Part shown: positions 1 to 64,000 of the stretch, one piece after another
Numbering within the stretch: position 1 is the stretch's first letter
Layout of the letters: every line of letters begins with the position of its first letter
NCBI GenBank assembly: GCA_029256105.1
Contig: JAQSYO010000004.1
Coordinates: 186,001-250,000, forward strand
Direction: 5' to 3'
DNA: 64,000 nt
DNA from: Herbinix sp.
Lineage (GTDB): Bacteria; Bacillota; Clostridia; Lachnospirales; Lachnospiraceae
Notes under the pieces: generated by a model
What the model was told of the DNA's origin: nothing
What the model saw: the letters and a program-made list of their open reading frames with translations, nothing else
Database searches by the model: none
Program-made: the position numbers and the translations under genes

Positions 1-914
1 CGAATATTCAGCTTGTTGGTAATAAGAAAACCTTTCAATTCTTAGAACAATACTACAGTCTAGATATGTCTTCCAATTATTTGGAGGTTAAGGATGGTCA
101 GGAATTATCCTTAGGAAATCAAACTTTACGATTTTATACTGCTGCTATGGTTCATTGGCCGGAGGTTATGTTCACTTATGAAGTCTCACAGGGAATTCTT
201 TTTTCCGCAGATGCCTTTGGGTCCTTTGGAGCACATGCAGGAAATCTCTATGCTGATGAGGTGGATGATAACATAATGAATGAGGCTAGACGTTATTATG
301 CAAATATCGTCGGACGCTATGGTGCACAGGTACAGGCAGTCTTTCAAAAGCTCTCAGGTTTAGCCATCAACATGATTTGCTCCTTACATGGTCTAATCTG
401 GCGTGGGGAAAGCGTTCCAATCATTTTTGATAAATATGATCTTTGGAGTCGTTATGAACCAGAGAATAAAGGTGTTGTCCTGTTTTATGCATCAATGTAT
501 GGCAATACAGAAAATGCTATGAATGCTTTAGCCAATAAGCTTGCTCAGCGAGGAATAAGGGATATGCATATGTATGATGTATCCAAAACACATCCCTCGT
601 ATATCATCTCAGATTTGTGGAAATATAGTAACCTGGTAATCGGCTCTCCTACTTATAATGCTCATCTTTATTTTGTAATGGATGCTCTTTTAAGAGAGAT
701 CACAGTCCTTGGATTCAAGAATCGCAAGGTTTCCCTCATTGGTAATCACACTTGGGCCAGCTCAGCAGTAAAAGTAATGCAAGAGCTTGTCGGTACAATG
801 ACTGATGTTGAAATAATCGGAACTCCCCTCGATGTTCGTTCTACCTTAAAAGCTGAGCGGGAACCAGAGTTGGATGCACTAGCAGATGCAATTAGTGAAT
901 CAATTCTCGGTTAG
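1..914 (+). CDS. fprA: A-type flavodiiron protein (FprA family), 5' end outside window
   Basis: The reading frame is open from the left edge (codons from base 3), so the first ATG in the window at 66 is internal and the true start lies outside. What remains is the end of the metallo-beta-lactamase-like diiron domain, with the metal-ligand contexts VHWPE, FSADAFG and CSLHGLIW, followed by a C-terminal flavodoxin domain from about base 474 (YASMYGNTENA, FMN phosphate loop). Family members reduce O2 or NO to water or N2O in the anaerobe cytoplasm, drawing electrons from rubredoxin or reduced flavin; that role is inferred from the family. The gene converges on the oxidoreductase operon at 1312-3835. 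Confidence 0.93.
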   Translation, partial: NIQLVGNKKTFQFLEQYYSLDMSSNYLEVKDGQELSLGNQTLRFYTAAMVHWPEVMFTYEVSQGILFSADAFGSFGAHAGNLYADEVDDNIMNEARRYYANIVGRYGAQVQAVFQKLSGLAINMICSLHGLIWRGESVPIIFDKYDLWSRYEPENKGVVLFYASMYGNTENAMNALANKLAQRGIRDMHMYDVSKTHPSYIISDLWKYSNLVIGSPTYNAHLYFVMDALLREITVLGFKNRKVSLIGNHTWASSAVKVMQELVGTMTDVEIIGTPLDVRSTLKAEREPELDALADAISESILG

Positions 915-1034
915 AACAATACCAATGCTGCATAATATGAAATTATTGAATATAAATTTTTTTCTAGAATGAATATTTGAAATAATCTCATCAATTAGAA
1001 TGAAAAAAGTTCTCACTAAATGAGTATTAAAAAT

Positions 1035-1113
1035 GCTCTTTGCTAAATGAATATATAATAAACTTTTTACAAGTTGGATATTAGAAAACGCACTTTGCTA
1101 AATGAAAATATAA
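1035..1113. repeat. Degenerate AT-rich repeats downstream of the flavodiiron gene
   Basis: A 24-base unit beginning GCTCTTTGCTAAATGA at 1035 recurs at 1090 with two differences, and weaker relatives lie before and between them (for example CTCACTAAATGAG near 1013). The last unit runs into the left arm of the terminator at 1113. No coding frame is visible. This fills most of the gap between 915 and 1112. Confidence 0.5.
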
Positions 1114-1214
1114 AAAAAGCTCTCTTGCCAAGAATGATGTGACCCCAATAAGTTAGATTTTTAGGTCTAACTTTTAGGGGTCGGATCAGAATTGATCAAT
1201 AAGAGAGCTTTTTT
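1113..1214. terminator. Bidirectional terminator with a second palindrome in its loop
   Basis: The 14-base arms AAAAAAGCTCTCTT (1113-1126) and AAGAGAGCTTTTTT (1201-1214) are perfectly complementary and carry an A/T tract on each side, as expected between convergent genes (flavodiiron + strand, oxidoreductase - strand). The loop is unusually long (74 bases) and holds a separate 17-base inverted repeat at 1141-1182. Confidence 0.75.
1139..1183. repeat. IS-end-like inverted repeat (possible MITE or IS scar)
   Basis: GACCCCAATAAGTTAGA (1141-1157) and TCTAACTTTTAGGGGTC (1166-1182) are inverted repeats matching at 15 of 17 positions around an 8-base spacer. The form (T)GACCCC..AAGTTAGA resembles terminal inverted repeats of IS3/IS150-type elements as I remember them. 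Two ends lie almost back to back with no transposase between them. The element type is inference. Confidence 0.45.
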
Positions 1215-1311
1215 ATAATTCATTTATTTTATTTCTAACGATGGCATAATAAAAATTCGATAAAATTGCCTACAGCTATGCTTACCTTATCATTTCAATA
1301 ACTGCTGATTA

Positions 1312-2157
1312 TTATATAAATTCTTTCATCAACTCTTGAACTGCATCTAGATCAACTTTTTTATCAAGAAGAGGTTCTCCTATAGATAAAACTGCATTCT
1401 TCTGATGAAAATTCGGTTTGGCCTCTTGATATAGTACGCCAATCGGTATTTTACTGTCAAATTCCATTGCTTTTTCAAATGCCAGCATCTTATTGGAGAA
1501 ATCATATTCCTTTTCTAACTGATACACTCTGCTCTTATAATATGCAAAGGTATTCACTTTATTAAAGCTAACACAGGGTTGCAAAATATCGACAATGGCA
1601 TAACCCTCGTAGGATATTGCCTGCTTCATAATTGTAACTAAGTGCTCAGGATCTCCACTAAAGGCTCTTGCTACAAAGCCAGCTCCGGAAGCGATAGCCA
1701 TAAGTACCGGATTAAAGGGTGAATTGATATTGCCTTCCGTCTGTACAGCGGTTACCTGCCCTACTGCAGTTGTAGGTGATGCTTGCCCTTTTGTCAACCC
1801 ATAGATCTGATTGTCATGAACAAAATGAGTAATGTCAACATTTCTTCGAATATTATGAATGAAGTGATTACCACCCTCACCATAAGAATCTCCATCGCCA
1901 GTATCCACCACAACCGTTAACTTCTCATTTGCAATTTTAGCTGCAATTGCTGCTGGTAATGATCTACCGTGTAGACCACAAAAACTATTGGCACTGATAT
2001 ATTGCGGTGTTTTGGCTGCTTGACCAATACCGGCAACCATTAATACTTCATAGGGATCTTTCCCCAGCTCTTCCAGTGCTTGCTTTAAACACTTTAATAT
2101 ATTAAAATTTCCACATCCTGGGCACCATGCGGTTTCATATGTATCAAAAGTATTCAT
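1312..2157 (-). CDS. 2-oxoacid:ferredoxin oxidoreductase, beta (TPP-binding) subunit
   Basis: This 281-residue protein is the thiamine-diphosphate subunit of a 2-oxoacid:ferredoxin oxidoreductase. It shows the N-terminal CPGCG motif and the TPP/Mg motif GDGDSYGEGGNHF with the downstream DNQIYGLTKGQ segment. With the alpha subunit it would oxidatively decarboxylate a 2-oxo acid to an acyl-CoA and pass electrons to ferredoxin. The start is ATG at 2157 behind AAAGGAGG, one base after the alpha-subunit stop, so the two genes are translationally coupled. The sequence alone does not separate 2-oxoglutarate, 2-oxoisovalerate and pyruvate as substrates; the two-subunit form favours the Kor/Vor type. 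Confidence 0.93.
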   Translation of the reverse strand: MNTFDTYETAWCPGCGNFNILKCLKQALEELGKDPYEVLMVAGIGQAAKTPQYISANSFCGLHGRSLPAAIAAKIANEKLTVVVDTGDGDSYGEGGNHFIHNIRRNVDITHFVHDNQIYGLTKGQASPTTAVGQVTAVQTEGNINSPFNPVLMAIASGAGFVARAFSGDPEHLVTIMKQAISYEGYAIVDILQPCVSFNKVNTFAYYKSRVYQLEKEYDFSNKMLAFEKAMEFDSKIPIGVLYQEAKPNFHQKNAVLSIGEPLLDKKVDLDAVQELMKEFI

Positions 2158-2158
2158 A

Positions 2159-3835
2159 TTAATTTTGACCTCCTTTCAAAAGCTTCTGGACAATTTCTTC
2201 TCCAGATATTTGACGGCCATCGTACTTTAATATACTGGACGTACATTGAATACCTGTTACTTCACGAATTAATCCGGCTAATTGACCTGTAGCATTTTGT
2301 TCAATATTAATAATATTTTTTGCAGTAGCAGCTTTTTTCTCTAACAATTTTCTTGGTAATGGATAGACATCGCCAAAAATTAATGCACCGTATTTACCTT
2401 TTTCCTTCGCTTCTAATACTTTAATTGCTTCTGCAATTGGACCATAGGTAGAACCCCATCCCAATATTAAAGTATCACAAGCCTCTGAGCCTAAGAAATC
2501 TGGTTCTTGTAATTCTTCTTCTAGCTTCTCAAGCTTCTTCATACGTTTATCCATCATAAGTACACGCACATCGGCTGATTCCGTTATCCAGCCCCGCTCT
2601 GTATGTTCATCACTATCTGCTGTTACGAAGTGATTTGATTTACCTGGAATTAATCGAGGCGAGATTCCATCCTCAGTGAGGCGATATCTAAGATACTCAC
2701 CCTGGGTATCAATATCAGAAGCCTTCGCGGGTTCCATCACCTGAATGTTATTTAAATCATATGGCTCAACACAAGCAGTGGAATCACCTAGATATTGGTC
2801 ACTTAAAATGATTACCGGTATTTGATATTTTTCCGCCATATGAAATGCTCGAATCGTTTGATAAAATGCATCCTCATGATTTCTCAAAGCGATTACCATT
2901 CTTGGGAACTCACCTTGCGCTGCTGAAATGACAAATTTCAAATCACTTTGCTCTGTACGTGTGGGAAGTCCTGTTGCGGGACCTGGTCTTTGCACATCCA
3001 CAACAACAAGTGGAACTTCAGCAATACCTGCTAACCCTAAGGCTTCTACTTTTAAGCAAAAACCACCACCCGAAGTACCGGTCATTGCTCGGGCTCCTGC
3101 ATAGGAGGCTCCTATGGCCATATTAATTGCAGCAATTTCATCTTCTGCCTGTTCTACAACAATTTGAACCTCTTTACTCTTTGAAGCCAAATACTCCATC
3201 ACAGCTGTAGAAGGTGACATTGGATATGCCGAATAGAATTTCAGACCGGCAGCGATAGCACCTAAACCTAATGCTTTACTTCCTGACAACATCATCCAAT
3301 TCTTAAATGCGCCTTCCTTGTGAACAAATCTTGCTTCAACTAAATCAAAACCAACCTGAATTGCCTTTAGATTCATTTCCAAATACTGTTCTTTAACTGA
3401 CGTTTTCATAATCTCATTAACAAAGTCTAATTTTTCGCCAAAAAGCTTTAATATCGCGCCAACTGCAATACTTCCTGCAACACGTTGGTTTCCCATTTCC
3501 TTTGCCAAAGCATCCATACTAAGCTTTATAATCTGTGTATCTTCAATTTTTAGACTACTATCACAAAGGATAAATCCATCCTTGTTTAATTGATTTTTAT
3601 GTAACAAAATTGTCTCTTCATTCAGTGCAATAATACCATCCAATTGCTCACTATGAGAAGTAATCCTTTCTGTTCCAAAGCGTAAGATTGAAAAATTATG
3701 TCCTCCGCGAACCCGAGACATAAAATCTCTTGTTGTATAGATAAAATATCCGGACCTTTTTAGCAGCTTTTCTAAAATGTCTACTGTAGTATCGATACCT
3801 TGACCTGCTGCTCCACCAATTAGTATATTGTACAT
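2159..3835 (-). CDS. 2-oxoacid:ferredoxin oxidoreductase, fused gamma-alpha subunit
   Basis: This 558-residue protein joins an N-terminal gamma domain (GGAAGQGID at about 7-15) to an alpha domain beginning near residue 190 (GSKALGLGAIAAGLKFYSAYPMSPST). The alpha part contains the pyrimidine-binding and substrate-side segments EQAEDEIAAINMAIGASYAG and RPGPATGLPTRTEQSDL. It pairs with the beta subunit just downstream. No 2[4Fe-4S] delta domain is encoded here, so the complex probably gives electrons straight to ferredoxin. The start is ATG at 3835 behind AGAGGAGGG. Substrate specificity is not readable from the sequence. Confidence 0.93.
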   Translation of the reverse strand: MYNILIGGAAGQGIDTTVDILEKLLKRSGYFIYTTRDFMSRVRGGHNFSILRFGTERITSHSEQLDGIIALNEETILLHKNQLNKDGFILCDSSLKIEDTQIIKLSMDALAKEMGNQRVAGSIAVGAILKLFGEKLDFVNEIMKTSVKEQYLEMNLKAIQVGFDLVEARFVHKEGAFKNWMMLSGSKALGLGAIAAGLKFYSAYPMSPSTAVMEYLASKSKEVQIVVEQAEDEIAAINMAIGASYAGARAMTGTSGGGFCLKVEALGLAGIAEVPLVVVDVQRPGPATGLPTRTEQSDLKFVISAAQGEFPRMVIALRNHEDAFYQTIRAFHMAEKYQIPVIILSDQYLGDSTACVEPYDLNNIQVMEPAKASDIDTQGEYLRYRLTEDGISPRLIPGKSNHFVTADSDEHTERGWITESADVRVLMMDKRMKKLEKLEEELQEPDFLGSEACDTLILGWGSTYGPIAEAIKVLEAKEKGKYGALIFGDVYPLPRKLLEKKAATAKNIINIEQNATGQLAGLIREVTGIQCTSSILKYDGRQISGEEIVQKLLKGGQN

Positions 3836-3997
3836 TAAATCCCTCCTCTTTTTCGTTTATAATTTTCATATTTATAAATAATCACCATCCTACACTAATT
3901 CGCTGCAAATTTTAATAAACCCATTGAGCAACGCAAATTATGTGTATAAAGCAATTATATGTACCTACAAGCATCATTACTATATTTTATTTCATTG

Positions 3998-5359
3998 TTA
4001 CGCCAATTCAGCCGGTTTAAATTCTTTGGTCAGCTTCTTTATCCAATCATATCGATTTACTTTCACTGCTGCCACAACACACTTAAGAATCTGATCACAT
4101 TTTAAACACAGGAAGATAACCCAGGTGGGTGCACCTATGATAAATGCCATGGCAAAGGACAGTGGCAACACCACACCCCACACAAAGATAATATCATTCA
4201 CGAGGACAAAATGGGTTGCTCCTCCCGCTCTGACAATCCCTGTTAACGTGGACATCTGATAAGCCGTCCCTATAACTGTAATTGATAAGATAATCATTAA
4301 AGTCCTTGCTATTTCATGCGTTTCCTCGGATATCTGATAGAACGATAATACAAAGTCTTTGATTGAAAAAAGTAGTATTCCGGTACAGATTCCAACCGCA
4401 AGAAAAACAATCTGCAGCTTTTTGGTACATTGCTTAATTTGGGGAAGGTCACCTTCCCCTGCAGCATTTCCAATAATGACCGCCGATGCACTAGCGGTAC
4501 CATAGACACCGACACTCACCACAGAAAAGATGGTATTTACGATGCTTACTGCTGCGATAGAGGTTGCCCCGAGTCTGCCAACGATTCCACCTTGGACCGT
4601 CAAATTTATTCCCCAAAGGATATCTCCAAGGATTACTGGTAATCCATATTTAATATAATCCTTTAGTAATACTACATTCGTATGGAAGATATCTTGCAAA
4701 TGGAACTGTAGCTTTTTATCTACAAAGAAGATATAAATTGCAATAATACTACATTCTACAATTCTGGTGATCAATGTTGCAATAGCCGCACCCTGTACTC
4801 CTAGTGCAGGCGCGCCAAGATGTCCAAAGATTAATATCCAATTCAATGTTACATTTAGAATAAATGCAACGATGGATACATATAACCCTATCTTAACTGT
4901 TCCTATGCACCTTAAGGATGCAATTAAAACATTACTGATACAAAAGAATAGATAAGTAAAACAGATAACCCTGGCATATTTCACCGCTTCCGCTATTACC
5001 TGCTGATCATTTGTGTATAACCCTAAGATCTGCTCTGGGAAGAAGAATACTGCCACAAAGAATACAATGGCACAAAATATTGCAAATTTCAACGCTATAC
5101 TAATAATACTTTTCACGCTGTTCTTATCACCTTTACCCCAATATTGGGCTGCCAGAACTATTTGAGCTGCGCCTATACCTACGGTCAACATTTGCAGTAT
5201 CACTTGTATCTGATTACAAATATAGACTCCTGAAATTGACACTTCACCCAAAGACCCAACCATAACATTGTCTGCCAATCCGACCGAAAACGATATCATA
5301 TTCTGCAAAGCGATTGGAACTGCTAATAAGAACAGACGCTTGTAAAATGCTTTATCCAT
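3998..5359 (-). CDS. MATE-family multidrug/cation efflux transporter
   Basis: This 453-residue protein is almost entirely hydrophobic, with about twelve predicted membrane segments in two similar halves, each starting with a loop of the type seen in MATE (NorM/DinF-like) exporters (FSVGLADNVMVGSLG in the first half). Such proteins expel cationic drugs or metabolites in exchange for Na+ or H+. The start is ATG at 5359 with AGAAGG upstream. It stands alone between the terminator of the methionine/cysteine gene pair and the oxidoreductase operon, and its substrate is unknown. Confidence 0.9.
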   Translation of the reverse strand: MDKAFYKRLFLLAVPIALQNMISFSVGLADNVMVGSLGEVSISGVYICNQIQVILQMLTVGIGAAQIVLAAQYWGKGDKNSVKSIISIALKFAIFCAIVFFVAVFFFPEQILGLYTNDQQVIAEAVKYARVICFTYLFFCISNVLIASLRCIGTVKIGLYVSIVAFILNVTLNWILIFGHLGAPALGVQGAAIATLITRIVECSIIAIYIFFVDKKLQFHLQDIFHTNVVLLKDYIKYGLPVILGDILWGINLTVQGGIVGRLGATSIAAVSIVNTIFSVVSVGVYGTASASAVIIGNAAGEGDLPQIKQCTKKLQIVFLAVGICTGILLFSIKDFVLSFYQISEETHEIARTLMIILSITVIGTAYQMSTLTGIVRAGGATHFVLVNDIIFVWGVVLPLSFAMAFIIGAPTWVIFLCLKCDQILKCVVAAVKVNRYDWIKKLTKEFKPAELA

Positions 5360-5529
5360 TATAAATTACCTTCTGATGACTAAGGATGTATAAGGGCGAA
5401 GCAATGTTTGTTCTAGTTCGATCCATATTCATAGTTGTCATATAAATTTCCTCCATTCATGTTCACTTATCATATGTGTATAGGAATATTATACTTTTTA
5501 TAATTACCAATGTCTAGCAGGATATTAAA

Positions 5530-5571
5530 AAGCTCTGAAACCATCGGTAACAATAGATGGTTTCAGAGCTT
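5530..5571 (-). terminator. Rho-independent terminator after the MalY-like gene
   Basis: A perfect 16-base stem, AAGCTCTGAAACCATC (5530-5545) with its complement at 5556-5571, encloses a 10-base loop. Read on the minus strand it is followed by TTTTT, so it ends the 8036-5638 transcript. Confidence 0.9.
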
Positions 5572-5637
5572 CTTATTGTTTTTATTATAATATCTCAAAC
5601 ATAAACTTAATGATTAGGGGGAACTTAGAATTTGTAT

Positions 5638-6813
5638 TTATAGGTTGTTAATTGCTTCTTTCAGTCTTTCTAAAGCCTCTCTGATAATGGATCTGGGGCA
5701 AGCGATATTAATTCGTTCAAATCCAACTCCATTCGCTCCAAACATTACTCCGCTATCAAGCCAAAGCTTAGCCTTATTTATAATTAAATCTTTACGTTCT
5801 TTCTCCGATAATTTTAATGCTCTACAATCAAGCCAAATCAAATAAGTTCCTTCCGGCTCTATCAACTTTATGTCCGGAATATTCTCCCGCAAATAATCTC
5901 TTACAAAGGCTAGGTTCTCTGTCAGGTATAGCTTCAGTTGCTCCAGCCAATCTCGTCCACCTTCATAAGCCGCCTGACATGCTATTAGTCCAAACATATT
6001 TAATTGACTGTATCCAGCTTGATCAATCGTAGCTGCGAATTTTAATCTAAGATTCTGATTTGATATTATAATATTGGATACCTGTAATCCGGCCAGATTA
6101 AATGTCTTACTAGGTGCGGTACAGGTTATGGAATTATCTGCAAAACGTTCCTCAAGATTTGCAAATATTAAGTGTTGAAACCCGTTATAGATAAAATCAC
6201 TATGTATCTCATCACTCACAACAAGTACCTGATGTGACAAACATATTTCACCCATCTTGCGAAGTTCCCATTCTTTCCAAACCCGGCCTACTGGATTATG
6301 TGGGTTACACAAAACAAAAAGTTTTACCTTATCTGATACTATCTTCTCTTCAAAATCCTCGAAATCTATCTCATAATGCCCGTCAATTAAGACGAGAGGA
6401 TTATTAACTACGATACGTTCATTATCAGTAATCGCTCTGCGAAAGGGGTAATATACCGGTTCCTGAATTAATACCCTATCACCCGGCTTGGTAAATGCTC
6501 GTATCGCGGTTGCTATCGCAAATACTACTCCAGGGGTCTTTACTAACCATTTTTCCTCAAGCTTCCACTGATAATAATTCTGATACCAGTCTGACATTGC
6601 TTGAAAATAATCACTTTTCACATCACTATATCCAAATATTCCCAATTCAACATGTTTCTGAAGTCTCTCTAGAATACAGGGTGCCGTGCGAAAATCCATA
6701 TCAGCAACCCACAACGGTAAAACATCTACCGGTCTCCCTCTTTCCACTGCAAAATCATATTTTAAGGAATTACTATTTTTACGATCAATTACTTCATCAA
6801 AATTGTATATCAT
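5638..6813 (-). CDS. MalY/PatB-type PLP-dependent C-S lyase or aminotransferase
   Basis: This 391-residue protein is a fold-type I PLP enzyme of the MalY/PatB group, with the N-terminal signature FDEVIDRKNSNSLKYD and LPLWVADMDF, the NPHNPVGRVW loop and the PLP lysine near residue 236 (APSKTFNLAG). Family members cleave cystathionine or cysteine conjugates (beta-lyase); some act as aminotransferases. It lies 77 bases downstream of the transsulfuration enzyme on the same strand, which fits conversion of cystathionine to homocysteine in methionine synthesis. The start is ATG at 6813 with GGGAG upstream. A regulatory MalY-like role cannot be excluded. Confidence 0.88.
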   Translation of the reverse strand: MIYNFDEVIDRKNSNSLKYDFAVERGRPVDVLPLWVADMDFRTAPCILERLQKHVELGIFGYSDVKSDYFQAMSDWYQNYYQWKLEEKWLVKTPGVVFAIATAIRAFTKPGDRVLIQEPVYYPFRRAITDNERIVVNNPLVLIDGHYEIDFEDFEEKIVSDKVKLFVLCNPHNPVGRVWKEWELRKMGEICLSHQVLVVSDEIHSDFIYNGFQHLIFANLEERFADNSITCTAPSKTFNLAGLQVSNIIISNQNLRLKFAATIDQAGYSQLNMFGLIACQAAYEGGRDWLEQLKLYLTENLAFVRDYLRENIPDIKLIEPEGTYLIWLDCRALKLSEKERKDLIINKAKLWLDSGVMFGANGVGFERINIACPRSIIREALERLKEAINNL

Positions 6814-6890
6814 TTAAACTCCCATCCGTCTGCTTTAGCAAACCTTTAAAAATAGGATTGTGAAACTTCTTATTTTCACATTACTTCTCC

Positions 6891-8036
6891 TTAATTAATC
6901 GCCTGATTTAAATCCGATATTAGGTCATCGATATCTTCAATACCTACGGACATCCTTAACAAAGTCTCATCAATTCCCTGTGCCTTGCGGGTTTCTATCG
7001 GTAGATCTGCATGGGTCTGATACATCGGGTAAGTAATCAAACTCTCCACACCACCTAAACTTTCAGCAAAGCGAATAAGTTTCACCTTTTCTAAGATCCT
7101 TATTGCAGTCACTTCTGAATCAACTCGAAAGGATATCATTCCTCCATACCCTTTGCTTTGTTTTAAAGTCGTTTCAAAGGAAGGGTGGGTAGGTAAGCCA
7201 ATGTAGAATACCTCTACTACTTTGCTTTCCTTCGATAACCATTTTGCTACAGTTAACGCATTTTTCTGATGCATTTCCATACGTAAAGCTAACGTTTTAA
7301 TACCTCTGAGGATAAGCCAACTGTCGAACGGAGATAGTCCTGCTCCGGTTGATTTAATTATATATCGGAGCTGTTCTGAAATACCATAACGATTTGTTAC
7401 TAAAAAACCGGCTAACGTATCATTATGTCCACCCAAATACTTGGTACCACTATGAATAACAATATCTGCACCCAGCACCAAAGGATTCTGAAAATAAGGT
7501 GATAAAAACGTATTATCAACAATTACAATACAAGCATGCTTTTTCGCTATTTCCACTATTTTAGTAATATCTGTTACTTTCATATTTGGATTGGTAGGCG
7601 TCTCAATATAAATGGCTTTTGTGTTGGAATTTATTGCCTGCTCCACTAGTTCTTCATTGGATGAATCCACATAAGTAAAATGAAGCCCATTCTTATGGCT
7701 TATATTATCAAACACTCGGATTGTTCCGCCATACAAATCATCGGTTGCAACAATATGATCTCCCGGCCTAAATAATTCCATAAGTGCAGCAATCGCAGCC
7801 ATACCGCTCGTAAATGCTAACGCATCAATTCCCTTCTCTAAATCAGCAACAATTCTCTCCACTTCTTCCCTAGTTGGATTTTGGAGTCTGGAATAATCAT
7901 ATCCTGTGCTCTGCCCCACTGCTGGATGCGCGTATGCTGCAGTCTGATAAATTGGAAAGCTAATACTGCCCGTGTTGTCAACTTCTTTTCTTGCGTTTTC
8001 TCCTTGCACACAAATAGTTTGAATTTTATATCCCAT
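6891..8036 (-). CDS. Cys/Met-metabolism PLP enzyme (cystathionine gamma-synthase/lyase type)
   Basis: About 381 residues long, this is a Cys/Met metabolism PLP-dependent enzyme. Visible signatures are AYDYSR-like GYDYSRLQNPTR, FTSGMAAIAALMELF, the Asp of IVIVDNTF and the PLP lysine near residue 199 in HSGTKYLGGHND. It should join O-acyl-homoserine and cysteine to cystathionine, or cleave cystathionine. Sequence by eye does not separate MetB from MetC/Mgl forms. I place the start at ATG 8036 because AAGGGTGG lies five bases upstream; an in-frame GTG at 8045 would add three residues but has no spaced ribosome site. It precedes the MalY-like gene. Confidence 0.88.
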   Translation of the reverse strand: MGYKIQTICVQGENARKEVDNTGSISFPIYQTAAYAHPAVGQSTGYDYSRLQNPTREEVERIVADLEKGIDALAFTSGMAAIAALMELFRPGDHIVATDDLYGGTIRVFDNISHKNGLHFTYVDSSNEELVEQAINSNTKAIYIETPTNPNMKVTDITKIVEIAKKHACIVIVDNTFLSPYFQNPLVLGADIVIHSGTKYLGGHNDTLAGFLVTNRYGISEQLRYIIKSTGAGLSPFDSWLILRGIKTLALRMEMHQKNALTVAKWLSKESKVVEVFYIGLPTHPSFETTLKQSKGYGGMISFRVDSEVTAIRILEKVKLIRFAESLGGVESLITYPMYQTHADLPIETRKAQGIDETLLRMSVGIEDIDDLISDLNQAIN

Positions 8037-8102
8037 ATCATCCACCCTTTTCCATTTATATTATACAATTCCTATCATATTAGTATGTAAATGATTGAAT
8101 GA

Positions 8103-8131
8103 ATTATAATATTAACTCGGATTGCTGTCAA
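8103..8131 (-). promoter_or_regulatory. Sigma-A promoter of the transsulfuration gene pair
   Basis: On the minus strand, TTGACA (8131-8126) is followed after exactly 17 bases by TATAAT (8108-8103), a perfect consensus. It lies about 65 bases upstream of the 8036 start. I saw no SAM riboswitch or T-box-like leader between promoter and gene, so control would have to be at the DNA level. Confidence 0.85.
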
Positions 8132-8200
8132 TAGTCTCTGTGAGAATAAGAAATAATATTTACTTCATTCCTATAATATAAACTTTAAAGCTAAATAAAT

Positions 8201-8258
8201 CTGCGGAAGAAACATTGGTGATTCATGCTATGCATAATCCCATTTGCTCCTTCCGCAG
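8201..8258 (-). terminator. Terminator after the dual-domain binding lipoprotein
   Basis: CTGCGGAAG (8201-8209) and CTTCCGCAG (8250-8258) form a perfect 9-base stem, and the loop contains a small ATGCATAGCAT hairpin. On the minus strand the stem is followed by ATTTATTT. It sits directly after the stop at 8263. Confidence 0.75.
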
Positions 8259-8262
8259 TGTA

Positions 8263-10146
8263 TTAGTACTTTCTACTTTTCATTAAGCCTTTTGCATCCT
8301 TTTGTGTAAATACCTTTTCATCTGTTATAATTCTTAAGGGGAGTTCTTTCCCTGACACTAAATCCTTGACAGCTTTCATAAGCTGAGGCCCAAGTAATGG
8401 ACTACACTCTACTGAACAATTCAATTTTCCTTCTTTCATGGCCTTAAATGCTTCTTTGGTACCATCAACAGATACGATTTTCACATCTATCCCGGGCATT
8501 AATCCATTCTCTTCTAAAGCCTCAATAGCACCTAATGCCATATCATCATTATGGGCAAATATTACATCAATACTCCATTCATTTTCTTGTAAATATTCCT
8601 CAATAATTTTCTTTCCTCCCTGATAGGTAAAATCACCTACTTCGGAATATACAATTTGATACTGAGGATATTGACTAAGAATTTCTTCAAAACCCTTCTT
8701 TCGGTCAATCGCTGGTGATGCTCCTGTAGTTCCTTGTAATTCAATAATATTAATACTCTCATTGTTACTCTTTACATTATCTGCGATCCAATGCATTGCT
8801 CTACGCCCCTCTTCTAGAAATTCGGCGCCAATAAAGGTCACAAACAAATCATCATCTTCTACATTAATTTTGCGATCCGATAACAGAACCGGAATCCCAG
8901 CAACTTTTGCTTCCTGTAAAACTGTTTCCCATCCATAGTCTACGACTGGAGAGATTACGATAACATCTACTTTCAACTTAATAAAATTGCGAATTGCTTC
9001 TACCTGTTTTTCTTGGGATTGGTTCGCATCCTCGAAGATTAGGTTTATCCCAGCATCCTTTGCGGCTTCTTTAATAGATGCAGTATTGGCAAGTCTCCAA
9101 GCGCTTTCCGTTCCAAGCTGGGAGTAACCTACATCAATGATGTGATCCGATACAATTAATGGTTGATCAAGACTTTCTACATATTCATCGACATTATCCT
9201 CCGTAATGCTATGACTTCTTAAAATAATCTGTTTGGGAACACCACTTACATTATTTAAGATATCCATTGCGAACTGAATAGCTTCTTTCCCTCCCGTCGG
9301 ACATGTGATTGTACCAGCTATCCTCTTATTTTGAACCATACTGATTCCATTATTTTCACCCGTAAATCCATCAATTCCTATAATTGGTATCTCCATCCCT
9401 AATTGCTGAAGTGCTAGGTAGGCTCCCCTTGCCATATAATCATTATGTGCAAAAATAACATCCACATTATTCAGTTGTTCTCCTATCTCAAGAACCATAT
9501 CTTCAGTGTCATCCCGAGTTGCTGTCTCAATACGATACTGGAGGATGTCAATTCCGCTCTGTTCGGATATTATGGATTGAAATCCCTTACTTCGGTCAAT
9601 GCTTGATTTGGAATTTTGACTGCCGCAAAGTTCTAAAACCGTACTTATGCGGTTCGTCAATAAATTTAGCACACTTTCTCCTGCCTGTTTTCCAATTTGC
9701 TCATTATCTGGACCAATGTATAAAGTATAATCAAAGCCCTCTACTGCGCGATCCATTACAATCACTGGTATCTTATGGTAGACCTTACGAATAACCGGAG
9801 TCATCTCCTTAACATCGCAGGGGGATACAATTAATAAATCAATTCCATAATCCAACAATTTATTAATATCCTTTTTTTGCTTTTCCGGATTGGAAGTTGC
9901 ATCTGTTATGATCAGCCGGATGTTTGTGTATTTCTCCGCTTCTTCCTTAATCTCCTTCGTGGAAACTAAGCGCCAGGCTTCCAGCATATTCGCTTGAGAT
10001 ACACCAATTACATAATCAATTTTTTTATAATCCTTATTTTCCTTGTAAAATTCACATCCAGTAAAAAAGAGTAATAATATACTAATGATTAATAGTATGA
10101 TCAACCGAAGTAATATTCGATTCTTAAGGAACATTTTATTCATCAT
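8263..10146 (-). CDS. Lipoprotein with two tandem sugar-binding (Peripla_BP_4) domains
   Basis: This 627-residue protein starts with a lysine/arginine-rich stretch, a membrane segment and the lipobox FFTGC near residues 27-31, so it should be anchored outside the cell. Two periplasmic-binding domains follow, at about 45-310 (VIGVSQANMLEAWRLV) and 335-615 (DVGYSQLGTESAWRLAN). The second is clearly related to the YtfQ-like binding protein at 15751-16728, sharing ASPAIDRKKGFEE, FAHNDDMALGAIEA and the VECSPLLGPQ motif. Normal binding proteins have one domain. The gene overlaps the sensor kinase stop by 11 bases and lies last in the cluster, so I infer a sensing role with the kinase rather than transport. 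The start is ATG 10146 with GAGGTG upstream. Confidence 0.9.
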   Translation of the reverse strand: MMNKMFLKNRILLRLIILLIISILLLFFTGCEFYKENKDYKKIDYVIGVSQANMLEAWRLVSTKEIKEEAEKYTNIRLIITDATSNPEKQKKDINKLLDYGIDLLIVSPCDVKEMTPVIRKVYHKIPVIVMDRAVEGFDYTLYIGPDNEQIGKQAGESVLNLLTNRISTVLELCGSQNSKSSIDRSKGFQSIISEQSGIDILQYRIETATRDDTEDMVLEIGEQLNNVDVIFAHNDYMARGAYLALQQLGMEIPIIGIDGFTGENNGISMVQNKRIAGTITCPTGGKEAIQFAMDILNNVSGVPKQIILRSHSITEDNVDEYVESLDQPLIVSDHIIDVGYSQLGTESAWRLANTASIKEAAKDAGINLIFEDANQSQEKQVEAIRNFIKLKVDVIVISPVVDYGWETVLQEAKVAGIPVLLSDRKINVEDDDLFVTFIGAEFLEEGRRAMHWIADNVKSNNESINIIELQGTTGASPAIDRKKGFEEILSQYPQYQIVYSEVGDFTYQGGKKIIEEYLQENEWSIDVIFAHNDDMALGAIEALEENGLMPGIDVKIVSVDGTKEAFKAMKEGKLNCSVECSPLLGPQLMKAVKDLVSGKELPLRIITDEKVFTQKDAKGLMKSRKY

Positions 10147-11944
10147 AAGACATCACCTCTTCCTCTTGATTACTTACCTTTGGAATGCGTATGGTGACAA
10201 TCGTCCCTATCTCTTTCGTGCTTACTACTTGTACGAAAAACCGATTACCATATCGGATACGAAGTCTTTCTTTGATATAAAACAATCCAAAACTCTGGTT
10301 TTCATCTATTTTTAATGGCTCATTTAGCATTCGGTTCAATTCTTCAACCTTTTCCTGCGACATTCCTGAACCGTCATCCTCAACCTGGAGCTCCATAAAA
10401 TTCCCTTCCAGTTCTTTCGTACGAATGTATAAGTGTCCTTCTCCACGTTTTGTTTTAATACCATGATAAATTGCATTTTCAATTAGAGGTTGCAAAACTA
10501 ATTTCGGCACTTCATAATTTTGCAGATTCTTATCCTCTACAATCTCATAATTTAGTTTAGTTCCATATCGAATTTTCTGTATATATAGATAGTTGGTAAC
10601 ATATTTAATCTCTTCTTCCAGGGTGATATAGTCTTTTCCATGGCTCAAACCAATACGGTACATGCTGGTCAATGCATCAACTACCTTAACAATATCCTCC
10701 GCTGCATATTCTCTTGCCATCCAATTAATCGTATCTAGTGTATTATATAAAAAATGCGGTTTAATTTGCTCTTGCAAAACCTTCAATTCAGCTGTTCTTT
10801 TATTCTGTTGTTCAATATAAACCATATGTATTAAGTACTCAATTCGATCAAGCATTTGATTAAAATTATTCCCAAGTACACTTACCTCATCTTGATAGTG
10901 CACCTCAAACCGCACCGTCAAATCTCCCGCTTCTGCTCGTTTCATCAATCGCTTTAACTGGGTAATCGGATTCGTAATTGTCTGTGAAATTTTAAGTGAG
11001 ATCACTATGATACAGGCTAATGCAACAAAGACACAACTAATTAAGATATATAGCATCGTATTAACCGATCCCATGATTTCATCCAAGGAGAAGACTCCAA
11101 CTATTTTCCAACCGGTATAATCGGAGTATTCTTGTCTGATTTGATATTTCTCTCTGCCAATTCTTGTTGTAATCGGTGTATTTTTCTCACTTTCCAGCCA
11201 ACCTGTATTCACGCGATATGTAATCGTATTCGTTGGCGTATATACGACATGCTGATTATCATCAATGACAAAGATAAATCCCTTTTCTCCTAACGTAATA
11301 CTTTGAATTGATGTAGAAATAATATCATGTTTGATATCAAATAAGATGACCCCCATAATTTGTCCCGTTTCCGAATTACGGATTGCTTTAGATAAGGAAA
11401 ATACATTATCGACACTATAGCTTTCATTCGTTACAATATTTCTCCCGGTAATATCGCCGATCATCTGTATCTCATCCGGCTTCTCCACCGCCTGTTGATA
11501 CCATTCCTCTTGGGTAAATGAATCTCTTGAGATACGTGTCATACCTGTACTGATATAGATATCATTTTCCGTTGCAATTAAAATCCCTGCTATCTCAGGA
11601 TGTGTATTAGCGATATTCAAAAGCATCTCGGAAATTCTTATTTTTTCTTTCTCCCATTCGATATCCTCTTCTGACTTCATATCAAAAAACAAGCTATCTT
11701 CTACCTCTTTCGTTATAAAATTGGAGGTCTTTTCTATTGTACTAATATAAACATCGATTGAGGTCTTGACCTGATTAAGCATCTGATCGGTATGTACAAA
11801 GATATTACTCCCTGCTTCCTTTAAAAAGAAGTAAGAACCAATACTGGCGAAAATAATAAACGGTGTGAGTGCAACGAGAAAATAGGACCAAATTATCTTA
11901 CTGCGAATCGTAATATTTATAAATCTGCTCTTGATCCATCTCAT
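10136..11944 (-). CDS. YesM-type sugar-responsive sensor histidine kinase
   Basis: This protein of about 602 residues has one membrane segment near residues 19-42, an extracellular Cache-like sensor region (about 45-290), a second segment (about 298-318), a HAMP linker, then a His_kinase domain with the phosphorylated His397 in QIKPHFLYNTLDTINWM and an ATP-binding domain (PLIENAIYHGIK, VEDDGSGMS). That is the YesM/LytS-like layout found with AraC-type response regulators; the likely partner is at 16901-18133. The start is ATG 11944 with AGGGGTG seven bases upstream; an in-frame GTG at 11953 lacks a spaced site. The downstream gene encodes a double binding-domain lipoprotein that may present ligand to the sensor. 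Confidence 0.93.
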   Translation of the reverse strand: MRWIKSRFINITIRSKIIWSYFLVALTPFIIFASIGSYFFLKEAGSNIFVHTDQMLNQVKTSIDVYISTIEKTSNFITKEVEDSLFFDMKSEEDIEWEKEKIRISEMLLNIANTHPEIAGILIATENDIYISTGMTRISRDSFTQEEWYQQAVEKPDEIQMIGDITGRNIVTNESYSVDNVFSLSKAIRNSETGQIMGVILFDIKHDIISTSIQSITLGEKGFIFVIDDNQHVVYTPTNTITYRVNTGWLESEKNTPITTRIGREKYQIRQEYSDYTGWKIVGVFSLDEIMGSVNTMLYILISCVFVALACIIVISLKISQTITNPITQLKRLMKRAEAGDLTVRFEVHYQDEVSVLGNNFNQMLDRIEYLIHMVYIEQQNKRTAELKVLQEQIKPHFLYNTLDTINWMAREYAAEDIVKVVDALTSMYRIGLSHGKDYITLEEEIKYVTNYLYIQKIRYGTKLNYEIVEDKNLQNYEVPKLVLQPLIENAIYHGIKTKRGEGHLYIRTKELEGNFMELQVEDDGSGMSQEKVEELNRMLNEPLKIDENQSFGLFYIKERLRIRYGNRFFVQVVSTKEIGTIVTIRIPKVSNQEEEVMSYDE

Positions 11945-12020
11945 TGAACTCACCCCTGGATTATTTAATAATTCATAAGCTTTTAGTGCATGTTTTAATG
12001 CAAGCTATCTATTTATAAAT

Positions 12021-12081
12021 TCTGTAATAATATAACAATATTTTCTTACAGTATAAACTTTCTGTAATCATATAACAATAT
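12021..12081. repeat. Direct repeat upstream of the sensor kinase
   Basis: TCTGTAATAATATAACAATA at 12021 recurs as TCTGTAATCATATAACAATA at 12061, a period of 40 bases with one change. It lies in the 162-base gap between the last permease gene and the kinase start. Direct repeats like this are typical of AraC-family binding sites, so it may be a target of the YesN-type regulator; that is inference. Confidence 0.55.
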
Positions 12082-12106
12082 ACCAATTACTGATTATGGT
12101 ATTTTA

Positions 12107-13078
12107 TCAATTCCCTTTTTTTTCTGACCGGAGGGAAATTACTCTCTGAATTACAATAAAGATACAAAGCAGCGCAGCTATCGTTACCTTTGTCCACCAG
12201 GTATTCAAATTCTGATAGGTAACTATCGTCTGGATAACCCCTTGAATTAATACGCCAACCGTTGTTCCAATCACAGAACCGATACCTCCAGTTAATAAAG
12301 TACCGCCGATTACTGCAGAAGATATCGCATCCAGTTCAAGACCGATGTTTTGTAGTGAATATCCTGCCAAGGTATAGAAGCTAAAGATAACACCTGCCAA
12401 AGCAGCACAAAAACCACTAATTGCATAGACTGCTATTTTCGTTTTCTTAACCGGTAAGCCCATCAATATCGCAGATTGTTCATTACCGCCAATTGCATAG
12501 ACGCTTCTACCAAACTTGGTATACTTTAGTACATAAACTGCAATTATAACAATTGCCAATGCGATTAATACATAGTAATACAGCTTCCCAGACCCTAGTT
12601 TTAATTTACTTAGTGCCATCTTTTTATAAAACTCATTGGAAATCGGAATAGATTCTGTACTAATAACTGAGCATAAGCCTCTCATAAAAAATTGTCCTGC
12701 TAAGGTCACAATAAACGGCTGCAGATGAAATGTATGTATGATATATCCCATCGTCATTCCAACCAACAAACCAATTAATAATACGAAAGGTATTACAACA
12801 TATTCCGGTACTCCAAGCCGTAATAAAAAGGCAGAAAACACACAGGTAAATGCAATTGTTGATGCGATCGAGATATCAATTCCTCCGGTAAGCAGAACAA
12901 AGGTTACTCCGATTGCTGCAATTATTAAGTACGCATTATCATTAAACAAATTAAGAAAGGTCGATAAGGAGAAGAAATGTTCATAAGAAATAGAGCCAAA
13001 GGTAAACAATGCAAAAAACAGCACCGCAGTAATGAATAATGAAATATTATTGATTTCTATATTAAACTTTTTCTTCAT
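12107..13078 (-). CDS. Sugar ABC transporter permease (YjfF/RbsC family)
   Basis: This hydrophobic protein of about 323 residues belongs to the ribose/galactofuranose-type permease family (BPD_transp_2). Visible are LTGGIDISIASTIAFTCV in the first half and the coupling segment ALAGVIFSFYT..GLELDAISSAVIGGTLLTGGIGS, typical of RbsC/YjfF. I choose ATG 13078, two bases after the stop of the preceding permease gene, with AAAGGTGG ten bases upstream inside that gene; a longer in-frame reading to 13117 would overlap it by 37 bases. It should pair with the 13081-14106 permease as a heterodimer in the importer. Confidence 0.92.
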   Translation of the reverse strand: MKKKFNIEINNISLFITAVLFFALFTFGSISYEHFFSLSTFLNLFNDNAYLIIAAIGVTFVLLTGGIDISIASTIAFTCVFSAFLLRLGVPEYVVIPFVLLIGLLVGMTMGYIIHTFHLQPFIVTLAGQFFMRGLCSVISTESIPISNEFYKKMALSKLKLGSGKLYYYVLIALAIVIIAVYVLKYTKFGRSVYAIGGNEQSAILMGLPVKKTKIAVYAISGFCAALAGVIFSFYTLAGYSLQNIGLELDAISSAVIGGTLLTGGIGSVIGTTVGVLIQGVIQTIVTYQNLNTWWTKVTIAALLCIFIVIQRVISLRSEKKGN

Positions 13079-13080
13079 AA

Positions 13081-14106
13081 TTACTGCGCCACCTTTCCGA
13101 AACGCACTTTTTTCCACAATGCGGCTTTAAATTCTACCGATTGAAACAGGCAGATAATAATTACTAAAATAGCCTTAATTACCTGCGTTATTTCCGGAGC
13201 AATTCCAAGCGCATAGACCGTAGTTGTAATGCTCTGAATAATCAAAGCTCCCGTAATACTTGCTGGAATAGAAAATTTGCCACCGTTTAAGGAGGTGCCT
13301 CCAATCGCTACCGCTAATATCGCATCCATTTCGATCATAAGTCCTGCATTATTGCAGTCTGCTCCTTTGATACCAGCACTCTCAATTAACCCTGCGACAG
13401 CGGCTAAAACTCCGCTACAGGTATAGACTAACAACTTAATGGTACTTACATGAATACCGGCAAATCTACTGGCGTTTGGATTACAACCGGTAGTTTCAAC
13501 AAATAAACCCATCGCGGTCTTTTTGGTATATAATAAAGCTAGAACCAAAGCGAAACCAACAATAAATAAAGGGAAAGGAAGCCCTAATATGTACCCTCCG
13601 TTAATAAAGTAATATGCATTCGAACTGACAGTAACGATTTTACCGTTCGTTATTAATTGTGCAATCCCACGGCCAGCCACCATTAATATCATAGTTGCCA
13701 CGATCGGCTGTATCTGTATTCTAGATACTAAAAATCCATTCCAAAAGCCGCACAAAACTCCAGCTAAGATTGCAACTATGATAGCGATTGCAACATTACC
13801 ACCGGCTCCAGAGAAGAGATTGCCACTGACGATACTGCATGCTACCGCACCGCTTATTGCCATAACTGAACCAACTGAAATATCAGTACCTCCGGTTGCC
13901 AGTACAAGCGTTAATCCAATGGAAAGAAGCATTAGCTTACTACCGTTTCGAAGGATGTCAATTAATCTTCCATACAAATGATTGTCAACAATTTTCATCT
14001 CGAAAAAACTACCACCGGAGAGAATTCCGTTCAACAATAATATAAATAATAAAATCATAACAGGCCAAAAAGCTTGGCATTTGGTTACTTTATACAATCT
14101 TTTCAT
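13081..14106 (-). CDS. Sugar ABC transporter permease (YtfT/RbsC family)
   Basis: This 341-residue membrane protein is the second permease of the importer. It carries LATGGTDISVGSVMAISGAVA and, near the C-terminus, the conserved MIEMDAILAVAIGGTSLNGGKFS segment that contacts the ATPase. The ATG at 14106 overlaps the end of the ATPase gene by 17 bases, so the two are translationally coupled. The gene order (binding protein, ATPase, permease, permease) matches the E. coli ytfQRT-yjfF galactofuranose importer, which suggests a furanose or other monosaccharide as substrate; the actual sugar is not readable. Confidence 0.92.
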   Translation of the reverse strand: MKRLYKVTKCQAFWPVMILLFILLLNGILSGGSFFEMKIVDNHLYGRLIDILRNGSKLMLLSIGLTLVLATGGTDISVGSVMAISGAVACSIVSGNLFSGAGGNVAIAIIVAILAGVLCGFWNGFLVSRIQIQPIVATMILMVAGRGIAQLITNGKIVTVSSNAYYFINGGYILGLPFPLFIVGFALVLALLYTKKTAMGLFVETTGCNPNASRFAGIHVSTIKLLVYTCSGVLAAVAGLIESAGIKGADCNNAGLMIEMDAILAVAIGGTSLNGGKFSIPASITGALIIQSITTTVYALGIAPEITQVIKAILVIIICLFQSVEFKAALWKKVRFGKVAQ

Positions 14107-15619
14107 TCAATTCGCCTCCTGCTATGTAGTGCATTATCGTATCTTCTGATATGTTACTTCCCTTTAATTCTGTAATTTTTTTATGTTCTCTTAGAATTGC
14201 GATTCTGCCGCAACAACGAAGCATTTCATCTATTTCGGATGAAATGAAAATTACCGCCATCCCTTGCTTTGCTAAATTAATAACTATTTTTTGTATCTCC
14301 GCTTTCGTACCGATATCAATTCCTCTAGTCGGCTCATCCAGCATTAATAATTGCGGATTGGTCACAAGCCAACGAGCTAAAATTACCTTCTGCTGATTTC
14401 CTCCGCTTAAATTTTTTACTAACTGATCAGGTGACGGTGTCTTTATTTCAAGTTTATGAATGTAGTCATCCGCAATTTTCTGTGCTTCCTGTCTGGATAT
14501 TGTCTGAAACATTCCTCGTTTGGCTTGCAACGCTAATATGATATTTTCTCGTACCGATAACTCACCTACAATCCCTTCTGTTTTTCGATTTTCCGGGCAA
14601 AAAGCAATACCTTTTCTAATCGCTTCTAATGGATTTTTTAATTTGACTCTTTTTCCCTTCATCGAAAGATTACCCTTCTCAATTTTATCTATCCCAAAAA
14701 TCAACCTTACGATTTCCGAACGTCCTGATCCTAAAAGCCCGGATAATCCCAATACTTCCCCATATCGTATTGACAAATTCAAATCTTGAACTGATCCAAA
14801 TCCGGACACCTGCTCTAAGTCAGCGAATTTCTCTTCTATCTTTGTCTCCTTATAATCTACTTCTAATTTACTACTCAGCTCTGCATAATCCTTTCCAATC
14901 ATCTTTGCAACAAGCTCTACTTTCGGTAGCTTCTCTGTTTCATAGGTACCTACATATTCACCATTTCGAAGCACAGTAATCGAGTCAGTAACTTCATATA
15001 CCTGATCTAAGAAATGGGTAACAAAGATAATTCCCATTCCTTCATCCCTTAGGCGCCTCATTATCTGAAATAACTTCTCAACCTCTACTCTCGATAAACT
15101 TGAGGTTGGTTCATCTAGTATTAAAATTTGTGAAGAAATGTCACAAGCGCGGGCGATGGCAACCATTTGTTGAACTGCGACGGAATAAGTATCTAATTTC
15201 CTAGTAACGTTTATATCTAGGTCGAATTTGTCCAGTAATTTCTTGGCGTTACTATTAATTAATCTCCAGTCAATCCTTCCACCCTTTTTTGGTTCTCTTC
15301 CAATATATATATTCTCTGCAACCGAAAGATTCGGACAAAGATTTACTTCCTGATAAACAGTGCTAATTCCGATATTTTGAGCTTCTTGCGGGCTTTGCAG
15401 ATTGATTTCCTGCCCCTCGAATAATACTGTACCTGTATCACGTTTTTCTGCTCCGGTTAAAACCTTGATTAAGGTTGATTTTCCGGCTCCATTTTCCCCT
15501 AATAGCGCATGAATTTCACCAGCATTCAATTGAAATTTTACATCATTTAAAGCAATGACGGTTTCGGAATATTTTTTTGTAATATGCTGCATATCCAGCA
15601 ATTTTTTAACATCACGCAC
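14090..15619 (-). CDS. Sugar ABC transporter ATPase with two ABC domains (YtfR/RbsA-like)
   Basis: This 509-residue protein has two ABC cassettes, as is usual for the RbsA/MglA/YtfR group. The first half has a full Walker A (GENGAGKST) and Walker B (ILILDEPTSSL). The second has the degenerate P-loop LLGSGRSE but keeps LSGGNQQKV and LLMLDEPTRGID. It would drive the importer formed by the next two permeases. The start is GTG at 15619 with AAAGGAGG nine bases upstream; the nearer ATG (15628) reads into a stop after four codons. Confidence 0.94.
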   Translation of the reverse strand: MRDVKKLLDMQHITKKYSETVIALNDVKFQLNAGEIHALLGENGAGKSTLIKVLTGAEKRDTGTVLFEGQEINLQSPQEAQNIGISTVYQEVNLCPNLSVAENIYIGREPKKGGRIDWRLINSNAKKLLDKFDLDINVTRKLDTYSVAVQQMVAIARACDISSQILILDEPTSSLSRVEVEKLFQIMRRLRDEGMGIIFVTHFLDQVYEVTDSITVLRNGEYVGTYETEKLPKVELVAKMIGKDYAELSSKLEVDYKETKIEEKFADLEQVSGFGSVQDLNLSIRYGEVLGLSGLLGSGRSEIVRLIFGIDKIEKGNLSMKGKRVKLKNPLEAIRKGIAFCPENRKTEGIVGELSVRENIILALQAKRGMFQTISRQEAQKIADDYIHKLEIKTPSPDQLVKNLSGGNQQKVILARWLVTNPQLLMLDEPTRGIDIGTKAEIQKIVINLAKQGMAVIFISSEIDEMLRCCGRIAILREHKKITELKGSNISEDTIMHYIAGGELNEKIV

Positions 15620-15750
15620 GAAACATTACCTCCTTTCACCCGAACTCACTTTCGTTTAGTGTCCGACGGGTAACAACTTTGAACTTAAAATCCGCTCCAA
15701 TACTTAATAAAGGAGCGGATTTTAAATTCGTATCATCTTCTAATATCGAA

Positions 15751-16728
15751 TTAATATTTACGAGTCGGTAAATCAGTAGCAGCAGTATCTTGACGATAGA
15801 TACCTTCATCTGATTTAATCCATTTATCAACGGTTTCACCAGCTTTTAATTTTTCGCAAACTTCAAAAAATTGCGGTCCTAATAACGGATTGCATTCCAC
15901 TGTTACATTAGCTTCACCGGCTGCCATTGCTTCAAAGATACCTTTTACACCATCTATGGATACAGCTTTAACATCTACACCTGGCTTTAATCCAGCTTCT
16001 TTAATTGCTTCAATCGCGCCAAGCATCATATCGTCATTATGTGCATATACACCGTTGATCTGATCGCCATATGTTTTTAGGAAGGATTCCATAACTTCCT
16101 TACCCTTTGCTCTTGTGAAATCGCCAGTCTGGGACTCAAGGATTTGAATATCTGGATAACTTGCTGCCATTTCATCATCGAAGCCCTTCTTACGGTCATT
16201 GGCTGCAGAAGCACCAACCGTGCCCTCTAATTCTACAATTTTACCTTTTCCACCAAGTAAGGTAGCCATTTCAATTGCTGCATTTTTACCTTCTAAGATA
16301 AAATCGGAACCGATAAAGGTAGAATATAATTTTTCATCAACATCAGCCATACGATCAACTAATACGATCGGTATTCCAGCTTCTTTTGCCTCTGTAAACA
16401 CTGCATCCCAACCAGTTTCTACAACCGGTGCCAAACCAATAACATCTACCCCCATTTCGATAAATGATTTAATGGCTTTAATCTGATTTTCTTGTTTTTG
16501 TTGTGCATCAGCAAATTTTAACTCAATTGAATCAATTTTTTGTCCAGCATAGAATTGTATGGATGCTGTCTCGGCATCTCTCCATCCAGATTCTTGACCA
16601 ATCTGTGCAAATCCCACTACCAGTTTGTCATTATCCCCCGAAGTCTGCGTTGAAGCTTTACTACAGCCTGTTGCCATTGACATTACCATAGCCACACATA
16701 GTACGATACTTAATAATTTCTTTTTCAT
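15751..16728 (-). CDS. YtfQ-like sugar-binding lipoprotein
   Basis: This 325-residue protein starts with MKKKLLSIVLCVAMVMSMATGC, a lipoprotein signal with the lipobox ATGC, so it is exported and anchored at the outer face of the membrane. The rest is one Peripla_BP_4 sugar-binding domain (VGFAQIGQESGWRDAETAS, DRMADVDEKLYSTFIGSDF, GVYAHNDDMMLGAIEA), closest in feel to galactofuranose-binding YtfQ. The ATG at 16728 has an excellent AAGGAGGA site. It is the first transport gene, followed by ATPase and permeases. The binding domain resembles the second half of the 8263-10146 lipoprotein. Confidence 0.93.
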   Translation of the reverse strand: MKKKLLSIVLCVAMVMSMATGCSKASTQTSGDNDKLVVGFAQIGQESGWRDAETASIQFYAGQKIDSIELKFADAQQKQENQIKAIKSFIEMGVDVIGLAPVVETGWDAVFTEAKEAGIPIVLVDRMADVDEKLYSTFIGSDFILEGKNAAIEMATLLGGKGKIVELEGTVGASAANDRKKGFDDEMAASYPDIQILESQTGDFTRAKGKEVMESFLKTYGDQINGVYAHNDDMMLGAIEAIKEAGLKPGVDVKAVSIDGVKGIFEAMAAGEANVTVECNPLLGPQFFEVCEKLKAGETVDKWIKSDEGIYRQDTAATDLPTRKY

Positions 16729-16798
16729 AAAATCCTCCTTTTATAATCGCGCGTCATTCATTATTAGAGAATGGCACTACCCTCAACGTGGTAATCTC

Positions 16799-16827
16799 AT
16801 TATAAAAAATTGGTGCCAAATTGTCTT
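16799..16827 (-). promoter_or_regulatory. Promoter with palindromic operator before the sugar importer
   Basis: On the minus strand, AAGACA (16827-16822) and TATAAT (16804-16799) are separated by 17 bases. The spacer is nearly filled by the imperfect palindrome AAATTGGTGCCAAATT (16807-16822). A bound regulator there would block polymerase directly. Which protein binds is unknown; the adjacent YesN-type regulator is one candidate. Confidence 0.6.
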
Positions 16828-16855
16828 TGCGATAAAAAGGGTAAAAAGTACAAAA

Positions 16856-16893
16856 TTTTAGCATTCAAAATCCATAGATTCCGAATGCTAAAA
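16856..16893 (-). terminator. Hairpin after the response regulator gene
   Basis: TTTTAGCATTC (16856-16866) and GAATGCTAAAA (16883-16893) form a perfect 11-base stem around a 16-base loop, just beyond the 16901 stop. It separates the regulator transcript from the importer promoter. Confidence 0.75.
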
Positions 16894-16900
16894 TATTAGC

Positions 16901-18133
16901 TTATGATAGTCCATAGAAGTTCTCTCTCTGTAGTTCTTTCCGCTGGTTTCGATACTCTATAGGAGAAACACCAATTACTTTTTTAAAGACACTACTAAAA
17001 TAATGCTGTGAAGAATAACCTATTTTTTCAGCTATTTCATACATTTTTAAAGCATCATCTGAAAATAGTTCAATTGCTTTTCCAATTCGAACATTGGTCA
17101 GATAATCGATAAAAGTAATATCCATCTCTTTTTTAAAAATTCGACTTAAATGTTGTGGTGATAAATTCACATATTCTGCAACATCATTTAAGGATAATTC
17201 TTCCCGGTAATAGCTCTCTTCGATATATTGCTTAGTCTTCTTCACAATACTTGGATAGCACTTTATATCCTCGAGTTTTTCTAATAAATCCTGATATAAT
17301 TTCGGTATATGATAGCAATTATTATCCGACTGCTGCGCTAGGATCACCTTCGCTGGTAAGTATCTTTCTACCACACTTTTAAACTCTTGATTTATGAAAT
17401 CTAACATATCCTTAGACTCAGTTCTGCAAATCAATATTAAATATCCTTTATTATTTTTACATAGATATAAAGGGGCTAAACTTTCATACGATTCCTTCGC
17501 AATATTTTCTACAGAGGCATATAAAAGTTTATCATTCCAATGCTTTCTGATATCAGGGTTTTCGATACGTTCGTAATAGATTAAGGTCATCGTATATTTC
17601 TCAGGCAAGTCCAGTCCCAGAAAGTCGATTTCCTCTCTTACTTTTTCCTCCGAATATTGCAGTAAGGTACTTCGATCTAAAAATTCACTAATATAATTTG
17701 ATTTGTTTATACCTAAGATTGCTTTTGCCCAACGTAAATATTTTTCTTCCTCATTTTTCTGCTTCATAGCATTTAATATCTTATCAATTGTTTCATGGAA
17801 AGCATTCTCATTTAATGGCTTTAAGATATATTCAAATACCCCGAGACGTAGTGCTTGTCTTACGTATTCAAATTTATCATAACCAGTAATAACATTAACG
17901 ATGGTATTCGGTTGAAGTTCCTTTATCTTTTCAATGAATTGCAATCCATTCATAAATGGCATATTAATATCTACAAAAAAGATATCTATTTCCTTATCTT
18001 TTGCCTGCTCGAATGCCTGCTCTCCATCTTCGGCTTCCGCCACTACCTCTAGGTCACTATATTTACTTAATAATTTGATAATTCCTCTGCGTATTATGTA
18101 TTCATCATCGGCTACTAAAACCTTATATTTCAT
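16901..18133 (-). CDS. YesN-type response regulator with AraC DNA-binding domain
   Basis: This protein of about 410 residues has an N-terminal receiver domain (acidic pair in LVADDEY, phosphorylated Asp55 in FFVDINMPFMNG, Lys105 in ILKPLNE), a variable middle region and a C-terminal AraC/XylS helix-turn-helix pair (LSLNDVAEYVNLSPQHLSRIFKKEM and IAEKIGYSSQHYFSSVFKK). It is the natural partner of the YesM-type kinase at 10136-11944 and should control the importer genes between them. The ATG at 18133 has GGAG at good spacing; the longer TTG reading to 18154 has no site. Confidence 0.93.
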   Translation of the reverse strand: MKYKVLVADDEYIIRRGIIKLLSKYSDLEVVAEAEDGEQAFEQAKDKEIDIFFVDINMPFMNGLQFIEKIKELQPNTIVNVITGYDKFEYVRQALRLGVFEYILKPLNENAFHETIDKILNAMKQKNEEEKYLRWAKAILGINKSNYISEFLDRSTLLQYSEEKVREEIDFLGLDLPEKYTMTLIYYERIENPDIRKHWNDKLLYASVENIAKESYESLAPLYLCKNNKGYLILICRTESKDMLDFINQEFKSVVERYLPAKVILAQQSDNNCYHIPKLYQDLLEKLEDIKCYPSIVKKTKQYIEESYYREELSLNDVAEYVNLSPQHLSRIFKKEMDITFIDYLTNVRIGKAIELFSDDALKMYEIAEKIGYSSQHYFSSVFKKVIGVSPIEYRNQRKELQRENFYGLS

Positions 18134-18367
18134 ACCGCTCCTGTCCGCCTGCAAGCTGCAAGCTTACTAACCAGAAAAATTATTTTCATTTATGATAATT
18201 ATTTAAATTTCTTAATAATATCATAACATGCTTACCTATCTATTTAAACATATTAATCTTTAAAAATCTTTTCAATATTTTAACACTTCTGTACAATATT
18301 TTAGCATTGAAATCTAATTCTAGATTAATTTCAAATAATAACTTCTTACGTGCAAAAGGATAAAAAA
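18134..18367. other. Intergenic region upstream of the response regulator
   Basis: This AT-rich stretch of 234 bases carries the promoter of the response regulator and the far downstream part of the DUF1697 transcript. I see no open frame, repeat or clear consensus promoter in it. TTTTAGCATTGAAATC near 18299 echoes the terminator arm at 16856 but has no partner. Confidence 0.4.
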
Positions 18368-18400
18368 ATAGCAATCGCCTTTATAAAAAGCAATTGCTAT
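18368..18400 (-). terminator. Terminator after the DUF1697 gene
   Basis: ATAGCAATCGC (18368-18378) and GCAATTGCTAT (18390-18400) pair at 10 of 11 positions. On the minus strand the stem is followed by TTTTTTTA. It lies 77 bases beyond the 18478 stop. Confidence 0.8.
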
Positions 18401-18477
18401 ATGGGGATGCGGTTGAAGTACTACTGACTAGTCTATCTGTTTTTACCATGGTTTTTTCTATTTATTTTAATAATCTA

Positions 18478-19047
18478 CTATATACTATTAGTCCTGTCTT
18501 TTACTAAGGAATAGAGTTTATTCATTGTTTTCCAATTGCGTGTCGTTGCCGGTACGTCCAATTTCGCAAGATTGATGGCAAGCTTTGAATTTCGAATACT
18601 ATGGTGTAGCAAAATATACATGTCACGGTTTATGATTTGAAACTCATCACCTTCCGTTCTATATTTATTCAAGTACTCACTTTTTTCTAGTAAAGGAGCT
18701 TGGGGCATCAGACAGACGTAAAAGCTTTCACCTTCTGTATTTACCGTCTCTGCATGTGCAATCTCGTCCTGTGAAAATGGGCAATCTTTTATCAACTGTT
18801 CTAATTCAGCTCCTGTCCTCAATACAACAGCTACTGATGCACCAAAGGATTTTTCGATTTCATATTCAATCTTATCTCGCAGAACAGCTTCTTTTTCATT
18901 TGATTCAAATATTATATTACCCGTTTGAATATAGGTTTCTACCTGGCTAAGGCCTAAGGTTTCAAACATGCGTTTTAATTCCGTCATCTTAATCATGTTC
19001 TTTCCACCTACATTTATGCCCCTTAACAGTGCTATATAAATAGTCAT
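18478..19047 (-). CDS. DUF1697 family protein
   Basis: This 189-residue cytoplasmic protein begins MTIYIALLRGINVGGKNMIKM, the hallmark of the DUF1697 family, followed by LKRMFETLGLSQVETYIQTGNIIFES and a C-terminal RNSKLAINLAKLDVPATTRNWKTMNKL segment that is also typical. The family has no established biochemical role. The start is ATG 19047 with GAGGGG upstream. It is 38 bases downstream of the GGDEF/HD-GYP gene on the same strand and may be co-transcribed with it. Confidence 0.9.
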   Translation of the reverse strand: MTIYIALLRGINVGGKNMIKMTELKRMFETLGLSQVETYIQTGNIIFESNEKEAVLRDKIEYEIEKSFGASVAVVLRTGAELEQLIKDCPFSQDEIAHAETVNTEGESFYVCLMPQAPLLEKSEYLNKYRTEGDEFQIINRDMYILLHHSIRNSKLAINLAKLDVPATTRNWKTMNKLYSLVKDRTNSI

Positions 19048-19085
19048 TCTATTTACACCCCTCTATATCATTGAGATATCTAATC

Positions 19086-21377
19086 TTATTTTATTACTTT
19101 TTCCGTAAATACTTTAACTAATGCAGGATCAAATTTAATACCTGCATTTTTTATTATCTTCTCTAATGCAACTTCTTTTGGAATCGCAGCTTCATATACC
19201 TTATCTCTTGTTAAATCATCATAGGAATTCACTAAGGCTATAATCCTTGAAACATACGGTATCTCTTCCCCTTTTAACCCTTTTGGATATCCTTTGCCAT
19301 CCCATCTTTCATGGTGATGCAATATGTATTTTGCAATTTCCGACATATTGTTCACCGTATTAAGCATCCGATAACCTATTTCTGAATGTCGTTTTATTTC
19401 ATCGTGCTCCTCTTGGGTAAGTTTACCCGGCTTATTAAGTATTTCTTCGTCAATCGCTATTTTACCTATATCATGAAGTAATCCAGCCGTCTTAAGTATC
19501 TCGATTTCATTGTCCGTCATTCCAAGAGCTTCACCCATTCTTTTACATAACGCTGAAACGCTTAAAGAATGTACTTCTTCTCTTCTGTTTTTTTCATAGA
19601 GTGAATTAATGATAACATTAATTGTTTTTCCTCTCATATTTGGTCCTTCAAAGAGTTTCTTCTTATACATATTATCTTCTGCAGTTTTAAATATTTCTTC
19701 CATGTTTTCATTCACATTATATTTTGTTCCAAAACCAAAGGAAATAGATATATCAATGGAATCTATTTTCTCACTTAATGAGAGTTCTTTAATTCGTTTG
19801 ATAATCTGCTTTGCTTCAAAAGCATCTGTTTTGGGCAAAATTATAACATATTCATCCCCCGCAAGTCTGGCTACGATATCCTCTGCTCTACAGCCCTTTA
19901 CTATAACTTCTGCTACTTTTTTAAGAAGTTTGTCACCGATAACATGTCCAAAGGAATCATTAATAAGCTTTAACCCATTTACATCCCCCATAATAAGAGT
20001 CAATGGAAGATTTCTTTCTGTATCAAGCCTTTTTAGCTCTTCTTCATAAAACCTACGGTTATATAAACCCGTAAGCTGATCATGATAACTCAAATGATAA
20101 ATTTCTTCTTCCCTTTTTCTCCGTTCCGTAATATCAATTGCTATACCGGTAAAATATTGTTTATCCTCCAAAGTTAAGGCACTTGCTGTAAAATACATAG
20201 GAATTGTTGTTCCATCTTTTTTTTGCAGATCTGCCTCAGCATCACCAAAGCCCTCTTTTATTGCCCTAGCGATACCTTCCTTTACTGCTTTCTGGCTTAT
20301 ATCATCATTTTTATACCAATCGAGGAGAGTCATTTTAGATAATTCCTCCGCAGAATAGCCGGTTACATCCTCATGCTTTTTATTCCATCTCACTAGTCTG
20401 CTTTGATCATCATAAAGATATATCATACCCGGTGTACTATAAAAGATTGAATCTATAAGCGTTTTTTCCTTTAATAAAGCTTCCTCCGCCCGTTTCCTTG
20501 TGATAAACATGCCTAGTTGTCTTGCATATACTTCAGCAAGGGTGTATTTATCAAACGTCTTCCCTTTCTCCATAAATAAAGTAATATCACCAAGTATTAT
20601 TTCCTTCATTGTAATTTTAATTAGTATTACTTCACCAATATTAAAAGATTTTTCTAACAGCATAATTAAAGGTGCTGGAATGGTTTTTCCTGTTAGTTCA
20701 ATTAATGAATTGAACTTTGTAATTGTTTGAGTTTGTATTTTTTTTGCAAGCTCTTTGTTATACTCCCATTTCTTACCCTCAAACTGATACCCAATGATAT
20801 CAATTGCTTTTTTTATTATTCCTTTATCCCCTGTTAACGCTTTGGTAGTGAAGCTTTTTCCATCCGCCTCAAACAAATTAAAAACTGCATATTTTGCTCC
20901 TGAAATTCTTAAAAAATCATCTGATATCTTTTGATACCCATTTTTTTGCTCGTCATTTAATAATAGCTCCTCCGATATATCAATTAATTTTTCCATCTCA
21001 GTTAATTGACTCATCTCTTTCGTTATATCAAGAAAATGTGTTATGAAATATAATTTTTCAGGAGAATATATCGTTATCTTTAACCAACAATGTGAAGGCT
21101 CATAAAAATGTACCAGTTCTTTCTTTCCACCAAATAGTGCAATATCTTCACACAAATGAAGCAACTCAGATTGGCTTGTTCTGATATTTGGCAATAATTC
21201 AGTAATTCTTTTGTTTACAATCTCTGATTTCCTTCGTCCTAGAAGCTTTTCAAAAGCATTGTTTACTTCGATTATCTCACAATCATAAGGAATACCTTTT
21301 TCGTTTAACAGGACCTTATTATAAGCAAATGCAATTGGAAGTTCGTCAATTAAATTTTTATAAAAATTATCATTCAT
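19086..21377 (-). CDS. PAS-GAF-PAS-GGDEF-HD-GYP cyclic-di-GMP signalling protein
   Basis: This 763-residue soluble protein reads as an N-terminal PAS domain (about 5-120), a GAF-like region (about 130-295), a second PAS domain (about 305-420), a GGDEF domain (about 430-590) and an HD-GYP domain (about 600-760). The cyclase signature is AGDEY at 506-510, altered from GGDEF, preceded by an RxxD inhibitory-site motif (RAED, 497-500). The phosphodiesterase part keeps LLHDIGKIA (HD at 635-636) and HHERWDGKGYP. It probably makes or breaks c-di-GMP in response to a small ligand or redox signal; the direction of activity is uncertain. No membrane segments are seen. Confidence 0.92.
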   Translation of the reverse strand: MNDNFYKNLIDELPIAFAYNKVLLNEKGIPYDCEIIEVNNAFEKLLGRRKSEIVNKRITELLPNIRTSQSELLHLCEDIALFGGKKELVHFYEPSHCWLKITIYSPEKLYFITHFLDITKEMSQLTEMEKLIDISEELLLNDEQKNGYQKISDDFLRISGAKYAVFNLFEADGKSFTTKALTGDKGIIKKAIDIIGYQFEGKKWEYNKELAKKIQTQTITKFNSLIELTGKTIPAPLIMLLEKSFNIGEVILIKITMKEIILGDITLFMEKGKTFDKYTLAEVYARQLGMFITRKRAEEALLKEKTLIDSIFYSTPGMIYLYDDQSRLVRWNKKHEDVTGYSAEELSKMTLLDWYKNDDISQKAVKEGIARAIKEGFGDAEADLQKKDGTTIPMYFTASALTLEDKQYFTGIAIDITERRKREEEIYHLSYHDQLTGLYNRRFYEEELKRLDTERNLPLTLIMGDVNGLKLINDSFGHVIGDKLLKKVAEVIVKGCRAEDIVARLAGDEYVIILPKTDAFEAKQIIKRIKELSLSEKIDSIDISISFGFGTKYNVNENMEEIFKTAEDNMYKKKLFEGPNMRGKTINVIINSLYEKNRREEVHSLSVSALCKRMGEALGMTDNEIEILKTAGLLHDIGKIAIDEEILNKPGKLTQEEHDEIKRHSEIGYRMLNTVNNMSEIAKYILHHHERWDGKGYPKGLKGEEIPYVSRIIALVNSYDDLTRDKVYEAAIPKEVALEKIIKNAGIKFDPALVKVFTEKVIK

Positions 21378-21567
21378 TCATATTATCCTCAATCCTGCAA
21401 GAGTTCGTTCGTTTATATCAATTTATGGTAATATTATAACCTATATAACGACAAACTACTAGTAGATTAATTTAGATATTAGTAATTTTTACTGATTTGA
21501 TTCCTGTATATTTTCCATATTAAAAATTTCTTTCACCTTATACTTTACCAAAATTGACGCAAAAAAA

Positions 21568-21609
21568 TTAAGGCACTGCTATAATGTTGTTTTTGAGGCA
21601 GTACCTTAA
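21568..21609 (-). terminator. Terminator after the MarR-family gene
   Basis: TTAAGGCACTGC (21568-21579) pairs with GCAGTACCTTAA (21598-21609) at 11 of 12 positions and is followed on the minus strand by TTTTTTT. It lies 21 bases beyond the stop at 21631. Confidence 0.85.
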
Positions 21610-21630
21610 TATTTTATCATATAATTCTAC

Positions 21631-22278
21631 TTATTCTTCGCCTGTTTCATCCTGGGTAGGCGTAGGCCGCTCTCCAAATCCTCGACCCATTCCAGTCTCA
21701 TGGCGGAAAGGCATTCTTCCATGACGCATCCGCCCCATATCGAAGCGCGGATCTGATTGACCATCAACAGGATAATGTCCAAAACGTTTGTCAAATGGAT
21801 TACCTCCGTGGTGCTCGTGTGGATCAATACTTTCTTCCTGCTGCTCGTTACCGAGTTTTGTTTCTAGTGATTCGATAATATGGCTGAGGTAACCGCTCAA
21901 ATTCTTTTGTTCCTCTTCACTCAGACATTCGAATACCATGTCAAAGCTAAATTCCTGTTCCGTCGTCTCAGCTCCTTCTTTTGTGAGTTTAATATTCATA
22001 ATTCGGCGGTCAGTTTCCGATGGTGTACGAGTAATGTATCCATTTTTCTCAAGTTTTGTAAGAAGTTCTCCTAAGGATTGGGGTCGCATGTCCAGTAGGT
22101 ATGATAAGTCCTTTTGGCTGATTTCAGGCTGTAGTTTTAGAATTGCTAATACTCTGCCTTGCCCTCTCCTTGGATCTCCCATTGGACCAAAATGTGTATG
22201 GTTTTGCTGATGGTACCGATGGAGTAACCACTCTATACGTGTAAATTGTTCGATCAAGTCTAAGTTTTTTTCTTTCAT
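21631..22278 (-). CDS. MarR-family transcriptional regulator with Gly/His/Arg-rich tail
   Basis: This protein of about 215 residues has a winged-helix MarR core (residues about 5-140): RVLAILKLQPEISQKDLSYL, LDMRPQSLGELLTKLEKNGY and the wing RTPSETDRRIMNIKLTKEG. The last 70 residues form an unusual tail rich in Gly, His, Arg and Met (HEHHGG, GRMRHGRMPFRHETGMGRGFG), which might bind metal or nucleic acid. The ATG at 22278 has AGGAGG eight bases upstream; the longer ATG 22296 would place that site inside the gene. GGTACC palindromes flank its promoter, suggesting autoregulation. The channel-like gene just upstream carries the same sites. Confidence 0.9.
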   Translation of the reverse strand: MKEKNLDLIEQFTRIEWLLHRYHQQNHTHFGPMGDPRRGQGRVLAILKLQPEISQKDLSYLLDMRPQSLGELLTKLEKNGYITRTPSETDRRIMNIKLTKEGAETTEQEFSFDMVFECLSEEEQKNLSGYLSHIIESLETKLGNEQQEESIDPHEHHGGNPFDKRFGHYPVDGQSDPRFDMGRMRHGRMPFRHETGMGRGFGERPTPTQDETGEE

Positions 22279-22311
22279 TTTATATTCCTCCTTCATCAGG
22301 TATTAAGTTCA

Positions 22312-22375
22312 AAAGGTACCTTTCAACTACTCTACCGACATCGTTGTGATTTAACAACATTTTTTACAGGTACTT
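22312..22375 (-). promoter_or_regulatory. MarR-gene promoter between two GGTACC-type elements
   Basis: On the minus strand, TTGTTA (22357-22352) and TAGAGT (22334-22329) are 17 bases apart. Downstream of the -10 lies the perfect 12-base palindrome AAAGGTACCTTT (22312-22323); upstream of the -35 lies AGGTACTT (22368-22375). The same core recurs three times before the 22395-23048 gene, which marks it as a likely operator of the encoded MarR protein. Confidence 0.7.
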
Positions 22376-22394
22376 TATAATTGTTTTATTATGG

Positions 22395-23048
22395 TTACTT
22401 CTTTCTATTTGGAGTATTTTGTCTACTCGCTATTCTCTGATCTCTCGTATGCCGATTATTTTCAAATAAGAGGTTTAATAATGATGAACCCACAGGAAAG
22501 CCAATAAATAAAATTAAGGAAATACGAGGGAAAGAAAATAAAACAATTATTATCACAATAAGGAACGCAATCATAATAGTAAAATGGAGTACGGAAAATT
22601 TACCGTCCGCTTTCATTTGATCTATTTCATTCTTTATGTCCTCATTCCCTTTTTCGTGGATGATGCCACTCCAAATAAATTTATAACTGATATTCACTAG
22701 TAAATATAATAAATCATAACCTATGATAGGAACGATTTCGTCCGGATTCTGCATAACCCATTTTGTAAAAATGGGAATCAGTGATAGGAAAAACAAAAAG
22801 AGAAAGTTTCGCCAAATTATTTTATTAGATACATCATGTATTATATCAAACAAATTGTGATGTTTGTTCCAATGTGATCCAACAATAAAAAAGCTTACGA
22901 AAAATATCAGTATTGAACTAAGTAATCTCATAATTTCTTTAAAGCCAAAAATCTCTGGTAACGGGATATCCAAAACCATAATGGTAATGATGATTGCCAT
23001 AACACCATCACTGAACGTCTCTAGCCTACTTTTTGAAAATTTAGTCAT
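22395..23048 (-). CDS. TMEM175-like (DUF1211) potassium-channel family membrane protein
   Basis: This 217-residue protein begins with KSRLETFSDGVMAIIITIMVLDI, which contains the RxxxFSDG filter-helix signature of bacterial TMEM175/DUF1211 channels, and has about six membrane segments. Bacterial TMEM175 homologues conduct K+ with weak selectivity. The charged C-terminus ends ASRQNTPNRKK. The start is ATG 23048, with GGGAG upstream. It lies 116 bases ahead of the MarR gene on the same strand, and its promoter contains three GGTACC elements, so expression is probably controlled by that regulator. Confidence 0.88.
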   Translation of the reverse strand: MTKFSKSRLETFSDGVMAIIITIMVLDIPLPEIFGFKEIMRLLSSILIFFVSFFIVGSHWNKHHNLFDIIHDVSNKIIWRNFLFLFFLSLIPIFTKWVMQNPDEIVPIIGYDLLYLLVNISYKFIWSGIIHEKGNEDIKNEIDQMKADGKFSVLHFTIMIAFLIVIIIVLFSFPRISLILFIGFPVGSSLLNLLFENNRHTRDQRIASRQNTPNRKK

Positions 23049-23130
23049 ATCTATCTCCCATCTTAAGTATGATACACACAGATTTCAGTCATCTATAATC
23101 GGAGTAATTAATTATACTACTAACTGACGA

Positions 23131-23210
23131 AAAGGTACCCACTACAATATTTGATATCATTGTACAGGTACCTTTCTTAATTGTCAATTATTATTTTAAG
23201 GTACCTTAAA
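23131..23210 (-). promoter_or_regulatory. Channel-gene promoter carrying three GGTACC operators
   Basis: On the minus strand, TTGACA (23187-23182) and TACAAT (23164-23159) are exactly 17 bases apart. One palindrome, AGGTACCT (23166-23173), lies inside the spacer. A 16-base perfect palindrome, TTTAAGGTACCTTAAA (23195-23210), sits just upstream of the -35, and AAAGGTACCC (23131-23140) lies downstream of the start point. This arrangement is that of a tightly repressed promoter. Confidence 0.8.
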
Positions 23211-23294
23211 GATCCCCAGTGTTTCTCTGGTAACTACGCTCTCTTACGTTATTTTTCAAACTAAATCAATTTATTTCTTCATGCTAAATCAATC

Positions 23295-23424
23295 TTTCAA
23301 TTTTATCAAAATCATTTTTCAATTCTATCAAAATCATTCATTCAATACTTTAATTCATTTTCAATTCTATTATCTTCAATTTTTCAATTCTATCTAAATC
23401 ATTTTTCAATTCTATCTAAGTTAT
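23295..23424. repeat. About six degenerate 22-base AT-rich tandem repeats
   Basis: Units of the form TTTCAATTCTATCAAAATCA recur at about 22-base spacing from 23295 into the end of the Nramp gene. Later units drift (CTATCTAAATCA, CTATCTAAGTTA). No hairpin arms or spacers of CRISPR type are present. Together with the operator region this explains the gap 23049-23420. Confidence 0.65.
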
Positions 23425-24683
23425 TTTATTAAATAACTTGTAAACAGCATAATATTTAAAACTGCTAATATAACAGCAATTACCCACAAGCTTATATTAT
23501 GCGACCAGGAATTCTTATATTTTCCCATAACCTTTTTCGAGGATGTTAAGTAAATCTGAAGAAATACTGTAATTGGAAGCTGGATGCTAAGAAGCATCTG
23601 ACTATAAATAAGACCTTTAAAAGGATCCGTAACGAGAAATATAACAAAGGTCGCTAAGGATAAAATTCCGACAACACCGATTTTGGTATGACTATCCTTG
23701 ATATCATAAGGTTCACCGAACATCCCCGCAAATATGGATCCTCCTGCCATTCCTGCTGTCATCGTTGAGGAAATTCCTGAGAATAATAGTGCTATTCCAA
23801 ATACAAGGGCTGCCAGATTGCCTACAATCGGTACCAGCATCTGTTGTGCTTGCCCCAGTTCTTCAACTTTAACATGATTTATAAAGAAGGTAGTGGCCGC
23901 TAAGATTATCATGGAACTATTAATCGCCCATCCGATAATCATGGAAAAAAGCGTATCCATAAACTCAAACTTTAACTGCTTCTTGATCACCACATCATCT
24001 TCTAAATTCCATTGCCTGCTCTGAATAACTTCGGAATGAAGAAATAGATTGTGAGGCATTACAACTGCCCCTAAAACCGACATGATAATTGGCATTGACC
24101 CAGCAGGAAATTGAATTACAGTCCAACCACTTGCTGCTTCTCCCCAGTTTACATGTACCCTACTTAACTCATAAAGGAAGGAAATACCGATGATTGAAAC
24201 AAACCCCATAATCCATTTTTCCAATTTTTTATATGTATTGGAAAACAATAGGACTATTATAAGTATTAAAATTAGTACCGCGCCTACTTTAATAGGGAGA
24301 TGAAATAGAAGGTTTAAGGCTATTGCACCTCCCAAGATCTCCGCCATTGCTGTAGAGATTGCTGCAATTATTCCGGTCGATAGTACTGTCTTTGACAGCC
24401 AAGGCTTCAAATACTTCTTCGCTGCCTCAGAAAGGCAGTCACCGGTAACAATACCTAGATGCGCTACATTGTGCTGTAACAAGATGAGCATAATTGTGGA
24501 CAGTGTCACCATCCACAGAAGTTTATAGCCATATTCCGAACCTGCTGCAATATTCGATGCCCAGTTTCCAGGGTCAATAAAACCAACGGTAACCAATAAA
24601 CCCGGTCCGATGTATCCCAACACTTCACGAAGACCGAAGCTCGGTTTATGACCTTTTGTATTTAAATAATTCTGCAACTTCAT
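23421..24683 (-). CDS. mntH: Nramp-family divalent metal transporter
   Basis: This protein of about 420 residues and roughly eleven membrane segments belongs to the Nramp/MntH family, proton-coupled importers of Mn2+ and Fe2+. The two metal-site motifs are plain: GFIDPGNWASNIAAGSEYGY in the first helix (DPGN) and VVMPHNLFLHSEVIQSR in the sixth (MPHN). The ATG at 24683 has TTGGAG at seven bases; the TTG at 24695 would be an upstream alternative. It follows the CCG-domain gene by 31 bases, suggesting a shared transcript and perhaps a link between iron or manganese uptake and an Fe-S protein. No Fur or MntR box was evident. Confidence 0.93.
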   Translation of the reverse strand: MKLQNYLNTKGHKPSFGLREVLGYIGPGLLVTVGFIDPGNWASNIAAGSEYGYKLLWMVTLSTIMLILLQHNVAHLGIVTGDCLSEAAKKYLKPWLSKTVLSTGIIAAISTAMAEILGGAIALNLLFHLPIKVGAVLILILIIVLLFSNTYKKLEKWIMGFVSIIGISFLYELSRVHVNWGEAASGWTVIQFPAGSMPIIMSVLGAVVMPHNLFLHSEVIQSRQWNLEDDVVIKKQLKFEFMDTLFSMIIGWAINSSMIILAATTFFINHVKVEELGQAQQMLVPIVGNLAALVFGIALLFSGISSTMTAGMAGGSIFAGMFGEPYDIKDSHTKIGVVGILSLATFVIFLVTDPFKGLIYSQMLLSIQLPITVFLQIYLTSSKKVMGKYKNSWSHNISLWVIAVILAVLNIMLFTSYLIK

Positions 24684-24714
24684 AATTAACTCCAATCAAT
24701 TATTTTATATACTA

Positions 24715-25371
24715 TTAATGTTCTTTTATATAGTCTTGTAATTGTTCATGCCATTGCACAGTATCATATATCTTAGGCTCAGTAGCCTCACCCATAAGAA
24801 GATCCATCAAATGTCTCGGAGTTTTCCCCCCAATATACATTGATTTTATACAGGAGACACAATATACGCAAACCTCCTCACAAGGCATTGAAGCTGCTCG
24901 TTCCTTCATTTTTTGATGAATTTGTTCGATTGGAAGCTTCGGATAAAAATCATCTCCGCAGCACACAGAATGTGTACCATTTAACTTTGTTTCCACAACC
25001 TCAATGTTCATCTTTTTAAGAAGATTACGCACCGCCTGATGTACCTGTGGCTTATTACGAACAGGACAGGCATCGTGTACTGACAACTTTAATCCTTCAT
25101 AGTCCGGATAAGGAAATGAATCTAATCCATCAAATACTTCCCAGACAGAAATTGTTGATATACCCTCATATAAACTTCTGAAGCGCCTGTCACAGCCAGC
25201 ACATACATTAATAATCAAGGCATCTGCTTCAACCTGTGGATCATGGTGACAGCATATTTTGTGTAATATTACCTTCCCATAATTCTCATTTAAAAACTTT
25301 AAAATTATATTTTCCATATTAGGCTTATATATGCTTAAAGCACAGCCTGGATTAAAATATGTATTTGTCAT
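24715..25371 (-). CDS. CCG-domain (HdrB/GlpC-like) Fe-S binding protein
   Basis: This 218-residue protein opens with YFNPGCALSIYKP and has two cysteine-rich CCG-like segments: VHDACPVRNKPQVHQAVRNLLKK..SVCCGDDF and a C-terminal CVYCVSC. Other cysteines lie in KICCHHDPQ and NVCAGCDRRF. Such domains in heterodisulfide reductase HdrB and LutA/GlpC-type proteins hold unusual [4Fe-4S] clusters or handle disulfides. Here it is a stand-alone domain with no HdrA/HdrC neighbour. The ATG at 25371 has AGGAG upstream. Its association with the Nramp gene suggests metal or redox metabolism; a precise role is not known. Confidence 0.75.
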   Translation of the reverse strand: MTNTYFNPGCALSIYKPNMENIILKFLNENYGKVILHKICCHHDPQVEADALIINVCAGCDRRFRSLYEGISTISVWEVFDGLDSFPYPDYEGLKLSVHDACPVRNKPQVHQAVRNLLKKMNIEVVETKLNGTHSVCCGDDFYPKLPIEQIHQKMKERAASMPCEEVCVYCVSCIKSMYIGGKTPRHLMDLLMGEATEPKIYDTVQWHEQLQDYIKEH

Positions 25372-25383
25372 TCTTTTTTTCTC

Positions 25384-25686
25384 CTATTGAAGATTTAATT
25401 CCATCCACTCCTCTGTTTCATGAAAGCCGAACTTTTTGTACATAAGTCTACCCATTCGGAACGTTCTGAGCCATATTTTAGGAATACCTATTATTTTGGC
25501 TTCCTCCACTAATTTCTTTTTTCTTAAATCTATTAATTAGTCAATTTCTTTATATTCACCAATTGATATTCCATCTTTACCCTCCATAACATGTATAATA
25601 TTCCATGTTTCATCTGGAACAAGTATATCATCAACAATAAGCAGTTTCAAATTGTTTTTTAACAGATCAAATTCTAGTAATTTCAC
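25384..25686 (-). pseudogene. Remnant of a GNAT-type acetyltransferase gene
   Basis: On the minus strand, one frame from 25536 to the stop at 25384 reads LRKKKLVEEAKIIGIPKIWL..GRLMYKKFGFHETEEWMELNL, which looks like the last third of a GNAT acetyltransferase (acetyl-CoA-side YKKFGF motif and terminal strand). The same frame upstream (25686-25540) is open but closed by TAA at 25537-25539 and does not read as an acetyltransferase. I take this as a decayed or truncated gene. Confidence 0.5.
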
Positions 25687-25742
25687 TTAACCTTGGCCGT
25701 GTTATGAAATTAAGGATTTTATCTGTAAGACCTATTCGATAA

Positions 25743-25826
25743 AATTGGCATTATGATATTTCTGGGGAGGACGAACAGTATATTCGTTTCAGAAAATACA
25801 TGGAACAATGTGGGTTACTACACTAA
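25743..25826 (+). pseudogene. Possible C-terminal gene fragment
   Basis: A plus-strand frame reading NWHYDISGEDEQYIRFRKYMEQ and ending CGLLH before TAA at 25824 looks like the end of a real protein but has no start or upstream body; a stop (TAA, 25740-25742) directly precedes it. The family is not recognised. It sits beside the acetyltransferase remnant, so the stretch 25384-25830 may be a gene graveyard. Confidence 0.25.
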
Positions 25827-25956
25827 CCCCTATTTTTTATACCTATTTTTAAATAAGACTTTACTATGACAACGATAACAATGTATAATATTACCAAATA
25901 ATTAGGTGGTATCGTTTATTAAAGTTGACAAATTTTTGATAAATATGGGGGTTGTC

Positions 25957-26718
25957 ATGGACTTAACTTTTAAAATACCGAGTTTTGAATATATGGTAAA
26001 TTCTATCTATGAAATAGAATTAGAAGATATGGATAATTTTATTAGAGGTCACTTATTTTACTTTTATCCTAATATTGACAAAGATAAATTTTATTCTTTT
26101 CAAGGTAATGCCAGAAAAGAATATCTTACTACTTGCTTAAGAGATATATTTGTGAAGGAGCAAGATTTATTTGCAATAAAAATAGATACATATAATAAAC
26201 ATTGGTTTAAAAATAAAGAAATCATCCTAGAAGCTTTTCAAGATGCATTTAGAACTGATTTACATAACGAATTTATTGATATGGTTGGATATATTGGATT
26301 AAACCCAGTATGCCCTAGATTTTTAGCAACGAATACCTTTGACGTTTTCTACCGAAACAGTGAACGAGGGGCTTTAGGTATAGCAATGCATGAAATTGTT
26401 CATTTTGTATGGTTTAAATTATGGGGTGAATACTTTCATGATGATATAAAAGAGTATGAAATCCCTAATTTGAAATGGGTATTTAGTGAAATAATTCCTG
26501 AACTAATCATGCGTGATGAAAGATTAAAGCTAAGAAATCCATATTCTAATGGGCAAGTTATTTATGAATATTTTTATAAAATGAATATTGATGATAAACC
26601 TATATTAGATATTTTATATGAAATGTACTCTACTATGACACTACATGAGTTCATGGAAAAAGGGTTTCAACTGTTACAAAAACATGAGGAAGAAATTAGA
26701 AATGCGATGCATTCATAA
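25957..26718 (+). CDS. Uncharacterised HExxH protein (putative zinc-dependent peptidase)
   Basis: I do not recognise the family. The protein of about 253 residues is soluble, without signal peptide or membrane segments. It contains one HExxH zinc-protease motif, MHEIVHFVW (His145/His149 from this start), and about 35 residues later FSEIIPELIMRD, which could supply a third Glu ligand as in gluzincins. The start is uncertain: ATG 25957 has a GGGGG-containing site, ATG 25945 and GTG 25906 are alternatives without better sites. Very low GC content and the neighbouring gene remnants hint at recent acquisition. It converges on the L,D-transpeptidase gene. Confidence 0.65.
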   Translation: MDLTFKIPSFEYMVNSIYEIELEDMDNFIRGHLFYFYPNIDKDKFYSFQGNARKEYLTTCLRDIFVKEQDLFAIKIDTYNKHWFKNKEIILEAFQDAFRTDLHNEFIDMVGYIGLNPVCPRFLATNTFDVFYRNSERGALGIAMHEIVHFVWFKLWGEYFHDDIKEYEIPNLKWVFSEIIPELIMRDERLKLRNPYSNGQVIYEYFYKMNIDDKPILDILYEMYSTMTLHEFMEKGFQLLQKHEEEIRNAMHS

Positions 26719-26748
26719 CTTTAACGCTAAGTTACACATTTAAAAACT

Positions 26749-26773
26749 AAGGAGGGATTTGAAATCCCTCCTT
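26749..26773. terminator. Bidirectional terminator between convergent genes
   Basis: AAGGAGGGATTT (26749-26760) and AAATCCCTCCTT (26762-26773) form a perfect stem with a minimal loop, flanked by T-rich sequence in both directions. It lies between the stops at 26718 (+) and 26781 (-). Confidence 0.85.
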
Positions 26774-26780
26774 TCATTCT

Positions 26781-28175
26781 TTATTCTTCATAACTAATAA
26801 TGGGAATTCCCTCTTCTATATTTTCAAAAATTATCTTAGCCAAATATAATGGGGCATTCACGCAACCATGAGTTCCTCTTCTTTTATATATCTCTCCACC
26901 AAATGAATATCTCCATTTCGCATCATGTATTCCCATATTGCCGTAAAAGGGCATCCAATAATTCACCACCACTTCATAACCAGGTCCCTTTAAAATCGCA
27001 TCTTTTTGCTTATAGTTGAGCATATAAGTCCCTACCACTGTGGAAAATCCTCGGCTGGGATTCCCTGTTACTATAGACCCTTGAGCAATAAGCTTTCCAT
27101 CTTTATAAAACCATAGATGTTGTTTTGTTATGTTAATTTCCACATAGGTATTCCCTATTTCATCTTTATCTCTGGATAACGCCTTCTGCGTATAAATAGG
27201 CTCTTTTTTACTTAATCTACCAATTTTAATATTTTCTAAGATTGCTTTTGCTTCTGCGTCCTGATTAATTTTCCAGCCATAAAGTCCACCCTTAACTTCT
27301 ACTATTTTACTTGTTGATGTTTTAAAACTTCTTGTTACTCCAACGGTATCGTATTTTCTACTCAATTCTTTTACAAATTTTGTAATCGCCGTGTAATTTA
27401 TTACCACTTCTAAATTTTCATCAACACTAAGCCATTCATTAATAATATTTCCATCTAAAATTTCGATATGACTACCAAATTTATATGTAATATTTGTTGA
27501 TACATACTTATTTAATAAATTCAAGGTCTTAAGAGCTTTATCGGAATTCATGGTATACTTTGGATTTTCATAGCAAAGATTTTCATTTAAATCTAATTTC
27601 GTTTTTCCTTTTAATATACACATTTTTATAACTTCGTTTAATCTTTCTTTCCTTACTGTATTTCCATATACTTCTTCCTTCATTACATAGGAGCCCCTTA
27701 AATACTTAAAATTAACATTACGGGGCGCAATCATAGGATTATTTAAACAGTTTAATTGATTTACTTTATTTGTTAAAGCCTCTTTATTATAAACAAATAA
27801 ATCCTTTATGTAATATTTATGTGGCTTAAATAAGGAAGTGATCCATTGAAACGATTTTTGCACATGATGGATATTAGGTAAACTATTTATATCATTGTAT
27901 TTCATTCCGATATCTTGTGCTGTTATTTGTTCTGTTTCTCCATTTCTTTCTATTAACAGCAACTTATAGTCATTAATATAACTTATCATAATATGATCCG
28001 CATCATCATGTGCTTTCAATGAGACATTTACCTCATTTATTATTGTTTTAAAAAAGAAATGATGATTAAAGTATAAGGAAATAAGTAAATATATTAATAT
28101 AATTGAACCGAGTATAATAATTTTATTTCCTATTACTTCACTATGAATGAGCCTTTTTATATTAATTTTTTTCAT
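26781..28175 (-). CDS. Membrane-anchored L,D-transpeptidase (YkuD domain)
   Basis: This protein of about 464 residues has an N-terminal membrane anchor (IIILGSIILIYLLISLYF), a middle region resembling the PG_binding_4 domain found in clostridial L,D-transpeptidases, and a C-terminal YkuD catalytic domain: YVEINITKQHLWFYKDGKL, GNPSRGFSTVVGTY, MGIHDAKWRY and the catalytic RRGTHGCVNAP with its cysteine. It should form 3-3 cross-links or attach proteins to peptidoglycan outside the membrane. I choose ATG 28175; TTG 28196 and GTG 28193 are upstream alternatives with no better ribosome site. Confidence 0.9.
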   Translation of the reverse strand: MKKINIKRLIHSEVIGNKIIILGSIILIYLLISLYFNHHFFFKTIINEVNVSLKAHDDADHIMISYINDYKLLLIERNGETEQITAQDIGMKYNDINSLPNIHHVQKSFQWITSLFKPHKYYIKDLFVYNKEALTNKVNQLNCLNNPMIAPRNVNFKYLRGSYVMKEEVYGNTVRKERLNEVIKMCILKGKTKLDLNENLCYENPKYTMNSDKALKTLNLLNKYVSTNITYKFGSHIEILDGNIINEWLSVDENLEVVINYTAITKFVKELSRKYDTVGVTRSFKTSTSKIVEVKGGLYGWKINQDAEAKAILENIKIGRLSKKEPIYTQKALSRDKDEIGNTYVEINITKQHLWFYKDGKLIAQGSIVTGNPSRGFSTVVGTYMLNYKQKDAILKGPGYEVVVNYWMPFYGNMGIHDAKWRYSFGGEIYKRRGTHGCVNAPLYLAKIIFENIEEGIPIISYEE

Positions 28176-28347
28176 ACTGATTATGCCTTTCACCAAAAAT
28201 ACGCTTTATAAAAGCTTAACAACTTATTTTATCATATGTTGCTATTTTTGATTTTAAAACTTAATCTATATGCAGTAATCATCGAAGGTGATGGGTCCTA
28301 AATCAATAGTATCTATCTTAATAAATGTCTTTTTAATTGGTATTATC

Positions 28348-29355
28348 TTAGTAGTTATTATAATAGATATATTCATCCTTGGGAGCTTCTGCCTCGTTAA
28401 TTATTGCATCTTTTAGAACAGGGATTTCAGTCCCATCATACTCTGATTTTGTTATAGTAGCAGTGATAGTGATCCATTGATCTTCCTTAAGTTCACTTCT
28501 CAATTCGCTTTCGCATATAATTCCATACCCCGTCAAATCAACAGCACAGCAAACCATAAAATATCTTCCTGCCAGAAATTGATTTTCTTCTAGACCCTCC
28601 ATAGAATATACCTGCGCTAGAAATTGATATCTTTTTCCAACGAAATCATCAAGGTGGTCATATAAATCCATGTACCAGTTGGCAAAACTTGCATCCTCTA
28701 TGATATAGCTACCATCTATTTCTTTCTTGGAATAAATTTCTGATACATCCGATATATCTTGCTTTTCCTGGGAATTATATATATCTTGAGTGTTCTGTGT
28801 TTCTTCTGTATCTTGTGTTTCTTCTGTATCTTGATCTTGTGTATCTTCTGTATCTTGTGTATCCTGTAAATAATCATTTACATCAGTATACTCCGTACCA
28901 TCGGAGGCTGTCTGTATGTCATTAAGATTTCCGTTATATGGTCTGTCAAATTGACTTTCTCCTTGGGGTGTTTCAGTTTGACTGGTATTTTCTTCTGAAC
29001 CAGATATTCCTTGTTGCTTGGTACTTGTAGATGAACTTATTGCGTGATTATTATCTGTTAATATCATAGCGGAACTGCTGGTACCCACCGGTGGAAATGT
29101 TAGTGCTATAAGCAAAGGGATTGCATAAATAAAATACTGTCTCAAATTCACATTATGCCACCCTTTTTTCCTCTCTGTTAGCACACTTATGGCAAATAGA
29201 AGCAATATAAAAGCCGATATCCATAAGCCAACATGAAATCTGGGATGTACGTATTTATTCATTTTCCCACTAATCAGTCCAAACATGATTAAAAAAGAAG
29301 TCATTATTAAAATCAGAAATTGAACTATGGATTCTTTGTTTGTTCTTTTTTTCAT
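28348..29355 (-). CDS. YcgQ-like membrane protein (TIGR03943/DUF1980)
   Basis: This 335-residue protein has two N-terminal membrane helices, a further hydrophobic stretch near 75-95 and a C-terminal soluble part (IEDASFANWYMDLYDHLDDFVGKRYQFLAQVY..GRYFMVCCAVDLTGYGIICES) typical of the YcgQ/TIGR03943 family, whose members lie beside DUF318 permeases. Residues about 165-200 are a low-complexity DTQDTE/DTEETQ stretch coded by an 18-base DNA repeat. The ATG at 29355 has AAGGAGG and follows the permease gene by 9 bases. The family has no proven activity; its place after znuCB and two COG0523 domains suggests metal homeostasis. Confidence 0.85.
   Translation of the reverse strand: MKKRTNKESIVQFLILIMTSFLIMFGLISGKMNKYVHPRFHVGLWISAFILLLFAISVLTERKKGWHNVNLRQYFIYAIPLLIALTFPPVGTSSSAMILTDNNHAISSSTSTKQQGISGSEENTSQTETPQGESQFDRPYNGNLNDIQTASDGTEYTDVNDYLQDTQDTEDTQDQDTEETQDTEETQNTQDIYNSQEKQDISDVSEIYSKKEIDGSYIIEDASFANWYMDLYDHLDDFVGKRYQFLAQVYSMEGLEENQFLAGRYFMVCCAVDLTGYGIICESELRSELKEDQWITITATITKSEYDGTEIPVLKDAIINEAEAPKDEYIYYNNY
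28784..28865. repeat. 18-base coding minisatellite in the YcgQ-like gene
   Basis: On the plus strand, units related to TCTTCTGTATCTTGTGTT repeat four to five times, with a 6-base sub-period. They encode the Asp/Thr/Gln/Glu-rich linker of the YcgQ-like protein and keep the frame, so copy number could vary without breaking the gene. Confidence 0.7.
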
Positions 29356-29364
29356 AAAGCCTCC

Positions 29365-30930
29365 TTAAAAATAAAGTGCGAAACTATAAAATACAATAAA
29401 ACCTACGAAGCCAACTAGAAAAGCCAATACTATCAGAAAGCGCTTTTTCAAAATTTCAGAAAGCATAATCATATTTTTAAAATCCAACATTGGACCAAGA
29501 ACCATGAAGGACATAACCGGTATCATAGAAAACATTCTCAAAAAGCTTCTTCCAATAAATGCATTAGAAGTTGAGCAGGTGGACATAAATATGGCTGCAA
29601 TAATCATTATCAAAAATTGAATATTTAGATTACTTCCAATAAAACTTTTCATCGTCTGAGGCAGAATAGTCTGGAGGAGTGCTGAAATAAAGGCTCCTAC
29701 AATCACATATTTAATCACTCTAAAAAATTCAAATTTTGCTCCCTTCACAACAGCTTCTATTTTTCTAATTTTTCCTTCCTGTCTTAATTCCAACATATCA
29801 GTTCCAATACTTTGTGTTCTACTTTTCTGTGTTACTTCTTTCTTTGTTTGAATTTTACAGGACATTAAAATTAGTCCAGTAACCAATGCAATCAAAATTC
29901 CAGAAATCATTCGAATTAGAATTAGATATGGTTGATCAGGAAATGCATAATAAACTGACAATAAAACAACTGGATTTACTGCGGAAGAAGCTAACCAGAA
30001 GGTTATGGTTTGTGGTAGTGGCGCGTCTTTTTTTAACAAGCCCGATACAATCGGTACTGTCCCACAGTCACAAATAGGCATAAATAAACCGGCAAAGGAA
30101 GCAATGACAAAGGAACTATAATTATTCTGTGATATCTTTTTCATAATCCATCCGGAAGGAATTAAAATTTGAATCATGGAGGATAAAAAAGCTCCTAATA
30201 AAATAAAAGGAATAGCTTCTATAAGAATACTTATAAATATTGTCGCGACAGATTGCGTTACTCCATAAAACATAAGAAGCAATGACTTCGGTAAGAGTGC
30301 TATAACTACCAGAATCGAGACTGCAATAATTGTACTCTTACTAATCTTAATATATTTTTCTTTTGGCACAAAATATTTATTTATTTTCTCCTCTTCCTCT
30401 AACTCACCCGAATATATTATTTCTGCTTTTTTATTTATGTTCTTTACATCCTGCTGCAATTTTATCTTTTGTTTCTTTTCTAAATCCTCCGCTCTATTGA
30501 ATATAACAACATCACTATTTAAAATATGTGGCTGTATTACAGCTGCCATATTTATTAAAAAGTTCTTAAATGTATTCGCCTCGCTAATAAAAATAATATT
30601 TCTAAACTGATATTCAAAGGGTATTTTCAGATTAAAAAGTAAATTAATATCCCAGGTACCATTAAATTCAATCATAACATGCTCCGGAGAAAACTCATTT
30701 TTGATTCGTTGGAAGAACGGATCTGTAAGCTCTGTAGCATCGCCAAGCGTTATTATTTTAAGCCTATTTACTATCATTAGGTTTTCTTCGTATTCTATCT
30801 TGCCTTCTTCGCATAGGATTAAAACTGTAGTTTTATATTCTGAGAAACTATTTCTATCAATTAATTCTTTAATAAAGGTTGTTTTACCACTCTCTAAAAA
30901 TCCGGTTATTACATCAATATATGTAGCCAT
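29365..30930 (-). CDS. COG0523-type GTPase domain fused to a DUF318/YraQ-like permease
   Basis: This 521-residue protein joins two families. Residues 1-190 resemble a COG0523/CobW metallochaperone GTPase: Walker A GFLESGKTT (10-18), MIEFNGTWD in the place of the usual EPSG segment, and VVIFNRAEDL for the nucleotide-binding region. The CxCC metal motif of COG0523 is missing. Residues about 200-521 are a membrane domain with the DUF318 (COG0701) signature FMPICDCGTVPIVSGL (CDCGT 287-291) and a second-half STCSTSNAFIG. It lies 12 bases after a full COG0523 gene and 9 before the YcgQ-like gene. I infer nucleotide-gated metal transport; nothing here proves the substrate. Confidence 0.88.
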   Translation of the reverse strand: MATYIDVITGFLESGKTTFIKELIDRNSFSEYKTTVLILCEEGKIEYEENLMIVNRLKIITLGDATELTDPFFQRIKNEFSPEHVMIEFNGTWDINLLFNLKIPFEYQFRNIIFISEANTFKNFLINMAAVIQPHILNSDVVIFNRAEDLEKKQKIKLQQDVKNINKKAEIIYSGELEEEEKINKYFVPKEKYIKISKSTIIAVSILVVIALLPKSLLLMFYGVTQSVATIFISILIEAIPFILLGAFLSSMIQILIPSGWIMKKISQNNYSSFVIASFAGLFMPICDCGTVPIVSGLLKKDAPLPQTITFWLASSAVNPVVLLSVYYAFPDQPYLILIRMISGILIALVTGLILMSCKIQTKKEVTQKSRTQSIGTDMLELRQEGKIRKIEAVVKGAKFEFFRVIKYVIVGAFISALLQTILPQTMKSFIGSNLNIQFLIMIIAAIFMSTCSTSNAFIGRSFLRMFSMIPVMSFMVLGPMLDFKNMIMLSEILKKRFLIVLAFLVGFVGFIVFYSFALYF

Positions 30931-30942
30931 AGTTACCCCTTA

Positions 30943-31941
30943 CTATTCAAATAATTTGGATAATTCCAACTCATTAATAAGTTCACCTATCACGCAGATT
31001 CTGCCTGTAAAATCTGCCTTCGCTTCTATTATAGTACTTTCCCCCGGTACATAATCAAATTGTACCCAACCGTTATTCTCAATTTGAATGATGCCTTTTG
31101 CTCGGAGAATAAATCCTTGGACTTTTTCCAATTCGTCTAACATCTCTTCAAGTCTATTTGAGTCATAAATCTTTGTTGTTTCCTTCCCCCATACGGAAAA
31201 CACCTCATCCGCATGATGAAGCTCTTTTTGTAATTTTCCCTTAAATTTTGCATTTATTTTTCTTGGCAACGCTTTCACAATTAGTTTCGAGGGATATTGT
31301 CGTAAATAAAGCTCTTTTAGAATAATATTTTCCAGCTTTACCTCTTCCGCATTTTCAGCTAATTCTACTATTTTATTACCATCAATCTGCCCCCAGTCAG
31401 TGGTGACTATCATAACCGATGGGTTATACCTTTTTATATCCTTTCGAATTATTTCAATAGCATCAGAATTCATAAATTGTGTTTTGCTGAGTAGGATTGT
31501 TTTTGCATTTATTATCTGATCCTTATAAAATTCAGCAAAATTCTTCATATACATGTTATATTTCATTCCATCAACGACTGTCATACATATATTCAAACTT
31601 ATGGCTTCATCCTTAATAAACTGTTCGCATCCTTTTATGACATCGGAAAGTTTTCCTACTCCCGACGGTTCAATAATGATTCTATCTGCTTGATACAACT
31701 TTAATATTTCTTTCAATGCTAAACTGAAATCTCCTGCTATGGTGCAGCAGATACATCCGGAATTCATTTCCTTAATTTCAATCCCATAATCCTTAAATAT
31801 GACTCCATCGATTCCTATCTCTCCAAATTCATTTTCAATTAAAACTAACTTTTCTCCAACAAAAGCTTCCTGCAATAATTTTTTAATTAATGTGGTTTTA
31901 CCTGCTCCTAAAAACCCTGAAATAATATCTACTTTTGTCAA
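30943..31941 (-). CDS. COG0523/CobW-family metallochaperone GTPase
   Basis: This 332-residue cytoplasmic GTPase has Walker A GFLGAGKTT (9-17), the family's metal-binding GCICC motif at 62-66 (EMNSGCICCTI), IIEPSGVGKLSD and a CobW C-terminal domain (about 220-320: LIVKALPRKINAKFKGKLQKE, VQFDYVPGES). Such proteins deliver or allocate zinc or other metals; ZagA/YciC-type members are induced by zinc starvation. The start is a TTG at 31941 with a strong GGAGG seven bases upstream and no nearby ATG. It lies in the apparent znuCB transcript, 93 bases after znuB, which supports a zinc role. Confidence 0.9.
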   Translation of the reverse strand: MTKVDIISGFLGAGKTTLIKKLLQEAFVGEKLVLIENEFGEIGIDGVIFKDYGIEIKEMNSGCICCTIAGDFSLALKEILKLYQADRIIIEPSGVGKLSDVIKGCEQFIKDEAISLNICMTVVDGMKYNMYMKNFAEFYKDQIINAKTILLSKTQFMNSDAIEIIRKDIKRYNPSVMIVTTDWGQIDGNKIVELAENAEEVKLENIILKELYLRQYPSKLIVKALPRKINAKFKGKLQKELHHADEVFSVWGKETTKIYDSNRLEEMLDELEKVQGFILRAKGIIQIENNGWVQFDYVPGESTIIEAKADFTGRICVIGELINELELSKLFE

Positions 31942-32034
31942 TTTTTCGCCTCCATCCTCAAATTCAATAAAACATCTACTTTTATAACCGTTCTGGTCTT
32001 AATTTAATAAGTATATTTTGTTCCTTCTTTTGAA

Positions 32035-32856
32035 TTAAGCCCGTCGCCTGGTGCCAAGTGTATAAATGTAACGAATTCTTTTAATAATTATTACAAGGAG
32101 TAGTACAAATACGGATACGACCGCGGTGAAACCTCCCGGTGCAACATTCACATAATAGGAAAGAAATAAACCAACCATTATATCAATTATACTAAATATA
32201 ACAGAAGCGATTAAGGTGATTTTAAACCCTTTTTCCAGTTGAATAGCAGTAGCAACGGGTAGGGCAATCATAGAGCTTAATACTAGAACTCCAACAATTC
32301 GTATTGATGCTGCTATTGCTGAGGCCACCAAAATTGCAAATATATAATTTATAAAACGGACCTTAACACCTGCTACCTTTGCAGCTTCCTCATCATATGA
32401 GATGTACAACAATTGATGATAAAAAAGGATCAATATCAATACAGAAATAACGCTCAATATAAATATTGTGATTATGTCCGTCTTTGTAACTGTTAATATA
32501 CTACCAAACATATAGGATTGTGCGTTGGCATTCAACTTACCTGAACTCATAATGGATATCGCAATACCGACACTTAAGGATAATACAATCGATAATATTA
32601 AATCGGTATATTTCCTAAAATAATTTCTTAAAAATTCAATCAGCGCACCACAAATTGATGTAAATATAAAAGCTCCGATGATTGGATTTTGTCCAAATAA
32701 TAAACCCAATGAAATCCCCGCTAAGGATGCATGGGATAAGGTGTCTCCAATCATGGAATAACGCCTTACCACTAAAAACACTCCGATACAGGGACAAAGT
32801 ATTGATATCATAAATGAGACAATAATCGCATTCTGTATAAAGCTATAATGAAGCAT
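32035..32856 (-). CDS. znuB: Metal ABC transporter permease (ZnuB-like)
   Basis: This 273-residue protein of about eight membrane segments belongs to the ABC-3 permease family for Zn2+/Mn2+ uptake. It shows VRRYSMIGDTLSHASLAGISLGLL, the conserved ATPase-contact region, and GVLVLSSMIALPVATA. The start is ATG 32856, which has GGAAGGAGG at good spacing and overlaps the end of znuC by 14 bases; the longer frame to 32994 is not needed. It partners with znuC and with the divergently encoded binding protein. Confidence 0.93.
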   Translation of the reverse strand: MLHYSFIQNAIIVSFMISILCPCIGVFLVVRRYSMIGDTLSHASLAGISLGLLFGQNPIIGAFIFTSICGALIEFLRNYFRKYTDLILSIVLSLSVGIAISIMSSGKLNANAQSYMFGSILTVTKTDIITIFILSVISVLILILFYHQLLYISYDEEAAKVAGVKVRFINYIFAILVASAIAASIRIVGVLVLSSMIALPVATAIQLEKGFKITLIASVIFSIIDIMVGLFLSYYVNVAPGGFTAVVSVFVLLLVIIIKRIRYIYTLGTRRRA

Positions 32857-33526
32857 ATGAATCCTCCTTCCGTTTATAATGAAGATATTCTGTTGCATAC
32901 TGATCCGGGCTACATAAATGCCCAAATCCATTTTGTAAATGATATATCTTCGTTGAATTTGTAACAACGGCTTCAAGATTATGTTCAACTGCAAGAATCG
33001 TTATCTTCTGCTCAATACTCAAATTCTTTAATAATCCATAGATTTCTTTTTGACTATCGATATCAACCCCTGTGGACGGTTCATCTAATATTAATAATTG
33101 AGGATTACCCATCAACGCTCTTGCAATTAATATCTTCTGTGTCTGACCACCTGACAAATTTCCTAATAAGGAGTTTTTGTAATTCTCCATTCCTATCCTT
33201 TTTAAGGATTCCATAATTACGTCTTTATCCTTAACTTTTATAAGCTTACGATAGGAATTCAATGCTTCATAAACAGTAATTGGAAAATTTGAATTCGTAA
33301 AATCTTTTTTTTGTGGTACATATCCAATGAATTTTGTATCAACTGTAATATTCCCTTTCGTTGGCTTCAAGAATCCGAGTAGGATACGCATCAAAGTGGT
33401 CTTTCCACACCCATTCTCTCCAACAATAGAGATATAGTCACCAATCGCAACCTCCAAATTTATATCGTGTAATATAAATGGTGCGGTTCCTGTATAGGAA
33501 TAATTTAATTGTTCCAGCTTTATCAT
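32843..33526 (-). CDS. znuC: Metal ABC transporter ATPase (ZnuC-like)
   Basis: This 227-residue ABC ATPase has Walker A VGENGCGKTT, a Q-loop in FIGYVPQKKDF, the signature NLSGGQTQK, Walker B LLILDEPSTGVD and the switch histidine in AVEHN. It is of the zinc/manganese uptake type. The start is ATG 33526 with AGGAGG upstream; the frame runs open to 33610 but those codons overlie the promoter and operators. It begins a leftward transcript with znuB, the two COG0523 genes and the YcgQ-like gene. Confidence 0.93.
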   Translation of the reverse strand: MIKLEQLNYSYTGTAPFILHDINLEVAIGDYISIVGENGCGKTTLMRILLGFLKPTKGNITVDTKFIGYVPQKKDFTNSNFPITVYEALNSYRKLIKVKDKDVIMESLKRIGMENYKNSLLGNLSGGQTQKILIARALMGNPQLLILDEPSTGVDIDSQKEIYGLLKNLSIEQKITILAVEHNLEAVVTNSTKIYHLQNGFGHLCSPDQYATEYLHYKRKEDSYASL

Positions 33527-33582
33527 AATGACTCCTCCTGTTATCGATTGTAATCTAACTTTTTTGTTTTGTAAATAGCTAA

Positions 33583-33653
33583 TGCGAATCATTTGCAATA
33601 ATATTGACAAATCGAATTATTTGATTTATTATTACTAATGCAAATCATTTGCA
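33583..33653 (+). promoter_or_regulatory. znuA promoter framed by two Zur/Fur-type operators
   Basis: TTGACA (33604-33609) and TATTAT (33627-33632) are 17 bases apart. Immediately upstream lies TGCGAATCATTTGCA (33583-33597), and over the start point lies TGCAAATCATTTGCA (33639-33653). The second is a perfect 7-1-7 palindrome, the arrangement used by Fur-family repressors; the half-site TGCAAAT differs from those of B. subtilis Fur, PerR and Zur. Given the genes on both sides, I read these as zinc (Zur) operators controlling both directions. Confidence 0.8.
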
Positions 33654-33686
33654 ATTATCATTTACAATAAGGAGGATTTTCGAACT

Positions 33687-34595
33687 ATGAAAAAAGTATT
33701 GGCGGTGTTGTTAATTTTTTGCATGACTCTTTCTTTCGTTTCCTGCAAAAGCAGTTTAAAAGATACTTCTTCGGATAGTACAAAGCTTGCCGTATCCGTT
33801 ACGTTCAATGCAATGGCTGAATTTGTCGCTGCAGTAGGTCGAGATAGAGTAAACATCTCAACCATTATTCCAACTGGAATGGAACCTCATGATTTTGAAC
33901 CAAAAGCAGCAGATATCGCAGCACTCAGCAATTCCCAAGTATTCATCTATAATGGGCTCGGGATGGAGGTATGGGCGGAGGAAGCCATTAAAGCTGCTGA
34001 AAATGAAAGTCTGGTCATTGTTGTCGCATCCGATAATTCTACTCCCTTTCATAATACCGAGGAAGAGGAAATTGAAGAACATGGGCAGTATGACCCCCAT
34101 ATATGGTTAAGTCTGAAGGGTGCAGAGATTGAAGTGCAAAATATCGCTGACGGACTTTCATCAGCCGATCCCGATAATAGGGAATATTATGAAACGAATG
34201 CTACTTCCTATATCGCACAGTTGGAATCCTTATTTAATGAATATGAGGAAAAGTTCTCTTCATTAGAAAACAAGAAATTCGTGACCGGTCATGCAGCCTT
34301 TCATTATTTTTGCAGAGATTTTGGGCTAGAGCAAAACAGTGTTGAGGACGTATTTGCCGAAGGTGAACCAAGTACTAGGCAGCTTGCCGAACTTGTAGAT
34401 TATTGCAGAGAAAATAATGTATCCACTATTTTTGCTGAGGAAATGGCAAGCCCAGAAATCTCCCAAGCCTTAGCCAATGAAGTTGGTGCTGGTATCGAAA
34501 CCATTCACACAATTGAAAGTTCAGATGACGGCATGACTTATTTAGATCGTATGCGGGAAAATTGTGAAAAGATATATAAAAGCTTATCGAAATAA
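33687..34595 (+). CDS. znuA: Zinc/manganese-binding lipoprotein of an ABC importer (ZnuA-like)
   Basis: This 302-residue protein begins with a lipoprotein signal (lipobox FVSC near residues 17-20) and a cluster A-I substrate-binding fold. The likely metal ligands are His in PTGMEPHDFEP, His in YDPHIWLS, His in VTGHAAFHYF and an acidic residue in FAEEMASPE. A short acidic loop with histidines (HNTEEEEIEEHGQYDPH) precedes the second ligand, as in zinc-binding members. The ATG at 33687 has AAGGAGG at good spacing. It is divergent from znuC and shares the operator region with it. Confidence 0.93.
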   Translation: MKKVLAVLLIFCMTLSFVSCKSSLKDTSSDSTKLAVSVTFNAMAEFVAAVGRDRVNISTIIPTGMEPHDFEPKAADIAALSNSQVFIYNGLGMEVWAEEAIKAAENESLVIVVASDNSTPFHNTEEEEIEEHGQYDPHIWLSLKGAEIEVQNIADGLSSADPDNREYYETNATSYIAQLESLFNEYEEKFSSLENKKFVTGHAAFHYFCRDFGLEQNSVEDVFAEGEPSTRQLAELVDYCRENNVSTIFAEEMASPEISQALANEVGAGIETIHTIESSDDGMTYLDRMRENCEKIYKSLSK

Positions 34596-34619
34596 ATTAC
34601 TAAAATTAAGTACGAAAAA

Positions 34620-34651
34620 GCGATGGTATTCTGTTTTCAGGATAACATCGC
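34620..34651 (+). terminator. Terminator after znuA
   Basis: GCGATGGTATTCTG (34620-34633) pairs with CAGGATAACATCGC (34638-34651) at 12 of 14 positions with a TTTT loop, followed by TCTTATTCT. It lies 25 bases beyond the znuA stop. Confidence 0.8.
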
Positions 34652-34978
34652 TCTTATTCTAATTACGATCTGTTGCAATCTATTTCTTTTTATTCTTACT
34701 TACTAAAAATTTTTGTGTAATTTTCTACTTATCTACGAATATACCTCTGCTCTCACTTATCTTTCATTAACACCTACAAACGATTTACATATAATATTAT
34801 GAGCTGCTTTTATTGTATACTTATGTACTTTTTATGATTTTAAGCCATACCTAACATCTGCAAAAAGTATCCTTCTTTGCTGGACAAACAAGTCAAATAG
34901 ACGGTTAAAACCACAAGAAAAAACTTTAGTGCCATACCCATGAAAGCTGCTCAACAATTAATAATAAGGAGGAAAAAC
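34652..34978. other. Upstream region of the collagen-like gene
   Basis: These 327 bases carry no open frame of interest and no clear sigma-A consensus. Since the next gene encodes a surface or spore-type protein, a sporulation-sigma promoter is possible but I cannot point to one with confidence. The last bases hold the AAGGAGG ribosome site of the gene at 34979. Confidence 0.3.
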
Positions 34979-36247
34979 ATGAGCAATGTAGCTTTACAAA
35001 TTGAACGCTTAGCCGGGGGAGTACTCCCGGATATAAACAATGTTGTTTTTGATACAATCGTATATGCAGATGGTAATATCAGCTACGATAGTAAAACAGG
35101 AATCGTTACTTTAAATGAACCCGGCAGATATGTAATAAATTGGTTGGTGATTACGCAATCTTCCCCTACAACCAACGTAGCTGTGTTTACGCTGTATTCC
35201 TCACAGGGAAATGTACTGAAAAGTAATTCACCCACCATAACAGGTGCGGTTGTTGGCTTTGGCATTATAAATACAACCTCTGCATCTGTTACAGTTTCTC
35301 TTGTAAATAATAGTGCAGCAATCATCGACTATTCTGACTTTGTACCAGTCAAAGCGTCACTTACTGTTATAAAGGATAATACTTCTGTCATTGGACCTAC
35401 CGGGCCGACCGGACCTAGTGGGTCACAAGGTCTTCCCGGACCACAAGGACCTCAGGGTGCACAAGGAGCAGAAGGACAACAAGGTCTTCAAGGGTTCGTT
35501 GGACCACAAGGTCTTCCTGGACCACAAGGTACACCAGGACCACAGGGTCTTCCGGGACTACAGGGTACTCCTGGACCACAAGGCACCCCAGGGTCACAGG
35601 GTACACCCGGACCTCAAGGTGCTTCTGGGCCACAAGGTTCCCCAGGGTCTTTAGGAGATACATCATATTGCTACTCAATTATGCAGCTTTCCAATATCTT
35701 AAGTCAACTGATCAAACTATATCCTGTTACAGTATGGACGGTTTATACAACCAGTCTTTACTCAATAACTGGTGTGCCGGATCAGCTCTATTCCTCACCT
35801 GATGAATCTGGCGCAGGATTACTAATACTAAAGGATACTACGCAATCTGAGGCGATTCCACTTATAGCCATTACCGCAATTTATATTGGCGATGGTACTG
35901 TATACAATGATTCGATTAAATATCTTGATTCACCTTCCCCTCTACCGGTTGGTTGTGATACAGAACTAATTACCACTGTGCATTCTTACCTCCCTCTTTT
36001 GACCGATGTAGCACTTTTGATAGGTCCATCCGTTCAAGCCTCGGGGTTGGTTTATAAGAATGAATATGGTCTGTTAGTCTTATCTGACATAGACGGAAAT
36101 ACTCCGATTTTCATTCCCTCCAGCCAGATAGAAACAATTATTACAACTACACCACAGCCATTTAGTAAAGAGATAAGCTCACCTACCAAAACCAAAGTGA
36201 GTATCAAGAAGTTGAAAGCAAATAAGAAAACGAAAATAAAAATTTAA
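34979..36247 (+). CDS. Collagen-like triple-helix protein with N-terminal jelly-roll-like domain
   Basis: This protein of about 422 residues has three parts. Residues 1-135 resemble the TNF/C1q-like (BclA-C-type) beta domain ([30 protein letters not shown]). Next come 29 uninterrupted Gly-X-Y triplets (about 138-225, [10 protein letters not shown] to GSPGSL). The C-terminal 195 residues include two similar stretches on hydrophobic beta strands and end in a Lys-rich tail ([13 protein letters not shown]). No signal peptide is present, as in exosporium collagen-like proteins. The start is ATG 34979 with AAGGAGG; an earlier ATG at 34940 is in frame but lacks a site. It is probably a spore-surface or filament protein, which is inferred from the family. 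Confidence 0.82.
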
Positions 36248-36303
36248 TATTAAGTAGGACAAAAATAACTAAAAATATTACGTCTTTCTAGGCGTATGAA
36301 AAT

Positions 36304-36337
36304 AAAACCGCGCCTGTAAAGCTCAAGCGCGGTTTTT
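36304..36337. terminator. Bidirectional terminator after the collagen-like gene
   Basis: AAAACCGCGC (36304-36313) and GCGCGGTTTT (36327-36336) form a perfect 10-base stem with A/T tracts on both sides. It serves the plus-strand collagen-like gene and probably the minus-strand zinc-ribbon gene ending at 36424. Confidence 0.85.
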
Positions 36338-36423
36338 AATACTGTTACCTCATCTTTTTAACACTTCCAGTTCGTTTCGTTCGAAATAAACAAAAGCTTA
36401 TAACATAATGTATATTCAAAATA

Positions 36424-36678
36424 TTAATCCTCTACGAATTCAACATCCTTCCAAGCAGGAAGTTTTGACAAACTCCGAATCGCCACCTGGCGAGCCGCTT
36501 CCATGTCCAGTCCCTGCGTACGGAGTAGAAATTGTGTTGTACCATCGACCTTCTCTGGATAAGACTGCATAGAGCCATCTGGTCTTGCACAATAGTTACA
36601 GTAATCCTTACTTTCATCTCCCAATGGATAATCAGAAGATTTTGTCATTGGCATACCGCAAGCAATGCATATTTTCAA
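36424..36678 (-). CDS. Small putative zinc-ribbon protein
   Basis: This 84-residue protein has two cysteine pairs, CIACG near residue 4 and CNYC near residue 27, with MPMTKSSDYPLGDESKDY between them, as in the putative zinc-ribbon family (zinc_ribbon_2). The remainder is helical (LDMEAARQVAIRSLSKLPAW). The start is TTG at 36678 behind AGGAGGAG; there is no ATG nearby. It lies 21 bases after the CMD-family gene and probably belongs to the TetR transcript. Its function is unknown. Confidence 0.8.
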   Translation of the reverse strand: MKICIACGMPMTKSSDYPLGDESKDYCNYCARPDGSMQSYPEKVDGTTQFLLRTQGLDMEAARQVAIRSLSKLPAWKDVEFVED

Positions 36679-36699
36679 AGTAATTCTCCTCCTCTTATT

Positions 36700-37011
36700 T
36701 TAACATTTTTCATAAGCCTCTAATGCCGGGACGAGACATCGCGCAATCCCCTGCACTCCGGAAACGGTTAATGTTAATAATATAGTATCTCTGATTTCAT
36801 CTCTTTGAGCGCCTTGTGCCTTTGCCATAGATATATGCGCAACGACCGCATTGACATCCCCTTGTGAAGCCTTAATCCCAATATAAATGAGTTGTCGCGT
36901 CTTGGCATCAAGTCCGTCAGTCGAAGAAATAGCTTTTATAAGTCCATCAAACGCATCAGCAACCTGCGAGGCTTCTTCTTTAAATACTACAAATGGATTT
37001 TGATTCAACAT
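36700..37011 (-). CDS. Carboxymuconolactone decarboxylase (CMD/AhpD) family protein
   Basis: This 103-residue protein has the CMD fold pattern (LDAKTRQLIYIGIKASQGDVNAVVAHISMAKAQGAQRDEIRDTILL). The CxxC redox pair of AhpD is not present at the usual place; only Cys at the C-terminal region (ARCLVP, YEKC) remains, so it is unlikely to be a peroxidase reductant of the AhpD type. The ATG at 37011 lies three bases beyond the TetR stop with GAGGTG inside that gene's end, implying coupling. Substrate unknown. Confidence 0.85.
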   Translation of the reverse strand: MLNQNPFVVFKEEASQVADAFDGLIKAISSTDGLDAKTRQLIYIGIKASQGDVNAVVAHISMAKAQGAQRDEIRDTILLTLTVSGVQGIARCLVPALEAYEKC

Positions 37012-37014
37012 TTA

Positions 37015-37614
37015 TCACCTCTTTTCTTCTCTTTGATACAGTTTAATATAATTTTCCATCAGAGTTTTTCCATAACGCTTGATTACGTCTCCTTCGGGAG
37101 CAAATAAATCTCCGTTGGCAAGATAATAATGTACCAATCCCAACCACATATTGAAAAGTAGGTGCGTAGGGATGTTGATGCTCCTGCCTGATTGCATTTC
37201 TCGATCAGCAACCTGACTAAAGTGAAAGGATATCGCGGATTGAATGGTAACCCATACATCTCTTGCAGCTAACGGTAAGAATCTGCTTTCAACTACTAGC
37301 CTTGTATAAAATGGTTCGAACTCCATAATTCCAGCAAGATGTGCTGATAATACATCTTCAATATGGTCACAGGAATCTGTAAGCTCATGTGTACGTAAAG
37401 CAATTCTTGCTCCATAGAGTTCAATCACTTCCGTAATGAGCATCTCCTGCGTCTGGAAATGGGCAAATACTGTTCCATGGGAAACACCAGCTGCCAGAGC
37501 GATATCCGACATTCTGGTATTCATGATGCCTCGTTCGGAAAACACCTCAAACGCAGTCTTTAAAAGAGTTTCCTTGGTTTGTTCCTTTTGTAATTGTCGA
37601 CTTGTTTTATTCAT
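37015..37614 (-). CDS. TetR-family transcriptional regulator
   Basis: This 199-residue protein has an N-terminal TetR helix-turn-helix (KETLLKTAFEVFSERGIMNTRMSDIALAAGVSHGTVFAHFQTQEML) and a helical C-terminal ligand domain. It opens a three-gene minus-strand transcript with the CMD and zinc-ribbon proteins. The ATG at 37614 has GAGG seven bases upstream. A TGACT/AGTCA inverted repeat over its transcription start suggests it represses its own operon. The inducer is unknown. Confidence 0.92.
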   Translation of the reverse strand: MNKTSRQLQKEQTKETLLKTAFEVFSERGIMNTRMSDIALAAGVSHGTVFAHFQTQEMLITEVIELYGARIALRTHELTDSCDHIEDVLSAHLAGIMEFEPFYTRLVVESRFLPLAARDVWVTIQSAISFHFSQVADREMQSGRSINIPTHLLFNMWLGLVHYYLANGDLFAPEGDVIKRYGKTLMENYIKLYQREEKR

Positions 37615-37633
37615 TTGATGACCTCACAATCAT

Positions 37634-37675
37634 TGACTGTATAGTCATTGTAAATCATTCTATTTAATCTGTCAA
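37634..37675 (-). promoter_or_regulatory. TetR operon promoter with operator
   Basis: On the minus strand, TTGACA (37675-37670) and TACAAT (37652-37647) are exactly 17 bases apart. The inverted repeat TGACTGTATAGTCA (37634-37647) abuts the -10 and covers the start point, the expected place for an autorepressor operator. Confidence 0.78.
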
Positions 37676-37713
37676 TAAAAAATTTCAGATATTACGAATG
37701 CATTGAAACAAAA

Positions 37714-37748
37714 TCAGGGAAGCTTCTCCTATTACGAAGCTCCCCTGA
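37714..37748 (-). terminator. Minus-strand terminator
   Basis: TCAGGGAAGCTTC (37714-37726) pairs with GAAGCTCCCCTGA (37736-37748) at 12 of 13 positions and is followed on the minus strand by TTTTGTTTC. It separates the TetR promoter from the region beyond; the transcript it ends is either the diguanylate cyclase or the decayed gene before it. Confidence 0.7.
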
Positions 37749-37839
37749 CTGAATATAAAATTGCTGATCATTAAGTTTAATCTTACTTATGGGATAAAAA
37801 CCTTCTTCAAAATCTCTATTCTTCTCGCTACACACTGAT

Positions 37840-37979
37840 TCACAATTTCACTATTTCTGTCATATCAATTCCATGGATAACTCCCAATGTCTTAAATAGT
37901 TCAACAGGAATACCTCTTTTCGGTAAGCATCTGAATAATTTCCCCTTCGTCCAGTGAAAATTCAAATTCAGAAATTTTA
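37840..37979 (-). pseudogene. Possible frameshifted gene remnant
   Basis: On the minus strand, one frame reads EFEFSLDEGEIIQMLTEKR then stops at 37911, while the next frame continues PKRGIPVELFKTLGVIHG to a stop at 37840. Together they look like one short protein interrupted by a frameshift. No family is recognised. The rest of 37749-38081 shows no gene. Confidence 0.3.
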
Positions 37980-38081
37980 TTTCAGTAATGGATAAATCAT
38001 TGAAAGAAGTTGTACCGATTTATAATCAACGAAAATTATTACTCATGGGTATTTTCCTCTAATTTCACCTTGCTTTTATAA

Positions 38082-39179
38082 TTAACATTCATATACTTTA
38101 ATTCTGTTCTTTCCATTCGATTTTGAAGTATACATTGCCATATCTGCGGCTTCAAATAATTGCTCTGATGTCCAGCCCTGCCTCCAAACAGCAATTCCGG
38201 TACTAATCGTTATTTTATCCTCCATAAAATTATATTTCTCAGTTTCAAAAGCTTTTCGAAGTTCTTCTAATAATTCAAATCCATGATTAATTTCATTCTC
38301 CGAAAAAATAATTGTAAATTCTTCTCCACCATATCTTGCAATAAACTGATTATCATGAAAATACTTCTTCAACATATCAGCCAATTTTATAATAACCTGA
38401 TCTCCCTTTAAATGGCCATATGTATCATTTACTTTTTTAAAATCATCGATATCAATAACTGCAACTGCAAAAGTTTCAAGGGAAGTATTTGCTATTTCAA
38501 TCATATGCTCCAATGTATTCATAAAGATTGTCTGACCATAAAGACCAGTTTTTTGGTCTCTATTGAGTAATTCCTGCATTTCAATTTGTTGAAGATAGCC
38601 CTCATGAATTATATCTGTTTTTTCCTCCGCAAATCGAATCAAAACTTTGCAGAGGATATAAGTTCCACCCAGAATAGCTATCGTTACGATTGCTTCTGCT
38701 AAGAAATATCGATCATTCTTTGGTCTATATAGAGAAAATTTTCTGTACAGTAAAGTGATTATCAAAAATATAAAACATACTATTCCAATTATTCTTGTCA
38801 TTTTCTTATCGCTAAACATAATAGTTGTGAAAAGAGGTAAACAAAAGAGGCATAACGTAACTGAAAAAATATTATGGGTGCTCGCTATTACCGTACATAT
38901 TGCAGCCATCTGTAAGACCGGGATATAATTGATATATTTTGAATCTGGCAACATATGCTTCATCATAACATTTCCCAAATACAATATCGAGACATCAATG
39001 ATTGTTGGCATAATCAAAAAACATCTAAAATATATCAGGACAGGTTGTTCTATTAAATTGAGTTTTTTTAGTATGAAGAACATAAAAAACTCAACAAGAA
39101 ATACTAGAATTGTCAATAATAAATTAGTATGTAGGAGCTTTTTTCTCCATCTTTCATATATCAGCTCAAATTCTTTCAT
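38082..39179 (-). CDS. Membrane diguanylate cyclase (GGDEF domain)
   Basis: This 365-residue protein has about six membrane segments in residues 15-190 and a C-terminal GGDEF domain with the intact active site RYGGEEFTIIFSE and the usual DIDDFKKVNDTYGHLKGDQVI. No RxxD inhibitory motif precedes the signature. It should make c-di-GMP from GTP at the inner membrane face in response to an unknown signal. The ATG at 39179 has GAGGAA upstream. It is a single gene. Confidence 0.93.
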   Translation of the reverse strand: MKEFELIYERWRKKLLHTNLLLTILVFLVEFFMFFILKKLNLIEQPVLIYFRCFLIMPTIIDVSILYLGNVMMKHMLPDSKYINYIPVLQMAAICTVIASTHNIFSVTLCLFCLPLFTTIMFSDKKMTRIIGIVCFIFLIITLLYRKFSLYRPKNDRYFLAEAIVTIAILGGTYILCKVLIRFAEEKTDIIHEGYLQQIEMQELLNRDQKTGLYGQTIFMNTLEHMIEIANTSLETFAVAVIDIDDFKKVNDTYGHLKGDQVIIKLADMLKKYFHDNQFIARYGGEEFTIIFSENEINHGFELLEELRKAFETEKYNFMEDKITISTGIAVWRQGWTSEQLFEAADMAMYTSKSNGKNRIKVYEC

Positions 39180-39580
39180 TTGTTTTCCTCACCCAATTTT
39201 ATAAGTAATCTGTATTTATAGCAAACTTTATACGGAAGTTATCTCACTCTTTGAATATCATAAAACGAGTGTTATTTTCTATAAAGATAGCCTAATTAAA
39301 ATTGCTCTTTTTCCATTATAAGCCATATTATGAATAATTACAAAAGAATTGTAAACATTTTATCAACTAAATGTAACTATATAATTTTGTCCTTCCTTAA
39401 TAGACTCTTTATATATCAATTTGATATACAGCTCACTCATCTTCTCATGCCTTGTGACGTTGCAAATAATTACTCCGAAACGTGCTAGCTTCCATAAGAT
39501 AAGAAGCTTTAAATCCATTTATTATCCCAATTATCACATAATAGTACTTTATCCTTTCAGGTCTTGAATACAAACTTGTA
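39180..39580. other. Long intergenic region without recognised content
   Basis: These 401 bases hold the promoter of the diguanylate cyclase (minus strand) but no convincing -35/-10 pair, repeat or open frame that I can support. Confidence 0.3.
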
Positions 39581-39622
39581 ATATGACATACTGTTGTCAT
39601 ATCATATTGCTTATACTATTAT
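39581..39622 (+). promoter_or_regulatory. Promoter and palindrome before the AlkC-like gene
   Basis: TTGTCA (39594-39599) and TATTAT (39617-39622) are 17 bases apart. The inverted repeat ATATGACA (39581-39588) / TGTCATAT (39595-39602) overlaps the -35, so a regulator bound there would affect initiation. About 180 bases separate the start point from the gene at 39804. Confidence 0.65.
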
Positions 39623-39803
39623 TATAACTAACAACGCAGTTGCAATCCTAGTATATTTCAGCGAAGCTGCAGTGATAATTAACAAAGGGCAGGAAAGTCT
39701 TGGTATGTTTATTAAAATGGATAAATGAATATCATTTGGAGCAATTATAAGATTCTCACTTATTCTTTGCTTCAGAATTTAAATCAATATGCTGGAGGTA
39801 AAT

Positions 39804-40907
39804 ATGAGTAATGCACTAAGAGATATGTATACTATAGAGTTTTTACAGGAATTTGGTAAGAGGGTAAAGACTGTATATAATGACTTTGATGTCGAACAGT
39901 TTTCTGCATCAGTCATTGACACAGCTTGGGATGACCTACCGTTGAAAGCTCGTATTTTACAGATTGCCGAGACACTTGGCCATTTTCTTCCTAAAGATTT
40001 TACGAAAGCATTGAATATATTATTTGCAATCGATGAAAATTGTATCGGCTTTCCCTATCTCTTCTTTCCAAACTTCGTAGAAGTATATGGGCAGAAAGAA
40101 GAATATTGGGAACTATCAATGACCGCGCTTGAACGATTCACACAGCGTTCGTCGTCAGAATTTGCTATTCGACCGTTTTTACTGCGAGACCCGGAACGTG
40201 TGATGGAGCGGATGCTGAGTTGGGCACAACACCCGAATGAGCATGTTCGGCGCTTATCCAGTGAAGGTTGTCGTCCACGCCTTCCTTGGGGTATTTCGCT
40301 CCCAATATATAAATATAACCCTCAACCCGTACTTGCCGTACTCAATTATTTAAAAGCAGATTCATCACTTTATGTTCGTAAAAGCGTCGCCAACAATCTC
40401 AACGATATTGCAAAGGACAATCCTGACATGGTTCTTCGACTTGCACGACAATGGATCGGTACAAATCCGAATACAGACTGGATACTTCGGCAGGGATGTC
40501 GTACTCTAATTCGAAAAGCAAATCCTGAAGCGATGGAATTGTTTGGCTATGTGAATTTTTCAGAGAGCAAAACATCGTATGGTAATGCGATCCTATCGAT
40601 TCAGCCAACTGAATTGAAAATTGGCGAAGTCTGTGAGCTGCAATATTCTATCGACATAATAGGCAAGCAGCCCGCTCATATCCGTTTGGAATATGGCATT
40701 GACTTTATAAAATCCAATGGAAAATCTTCTCGCAAACTATTCCTGTTGACTGACAAAATAGTTCAGGGCAGTACCCATCTAGTAGGGACACGCAAACATA
40801 GCTTTGCTGATCTTTCTACTCGTCGGCACTATTCTGGTACGCACCGTATCGTACTGCTGATCAATGGGGAAGAAGCTGCACAAACAGAGATTAACATTTT
40901 AGGTTGA
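39804..40907 (+). CDS. AlkC-type DNA alkylation repair protein
   Basis: This protein of about 367 residues is made of helical HEAT-like repeats (about 1-260; RMLSWAQHPNEHVRRLSSEGCRPRLPWG, DSSLYVRKSVANNLNDIAKDNP) followed by a C-terminal beta-rich Ig-like domain (about 265-367; LSIQPTELKIGEVCELQYSIDI, GTHRIVLLINGEE). This is the layout of AlkC (COG4335), a DNA glycosylase that removes alkylated bases such as 3-methyladenine without flipping them out. The ATG at 39804 has GGAGGTAAAT; the ATG at 39789 is in frame but overlaps that site. It is a lone gene. Confidence 0.88.
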   Translation: MSNALRDMYTIEFLQEFGKRVKTVYNDFDVEQFSASVIDTAWDDLPLKARILQIAETLGHFLPKDFTKALNILFAIDENCIGFPYLFFPNFVEVYGQKEEYWELSMTALERFTQRSSSEFAIRPFLLRDPERVMERMLSWAQHPNEHVRRLSSEGCRPRLPWGISLPIYKYNPQPVLAVLNYLKADSSLYVRKSVANNLNDIAKDNPDMVLRLARQWIGTNPNTDWILRQGCRTLIRKANPEAMELFGYVNFSESKTSYGNAILSIQPTELKIGEVCELQYSIDIIGKQPAHIRLEYGIDFIKSNGKSSRKLFLLTDKIVQGSTHLVGTRKHSFADLSTRRHYSGTHRIVLLINGEEAAQTEINILG

Positions 40908-40950
40908 TAATTAATGATTAGAAGCACTTCAGAACTGTTACAGAGCTATC

Positions 40951-40990
40951 GCAAAAACGGCAACATTTTTTAAATTGCCGCCGTTTTTGC
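40951..40990. terminator. Terminator between AlkC-like and flavin oxidoreductase genes
   Basis: GCAAAAACGGC (40951-40961) and GCCGTTTTTGC (40980-40990) are perfectly complementary, with a T-rich loop. It lies between convergent stops at 40907 and 41067 and can serve both. Confidence 0.8.
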
Positions 40991-41066
40991 TTAGTTACAT
41001 AAATTAATTTAATTTATTTTACATACAATTTCATGGTTCTTAGATAAGGATTTCTTTTATAACAAC

Positions 41067-42080
41067 TTATCTGATACTTTCTATCGCATGTTTTGCCCAA
41101 TCTGAATCGTTTAATACAGCCCTGCCAACTCCAATCAGATCGGCTTTCCCATCATCCAATAGTTGCTCTGCGGCTTCTGCCTGTGTTATTCCACCGGTGA
41201 GAAGCACTGGGATGGATACTACCTTTTTAATTGCATCGGTAAGCGGAGCAAAAAAACCTTGCTCGCCTGTTCCACCTGGAATTGTGAATCCACAGAAGCC
41301 TCCCGAAATGTCAAGAATATTGACACCTGCTTTTTCAATTTCCTGAGCTGCTATCACACTGTCTTCAATACAGACACCGCCCTCCATATAGTCAGAAGCA
41401 CCCAGTCTTAAAAGGATAGGAAAATCTTCTCCCACCGTTTCCCGCACTGCCTTGATTACTTCGAGGTGAAGGCGGATACGATTTAAAACAGTTCCACCGT
41501 ATTCATCCGTGCGTTGGTTGCTCAGAGGGGAGAAGAATTGGGATAAAAGATATCCATGCGCTGCATGAATCTCCACTCCGTCAAATCCAGCCTCTTTCAC
41601 CCGACGAGCTGCATTCTTGAAGTCAACAACAATATCCGCAATCTCCTCCTTGGTAAGTTCATGGGGAATTGTTACTTCCATGGCTCCACTCATTTTACGC
41701 GGGCTTGCAACCGCCGACGGTCCTACTGGTGTCGTGCCGATGACCTCTTTCACGGCAGCAATTCCAGCATGGTTAATCTGCATAACACCCTTAGAACTAT
41801 TATGATGTATAACCTCTGCTAGCTTCTTCAGATTTTCGACCATATCGTCGTTTGCAACCGACAGTTGCGCCTTGTGTGCTTTCCCTTGTTGGTTAATAAA
41901 ACTGTGTTCAATAATTATAAGAGAGAGATAACCTCCCTTTGTTTTTTCCTCATAGTAATCAAGCACTGCCTGACTTACCTTACCATCCGGTTCTGCCTTC
42001 GAGGTAGCCATCGGTGGCATAACCAAGCGGTTAGACAGCGATAACGAGCCTGCCTGTAAAGTCTCAAGTAATAATGCCAT
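41067..42080 (-). CDS. Old-yellow-enzyme family NADH:flavin oxidoreductase
   Basis: This protein of about 337 residues is a TIM-barrel FMN enzyme: LSNRLVMPPMAT at the N-terminus, GFDGVEIHAAHGYLLSQFFSPLSNQRTDEYGG with the active-site His and the conserved Tyr, and LLTGGITQAEAAEQLL near the FMN phosphate site. It is short and single-domain, lacking the Fe-S and pyridine-nucleotide domains of longer clostridial enoate reductases. It may reduce alpha,beta-unsaturated carbonyls or nitro compounds. The ATG at 42080 has TGGAGG upstream. It lies last in a group with a flavin reductase and a nitroreductase. Confidence 0.92.
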   Translation of the reverse strand: MALLLETLQAGSLSLSNRLVMPPMATSKAEPDGKVSQAVLDYYEEKTKGGYLSLIIIEHSFINQQGKAHKAQLSVANDDMVENLKKLAEVIHHNSSKGVMQINHAGIAAVKEVIGTTPVGPSAVASPRKMSGAMEVTIPHELTKEEIADIVVDFKNAARRVKEAGFDGVEIHAAHGYLLSQFFSPLSNQRTDEYGGTVLNRIRLHLEVIKAVRETVGEDFPILLRLGASDYMEGGVCIEDSVIAAQEIEKAGVNILDISGGFCGFTIPGGTGEQGFFAPLTDAIKKVVSIPVLLTGGITQAEAAEQLLDDGKADLIGVGRAVLNDSDWAKHAIESIR

Positions 42081-42148
42081 ATAATCAGCCTCCACTTTCT
42101 TTGTTTATTTTCATTATTTTATCTATTATTTTCTATTAATATTTATAT

Positions 42149-42808
42149 TTATTCTTCAATTCTGCTTTTCTCAGCGAATTTAGCTCCCATTTCAAATGCC
42201 TTTTTACAATCCTCTGGAAATACTTCTTTATGCCTCTTCGCCTTCTCCTGAGCATCAAAACCTGATGTATCGTATTTGGAATAATCGTCAAATTGATAAG
42301 TATCAGTAACAAATAACGATTCTGATGCTCCAAAATTCCTCGCCATCGCCATTTCTGTGCCTTTGAGATTTTGATCATATCCAATTTTTTCAACAATGTC
42401 CTGACTTACATTCATGGTGTAAATAAAGCCTGTGTGAAGTTTTCTAGGAAAAAGAGTAGAATAATCTGCATCATAAACCAAATACTGAAACATCAGTCGT
42501 TCTAGAAAGGACCTTGTCTCGCCCGTGGTCATTCCAAAATAAATAGGTGAGCCTACAATGATCGCGTCAGCTTCCTCAATTTTTTGGAAAATCGGCTTTA
42601 AATCATCCTTTACGGCACAGCTTCCATAGCTTTTACCATCTTTTAGTTTACAAGCGAAACAACTGATACAACCTTTATAACTGAGATCGTAAAGATGAAT
42701 CAGTTCCGTTTCGGCTCCCTGCGAAGCAGCACCCTCAAGCGCATGCTTGAGTAGCGTAGCTGTATTCCAGTTTTTTCTTGGACTTCCGTTAAAAGCAAGT
42801 ACTTTCAT
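42149..42808 (-). CDS. Flavodoxin-like NADPH-dependent FMN reductase
   Basis: This protein of about 219 residues starts MKVLAFNGSPRKNWNTATLLK, the FMN phosphate-binding loop of the iron-sulfur flavoprotein/NAD(P)H reductase group, and continues with EEADAIIVGSPIYFGMTTGETRSFLERL. A short cysteine cluster CISCFACK occurs near residue 50, as in iron-sulfur flavoproteins, so an Fe-S cluster is possible. The ATG at 42808 has TTGGAGGGG upstream. It lies 37 bases after the nitroreductase gene; the two may share a transcript. Confidence 0.88.
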   Translation of the reverse strand: MKVLAFNGSPRKNWNTATLLKHALEGAASQGAETELIHLYDLSYKGCISCFACKLKDGKSYGSCAVKDDLKPIFQKIEEADAIIVGSPIYFGMTTGETRSFLERLMFQYLVYDADYSTLFPRKLHTGFIYTMNVSQDIVEKIGYDQNLKGTEMAMARNFGASESLFVTDTYQFDDYSKYDTSGFDAQEKAKRHKEVFPEDCKKAFEMGAKFAEKSRIEE

Positions 42809-42845
42809 AAAATACCCCTCCAAATATCATAATTATCTTCCTTGA

Positions 42846-43394
42846 TTACCTGATGTAATTTACAACATCCAGATTTCTCTTTGGCGCTGCCTGTTCTTTT
42901 TCTTTAAAGCCGAAAGCAACTCCATAATAGGGTTCGTAGCCTTCCGGTATCCCTAATTTTTGTACTCCTTCTTCCTTATCAAAGTAAAACTTCAAAAGCC
43001 CTAGCCAAACTGATCCGATATTCAGGCTCTCCGCAGCAAGCAACATGTTTTGTATCGCAGCGGCACAATCCGCAGTCCAAGCAATTGCATCCTTTCTCCC
43101 TGATACAATAATCAACGTAGGTGCATGATAAGTAAGGTGAAAATTGGGATTTGAACCCATCTTTTTAATCCATTCAATATCAGAATTCGCCATTTCCTCT
43201 TTTGTTATAACATTTATTTGCTGTAGCATATCTTGATTTTGAATAATGGTAAAATGCCATGGCTGGTCATTATGGGCAGTGGGGGCATAGATACCGGCCT
43301 CAATAATCGCATCTAAGCTTTCCTGGCTTATTTGTTCTTGCTTGTAGCTTCTAACACTTCTCCTACTTTTAATTACTTTTAAAATTTCATTCAT
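42846..43394 (-). CDS. Nitroreductase-family FMN protein
   Basis: This 182-residue protein has nitroreductase hallmarks: IKSRRSVRSYKQEQIS at the N-terminus, the APTAHNDQPWHFTII segment, and a C-terminal GYEPYYGVAFGFKEKEQAAPKRNLD. It should be a homodimer binding FMN and using NAD(P)H. The ATG at 43394 begins the minus-strand group of three redox flavoproteins, divergent from the ArsR regulator, which may control it. Confidence 0.92.
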   Translation of the reverse strand: MNEILKVIKSRRSVRSYKQEQISQESLDAIIEAGIYAPTAHNDQPWHFTIIQNQDMLQQINVITKEEMANSDIEWIKKMGSNPNFHLTYHAPTLIIVSGRKDAIAWTADCAAAIQNMLLAAESLNIGSVWLGLLKFYFDKEEGVQKLGIPEGYEPYYGVAFGFKEKEQAAPKRNLDVVNYIR

Positions 43395-43518
43395 TGATAA
43401 TCTCCCTATCGTATGATATTAATATCTGCGTAGTACTTCCTTTAAATTTTCCTATGTCCAAACTACCAAATTCTGTAAATCAACATTTTTGTTAATTTTG
43501 TACTTACTAACATGGTTC

Positions 43519-43544
43519 AATAGTTCAAATATTATTTAACTATT
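43519..43544. promoter_or_regulatory. Inverted repeat between nitroreductase and ArsR genes
   Basis: AATAGTT (43519-43525) and AACTATT (43538-43544) form a 7-base inverted repeat spaced by 12 AT-rich bases in the divergent promoter region. ArsR-family operators are often such repeats. A TATACT at 43566-43571 could be the -10 of the regulator gene, but its -35 is weak. Confidence 0.45.
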
Positions 43545-43613
43545 TTAATATATCATATAATATGGTATACTACAAGAATATAATACTCTATAATTCACTT
43601 AGGAGGTAGAACT

Positions 43614-43913
43614 ATGAGGGAATTGTTTCATCCCACAATTGATCAACTGTGTTTATCCATGATATTAAATGCCCTTGGGGATCCCATTCGTCTTAATATT
43701 ATAAAGAATCTAGCAATTCAGCGCGAAACAACTTGTGCATGTTGCAACATAAATTTAACCAAATCCGCTCTTTCCCATCATTTCAAAGTTCTACGGGAAG
43801 CAGGGTTGATAAATGTAAGAATTGACGGAAAACAGCGATTTCTATCCATTCGATACGACGATTTGGAAGGCAGGTTTCCCGGTTTATTGAATACAATCAT
43901 AAACTGCCTGTAG
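43614..43913 (+). CDS. ArsR-family transcriptional regulator
   Basis: This 99-residue winged-helix protein has LNALGDPIRLNIIKNLA and the recognition helix LTKSALSHHFKVLREAGLINVRIDGKQRFLSI. It has a cysteine group TTCACC before the recognition helix, which could be a metal or thiol sensor (the CxCC order resembles but is not the ArsR ELCVC box). The ATG at 43614 has TAGGAGG upstream. It is divergent from three flavoenzyme genes, so it may be their redox, metal or electrophile-responsive repressor; this is inferred from position. Confidence 0.9.
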   Translation: MRELFHPTIDQLCLSMILNALGDPIRLNIIKNLAIQRETTCACCNINLTKSALSHHFKVLREAGLINVRIDGKQRFLSIRYDDLEGRFPGLLNTIINCL

Positions 43914-44046
43914 ATGGTAGTACCCTAATTTATTTTCTAAAGTAAATTGACAATCATGAATACACTTCCTGTGTAATGCCAGAGTAACAGATTGCTATAA
44001 GAATGCATATGATTTATATAGAAGTAAACAATTGTGGAGAATTATG

Positions 44047-44535
44047 ATGGCAAATTTTCAATCTTATTACGGGATGATTACTATGATTAGTGATTTCTGG
44101 ACAGGAAATGAACAAACAACAGGATGCTATAAATTTATGTCTGTGGAAAATACAAATGGAGGCGTGGTAAATTTCGTAGTGAGACCAGATACTTACTTTG
44201 TAGACCATATAATGATGACCGAAGGTGATATGGTAATCGGATTCTATGATGCAAATCTCCCCGTTCCTTTGATATACCCACCACAATATCAAGCAATTGT
44301 TATGGCTAAAACATCACAACAGCAAAATGTGAAAGTAGACTATTTTAATTCTGAATTGTTAAGTAATGATGGTACTCTAAAATTAAATATTTCCCCTACT
44401 ACCTTAATACTTTTGGAAAACGGTCAACACTTTACTGGAAATCCTGCAAACCGGAATTTAATCGTTGTCTATGGTGCAACCACTAGAAGTATACCCGCCC
44501 AAACCACACCATATCAGATTATAGTTATGTGTTAG
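44047..44535 (+). CDS. Conserved clostridial-type protein of unknown function
   Basis: I do not recognise a named domain. The protein of about 162 residues (MANFQSYYGMITMISDF) appears all-beta, with short hydrophobic strands: NFVVRPDTYFVDHIMM, GDMVIGFYDANLPVPLIYPP and YQAIVMAKTS. It has no signal peptide or membrane segment. A proline-rich YPPQ loop follows the fourth strand. The start is between ATG 44044 and ATG 44047; GGAG is better spaced for 44047. A TTGACA at 43947 may belong to its promoter. Its neighbours give no pathway clue. An OB- or SH3-like fold is only a guess. Confidence 0.7.
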   Translation: MANFQSYYGMITMISDFWTGNEQTTGCYKFMSVENTNGGVVNFVVRPDTYFVDHIMMTEGDMVIGFYDANLPVPLIYPPQYQAIVMAKTSQQQNVKVDYFNSELLSNDGTLKLNISPTTLILLENGQHFTGNPANRNLIVVYGATTRSIPAQTTPYQIIVMC

Positions 44536-44658
44536 ATATTTAAGAAACTTTAATATTTTTAGATTGGATGCATCAATTAAGTCGCTTCAATATACCGTCT
44601 CATCCTAGTAAAGTTTTGTAGGCTGATTATTTATATATTACGATGCTTTTTATACGCT

Positions 44659-45417
44659 TTATATTAAAAGTTTTAAAGCTGCTATTGCTGTCATGACAAT
44701 AACCAGATAGCGAAAATATTTCTCATTAATTTTTTTTAATATAAAAAATCCCAAGATAGCACCAATCGTAATTATTGGTATCATCAAAACAGTGATGGTC
44801 AATGACTTTATTCCAATATTGTGCCATACAAAAATTTGAAGCGGTATCTTTGTAAAGTTGATAATAAAGAAAAACCAAGCATTTGTTCCCATAAAGTTGT
44901 TTTTCTTAAAACCTAGTGCTAATAAATAGACACTAAAAATCGGACCAGCTGCATTTCCAATCATGGAAGCGAAACCACTAAGTATTCCTACAAGGATATA
45001 AAACCAAGCATCACTTGGCACAATGAAATTTTTACCCTTCTTTTCTGTATAAACTAAAATACTCAAACAAAATAGGACAATGACTCCAATCAACATTACA
45101 AATGTCTTATCACTAATATAATTACCAACAATGACGCCTAACGCCAGTCCAATAAATGCCCATGGCAAAGGCGTTATGACATTTCTCCACTCCACACTCC
45201 GGCGATAATATAGTATCGCAAAGATATCTCCCACTAATAGCATGGGTAACATAATTCCTGTAGAATCCCTACCACCGAAGGCACTGGCAAGAATAGGTAT
45301 AGCCAACATCATAACTCCACCAATTCCTGTCTTTGAAAATCCAATTAAAAAGGCTGTAATAATAACCGTTATCCACTGTATCAAATTTAAATCTAGCATT
45401 TGAATAAAAGAACTCAT
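44659..45417 (-). CDS. TSUP/TauE-SafE family membrane permease
   Basis: This 252-residue protein has about eight membrane segments and the family's two half-repeats: GFSKTGIGGVMMLAIPILAS at the start and GFASMIGNAAGPIFSVYLLALGF in the second half. Family members export or import sulfur compounds such as sulfite, sulfoacetate or taurine breakdown products. No substrate can be named here. The ATG at 45417 stands 66 bases beyond the nucleotidyltransferase gene on the same strand. Confidence 0.9.
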   Translation of the reverse strand: MSSFIQMLDLNLIQWITVIITAFLIGFSKTGIGGVMMLAIPILASAFGGRDSTGIMLPMLLVGDIFAILYYRRSVEWRNVITPLPWAFIGLALGVIVGNYISDKTFVMLIGVIVLFCLSILVYTEKKGKNFIVPSDAWFYILVGILSGFASMIGNAAGPIFSVYLLALGFKKNNFMGTNAWFFFIINFTKIPLQIFVWHNIGIKSLTITVLMIPIITIGAILGFFILKKINEKYFRYLVIVMTAIAALKLLI

Positions 45418-45483
45418 TTTTCTACTCCCATTCTCTTTTGTGATTCAACTTCACTTACAAGTTTAATTAATAATGCTCTTAAT

Positions 45484-46314
45484 TTATATTTTAGTTACTA
45501 AAGTATCAATCTCATTATGAAGCTCCTCCAGAATTTGATAAGCTTTTTCTGTATTTCCATCTGCAAGTAGCTTATAGGAAGCATTAACTCTTATTTCCAT
45601 ATCAATTGGCTTTCGTATAAGATTATTAACACCTTTTAGAGCTCCTTTTTCATTCATTAAATAACAGCCGTTTAGAGCAAACACTACCTCAACCCATGAG
45701 CAAACTGCTTTAAAAACAGAACCTAAGGCATAGTTAATATCACCTCTAAATGCTGCTTTTCTCCCACAAGAAATAGAAAACCAAGCTTCCCATAAGAATT
45801 TCTTTATCACAGCTTCACTCATTTGAGGTGAATACTGACCCTTTGAGTAGAGCAGATCCTTCAGCTTATTAAGCGCCATCGTTTCATCCTGCCATAATAG
45901 CTTACAGTAATTTGTTTCAGCTGCGTATATCGTATTGACAAAACCGAAAGGGTGACCTGCCTGATAATCAATTGTTATATTCCCTTCAATGCAATCCAGC
46001 ACAACTTTTTCAACTTGTTTAATATCTCGGAGAAGAATATCCACTTGTGTACTCTGGACGGTTAACCATGCTCCTCCGTTAATCCACGGCCCCCATTGAC
46101 CTGGGAGACTTAATAAGTCATCTTTGTGTTCATCATCCAATTCTTTCAAACATTGTGCAAGAGCAACGATATCCAATTTATCTGTATCGTAATAAAGTCC
46201 TATATCATAATCGGATTTAGTATCCGCTGTTCCCCTGCTTTGAGAACCGCCAAGAGCAATAGCTTTAACTCCTTGAATTCTAGATAAAGGTATGACAATA
46301 TTATTTAATTGCAT
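45484..46314 (-). CDS. Nucleotidyltransferase-domain protein
   Basis: This 276-residue protein begins with a minimal nucleotidyltransferase domain (VKAIALGGSQSRGTADTKSDYDIGLYYD), with the GGS loop and DxD carboxylates, followed by a helical domain with DUF4037-like features (FLWEAWFSISCGRKAAFRGDINYALGSVFKAVCSWVEVVFALNG). Relatives include aminoglycoside- and lincosamide-type nucleotidyltransferases, but most are uncharacterised. The ATG at 46314 has only a weak site. An antibiotic-modifying role is possible but not supported directly. Confidence 0.82.
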   Translation of the reverse strand: MQLNNIVIPLSRIQGVKAIALGGSQSRGTADTKSDYDIGLYYDTDKLDIVALAQCLKELDDEHKDDLLSLPGQWGPWINGGAWLTVQSTQVDILLRDIKQVEKVVLDCIEGNITIDYQAGHPFGFVNTIYAAETNYCKLLWQDETMALNKLKDLLYSKGQYSPQMSEAVIKKFLWEAWFSISCGRKAAFRGDINYALGSVFKAVCSWVEVVFALNGCYLMNEKGALKGVNNLIRKPIDMEIRVNASYKLLADGNTEKAYQILEELHNEIDTLVTKI

Positions 46315-46345
46315 ATATTACCTCCTATAATTACATTAACCATTG

Positions 46346-46485
46346 TATATGACATTAATACTTTATCCATCTCATATGACATAATACTTTACCCACCTCA
46401 TATGAACATTATTACTTTATCCATCTCATATGACATAATACTTTACCCACCTCATATGACATTATTACTTTATCCATCTCATATA
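46346..46485. repeat. Tandem minisatellite of alternating 26- and 27/28-base units
   Basis: Five units lie head to tail: 46346-46372, 46373-46398, 46399-46426, 46427-46452 and 46453-46479, with a partial sixth. They alternate between a form ending TTTATCCATCT and one ending TTTACCCACCT, each starting CATATGAC or close, so the higher-order unit is about 54 bases. It lies just upstream of the nucleotidyltransferase gene. No spacers exist, so it is not a CRISPR. Confidence 0.9.
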
Positions 46486-46632
46486 ATATTCGTTTACATT
46501 ATAATATCATCTTTATATCAAAATTTCCAGTTCGAAAGATCAAGTAATTATGTTGTTCCATTATTTACTTAAAAATAAGATCAAATTTATTGAAGGTTTC
46601 TTATAACTCATCTCCTTAGAAACAATTAAAAA

Positions 46633-46674
46633 TCTCCCCATTGGACACATCACATAGTGAGAGGTGCGGGGAGA
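46633..46674 (-). terminator. Terminator after the chitin-locus permease genes
   Basis: TCTCCCC (46633-46639) pairs with GGGGAGA (46668-46674), and the loop contains a further weak CAC..GTG pairing. On the minus strand the stem is followed by TTTTTAATT. It lies 62 bases beyond the 46736 stop. Confidence 0.75.
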
Positions 46675-46735
46675 CTTTATTTATATAATATTTAATTTCT
46701 TGTTTAAATCTAAAATAATTTCTATTATGTCCAAA

Positions 46736-47584
46736 TTATTCCTTCACACCGCCCAATGCAACGCCTGCTATTATATACTTAGACAATGCGAAATATACCA
46801 CAAATAGTGGTAACACCGTCAGCGATAATCCTAAATACACTGAGCCAAACTCAGTTTTATAGATATCACCTCTCAGTAGACTTACCATTATCGGCATTGT
46901 ATATTTATCCTTGTCAGTAAGTAAGATCAACGGCATAAACAGATTGTTCCAACTACCTACAAACGAAAAAATCGCCTGCGTCGCGATAGCGGGTTTCATT
47001 ATTGGTATAATAATCCTATTGAAGATATTAAATTCACCAGCACCGTCAATACGTGCTGAATTTACAATATCAATTTGTAGTGAGGCTAGTAAGTATTGTC
47101 GCATAAAGAACACCGTTGCAGGTGCTGCGATCGCAGGCAATATTAGTGGTAAAAAATTATTTGTCATATGAATGCTATACATAAACTGGTAAAATCCGAT
47201 ACTTGTTACCTGTGCTGGTATCATCATTATAGCCAATATAAACGAGAAAAAAGGTTGACGCAACCTCCAGTCATAGACTATTAAGGCATATGCAGTAAGT
47301 GACGAGAAATACACCGTAAGGCCTGTTACTCCTCCGGAGATTATCATCGAATTAATGAATCCTTTCACCGGATTAAAGCTCTTACCAATCAGTACTTGTA
47401 AATTGCTCAATAAATACTTCGAAGGCAATAGTGATATTGCATGCTGCTGTATCTCGAATGTTCCGCGTGTAGCATTCATAAACATAATCCAAAACGGTAA
47501 TACGCTTAAAATCACCAAGAAAATGCAGACAACGTAAATAACTATTCTCATTATTAAACGGGAGATGTTTTTTCCATGACTCAT
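46736..47584 (-). CDS. Carbohydrate ABC transporter permease (MalG type)
   Basis: This 282-residue protein has about six membrane segments and the binding-protein-dependent transport EAA loop in ARIDGAGEFNIFNRIIIPIMKPAIATQ, followed by a C-terminal KYIIAGVALGGVKE ending typical of MalG-type sugar permeases. Its ATG overlaps the stop of the MalF-type gene by four bases (ATGA). The ATPase is not encoded nearby; such CUT1 importers often borrow a shared MsmK-like ATPase. The adjacent chitinases suggest chito-oligosaccharide uptake. Confidence 0.92.
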   Translation of the reverse strand: MSHGKNISRLIMRIVIYVVCIFLVILSVLPFWIMFMNATRGTFEIQQHAISLLPSKYLLSNLQVLIGKSFNPVKGFINSMIISGGVTGLTVYFSSLTAYALIVYDWRLRQPFFSFILAIMMIPAQVTSIGFYQFMYSIHMTNNFLPLILPAIAAPATVFFMRQYLLASLQIDIVNSARIDGAGEFNIFNRIIIPIMKPAIATQAIFSFVGSWNNLFMPLILLTDKDKYTMPIMVSLLRGDIYKTEFGSVYLGLSLTVLPLFVVYFALSKYIIAGVALGGVKE

Positions 47585-48561
47585 GTTGACGACCCCCTTG
47601 CTGCCTTCTTAGCTTTTTTAATTGATTTCATATAGGCTTTCTTTTCTTTATTAAGCTGTGCTGCGTATTTGTCACGCATAATATAGAATACGATAGACGA
47701 TAGTATCGCAATAATAATAAACATAATCATACTTGCTGCTGAAGCGCGGTTATACATGTAGCTTCCACTAAATGCTTGATTATAAATGAATACACTTGTC
47801 GTAAGTGTAGCACTGTCTGGACCACCTTGTAAAAACATTTTTGGAATATCGAACATTTGTAAACCGCCGATCATACTCGTAATCAGCGTATAGACCAGTA
47901 TCGTCCTCACGTTCGGAAGGGTTATACGGAAGAACGTTTGAATACCTGATGCACCGTCTACCTCCGCCGCCTCAAAAAGTTCAGGGTTCATACCTAAAAC
48001 ACCCGATATAAGCACTATCATTGTATACCCGTACCACATCCAGAATTGGATGAAGGCCACGATTCCCCTTGCTGTCCACTTATTGATAAGAAAATTCACC
48101 GCTTCATCGGACAAGCCAAGTGTCTTGTAAATGTCGTTGACAGGTCCCATCGGGTAACCAAACAACGAGTTAAACAATATAGCTATCGTTGCAGCCGTTA
48201 TTATATTCGGCATATAGAACAATACTTTAAATGCACCCTGACCCTTTACCTTGCGCCGATTATTGGTAAACCATGCGGTGAGAAGAAGCGCAAGTAGGAT
48301 TTGTGGAACGAAGTTGAATATCCAAATGATAGCCGTATTTGATAATGACTTCTGAAAAGATGGGTTTTTTAAAATCAGAACGAAATTCTGAAATGGATTT
48401 TCTAAGAAATGAAAATCTGTTCTACCCATGCCTTTGAAATCGGTAAAACCAATAACGATGGTATAAATTGTGGGATATAATGAAAAAATAAGGAACGCAA
48501 GCACAAAAGGTATGCAAAAAATATACCCGTATTTAGCGTAGCTAACACTCTTACGTCGCAT
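47581..48561 (-). CDS. Carbohydrate ABC transporter permease (MalF type)
   Basis: This 326-residue protein has about six membrane segments and the EAA loop ELFEAAEVDGASGIQTFFRITLPN of CUT1 sugar permeases. The C-terminus is rich in Lys (AQLNKEKKAYMKSIKKAKKAAR). It should form the channel with the MalG-type partner next to it. The ATG at 48561 has TGGAGG upstream. It lies 173 bases after the binding-protein gene, with two hairpins between them that probably give the binding protein more transcript. Confidence 0.92.
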   Translation of the reverse strand: MRRKSVSYAKYGYIFCIPFVLAFLIFSLYPTIYTIVIGFTDFKGMGRTDFHFLENPFQNFVLILKNPSFQKSLSNTAIIWIFNFVPQILLALLLTAWFTNNRRKVKGQGAFKVLFYMPNIITAATIAILFNSLFGYPMGPVNDIYKTLGLSDEAVNFLINKWTARGIVAFIQFWMWYGYTMIVLISGVLGMNPELFEAAEVDGASGIQTFFRITLPNVRTILVYTLITSMIGGLQMFDIPKMFLQGGPDSATLTTSVFIYNQAFSGSYMYNRASAASMIMFIIIAILSSIVFYIMRDKYAAQLNKEKKAYMKSIKKAKKAARGSST

Positions 48562-48616
48562 AAGCGTTCACCTCCAGTAAATTAGTAATTTTTATTTGTA
48601 ATAATGAAACATAGAG

Positions 48617-48640
48617 ATTATGCAAGCTTGCTTGCATAAT
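48617..48640. other. Perfect hairpin upstream of the MalF-type gene
   Basis: ATTATGCAAGC (48617-48627) and GCTTGCATAAT (48630-48640) are perfectly complementary with a two-base loop. With the hairpin at 48688-48721 it lies in the gap between binding-protein and permease genes and may stabilise the upstream message or act as an operator. Confidence 0.6.
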
Positions 48641-48687
48641 CGATTGGAGCAAAAGATCATGATTGCTTCCATTTGCGTTATAAATTT

Positions 48688-48721
48688 CAGGGGCGGTCGA
48701 AAAGTCATCCTCCCACCCCTG
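48688..48721 (-). terminator. Partial terminator or processing hairpin after the binding-protein gene
   Basis: CAGGGGCGG (48688-48696) pairs with CCACCCCTG (48713-48721), allowing one G-U pair, just after the stop at 48735. The following minus-strand bases are only moderately T-rich, so read-through to the permeases is expected. Confidence 0.6.
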
Positions 48722-48734
48722 ATTACAGGTTAAA

Positions 48735-50147
48735 TTATTCTACAACAACGTCAAGATTATCAGATACATCTTGTTTAAAGTCGGCAATAGCCTGTTCACG
48801 TGTTTTATTCCCAGCAGTGTACTCTCGTACCTGATTACGCCAGTAGGTGTTGATTGATTCGTCATATTGTGTTAAATTCTTTCCAGTTGCAAATTGACCA
48901 GCAGGAACGAATACATCAAACATATTCTGTCCGCCTAAGAATTTAAGTGAACCGTCAGATTTCTTCATAACTGTACCGGAAGCAACAGTATCTTTTGTTC
49001 CATCAGGTCCGTTAAGGGTACCATTTGCCCAGAAATACTGGAGTCCAGTTTCAGAGCTATCAAGTGTAATCCACTCAATGATGTCACCAACAGCAGCTTT
49101 AACCTTGCTGTCCTTGTTAGCGAGAACATAGGAACCGCCCCAGAAGAAGCCAACTGGTGATTCAGCTACAGCCCAGTCACCGTAGGTACCTTCGCCAGGT
49201 TGCGTACCGCCGGAATTGCCAGCCATAACATAGTTAATAAGCCATGCAGGACCGAAGAAACCGAAGATCTTCTGTGCGCCAGCATCTTTCATATCAGCAA
49301 ACCAAGCATCTTGCCAGTCTGTTGTATCATTGTGATAACCGTTATCCTTGAGTTTTTTGGAAAGGTCTAAGAATGCTTCACGCTTAGGATCGATGAAAAG
49401 TTTACCATCAACAATCCAAGGCTTCTCGGAGCTGTTCTCAACAGCGTGCCATATATCACCATCGCCAGAGACAATACCATAGCCTTTTGCTTTCAACTCA
49501 GCTGCTGCTGCGAAGAACTTATCCCAACCAGGACCGATTTTGTCTTTGATGGTAGCAGAATCGTCTGTGCCCCAGACATCTTTCGCGATGGATCTACGAT
49601 AGATATACGCGCCACCTGTCGCCTGATAACCTAGACCAACAAGCTTACCATCCGGATTTGTTCCGATGTCGATTGTATACTGAGCGATGTCAGCTTCTTT
49701 AAGTTTAGCCGCTACATCTATGCCGAGGTCTTCATAAGGAGCAGCATACTTGTATGCGTCGCCTTGTGTATACTTCAGTACAAATGCACCTTCTGCAACA
49801 AATATGTCAGGTGCATCTGCTCCGCCGGCTGCAAGAGCAGCGTCGAGAGCGGGTTGATAAGCACCCTCTGTAGTAGCAATAATGGTTGTTTTGATTTCAT
49901 AAGGAAAATCAGGGTGAAGTTCCTTATACTTATCGAGCATTTTAGGAACTTCGTCGGTGAAGCTCCAAAGGTTAATGACTTTGACATCTGGATCGTTGGT
50001 AGCTTCCGGCGCAGCTACTGTCGTTGGTGTTTCCTCAGTAGGACTTTTAGTCGGTGAGTCTGTGGTGTTGTCAGCTTTGCCGCATCCTGTTAATGTCATA
50101 GACATAACGAATACGCAAGCGAGTAATAAAGCTAAAATACGTTTCAT
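48735..50147 (-). CDS. Extracellular sugar-binding lipoprotein (family 1) of the chitin locus
   Basis: This protein of about 470 residues begins MKRILALLLACVFVMSMTLTGC, a lipoprotein signal with lipobox LTGC, followed by a Ser/Thr/Pro/Glu-rich linker and a solute-binding domain (INLWSFTDEVPKMLDKYKELHP, AGGADAPDIFVAEGAFVLKYT, WEW-type aromatic patches). It should bind an oligosaccharide and deliver it to the MalFG-type permease downstream. The neighbouring chitinases and AraC regulator point to chito-oligosaccharides; this is inference. The ATG at 50147 has GAGGAGGG upstream; the TTG at 50162 would swallow that site. Confidence 0.92.
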   Translation of the reverse strand: MKRILALLLACVFVMSMTLTGCGKADNTTDSPTKSPTEETPTTVAAPEATNDPDVKVINLWSFTDEVPKMLDKYKELHPDFPYEIKTTIIATTEGAYQPALDAALAAGGADAPDIFVAEGAFVLKYTQGDAYKYAAPYEDLGIDVAAKLKEADIAQYTIDIGTNPDGKLVGLGYQATGGAYIYRRSIAKDVWGTDDSATIKDKIGPGWDKFFAAAAELKAKGYGIVSGDGDIWHAVENSSEKPWIVDGKLFIDPKREAFLDLSKKLKDNGYHNDTTDWQDAWFADMKDAGAQKIFGFFGPAWLINYVMAGNSGGTQPGEGTYGDWAVAESPVGFFWGGSYVLANKDSKVKAAVGDIIEWITLDSSETGLQYFWANGTLNGPDGTKDTVASGTVMKKSDGSLKFLGGQNMFDVFVPAGQFATGKNLTQYDESINTYWRNQVREYTAGNKTREQAIADFKQDVSDNLDVVVE

Positions 50148-50275
50148 AGTTACCCTCCTCAAATTTTGTAAAATTATAGTTTACTTTAGAATTATATCCG
50201 ATAACTTTCAGACAGGCTCCTTGGTTTTTGCTATCTTCTTATCAAATATTGCTAATCTCATCATTTTTTGTGTAT

Positions 50276-50426
50276 AATATACAATTTTTAAAATTTCATC
50301 CATATTTTTACTGCTGTTTTTCATAAGTAAACTAATTTTAGTACTACAATAATTGGTAATATTTGATAATTATGCAGAACCTATATAAAAATATGTTGTC
50401 CAAATAATTAAAAAATATACAATTTT
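50276..50426. promoter_or_regulatory. Upstream region of the binding-protein gene with a 13-base direct repeat
   Basis: AATATACAATTTT occurs at 50276-50288 and again at 50414-50426 on the plus strand, in the 306-base gap between the binding-protein gene and the AraC gene. The copies could be AraC-family sites. No perfect -35/-10 pair is evident; TATTAT on the minus strand near 50277 is a candidate -10. Confidence 0.4.
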
Positions 50427-50453
50427 GATATTACACGATATTGTGGTACAGTT

Positions 50454-51314
50454 CTATATTTCGTAAAGTGATTTATACTCTGAGGGAGTGCAACGATTTT
50501 TGGCTTTAAACACACGATTAAACGTCGCTAGGCTGCTAAAGCCTGATTTCATAGCAATTTGCATAATAGATAAATCAGGCTCAATCATTAATTTCTCAGC
50601 AAATATGATTCTTTGGTTAATTAAATAATCATAACAGGATATGTTCATTATTTTCTTAAAAAGGCGCGCAAAATGATATTTACTAAAGCCTGCTATTTTT
50701 GCAATGTCTTCCATCTTTATATTCTCGGTGCAATGTTCATTAATGTAATTGCATACATTAAAAAACAAATCAACGTATTCATGCTGTTTTTGGTTTTTCA
50801 TTTTTGAGAACATATCATTTCTATTAATATAATTCCTTCCTAGCGTGGTAAAAAAACGGATGAGCATCGAATAAGCCGAGGCTTCTCTAAAGGGCTGCGT
50901 TGAAAAATATTCCTCAGTAATATTCAGAATAAGCGATGAAAGCTCTTTATGTATATCGGGCATTGAAGCAGGAGTAACGGTTACGCATGGACGGAACATA
51001 TGAAATGCTGAATCGAAACCATACAGGCTATAGAAAAGAGCACTGTCAAACTGCAGTATGATTCGATAACCGATGGGTGGGGCATATAACTGATGCAGTT
51101 CACCCGGTGGGATAATGATAATATCTTCCGGATTCAGATTGTATATTGTTTCATTTATGAAGACCTTATAACTATTCTCAATGGGCATAATGATTTCATA
51201 GTCCATATGCCAGTGTTGCGGGTAATCTTCATACTCCTTGTTCAGATAGATTCGAATTTTAAAATCCCCGTGGTAATCCACAAATTCATGAATTCCATTT
51301 AAAATTTCAATCAA
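50454..51314 (-). CDS. AraC-family regulator (cupin plus AraC domain)
   Basis: This 286-residue protein has an N-terminal cupin-like sensing domain (HWHMDYEIIMPIENSYKVFINETIYNL, IIIPPGELHQLYAPP) and a C-terminal AraC double helix-turn-helix (IKMEDIAKIAGFSKYHFARLFKKIM and IMQIAMKSGFSSLATFNRVFKAKNRCTPSEYK). Unlike YesN it has no receiver domain, so it should bind a sugar directly. The start is TTG at 51314, eight bases after AAGGAGG, with no ATG nearby. It lies between the importer and the chitinases and probably controls both. Confidence 0.92.
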   Translation of the reverse strand: MIEILNGIHEFVDYHGDFKIRIYLNKEYEDYPQHWHMDYEIIMPIENSYKVFINETIYNLNPEDIIIIPPGELHQLYAPPIGYRIILQFDSALFYSLYGFDSAFHMFRPCVTVTPASMPDIHKELSSLILNITEEYFSTQPFREASAYSMLIRFFTTLGRNYINRNDMFSKMKNQKQHEYVDLFFNVCNYINEHCTENIKMEDIAKIAGFSKYHFARLFKKIMNISCYDYLINQRIIFAEKLMIEPDLSIMQIAMKSGFSSLATFNRVFKAKNRCTPSEYKSLYEI

Positions 51315-51603
51315 TTAAATAACCTCCTTATTTAGGCTTGACATTATTATTTGACCGTGCCTCAAACGATCCGGTGAATGCCAGCAATGTGTTCTTAATT
51401 ATTTATATCCCTCAACATAAACATATCACAAAGATTATAATATGTAAACTTTTGTTTGTATACTAAATAAATTAATACATCCATTGTGAACCTTTCCCCA
51501 AATCAAGTACTGTTACTATTAATTGCTATCGCAAGTAAAATCAAAGTTTATTACAGTTATACCAATTACACCAAAATCAAACAATAAATGCCAACTTATT
51601 CTA

Positions 51604-51631
51604 TTGACATGAGCTTGTCTCCTGATACAAT
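51604..51631 (+). promoter_or_regulatory. Sigma-A promoter of the chitinase operon
   Basis: TTGACA (51604-51609) and TACAAT (51626-51631) are 16 bases apart. The predicted message would have a leader of about 215 bases before the first chitinase. The remaining AT-rich sequence from 51315 to 51603 contains the AraC promoter region and shows no other recognised element. Confidence 0.75.
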
Positions 51632-51777
51632 AAAATTGTAAATATTTAACATATGCTTAATAGAAAGAACATTATAGTATGAATGCTCTTTCGAAACACT
51701 TATCTACTATTTATTATCCATCGACTGAATTGTAGGGCTTGGAATGCCTTTCATTGTAACCTGCAGGAGGTGATCGA

Positions 51778-51804
51778 TTGGCCGTAGCTATTGGTTTCAG
51801 GTAA
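51778..51804 (+). other. Possible 8-codon leader ORF with a full-length Shine-Dalgarno
   Basis: AGGAGGTGATC (51765-51775) is complementary to the end of 16S rRNA over its whole length. Two bases later a TTG starts a frame that would read MAVAIGFR and stop at 51802. The site lies about 90 bases upstream of the chitinase start. Whether it is translated is unknown; a GTG inside the site reads into a stop after five codons. Confidence 0.35.
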
Positions 51805-51855
51805 AGATACCATTAACCTTATCGAGATAGTAAAATATGGAAAGGAGTTAAGAGC

Positions 51856-53817
51856 ATGAAAAAGTTTTTTGTTAAATTATCAGCAATTGGTTTGGTAGTA
51901 GCTGTTATATTTACACTGTTTTTATTTAACAGCTCTGTTGCTACTGCTTCTGAGAGTAAGAGGTTCATTGCATACTTTCCAAACTGGGGTATGTATAATG
52001 CTGCTCACCAATCAATGAATGTCGGTATGATTCCGTGGAACAAAGTCACCTGCATAAATCACGCCTTTTTTACAGTAGATTCAAGCTATAAGCTTGTATC
52101 TACTGATGAATGGGCAGATTTTCAAACAACATTTGCACATTCTGACAGTTGGTCTGTACCTGATCGTTTAGCCGGACATTTTGGCGAATATAGATATTAT
52201 AAGGGAGTGTATCCCAATGTAAAAGTAATGATATCGGTAGGCGGATGGACCAGAGGCGAAAATTTCCATGCTATGGCACTTACCGCTTCAAACAGGGCTA
52301 TATTCATTCAGAGCTGTATTGATTTACTTAATAAATATAGTTTTATTGACGGTATTGATATTGACTGGGAATACCCGGGAGTTAATAGAGTAAAGGATCC
52401 TAATGACCAATTTGATAGAGGCTGTCCCGGAGGACCAGAAGATAAAGAAAATTTCACACTACTGCTGAAAGAAATACGACAAGCATATAATGCGAACGGT
52501 ATGTCCGGCAAGCTTCTTACCATTGCCGCTCCGGGTGGATATGAAAAAGTGGATCTTACAAAGCCTGATGTCTATTCACAATATCTCGATTGGCTTAATA
52601 TTATGACCTATGATATTCATGGCGCATGGGATACAACGACAAACCACCAAGCTCTTTTGTATGCTAATCCAAATGATCCTTCCCCTACCTCACCTGTCGA
52701 TATTAAGAACAAATATAATACTGATTATATAATGAAATATTACAGGGATACCTATCGGGTGCCAGCAAACAAATTGAATGTAGGCTCTCCCTATTATTCA
52801 CGCGGCTGGAAGAATGTAATCTCAAGCACGGGTACCAATGGTTTATATGCAACTGCAAACGGTGCTCCAGTAGGTAATCTTGATGATCCAAATAGCCCTG
52901 GTGGTCAGAACTCCTATACGCAGATGAAGGTTCTGGAAGCAACTTCAGGCTATGTAAAGTACAGGGATTCCTATTCGATGGTGCCATGGCTTTATAATCA
53001 GTCCTTGGGTATTATGTATACCTATGAGGACGAGATTTCTGCAAATGCAAGATGTAATTATGTTATTAATAATGGTTTTGGTGGTATCATAGCCTGGGAA
53101 ATTTCCTGTGATTCTTCAAATTTTGCACTGACAGAAATAATATCCTCAAGCCTTGGGATTAACAATGTCCAGATGGTAGCAACACCCACCTTCAGTCCAG
53201 CCGGTGGTACCTATTCCTCCTCACAATCGGTAACCATCTCCTGTTCTACTAACGGAGCTACGATCCGATATACTACGGATGGTAGTGAGCCCACCTCTTC
53301 CTCCAGTCAGTATACGGGAGTAATAACTGTATCAAATACAACTACACTAAAGGCAAAGGCCTTTGCATCCGGCTTAAACAATTCAGCTACCTCAAGTGCA
53401 ACCTATACAATTTCTTCTACTCAAACGGTGGCAACACCAACCTTCAGTCCCGCCGGTGGGACCTACTCCTCCGCACAGTCCGTAATCATTTCCTGTTCTA
53501 CTAACGGAGCTACGATCCGATATACTACGGATGGTAGCGAGCCTACTTCCTCCTCAACACAGTATACGGGGGCATTAACTGTATCAAATACTACCACCGT
53601 AAAAGCCAAAGCCTTTGTATCCGGCATGAATAATTCTGCAACGGCCAGCGCCACCTATACGATTAGCAGTGGTATCCATGCATGGGCTACCTATACCTAT
53701 TATAACGTAAATGACATAGTGACCTATAACGGCAATTCCTATAAATGCCGTCAGGCTCACACATCGCTGCCAGGCTGGGAACCACCGGTTGTACCAGCAT
53801 TATGGCTTTTGATATAA
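51856..53817 (+). CDS. Secreted GH18 chitinase with C-terminal CHB_HEX repeats and CBM5/12
   Basis: This 653-residue secreted enzyme has a signal peptide (about 1-31, cleavage after TATA-like ATASES region), a GH18 barrel (about 35-440) with the catalytic DGIDIDWEYPG (general acid Glu172) and SVGGWTRGENF, then two chitobiase/beta-hexosaminidase C-terminal-like repeats (about 447-525 and 531-610, each with FSPAGGTYSS..TNGATIRYTTDGSEPT) and a CBM5/12 module (about 613-653, AWATYTYYNVNDIVTYNGNSYKC). It should hydrolyse chitin outside the cell. The ATG at 51856 has AAAGGAG upstream. It begins the chitinase operon. Confidence 0.95.
   Translation: MKKFFVKLSAIGLVVAVIFTLFLFNSSVATASESKRFIAYFPNWGMYNAAHQSMNVGMIPWNKVTCINHAFFTVDSSYKLVSTDEWADFQTTFAHSDSWSVPDRLAGHFGEYRYYKGVYPNVKVMISVGGWTRGENFHAMALTASNRAIFIQSCIDLLNKYSFIDGIDIDWEYPGVNRVKDPNDQFDRGCPGGPEDKENFTLLLKEIRQAYNANGMSGKLLTIAAPGGYEKVDLTKPDVYSQYLDWLNIMTYDIHGAWDTTTNHQALLYANPNDPSPTSPVDIKNKYNTDYIMKYYRDTYRVPANKLNVGSPYYSRGWKNVISSTGTNGLYATANGAPVGNLDDPNSPGGQNSYTQMKVLEATSGYVKYRDSYSMVPWLYNQSLGIMYTYEDEISANARCNYVINNGFGGIIAWEISCDSSNFALTEIISSSLGINNVQMVATPTFSPAGGTYSSSQSVTISCSTNGATIRYTTDGSEPTSSSSQYTGVITVSNTTTLKAKAFASGLNNSATSSATYTISSTQTVATPTFSPAGGTYSSAQSVIISCSTNGATIRYTTDGSEPTSSSTQYTGALTVSNTTTVKAKAFVSGMNNSATASATYTISSGIHAWATYTYYNVNDIVTYNGNSYKCRQAHTSLPGWEPPVVPALWLLI
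53239..53537 (+). repeat. 252-base period DNA repeat inside the first chitinase
   Basis: A 47-base stretch beginning TCCTGTTCTACTAACGGAGC is identical at 53239 and 53491, a period of 252 bases (84 codons). The near-perfect DNA identity is higher than needed to keep the protein and suggests recent duplication or gene conversion of the CHB_HEX_C_1 module. Confidence 0.8.
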
Positions 53818-53827
53818 AGGGGGGTTT

Positions 53828-55570
53828 ATGAATATGGTTAAATACAATAAGCATCAGAAGGTATTTGCATTAATTCTGGTTTTTGCGTTATTTGTTGTAT
53901 ATTTTCCGTTTACAACAGGAGCATACGCAGCCAATCGAGGCGAATGGGCGCCTAACACGGCCTACACCATAGGTGATACGGTCACATACAATAGCGTTAC
54001 CTATACCTGTATACAATCACACACCTCGCTGATTACCTGGGAACCTCCGAATGTACCCGCATTATGGCAGGTGAGCACGACCAGTACTGTTGCTACTCCT
54101 GTATTCAGTCCTGGCGGAGGGACATACTCCACTGCCCAGTCAGTGACCATAACCTGTAGTACAAGCGGAGCCACTATCAGGTACACAACCGACGGCAGTG
54201 CACCGACTTCCGCTTCCGCTCAATATACAGGAGTTATAACGGTAGCTTCAACCTCCACAATAAAAGCCAAAGGATTCAAATCGGGAATGAACGACTCTGC
54301 TGTGGTTAGTGCCACTTATACCATATCATCACAACAAACAGTTGCAGCTCCTGTATTCAATCCTGCCGGAGGGACGTATTCCACTACCCAGTCAGTGACC
54401 ATGACCTGTGCTACAAACGGAGCCACCATCAGGTACACAACCGACGGCAGCAGCCCGACCTCCACTTCGGCTTTATATTCAGGTGCTATTACAGTATCGA
54501 GCACCACTACTCTTAAGGCCAAAGCCTTTAAATCAGGGTTAAATGATTCGGCTGTTACCTCCGCCACCTATGTAATTGGAGCCAGTTCCAACAAGCTTCT
54601 TATAGGATATTGGCACACCTGGAATAGCGGTACACCTTTTATTAGGCTTAGAGATGTTAATGCGAACTGGGATGTTATAAACATAGCCTTTGCTGAACCG
54701 GTTTCTCCAGGTAGTACAGATGGAAATATGAAATTTGTAGTCACTGGATTGACATCAAGCTATACCATCAACGATTTTAAAGCGGATATACAAACCCTGA
54801 AAAATAATGGAAAGAAGGTTGTCCTCTCCATAGGGGGCTATGAAGGTTATTTTTCATTGACCTCTTCTGCCGCTGTAGCTGAATTTGTAAGGGATATAAA
54901 AGGTTTTATTGATGAATATGGATTTAATGGAATAGATATAGACCTGGAGCAGTACTCGGTAGAATTCAACAGTGGTGCCGACCCGGATTTCAGAAATCCC
55001 ACATCTCCAAAGATAGTAAATATGATTTCGGCTATCCGATCCATCTGTAATTCCTATTCATCCGATTTCATACTTTCATGGGCGCCTGAAACCTTCTACC
55101 TTCAGTTGGGCTATCAATATTATGGTGGTCTTAACTCAGGGTGCGACAGTCGGGCCGGAGTATATATCCCTATGATAAATGCGCTCCGTGATAAAACGAC
55201 CTATGTACATACACAGCTTTACAATTCCATACAGGTCATGGCACCTGACGGAAATTATTACAGTATGGGAAATTCAGACGCAATAGTAGCCATGTGCAAT
55301 ATGCTGTTAAACGGTTTTAATGTTGGTGGAAGATCGGAATACTTCTTTCAAGCCTTAAGGCCGGATCAGGTAGTAATCGGAGTACCTGCATCTGCAAATG
55401 CAGCAGGAAGCGGCCAGATTTCCAATCAGGGATTACAGCAGGCCTTCAATACGCTTTCGGCAAGCTTCCCAGGTCTTAGAGGTATTATGACCTGGTCCAT
55501 TAATTGGGATGCATATCAAAATAATAACTCCTTTGCTCAGAGTAATGGAGCGTACCTGGATACCAAGTAG
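53828..55570 (+). CDS. Secreted GH18 chitinase with N-terminal CBM5/12 and CHB_HEX repeats
   Basis: This 580-residue secreted enzyme has a signal peptide (about 1-35), a CBM5/12 module (about 37-82, GEWAPNTAYTIGDTVTYNSVTYTC), two CHB_HEX repeats (about 87-166 and 172-251, FSPGGGTYST and FNPAGGTYST) and a C-terminal GH18 domain (about 258-575) with NGIDIDLEQY (general acid Glu374) and LSIGGYEGYFS. The order is the mirror of the preceding chitinase. The catalytic Leu where the first enzyme has Trp suggests a different GH18 subgroup. The start at 53828 follows the first stop by 10 bases with GGGGGG upstream. Confidence 0.95.
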   Translation: MNMVKYNKHQKVFALILVFALFVVYFPFTTGAYAANRGEWAPNTAYTIGDTVTYNSVTYTCIQSHTSLITWEPPNVPALWQVSTTSTVATPVFSPGGGTYSTAQSVTITCSTSGATIRYTTDGSAPTSASAQYTGVITVASTSTIKAKGFKSGMNDSAVVSATYTISSQQTVAAPVFNPAGGTYSTTQSVTMTCATNGATIRYTTDGSSPTSTSALYSGAITVSSTTTLKAKAFKSGLNDSAVTSATYVIGASSNKLLIGYWHTWNSGTPFIRLRDVNANWDVINIAFAEPVSPGSTDGNMKFVVTGLTSSYTINDFKADIQTLKNNGKKVVLSIGGYEGYFSLTSSAAVAEFVRDIKGFIDEYGFNGIDIDLEQYSVEFNSGADPDFRNPTSPKIVNMISAIRSICNSYSSDFILSWAPETFYLQLGYQYYGGLNSGCDSRAGVYIPMINALRDKTTYVHTQLYNSIQVMAPDGNYYSMGNSDAIVAMCNMLLNGFNVGGRSEYFFQALRPDQVVIGVPASANAAGSGQISNQGLQQAFNTLSASFPGLRGIMTWSINWDAYQNNNSFAQSNGAYLDTK

Positions 55571-55607
55571 ACTTGTTCAACTTCGCTGAATATTAAAGTT
55601 TTCGAAG

Positions 55608-55650
55608 GTGTATAGTCTACAGCTGAAGCTCTGATGGCTTGGCTATACAC
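55608..55650 (+). other. Hairpin before the chitinase terminator
   Basis: GTGTATAG (55608-55615) and CTATACAC (55643-55650) form an 8-base perfect stem just downstream of the second chitinase. It may protect the message 3' end or assist termination. Confidence 0.5.
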
Positions 55651-55652
55651 TA

Positions 55653-55695
55653 TATGGAGCATAACCCATTATAAAAAAGGGATATGCTCCATTTT
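55653..55695. terminator. Bidirectional terminator between chitinase and siderophore operons
   Basis: TATGGAGCATAACCC (55653-55667) pairs with GGGATATGCTCCA (55679-55691) with one bulged position, followed by TTTTAATT. It lies between the convergent stops at 55570 and 55753. Confidence 0.85.
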
Positions 55696-55752
55696 AATTA
55701 CTCCTATTTACTTGTAAAATATAGGTACCCTGTTAAATTCATAGAAATTCTT

Positions 55753-56565
55753 TTATATATCCAGATGTCTTACATAGTATTTTCCCTTTGGCACAATTAA
55801 TGGTGAATCGGAAACCGGATCATTAATCACTGCGCAATCAAGTCCGAAAACCTGTTTTATCAATTCTTCTGTTATTACCTCTGATGGAGCACCTTGAGCA
55901 ACAAGATTGCCTTTATGTACTGCAAATATATGATCTGCATATCGAGCGGACAAGTTTATATCATGCAGTACCATTACAATCGTAGTCCCACGTCTACGAT
56001 TTAAATCTGTTAATAAATCCAGAATCTCGATCTGATAAGCAATATCCAGAAATGTAGTGGGTTCGTCTAGAAGAAGAATGTCCGTTTGCTGGGCAAGAGC
56101 CATGGCAATCCAAACCCTCTGGCGCTGTCCTCCAGACAATTCATCTACACTTCGATTCGCAAGTTCTGTGATGCCCATGATATCCAACGCTTCTTCCACA
56201 GCTTCATAATCCTTTTTGCCCATTCCCTTTAAGAAGGTTTGATACGGAAAACGTCCACGCGCCACTAAATCTGACACAATAATGCCTTCCGGAACAACCG
56301 GTGACTGAGGAAGTAATCCCAAAACCTGTGCTAAATGCTTCGAGGGGATGGCGCTGATTTGCTTTCCATCAAGTACAATCTCTCCAGAAGCAGGTTTTAT
56401 TAATCTGGCAAGAGTTTTCAACAAGGTAGATTTACCACAAGCATTCGCTCCAATGATTACACTGATTTTATTGCTCGGAATTACTACATCAATACCATTA
56501 ATAATAATTTTTTTATCATATCCTGCTATTACATTACTAGCTGAAAATAATCGTGCTTTACTCAT
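55753..56565 (-). CDS. Iron-siderophore ABC transporter ATPase (FhuC/FepC type)
   Basis: This 270-residue ABC ATPase has Walker A IGANACGKST, the Q-loop in VLGLLPQSP, signature ELSGGQRQR, Walker B ILLLDEPTTFLD and the switch region VLHDINLSARYADH, all typical of siderophore and B12 importers. Its ATG overlaps the permease stop by four bases, and AGGAGG lies seven bases upstream. It completes the four-gene operon 59685-55753. Confidence 0.93.
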   Translation of the reverse strand: MSKARLFSASNVIAGYDKKIIINGIDVVIPSNKISVIIGANACGKSTLLKTLARLIKPASGEIVLDGKQISAIPSKHLAQVLGLLPQSPVVPEGIIVSDLVARGRFPYQTFLKGMGKKDYEAVEEALDIMGITELANRSVDELSGGQRQRVWIAMALAQQTDILLLDEPTTFLDIAYQIEILDLLTDLNRRRGTTIVMVLHDINLSARYADHIFAVHKGNLVAQGAPSEVITEELIKQVFGLDCAVINDPVSDSPLIVPKGKYYVRHLDI

Positions 56566-57596
56566 GCTGCTCCTCCTGTTCGATTAATGCGTATCAGTAA
56601 AAATAAAAGGTAAGGCGCACCTAAGATTCCTGTAATGATTCCAACTGGAAATCGGATATCAAAAGCAAATTGACCAATAAGGTCCGCACCAAGTACCAAG
56701 GCAGCTCCAACCAAACCGGAAGGAATTACATTGGAGGTTCCAACGCCTACAAGTCTACCCGCGATAGGTCCCGCAAGAAACGCAACAAATGCAACCGGCC
56801 CTGTGACCGCTGTTGCAAAAGCTATTAAAAACACGGAGCTCAGAACTAATAAAAGACGAGTCTGATCTGTTTTTAATCCAAGTGTAGTGGCTGTCTGCTC
56901 TCCTAATTCTAATATCTTAAGATGTCTTCCTAGCATTGTAATTACGAAACCAAAGATTACCACAGCCAGAAAAAGTCCCGGAATATCTTTCATTTGCATT
57001 CCATTTAAACTTCCGCTGAGCCACCTAAGTGCAGCAGGAACATCATATTGATTCGCTCTGAGTAATAAGAAGGAAATAATTGCATTCAACATTGCCTGTA
57101 TCCCTATTCCAATCAGAATAAGTCTTCCGCCTGAAAAGCTTCCGCCCTTAGAGAGCATATAGATCAACGCTGCAACTAAGAGTCCGCAAAGGACAGCTGC
57201 CACAGAGACTAGATTCCCACTTATTTTAAGAATAAGGATGCAAAAAACAGCTGCTACACTGGAGCCGGAAGTTACCCCTATAATGTCCGGACTTGCCAAA
57301 GGATTACGCAGCATGGTCTGAAACGTATTTCCTGCCATCCCAAACGCAATTCCAACGAATAGTCCGGAAAGCATTCTTGGCAATCGCAACGTCCCTATGG
57401 CAAAGGTAGCTCCTTGTATTTGTTCCCCAAAAAGAACCCTGATTACTATGCTGGTAGGATATTTCGTGTTACCCAATATTAGCATCATGCCAGAAAGTAA
57501 TAAAATAAAAGCAACCAGAAGAATCGTAACTGTGATCCATCGGAATCTTCTGTTAAAGTAACCTTTTTTGATAATACCCATATTATTATTTGTCAT
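56562..57596 (-). CDS. Iron-siderophore ABC transporter permease (FecCD family)
   Basis: This 344-residue protein of about ten membrane segments has the FecCD signatures IGTLRLPRMLSGLFVGIAFGMAGNTFQTMLRNPLASPDIIGV and the ATPase-contact GPVAFVAFLAGPIAGRLVG. The ATG at 57596 overlaps the previous stop by four bases. It should form a heterodimeric channel with the permease at 57593-58591 and bring ferric siderophore into the cell. Confidence 0.94.
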   Translation of the reverse strand: MTNNNMGIIKKGYFNRRFRWITVTILLVAFILLLSGMMLILGNTKYPTSIVIRVLFGEQIQGATFAIGTLRLPRMLSGLFVGIAFGMAGNTFQTMLRNPLASPDIIGVTSGSSVAAVFCILILKISGNLVSVAAVLCGLLVAALIYMLSKGGSFSGGRLILIGIGIQAMLNAIISFLLLRANQYDVPAALRWLSGSLNGMQMKDIPGLFLAVVIFGFVITMLGRHLKILELGEQTATTLGLKTDQTRLLLVLSSVFLIAFATAVTGPVAFVAFLAGPIAGRLVGVGTSNVIPSGLVGAALVLGADLIGQFAFDIRFPVGIITGILGAPYLLFLLIRINRTGGAA

Positions 57597-58591
57597 ATTG
57601 ACCGCACCTTCGCTCTCTTAGCAATAATAATTAGGATTGGAGCCCCAAAAAATGCAGTGACAATCCCTGCCTCAAGCTCACCCGGGTTACCAATAAGCCT
57701 TCCAATTATGTCTGAGCTTGTTAAGAGAATGGCTCCACCAACTGCTGACATCGGGACAATATACCGCAGGTTTGGTCCGCAGATAAGACGTATTGTGTGA
57801 GGAATCATTAGACCAACAAATCCAATCGGTCCAGCCAACGCAGTAGTTGCCCCGCATAGCAATACTCCGGCAAAAGCGCTAATTACTCTGATAATCCCTG
57901 TTCGTACACCTAATCCTGTTGCAACATCATCTCCCAATGCCAAAGCATTTAATGCCGGCGTTGATAGAATTCCAATTAAGATCCCAAGGATAAGAAAGGG
58001 TGACACTGTAGCAATTCCTTCCCAGGTTGCACCGCTGACACTGCCAACCTGCCAGAAACGAAATGCATTCATTACTTCTGTTCTTGGAAGTATAACTGCA
58101 CTAACCAGAGAAGATAATGCCGCACTGGTAGCTGCACCTGCTAATGCAAGTTTTATCGGTGTTGCTCCTCCTTGACCGAGGGAGCCAATTCCATATACAA
58201 AGATGGCTGTGACCGCCGCACCAGCTAAAGCAAATACGATGTAATGACCAGCGGTATTAATATGAAAAAATGCGATCCCACTTACTACAAATAAGGATGC
58301 CCCTGTATTGACACCCAAAATACTGGGATCAGCGATTGGATTACGTGTTATGGCCTGCATCAAAGCACCGGAGACTCCAAGAGAAGCTCCGGCGATAATA
58401 CTGAAAACAGTTCTGGGAACACGTTCACGGACTACCATTGCACTGAAAGATGTATTATCCGGATGAAATAAAGCATTCACCACATCAGGAAAGGCTATAT
58501 ATCGTGCTCCAAAGGCCAACGAGGCTAAAACACATAATGTTATACCAAAAATACTACTAATAAATAATATTACTATTTTTGAAAGCTTCAT
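57593..58591 (-). CDS. Iron-siderophore ABC transporter permease (FecCD family)
   Basis: This 332-residue membrane protein carries VVRERVPRTVFSIIAGASLGVSGALMQAITRNPIADPSILGVN and GPIGFVGLMIPHTIRLICGP, both FecCD hallmarks. Its ATG overlaps the binding-protein stop by four bases. It pairs with the next permease. Confidence 0.94.
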   Translation of the reverse strand: MKLSKIVILFISSIFGITLCVLASLAFGARYIAFPDVVNALFHPDNTSFSAMVVRERVPRTVFSIIAGASLGVSGALMQAITRNPIADPSILGVNTGASLFVVSGIAFFHINTAGHYIVFALAGAAVTAIFVYGIGSLGQGGATPIKLALAGAATSAALSSLVSAVILPRTEVMNAFRFWQVGSVSGATWEGIATVSPFLILGILIGILSTPALNALALGDDVATGLGVRTGIIRVISAFAGVLLCGATTALAGPIGFVGLMIPHTIRLICGPNLRYIVPMSAVGGAILLTSSDIIGRLIGNPGELEAGIVTAFFGAPILIIIAKRAKVRSI

Positions 58592-59685
58592 TCTACTTTA
58601 TCAGCTGCCTCTCCAATTCGGTTCAGGTATTCATCGATTGTTGCTGGAATAGATAATGCACTGGGAGTACCGGATGCTGCCAGTGGCGTACCATCTTCAA
58701 TCAGAACGACTGAATCCCTTTGAACAGCAGGGATTGTCCCCACAAGAGCATCTGCCTGTAATGCTTCGAGTAAGGTTGCATCACCATAAGCAATAATAAT
58801 ATCTACATCCTTTAATATATCAACATTTTCAGCACTGAGTTCAAGTGCGAAGCTTGCAGAACCTTCCGCCAGCTTTAATACACTCTCCGGAAACTCCATT
58901 CCTAAATCTGTAAGATATGCCGCACGTGGATCGGTCGGCAGATAAATATAAAACTTTCCTAAATCTGACGGATTAAAATAGAAAAAGGCTGCGGTCTTTC
59001 CTGCAATTTGTGGATATTCACTGGTTTTATCTGCAATGAGCTGTTCCAGCTGAACAACCTTCAGTTCTCCTTCAGCTTTCATACCCATTCCGGTCGCATC
59101 CATAATAATCTGATCACGCCAGTAAGTCTGCCATGCAAGAGTGGGAAATGCTACTACTGGAGCAATAGCGCTTAATAAATCATATTCTTCTTGAGTAATT
59201 CCAGAGTACGCAGCTAGAATGACATCAGGCTGTACATCACTAATTGCTTCATAATTCAAACCATCGGTATCATTAAAGATAATCGGTATTTCAACACCTA
59301 AGTCTTTAAATCCTTGTGCAGTCCATGGTAATAGACCACTGTCATCAGTTACCCCATAATTTGCTTGTGATACACCGACAGGAACAACACCTAATGCCAA
59401 TGGAACATCCTGGTTTCCCCAAGAAATGGTAGCGATACGCTCCGGCTTCTTTTCTATCATTGTTTCGCCGAAAGCGTGCTTTATTGTAATTGGATATTCC
59501 GTTGTAGTTTCGGTTGTATTACTGGTGGAAGAAGCTTCTTCTGCAACCGGTGTTACTGTTGCAGTTTCTTCGGATGGGGTAACAACATCTTGATTATTGG
59601 AAGATGTATTCTCAGCCTTTGAGCAAGCTGTTAACGATAAAATAAGTACTATTACTAAAATAAAACTACTCTTGTTGAATTTCAT
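58588..59685 (-). CDS. Iron-siderophore binding lipoprotein (FepB/FecB type)
   Basis: This protein of about 365 residues has a lipoprotein signal (lipobox SLTAC near 17-21), a Ser/Thr/Val/Glu-rich linker and a class III (Peripla_BP_2) binding fold: ITIKHAFGETMIEKKPERIATISWGNQDVPLALGVVPVGV, EAISDVQPDVILAAYSGI. It should capture a ferric siderophore at the cell surface. The ATG at 59685 has AAAGGAGC at good spacing; an earlier in-frame ATG at 59712 would bury that site. It starts a tightly coupled operon. Confidence 0.93.
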   Translation of the reverse strand: MKFNKSSFILVIVLILSLTACSKAENTSSNNQDVVTPSEETATVTPVAEEASSTSNTTETTTEYPITIKHAFGETMIEKKPERIATISWGNQDVPLALGVVPVGVSQANYGVTDDSGLLPWTAQGFKDLGVEIPIIFNDTDGLNYEAISDVQPDVILAAYSGITQEEYDLLSAIAPVVAFPTLAWQTYWRDQIIMDATGMGMKAEGELKVVQLEQLIADKTSEYPQIAGKTAAFFYFNPSDLGKFYIYLPTDPRAAYLTDLGMEFPESVLKLAEGSASFALELSAENVDILKDVDIIIAYGDATLLEALQADALVGTIPAVQRDSVVLIEDGTPLAASGTPSALSIPATIDEYLNRIGEAADKVE

Positions 59686-59806
59686 ATGTACGCTCCTTTT
59701 TGTCTTAATCATATAAGATTTGCAAACTTATATAATTTATAAGATTCACAATTTTCTTCTACATGATTTGTAATTTTCTACTACATGTTTTATGTTTTTT
59801 GCTGTT

Positions 59807-59881
59807 TTGCTTAAGCAACGGATTTAGTCTATTATAATTTATTTATTTTGTCAAGCATTTTGAGATTGATTATCATTATTA
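59807..59881 (-). promoter_or_regulatory. Siderophore operon promoter with Fur-type box
   Basis: On the minus strand, TTGACA (59854-59849) and TAGACT (59831-59826) are 17 bases apart. Just upstream lies TGATTATCATTATTA (59867-59881 on the plus strand), matching the 7-1-7 Fur box TGATAATnATTATCA at 12 of 14 arm positions. Near the start point is the perfect 12-base palindrome TTGCTTAAGCAA (59807-59818). Iron repression by Fur is the likely reading. Confidence 0.72.
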
Positions 59882-59970
59882 TTCCGAATAAACTCTGCAC
59901 GTTCTCTGAAGTTTCGTAATTTATACCGCTTAATTCAATCATTTTACATATTGTCACCCTATTTCTACAG

Positions 59971-60000
59971 CAAAAATGCACCCATTCGAAAATGAGTGCA
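59971..60000 (-). terminator. Terminator after the ferredoxin-reductase-like gene
   Basis: On the minus strand TGCACTCATT, a TTCG tetraloop and AATGGGTGCA (60000-59977) form a 10-base stem with one G-U pair, followed by TTTTTGCTG. It lies about 160 bases beyond the 60158 stop; the bases between (60001-60157) show no gene. Confidence 0.8.
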
Positions 60001-60157
60001 CCCATCTTTAACTTATTTAATTTCACTTATATAACAGACATTACTTACTAATAATCACGTTCAGCAATGGACAATTATTGAGTAATCCCTTCAACTGTGT
60101 AATATTCCATCAACGACTGGATCCCCTATTTCCCTTCGATGCTTTGTTATTAAGTAC

Positions 60158-60862
60158 TTATATAATAAAATAATCTGGTAAGATTTCTTCTTTTTTATCT
60201 ATTATTATATCAGCATCTTTCACCTTTTTGTCTCTTAACCGAAGTATGATATCTTTAATAAAAATATCACTTCCAACAACATAATAAATAGCATTTTCTG
60301 TTTCTATTACTTGTTGAAGTATTTCATAAAAGCCTTGTCTAGAATTCAACCAATAATTCTTGTAATTATCATCTCCAAGCTTATCTAATTCCTCTTTAAA
60401 GATAAATTCACTTGATGAATCTACATTCACATTTATAAGCGATGGAATATTGTATTTATCCTTTATGTAAGCATGAATAATCGGCCTTATTGTAGCAATC
60501 CCAACCCCCATAGATAATGCAATGATAGGTCTATTACAACGTTTTAAGCCCATTCTTGATCCTAATTTAAATAGAATAATTTCATCACCTGTTTTTAACT
60601 TGGATAACTTGATTTTAAATTCTGAAGAACTACCTGGTACTCTAGTGGTGATACCAATTTTATTTTCGTCAGGTAATGTCATGATAGACATATGCCGAAC
60701 CCAATTTTTATTGGGTAACTCACCTTCATCAAACCCAACAAGTCCAATATGGGTATGCGCACCTTCTTCCCAAGTTAAATCTACTGGTTTTTCTAAAAAA
60801 TATGTCTTAGTGCCTTCTGCTTCCTCAATAATATCTTCAATTTTCAATTTGTATTTAATCAT
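60158..60862 (-). CDS. Ferredoxin-NADP reductase-like flavoprotein
   Basis: This 234-residue soluble protein has an N-terminal FAD-binding barrel with RHMSIMTLP (the RxxS flavin motif) and GITTRVPGSSSEF, then an NAD(P)-binding domain with ALSMGVGIATIRPIIHAY and YYVVGSDIFIKDI. It lacks the C-terminal [2Fe-2S] domain of related reductases and would need a separate electron carrier. The ATG at 60862 has GGGGGAA upstream. It is a single gene with its own promoter and terminator. The partner is unknown. Confidence 0.88.
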   Translation of the reverse strand: MIKYKLKIEDIIEEAEGTKTYFLEKPVDLTWEEGAHTHIGLVGFDEGELPNKNWVRHMSIMTLPDENKIGITTRVPGSSSEFKIKLSKLKTGDEIILFKLGSRMGLKRCNRPIIALSMGVGIATIRPIIHAYIKDKYNIPSLINVNVDSSSEFIFKEELDKLGDDNYKNYWLNSRQGFYEILQQVIETENAIYYVVGSDIFIKDIILRLRDKKVKDADIIIDKKEEILPDYFII

Positions 60863-60918
60863 ATTTGTGTTCCCCCCATTATTACAACCTTCAAATTCAC
60901 AAAACCATCTTTATCTAC

Positions 60919-60947
60919 TATATACCTATTGTTCGACAACATGTCAA
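60919..60947 (-). promoter_or_regulatory. Promoter of the ferredoxin-reductase-like gene
   Basis: On the minus strand, TTGACA (60947-60942) and TATATA (60924-60919) are 17 bases apart, about 60 bases upstream of the gene. A short inverted repeat TTGTTCGACAA lies in the spacer. Confidence 0.7.
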
Positions 60948-60955
60948 TACATTTA

Positions 60956-60995
60956 TATAAATTTGGTTTCAATTATATAAATTTCGTTTCAATTA
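60956..60995. repeat. Two tandem 20-base repeats
   Basis: TATAAATTTGGTTTCAATTA (60956-60975) is followed directly by TATAAATTTCGTTTCAATTA (60976-60995), differing at one base. The pair lies just upstream of the -35 at 60942-60947 and could be tandem regulator sites. Confidence 0.6.
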
Positions 60996-61053
60996 CAATC
61001 GAATGGATTAAAATCAAAAGCTTAACCAATCATTTTGCAATGGCCTTATTCAC

Positions 61054-63510
61054 TTAAACGACAATCAAATGGGTTTTTCCATCATCTTTTAGTTTTATCC
61101 GATTGCCTTCCACCTTCTCACCGTCAAGTATTAATTTCTCTGTAGTTAACACACCTCTGCTTCTACTCTCCACACTTATATCGTATATAGCAGTCTTATG
61201 CTTATACTGAAGAGAAAAATCACCGAAATTAGCAGGTGTTGCGGGATCAATGATCAGATATCCGTCTTCTTTCCTTATTCCCAAAAACCAGTTTACCAAC
61301 CCCTGATACATCCAACCAGCTGAACCCGTATACCAGCTCCACCCTCCCCTACCAGTGTATGGTGCACTCAGTGATATATCGGCTATCATAACATAAGGTT
61401 CTTTTTCATACTTCAAGGCATCTCTCTTATGTAACGTGATGTGAATCGGATTAAGCATGGTAAAAAGAGTATAAGCCATACTATAATCCCCAATCATTGC
61501 ATTTGCTATCGCAAGCCATACAGCTGCATGCGTATACTGACCACCATTCTCTCGAATTCCAGGATAATAATTTTTAATATATCCCGGATTTTTGTTTGTC
61601 TTATCAAAAGGAGGCGCAAGAAGTAATGAAATTCCTTCCTCTTCTTTGACTAAATAACGCCTAGCCGATTGCATTGCTGATAAGGCCCTATCTTTACTGG
61701 CACCTTTCGATATGACACTCCAAGACTGACTTATTGAATCAATTCTACACTCATCATTTTCTTTTGAACCTAATTTTGTAGCATCATCATAAAATGCTCT
61801 CAAATACCATTCGCCGTCCCAGGTATTTTCTTCGATATTGCTCCTAAGTGTTTCTTTTCTTTGCTCTAGTTCTTTTGCAAATTCTAATTCATCCTCATGA
61901 TAGCAAAGAGGTATAAAGTCACCCAATAAAGTATACAAAAACCATCCCAACCATACGCTTTCTCCTGTTCCACCTATTCCCACTTCATTCATACCATCAT
62001 TCCAATCACCACCACCCATGAGTGGAAGTCCATGTTCCCCGAACTGTGTATAAAGGATCGTTTTCTTGCAATGTTCATATACACTCTCCACTATATCAGA
62101 ACGTACCGGAGTAAACATTGCATCATGTTGATTTTCTTCCAGTAATGGTCCTTTGATGTAAGGAACTTTCTCTTTCAGTATCGCATAATCCCCTGTCCCA
62201 CGAATATAGGCAGCTGTGGCATAGGGTAGCCATAGTAGATCGTCCGATATTCTTGTTCGAACTCCAATACCCATGGGAGGATGCCACCAATGTTGTACGT
62301 CACCTTCCTCAAATTGCCTGCTAGAAGCTATTAAAATCTGTTTTTTCAGAGCACCCGGATCTGTATATAAAAGAGAAAGTGCATCTTGTAGCTGATCTCT
62401 ATATCCAAAGGCTCCACCACATTGATAAAAGGCTGCTCTCGCATTAATTCGGCAGGATATCGTTTGGTACAAAAGCCAACCATTTGCCATTATGTCTAAC
62501 GCTTTATCGTTCGTTTTGACCTTGATTGTTCCTAGTGTCTCCTCCCAATAATTCTTTACCCGTTCTAGTTCTATTTCAACTTTTCGAATATGATTATACT
62601 TATGTCGAAGTATATTAATCTCCTCAAAATCAGTACTCTGCCCAAGGCCAAATATTACTGTTTTACACTCATTTGGCTTGATTGCTATCGATACCTGTAT
62701 GACTCCACCTGCATCGTAACACACACCCGTATGATTAGATAATTTGTTATCCAGACCCTGTGGATTTAAAATCCCGCCTTTTAACCCAAAGAATTCTTGT
62801 CTATCACCAGTATAACCGGTTATCATCTCACTTGAGAATATAAAAGCATTGTGCCTGTGAAAATTATAATTATATATACTTTTTGCACTTAAGTATTCAT
62901 GTTCATTGTTATAATCCGATAAGATATATGGATTTGTTTGATCTCTTACCGCACCAAGGACCCACTCCACATAATAGGTAATACTCAAATACTTTTCTCT
63001 GCCGGAAGTATTCGTAAGTTTAAGCTCCCAAAGCTTTATCGGCTCATCGAGTGGTGTGAACACTGTAAGTTCTTGCGAAATATTCTCCTCTTCGTGATGA
63101 AATACAGAGTACCCGAAGCCATGTCTAACTCGGTAATTTCCCCTGTCCGATCTTCCAAGCGAAATAGGAGTCATTACCTTTCCTGTCACTTCATCTTTTA
63201 TGTAAATTGCCTCCGATGCCTTATCACTAACAGGGTCATTTGACCATGGAGTTATCTTATTCTCCCTACTATTACCTGCCCAAGTAAATCCCGCCCCAGA
63301 CTCAGATATAAAAAAGCCAAAGTTCTTATTCGCTATTACATTAATCCATGGCGCAGGGGGCTTATTGTCGTCCTCCAGAAGAATCTCATATTCTCTTCCC
63401 TCTTCTACAAAACCACCAAAGCCATTGAAAAATTCATGATTTGCCTCCTGGTTCTGCGAATGGTTGCTTGTATCTTTGTTCTCTATTTTAGATGTATTTA
63501 CAGAATTCAT
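61054..63510 (-). CDS. GH94 phosphorylase domain protein of cyclic beta-glucan synthase (NdvB C-terminal) type
   Basis: This 818-residue protein matches the C-terminal GH94 portion of cyclic beta-1,2-glucan synthases: FFNGFGGFVEEGREYEILL, PPAPWINVIANKNFGFFISESGAGFTWAGNSRENKITPWSNDPVSD, and the catalytic GGGDWNDGMN (Asp505 expected as general acid). Domains in order are an N-terminal beta-sandwich (about 25-310), a linker helix and an (alpha/alpha)6 barrel (about 330-760). No signal peptide or membrane segment is present. In proteobacteria this is one part of a very large protein; here it is a separate gene with its own AAAGGAGGG site, 17 bases after the stop of the upstream gene. It would trim or phosphorolyse beta-1,2-glucans. 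Confidence 0.88.
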   Translation of the reverse strand: MNSVNTSKIENKDTSNHSQNQEANHEFFNGFGGFVEEGREYEILLEDDNKPPAPWINVIANKNFGFFISESGAGFTWAGNSRENKITPWSNDPVSDKASEAIYIKDEVTGKVMTPISLGRSDRGNYRVRHGFGYSVFHHEEENISQELTVFTPLDEPIKLWELKLTNTSGREKYLSITYYVEWVLGAVRDQTNPYILSDYNNEHEYLSAKSIYNYNFHRHNAFIFSSEMITGYTGDRQEFFGLKGGILNPQGLDNKLSNHTGVCYDAGGVIQVSIAIKPNECKTVIFGLGQSTDFEEINILRHKYNHIRKVEIELERVKNYWEETLGTIKVKTNDKALDIMANGWLLYQTISCRINARAAFYQCGGAFGYRDQLQDALSLLYTDPGALKKQILIASSRQFEEGDVQHWWHPPMGIGVRTRISDDLLWLPYATAAYIRGTGDYAILKEKVPYIKGPLLEENQHDAMFTPVRSDIVESVYEHCKKTILYTQFGEHGLPLMGGGDWNDGMNEVGIGGTGESVWLGWFLYTLLGDFIPLCYHEDELEFAKELEQRKETLRSNIEENTWDGEWYLRAFYDDATKLGSKENDECRIDSISQSWSVISKGASKDRALSAMQSARRYLVKEEEGISLLLAPPFDKTNKNPGYIKNYYPGIRENGGQYTHAAVWLAIANAMIGDYSMAYTLFTMLNPIHITLHKRDALKYEKEPYVMIADISLSAPYTGRGGWSWYTGSAGWMYQGLVNWFLGIRKEDGYLIIDPATPANFGDFSLQYKHKTAIYDISVESRSRGVLTTEKLILDGEKVEGNRIKLKDDGKTHLIVV

Positions 63511-63527
63511 CTAGTTTCCCTCCTTTG

Positions 63528-64000
63528 TTAATACTCTTCAATTTTTATTTCTTTCAGATTTTCTTTCACATTTCTAAAAAATATACCTGTCTTTTCAGAG
63601 AATACAACCCTAGCAACGGTAAAAAGCAAATCCAGTTCTGCAGGTATCATCTGATAAGAGTGAAGTATGAAAAGACTTGGTCTTTCTCTACTTTCATCAT
63701 ATATCTTAAGAGAACTTGTCATATCATTTAGCAAATCAGTAAGTTCTTGCATATAACCATGCTTCGCCTCACTTAGTATGATGAGGTCAACCTTAACACG
63801 GTTGATTCTAAGATATTCGTAAGCCTTTAATACATTTTTTATTATTCCTGCCTCCTCTATCGATTTAACTCTTAGAAGCATAACAGGGTTATCTCCGGAT
63901 ACACCAAATTTCCATAAGAAACTTTGGTTTTTCCAATTACGTCTTATATTCTCAACAGGGCCTCTGTAATAACTTGAGGGATAAAAGATTGGACTAATAA
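63528..64000 (-). CDS. NdvB-like protein, C-terminal part (5' end outside window)
   Basis: The minus-strand frame is open from the right edge, so the ATG at 63881 is internal. The visible residues read NWKNQSFLWKFGVSGDNPVMLL, IKNVLKAYEYLRINRVKVDLIIL and IPAELDLLFTVARVVFSEK, which resemble the stretch that precedes the final GH94 module in cyclic beta-1,2-glucan synthases. It ends with EIKIEEY just 17 bases before the GH94 gene. The synthase (GT84) and membrane parts must lie outside the window if present at all. Confidence 0.75.
   Translation of the reverse strand, partial: ISPIFYPSSYYRGPVENIRRNWKNQSFLWKFGVSGDNPVMLLRVKSIEEAGIIKNVLKAYEYLRINRVKVDLIILSEAKHGYMQELTDLLNDMTSSLKIYDESRERPSLFILHSYQMIPAELDLLFTVARVVFSEKTGIFFRNVKENLKEIKIEEY

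Follow-up and report, generated by a model that had tools for sequence, protein, structure and literature searches.

A cobW-type G domain without a metal motif is fused to an ArsP_1 permease in a zinc-type locus of Herbinix sp. and recurs beside COG0523 genes

Few clients of COG0523 metallochaperones are known, and the question stands of how zinc that enters a cell gets to its chaperone without passing through a free state. A zinc-type island in the 64,000 nucleotides of Herbinix sp. DNA analyzed here (contig JAQSYO010000004.1, hereafter the window) encodes a permease with a COG0523-like domain at its N terminus next to a free COG0523 protein, and we asked what such a fusion might do. The source genome is a draft with an estimated contamination of 7.48%. 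Reading of the open reading frames and sequences placed five minus-strand genes and a divergent znuA exactly where the preliminary description of the island had them. The minus-strand genes encode a ZnuC-type ATPase (32843-33526; PF00005), for which AztA was the top named model and ZnuC the third; a ZnuB-type ABC permease (32035-32856; PF00950, 215.9 bits); a canonical COG0523 protein with GCICC and a TTG start (30943-31941; PF02492, 133.6 bits; PF07683, 26.2 bits), in which the P-loop, CxCC, and CobW_C that mark COG0523 metallochaperones are all present; the fusion protein (29365-30930); and a TIGR03943/YcgQ-like subunit (28348-29355; TIGR03943, 126.1 bits against a cutoff of 88.8). The latter has three N-terminal hydrophobic segments, an acidic linker, and DUF1980_C with an RxxMxCCxxD motif; no solved structural relative of this DUF1980 protein was found at an E value of ≤1. 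On the plus strand, a ZnuA-type substrate-binding lipoprotein is encoded at 33687-34595 (PF01297, 274.2 bits). With the ATG at 32856 taken as the start of znuB (the scan began at 32859), znuC and znuB overlap by 14 bases. The COG0523 gene and the fusion gene are in frame and 12 bases apart, 9 bases separate the fusion from the YcgQ-like gene, and the largest gap, between znuB and the COG0523 gene, measures 93 bases, the upper limit given previously.

The fusion is a single open reading frame of 521 amino acids in which both domains exceed their Pfam cutoffs, in agreement with the earlier reading of a P-loop domain joined to a CDCGT-bearing permease. Residues 7 to 172 (30415-30912, minus strand) match PF02492 cobW with 41.7 bits (cutoff, 20.7), and we refer to this domain as CobW*; residues 227 to 514 (29389-30252) form an ArsP_1 (DUF318/COG0701) permease domain (PF03773, 183.9 bits; cutoff, 32.3). 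Walker A, GFLESGKT, occupies residues 10 to 17 (30880-30903), and the permease carries a CDC motif at residues 287 to 289 (30064-30072) and an SxCS motif at residues 450 to 453 (29572-29583). Both cysteines of the former and Cys452 of the latter are invariant in 69 of 69 fusions. Pfam did not find CobW_C in the window fusion, and no FeoB domain appeared among the matches of this protein at an E value of ≤1, so it was not assigned to FeoB. The G3E proteins HypB, YjiA, and UreG headed the Foldseek matches listed for CobW*, with YjiA represented in the PDB by 4ixn and 1nij, and SRP54/FtsY-type GTPases came after them. No permease was named among the solved-structure matches of the fusion in a sequence search (E value of ≤1e-3) or in 50 of its 950 Foldseek matches.

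We then considered whether the fusion is genuine. A search with a fusion alignment gave 576 confirmed matches; the best 80 of these, a choice that favors fusions, served as the relatives, and 79 were used. The two halves formed one continuous reading frame in 68 of these 79, a figure that overstates the natural frequency of the permease fusion because only the best 80 of 576 matches were kept; in 7 of the 79 they were separate adjacent genes, and in 4 the G domain was missing. Some loci of relatives duplicate loci from the family genomes (for example, L041 and G054), two (L039 and L047) are nearly identical, and several end at contig ends, so that neighbor counts are lower bounds. Among the matches listed, at least 7 full-length matches to the fusion occurred in at least 6 of 200 family genomes, the family probably being Lachnospiraceae, to judge by loci of this kind shared with named relatives. 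A permease-only query (E value of ≤1e-20) matched 5 of 118 class genomes, including the source genome itself; 4 were fused and 1 was an adjacent split pair. The preliminary description had called for a search for further CobW-DUF318 proteins and had named a frameshift or sequencing error near base 30350 as a danger. The split pairs among the relatives do give such an artifact a precedent; however, the continuous frames in 68 of the 79 (from the best 80 of 576 matches) eliminated a frameshift or chimera at this position, and the split forms make up one small group beside the fused ones on a tree, which suggests later fission. We regard an artifact of annotation or sequencing as extremely improbable. 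By all sequences compared, the fusion is a real, recurrent arrangement; the idea that it might be peculiar to this genome was not borne out, as it recurs across Clostridia. No description of a CobW-ArsP_1 fusion was found in open-licence PubMed Central text, with hits judged mostly by listing.

To what extent CobW* retains the properties of its family was read from an alignment of 69 fusions, the window's and those of 68 relatives (from the best 80 of 576 matches). G10, G15, K16, T17, E41, G43, E88, and N90 are conserved in all 69. The GxxxxGK[TS] P-loop, also present in 69 of 69, and the cobW-type fold place the domain among the G3E P-loop GTPases, although its G4 (NKxD-like) positions are poorly conserved, so the nucleotide that it would bind may be GTP or another one. 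The CxCC metal motif that defines COG0523 metallochaperones, according to part of the text of PMC2770081, is found in none of the 69 fused G domains, which are not counted among these chaperones, and in 59 of 60 neighboring COG0523 proteins; a contig end truncates the remaining one. The noted absence of CxCC from the fused domain and presence of GCICC in the free protein were thus read correctly. No fusion (0/69) has an acidic residue at the position of YjiA Glu37, and the stretch with YjiA Cys66 and Cys67 falls in an insertion when aligned with the profile of the fusions; the fused domain lacks these three zinc ligands, a set deduced from the triple mutant in the title of PDB entry 4ixn. A direct metal relay through a CxCC site in the fused domain was rejected, the motif being absent in 69 of 69. 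CobW*, as its sequences present it, appears to be a conserved COG0523 offshoot in which the nucleotide-binding residues are kept and the known metal site is lost, and it probably binds nucleotide.

The region between the divergent units contains two TGCAAATnATTTGCA-type sites, a perfect candidate Zur-type operator TGCAAATCATTTGCA at 33639-33653 and a candidate with one mismatch, TGCGAATCATTTGCA, at 33583-33597 (both plus strand), and these supply the operator region that the five-gene unit and znuA had been proposed to share. With two or fewer mismatches, the window holds one additional site, intragenic at 30946-30960, against a chance expectation of 1.08 in all. Genome-wide, the TGCRAATNATTYGCA operator has three exact sites, each beside a gene with a ZnuA domain, and the reversed control pattern has none. 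A palindromic Fur-family-type operator confined to zinc genes is one mark of a Zur regulon, and the TGCRAATNATTYGCA palindrome is a putative Zur box. In the relatives (best 80 of 576 matches), the best operator site was perfect or had one mismatch at 19 of the 79 loci, versus 0 of 79 when each locus was shuffled a single time. A candidate znuA promoter, TTGACA-17-TATTAT (33604-33632, plus strand), lies between the two operators, and a second candidate, TTTACA-17-TACAAT (33547-33575, minus strand), could drive the five-gene unit, although promoter-like sites in the region were not in excess over shuffles (34 versus 35.5). The site at 33583-33597 is upstream of the candidate -35 element of the five-gene unit, which starts with znuC and znuB.

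The genes around the fusion recur as well. Among the relatives from the best 80 of 576 matches, a COG0523 gene was present in the stretch at 54 or more of 68 fusion loci and at 6 or more of 7 split loci; in at least 49 of the 68 it directly preceded the fusion gene, in the same orientation; it was found at 0 of 4 loci without CobW*. A DUF1980 gene lay within 150 bases downstream in at least 63 of the 68, and Fur-like, ZnuA, or ZnuB genes lay in the flanks (up to 6 kb) of at least 41.

In other family genomes, the fusion partner of CobW* is not a permease but DUF1980_C, which forms the C-terminal part of the YcgQ-like protein; Pfam confirmed this fusion in 4 of 4 proteins submitted. At all 20 such loci read, a neighboring gene on the same strand (gap, -11 to 166 bases) encodes a His-rich COG0523 protein with CxCC. 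None of the 20 had a permease within the part that was read, so a neighboring permease is not what CobW* serves in every case. The P-loop was kept in 20 of 20 of these domains; CxCC occurred in none of them and in none of the 7 split CobW* domains. ZnuABC genes were present at just 2 of the 20 loci, and three operator-like sites with two mismatches were seen; the case for a direct zinc linkage of this form was weak and was set aside. On a tree, permease-fused, split, and DUF1980_C-fused CobW* formed one group apart from canonical COG0523 proteins, with modest support (SH-aLRT values of 80 and 87). The tree was a quick one without bootstrap, with 105 rows: the window, half (34) of the 68 fusions from relatives, the 7 split forms, 23 DUF1980_C fusions, 38 COG0523 proteins, and 2 outgroup rows from the source genome, called HypB by reading (Pfam gives cobW/HypB/UreG only).

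A metal-site-less COG0523-like domain that sits on a transporter and time and again has a genuine COG0523 gene as its neighbor leads to a concrete docking hypothesis. The preliminary description suggested either a nucleotide-dependent metal channel, which may exist, or an assembly in which the free COG0523 protein hands metal to the motif-less copy. That the two work together gained support from the COG0523 genes beside both kinds of fusion; the transfer to the fused copy is doubtful, since the zinc ligands of YjiA are missing there. A better fit is a hand-off that links COG0523 to the permease or DUF1980_C and uses the fused domain as a dock or gate. Our preferred explanation, to which we give close to an even chance, is a zinc starvation membrane complex: the COG0523 chaperone would dock on the motif-less G domain, and this domain would gate the hand-off of zinc. 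A two-subunit transporter made of the ArsP_1 permease and the TIGR03943/DUF1980 protein would cooperate with the zinc chaperone, the metal being handled by DUF1980_C and the permease cysteine motifs. Cytosolic CobW* would bind nucleotide and pair with free COG0523, and this pairing would govern zinc release from the transporter to the chaperone. The proposal builds on what the compared sequences establish: a recurrent fusion whose G domain has kept its P-loop but lost the metal motif, partner genes that recur with it, and an operator of zinc type. Zinc as the cargo, the binding of nucleotide itself, a COG0523:CobW* heterodimer, and an inward direction of transport are what we infer from them. 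Against this explanation counts a mismatch in topology that it leaves unexplained: DUF1980_C is suggested to be extracellular in the three-segment TIGR03943 protein and is expected to be cytosolic in its fusion with CobW*. A bolder reading, possible but doubtful, would make the fusion a second, independently evolved G-protein-gated metal permease beside FeoB, with a metal-blind G3E domain as the membrane receptor of COG0523 and a nucleotide-controlled heterodimer that passes zinc straight between transporter and chaperone, much as SRP and FtsY handle nascent proteins; the same receptor, reattached to DUF1980_C in the other fusion, would be a soluble relay version.

CobW* might also be a self-sufficient nucleotide switch for the permease to which it is joined, acting in cis, with COG0523 just a coregulated neighbor supplying zinc to other enzymes. 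No COG0523 gene was found in the stretch at 14 of 68 fusion loci (best 80 of 576 matches, with several loci truncated at contig ends). An AlphaFold model of the COG0523 protein and the fusion joined by read-through as one chain, folded with 20 such rows and returned without residue-pair output, had no confident pairing (pLDDT, 76.2; pTM, 0.42) and so lends the heterodimer no support. However, permease control alone does not predict that COG0523 adjoins CobW* at all 20 of the loci whose sequence, as far as read, contains no permease, and we consider the cis switch unlikely. Efflux would reverse the direction of transport: the fusion would expel zinc or else a wrong metal (Cu, Cd, Ni, or Co) let in by derepressed uptake systems, and the G domain would drive or gate this step. 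The closest named permease models are indeed the SO_0444 Cu/Zn efflux family (NF033936) and SaoE (NF040736), but the matches of 87.1 and 67.6 bits are far below the cutoffs of 300 and 325. In Bacillus anthracis, another Firmicute, Zur bound DNA upstream of the operon for an ArsP_1 permease, a precedent for a zinc link of such a gene, and from Zur boxes upstream of the -35 element the authors infer positive regulation by Zur, as sections of PMC6336718 report. The window site at 33583-33597 has a like position relative to its candidate -35 element. Positive regulation would argue against a starvation role in B. anthracis and slightly lowers the odds of the zinc starvation complex. The permease gene BAS1632 and the COG0523 gene BAS1633 are numbered consecutively in the same sections, so COG0523 may adjoin a permease without CobW*. 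In the window, the fusion gene belongs to one unit with znuC and znuB that lies beside the same operators as znuA, which suits uptake better, and export seems to us rather improbable.

The arrangement looks like a real, little-studied coupling of metal transport to a helper protein, and its parts have counterparts in known systems. As in YcgR/YcgQ, ScfA/ScfB, and SMU.746/747, which we take to be of the same families as the window pair, an ArsP_1-type permease is followed by a TIGR03943/DUF1980 partner. The genes scfA and scfB are homologues of ycgR and ycgQ, of unknown function, and group A Streptococcus needs the pair in mouse skin infection, as stated in portions of PMC5584981. With 300 and 271 amino acids (same portions), ScfA and ScfB are too short for a permease G domain, whereas the window permease carries CobW* and lies in a zinc operon; a metal-handling role is thereby suggested for YcgR/YcgQ (ScfAB). 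CobW* shares the G-domain family and fold (PF02492) of the COG0523 metallochaperones YjiA, ZagA/YciC, and CobW, but unlike these it lacks CxCC and the acidic residue at the Glu37 position (0/69), with no CobW_C match in the window fusion. FeoB, described in passages of PMC9164220 as an NTPase with a transmembrane iron permease, likewise has a domain of nucleotide-hydrolyzing type and a metal permease in one protein; in the window fusion, however, the G domain is of the G3E/cobW type and the permease of the ArsP_1 type, an analogy of layout rather than kinship. In IcmF, a MeaB-mutase fusion treated in the same paper (PMC9164220), a G3E domain is also covalently joined to the protein it serves. 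The target of IcmF is a cobalamin enzyme, not a permease. Cargo is handed over through a heterodimer in SRP54-FtsY, and the COG0523:CobW* heterodimer, which is proposed only, would be reminiscent of this hand-off between two related GTPases.

The preliminary description of a zinc-type island held up: znuC, znuB, a COG0523 gene, a fusion gene and a YcgQ-like gene are tightly spaced on the minus strand at 28348-33526, and znuA (33687-34595) diverges from this five-gene unit. A collagen-like open reading frame (ORF) with many GPxG repeats (34940-36247) adjoins znuA. In the 521-amino-acid fusion (29365-30930, minus strand), Pfam placed cobW at residues 7-172 (41.7 bits) and the ArsP_1 permease at residues 227-514 (183.9 bits). 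The free COG0523 protein, a GCICC-bearing metallochaperone (30943-31941, minus strand), matched cobW with 133.6 bits and CobW_C with 26.2 bits. The YcgQ-like protein (28348-29355, minus strand) has both DUF1980 domains by Pfam and scored above the TIGR03943 cut-off; it also contains a repetitive acidic T/E/D/Q linker (28750-28890), whose residues 193-196 are absent from 75 or 76 of the 77 rows in the alignment. AlphaFold modeled the fusion from 69 alignment rows with a mean pLDDT of 83.0 and a pTM of 0.61. The six Foldseek matches to this model at an E value of ≤0.001 were HypB, YjiA and a UreG-containing complex, with SRP54/FtsY-type GTPases among the weaker matches; no permease was named among the 50 matches listed.

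Other proteins combining CobW and permease domains, for which a search had been proposed, were found. Among 79 loci in named genomes, taken from the best 80 of 576 confirmed matches, 68 had both domains in one ORF, 7 had the halves as separate neighboring genes 3 to 33 bases apart, and 4 had the permease alone. Hosts of the fusion include Anaerocolumna, Acetobacterium, Clostridium, Peptostreptococcus, Anaerotignum, Ruminiclostridium, Oscillibacter and Fusibacter, as well as metagenome bins labeled Synergistaceae and Anaerolineaceae. Scanning 200 genomes of the window's family gave at least seven full-length fusion matches in at least six genomes. A permease-only query (E ≤ 1e-20) matched 5 of 118 genomes of the class, own genome counted, with four fusions and one split pair adjoining a COG0523 gene. 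The fusion architecture is thus conserved, widespread yet patchy. Clostridium beijerinckii HUN142 has multiple copies of the system (L051, L067 and L072), some fused and some split, and two copies lie on one contig at L053 and L057.

The fused G domain lacks the metal motif, as first described: CxCC occurs in none of the 69 aligned fusions, and it is likewise absent from the seven split domains and the 20 fused to DUF1980_C (all termed CobW* here). It is present in 59 of 60 neighboring COG0523 proteins, the lone exception being truncated at a contig end. In YjiA, a COG0523 protein of known structure, we take Glu37 to be a zinc ligand from its mutation with Cys66 and Cys67 in PDB 4ixn. Aligned to YjiA, none of the 69 fusions has an acidic residue at the Glu37 position, and the Cys66/Cys67 stretch is an insertion that the fusion lacks. 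G10, G15, K16, T17, E41, G43, E88 and N90 are invariant in the 69 fusions, as are C287, C289 and C452 of the permease, and the P-loop is present in all 20 DUF1980_C-fused CobW* domains. Because the P-loop is kept in every case, unlike in a merely decaying domain, the simplest reading of these sequences is that CobW* would bind nucleotide but not metal. The G4 positions vary across the fusions, so that the nucleotide may be GTP or ATP.

In 63 of the 68 fusion loci, a DUF1980 gene begins no more than 150 bases 3' of the fusion; in 49, a COG0523 gene lies directly 5' on the same strand. A COG0523 gene occurred somewhere in the fetched stretch at 54 of the 68 loci with a fusion, at 6 of the 7 with split genes, and at none of the loci without CobW*, which are few (n = 4). 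At five Peptostreptococcus loci (L050, L052, L055, L109 and L114) the COG0523 gene is on the strand opposite to the fusion. In other genomes of the family, the CobW* relatives among the matches listed were mostly in ORFs of 310 to 360 amino acids. Four such ORFs analyzed with Pfam all had cobW and DUF1980_C in one chain, with scant space for a membrane segment, and phmmer recovered the pair in all 23 such loci checked. Of 60 family genomes, 52 had DUF1980_C, for the most part in ORFs of this size. With wider flanks, all 20 CobW*-DUF1980_C loci (L120 to L139) had an adjoining CxCC-bearing COG0523 gene on the same strand (gap of -11 to 166 bases), its product being locally rich in His (7 to 13 in a stretch of 20 residues). 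None of these stretches had the permease, and two had ZnuABC. In a quick tree (105 rows), the CobW* domains grouped together, whether permease-fused, split or DUF1980_C-fused (SH-aLRT of 80, modest), and were set apart from canonical COG0523 (87, modest). The DUF1980_C-fused domains were one group (98) within a 33-row group (98) that includes the window fusion, and the split domains were one group (94) beside fused forms. In some proteins CobW* is fused to the permease and in others to the C-terminal domain of the protein that partners the permease, which is Rosetta-stone evidence that these parts work together.

DUF1980_C carries an RxxMxCCxxD motif, which is likely a metal site. In the transporter type, all 75 ungapped rows keep the R, both C and the D, and 72 of them keep the M; all five residues are kept in all 20 CobW*-type domains. 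The transporter-type protein has three hydrophobic segments in 68 of 77 rows, and its positive charges suggest that the C-terminal domain is outside the cell. CobW* should be inside, being a P-loop domain before the first membrane segment. By predicted topology one Cys motif is thus found on both sides of the membrane, apparently cytosolic in CobW*-DUF1980_C and seemingly extracellular in TIGR03943 proteins.

The interval between znuA and the five-gene operon contains two TGCAAATnATTTGCA-type sites. The pattern TGCRAATNATTYGCA has three sites across the 4.8-Mb draft genome, and the reversed control pattern has none. The third copy, on another contig (L116:1501-1515; G000:C16:8557-8571), lies at a second ZnuA-domain gene (PF01297, 187.9 bits), where it overlaps the beginning of this gene's longest ORF. 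The gene diverges from one for the S component of an ECF transporter (PF07155), and the operator is also upstream of the latter. When each of 79 relatives was scored by its best site, 19 had no more than one mismatch and 36 no more than two; one dinucleotide shuffle gave 0 and 12, respectively. Many of the operator-like sites of the relatives, but not all, are 5' of ZnuA, COG0523 or the fusion. Judged by its arrangement, the candidate operator is of the Zur type.

In searchable literature text, COG0523 was not found together with COG0701. Literature on DUF1980, DUF318, TIGR03943, YcgQ and similar terms had no title on the fusion among the papers listed, and the one paper that combines any two of CobW, ArsP, DUF318, UPF0718, YraQ and COG0701 concerns arsenic and cyanide. 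The words "fusion," "fused" and "permease" are absent from the main text of the 2009 COG0523 survey (PMC2770081). The parts are known; their combination looks undescribed in searchable literature text, though it may be listed in protein databases.

We propose that CobW* would pair with COG0523 in a nucleotide-dependent manner, that this pairing would let the chaperone take metal, and that the metal would be received by DUF1980_C and the permease. A single read-through chain of COG0523 and the fusion, modeled with AlphaFold (pTM of 0.42), did not display the pairing. The scheme does not explain DUF1980_C in the CobW* fusions, where the domain, being cytosolic, is on the opposite side of the membrane from the one that the scheme calls for. 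The unit shared with znuBC favors import. The system may instead export metal, given a distant likeness of the permease to efflux models, but both models match far under their cut-offs. Export would also agree with Bacillus anthracis, where Zur bound the region 5' of an ArsP_1 permease operon but the authors inferred positive regulation from box positions (PMC6336718), which argues against a starvation role there. In the window, one operator site is likewise 5' of the operon's candidate -35, although the first genes of this operon are znuC and znuB.
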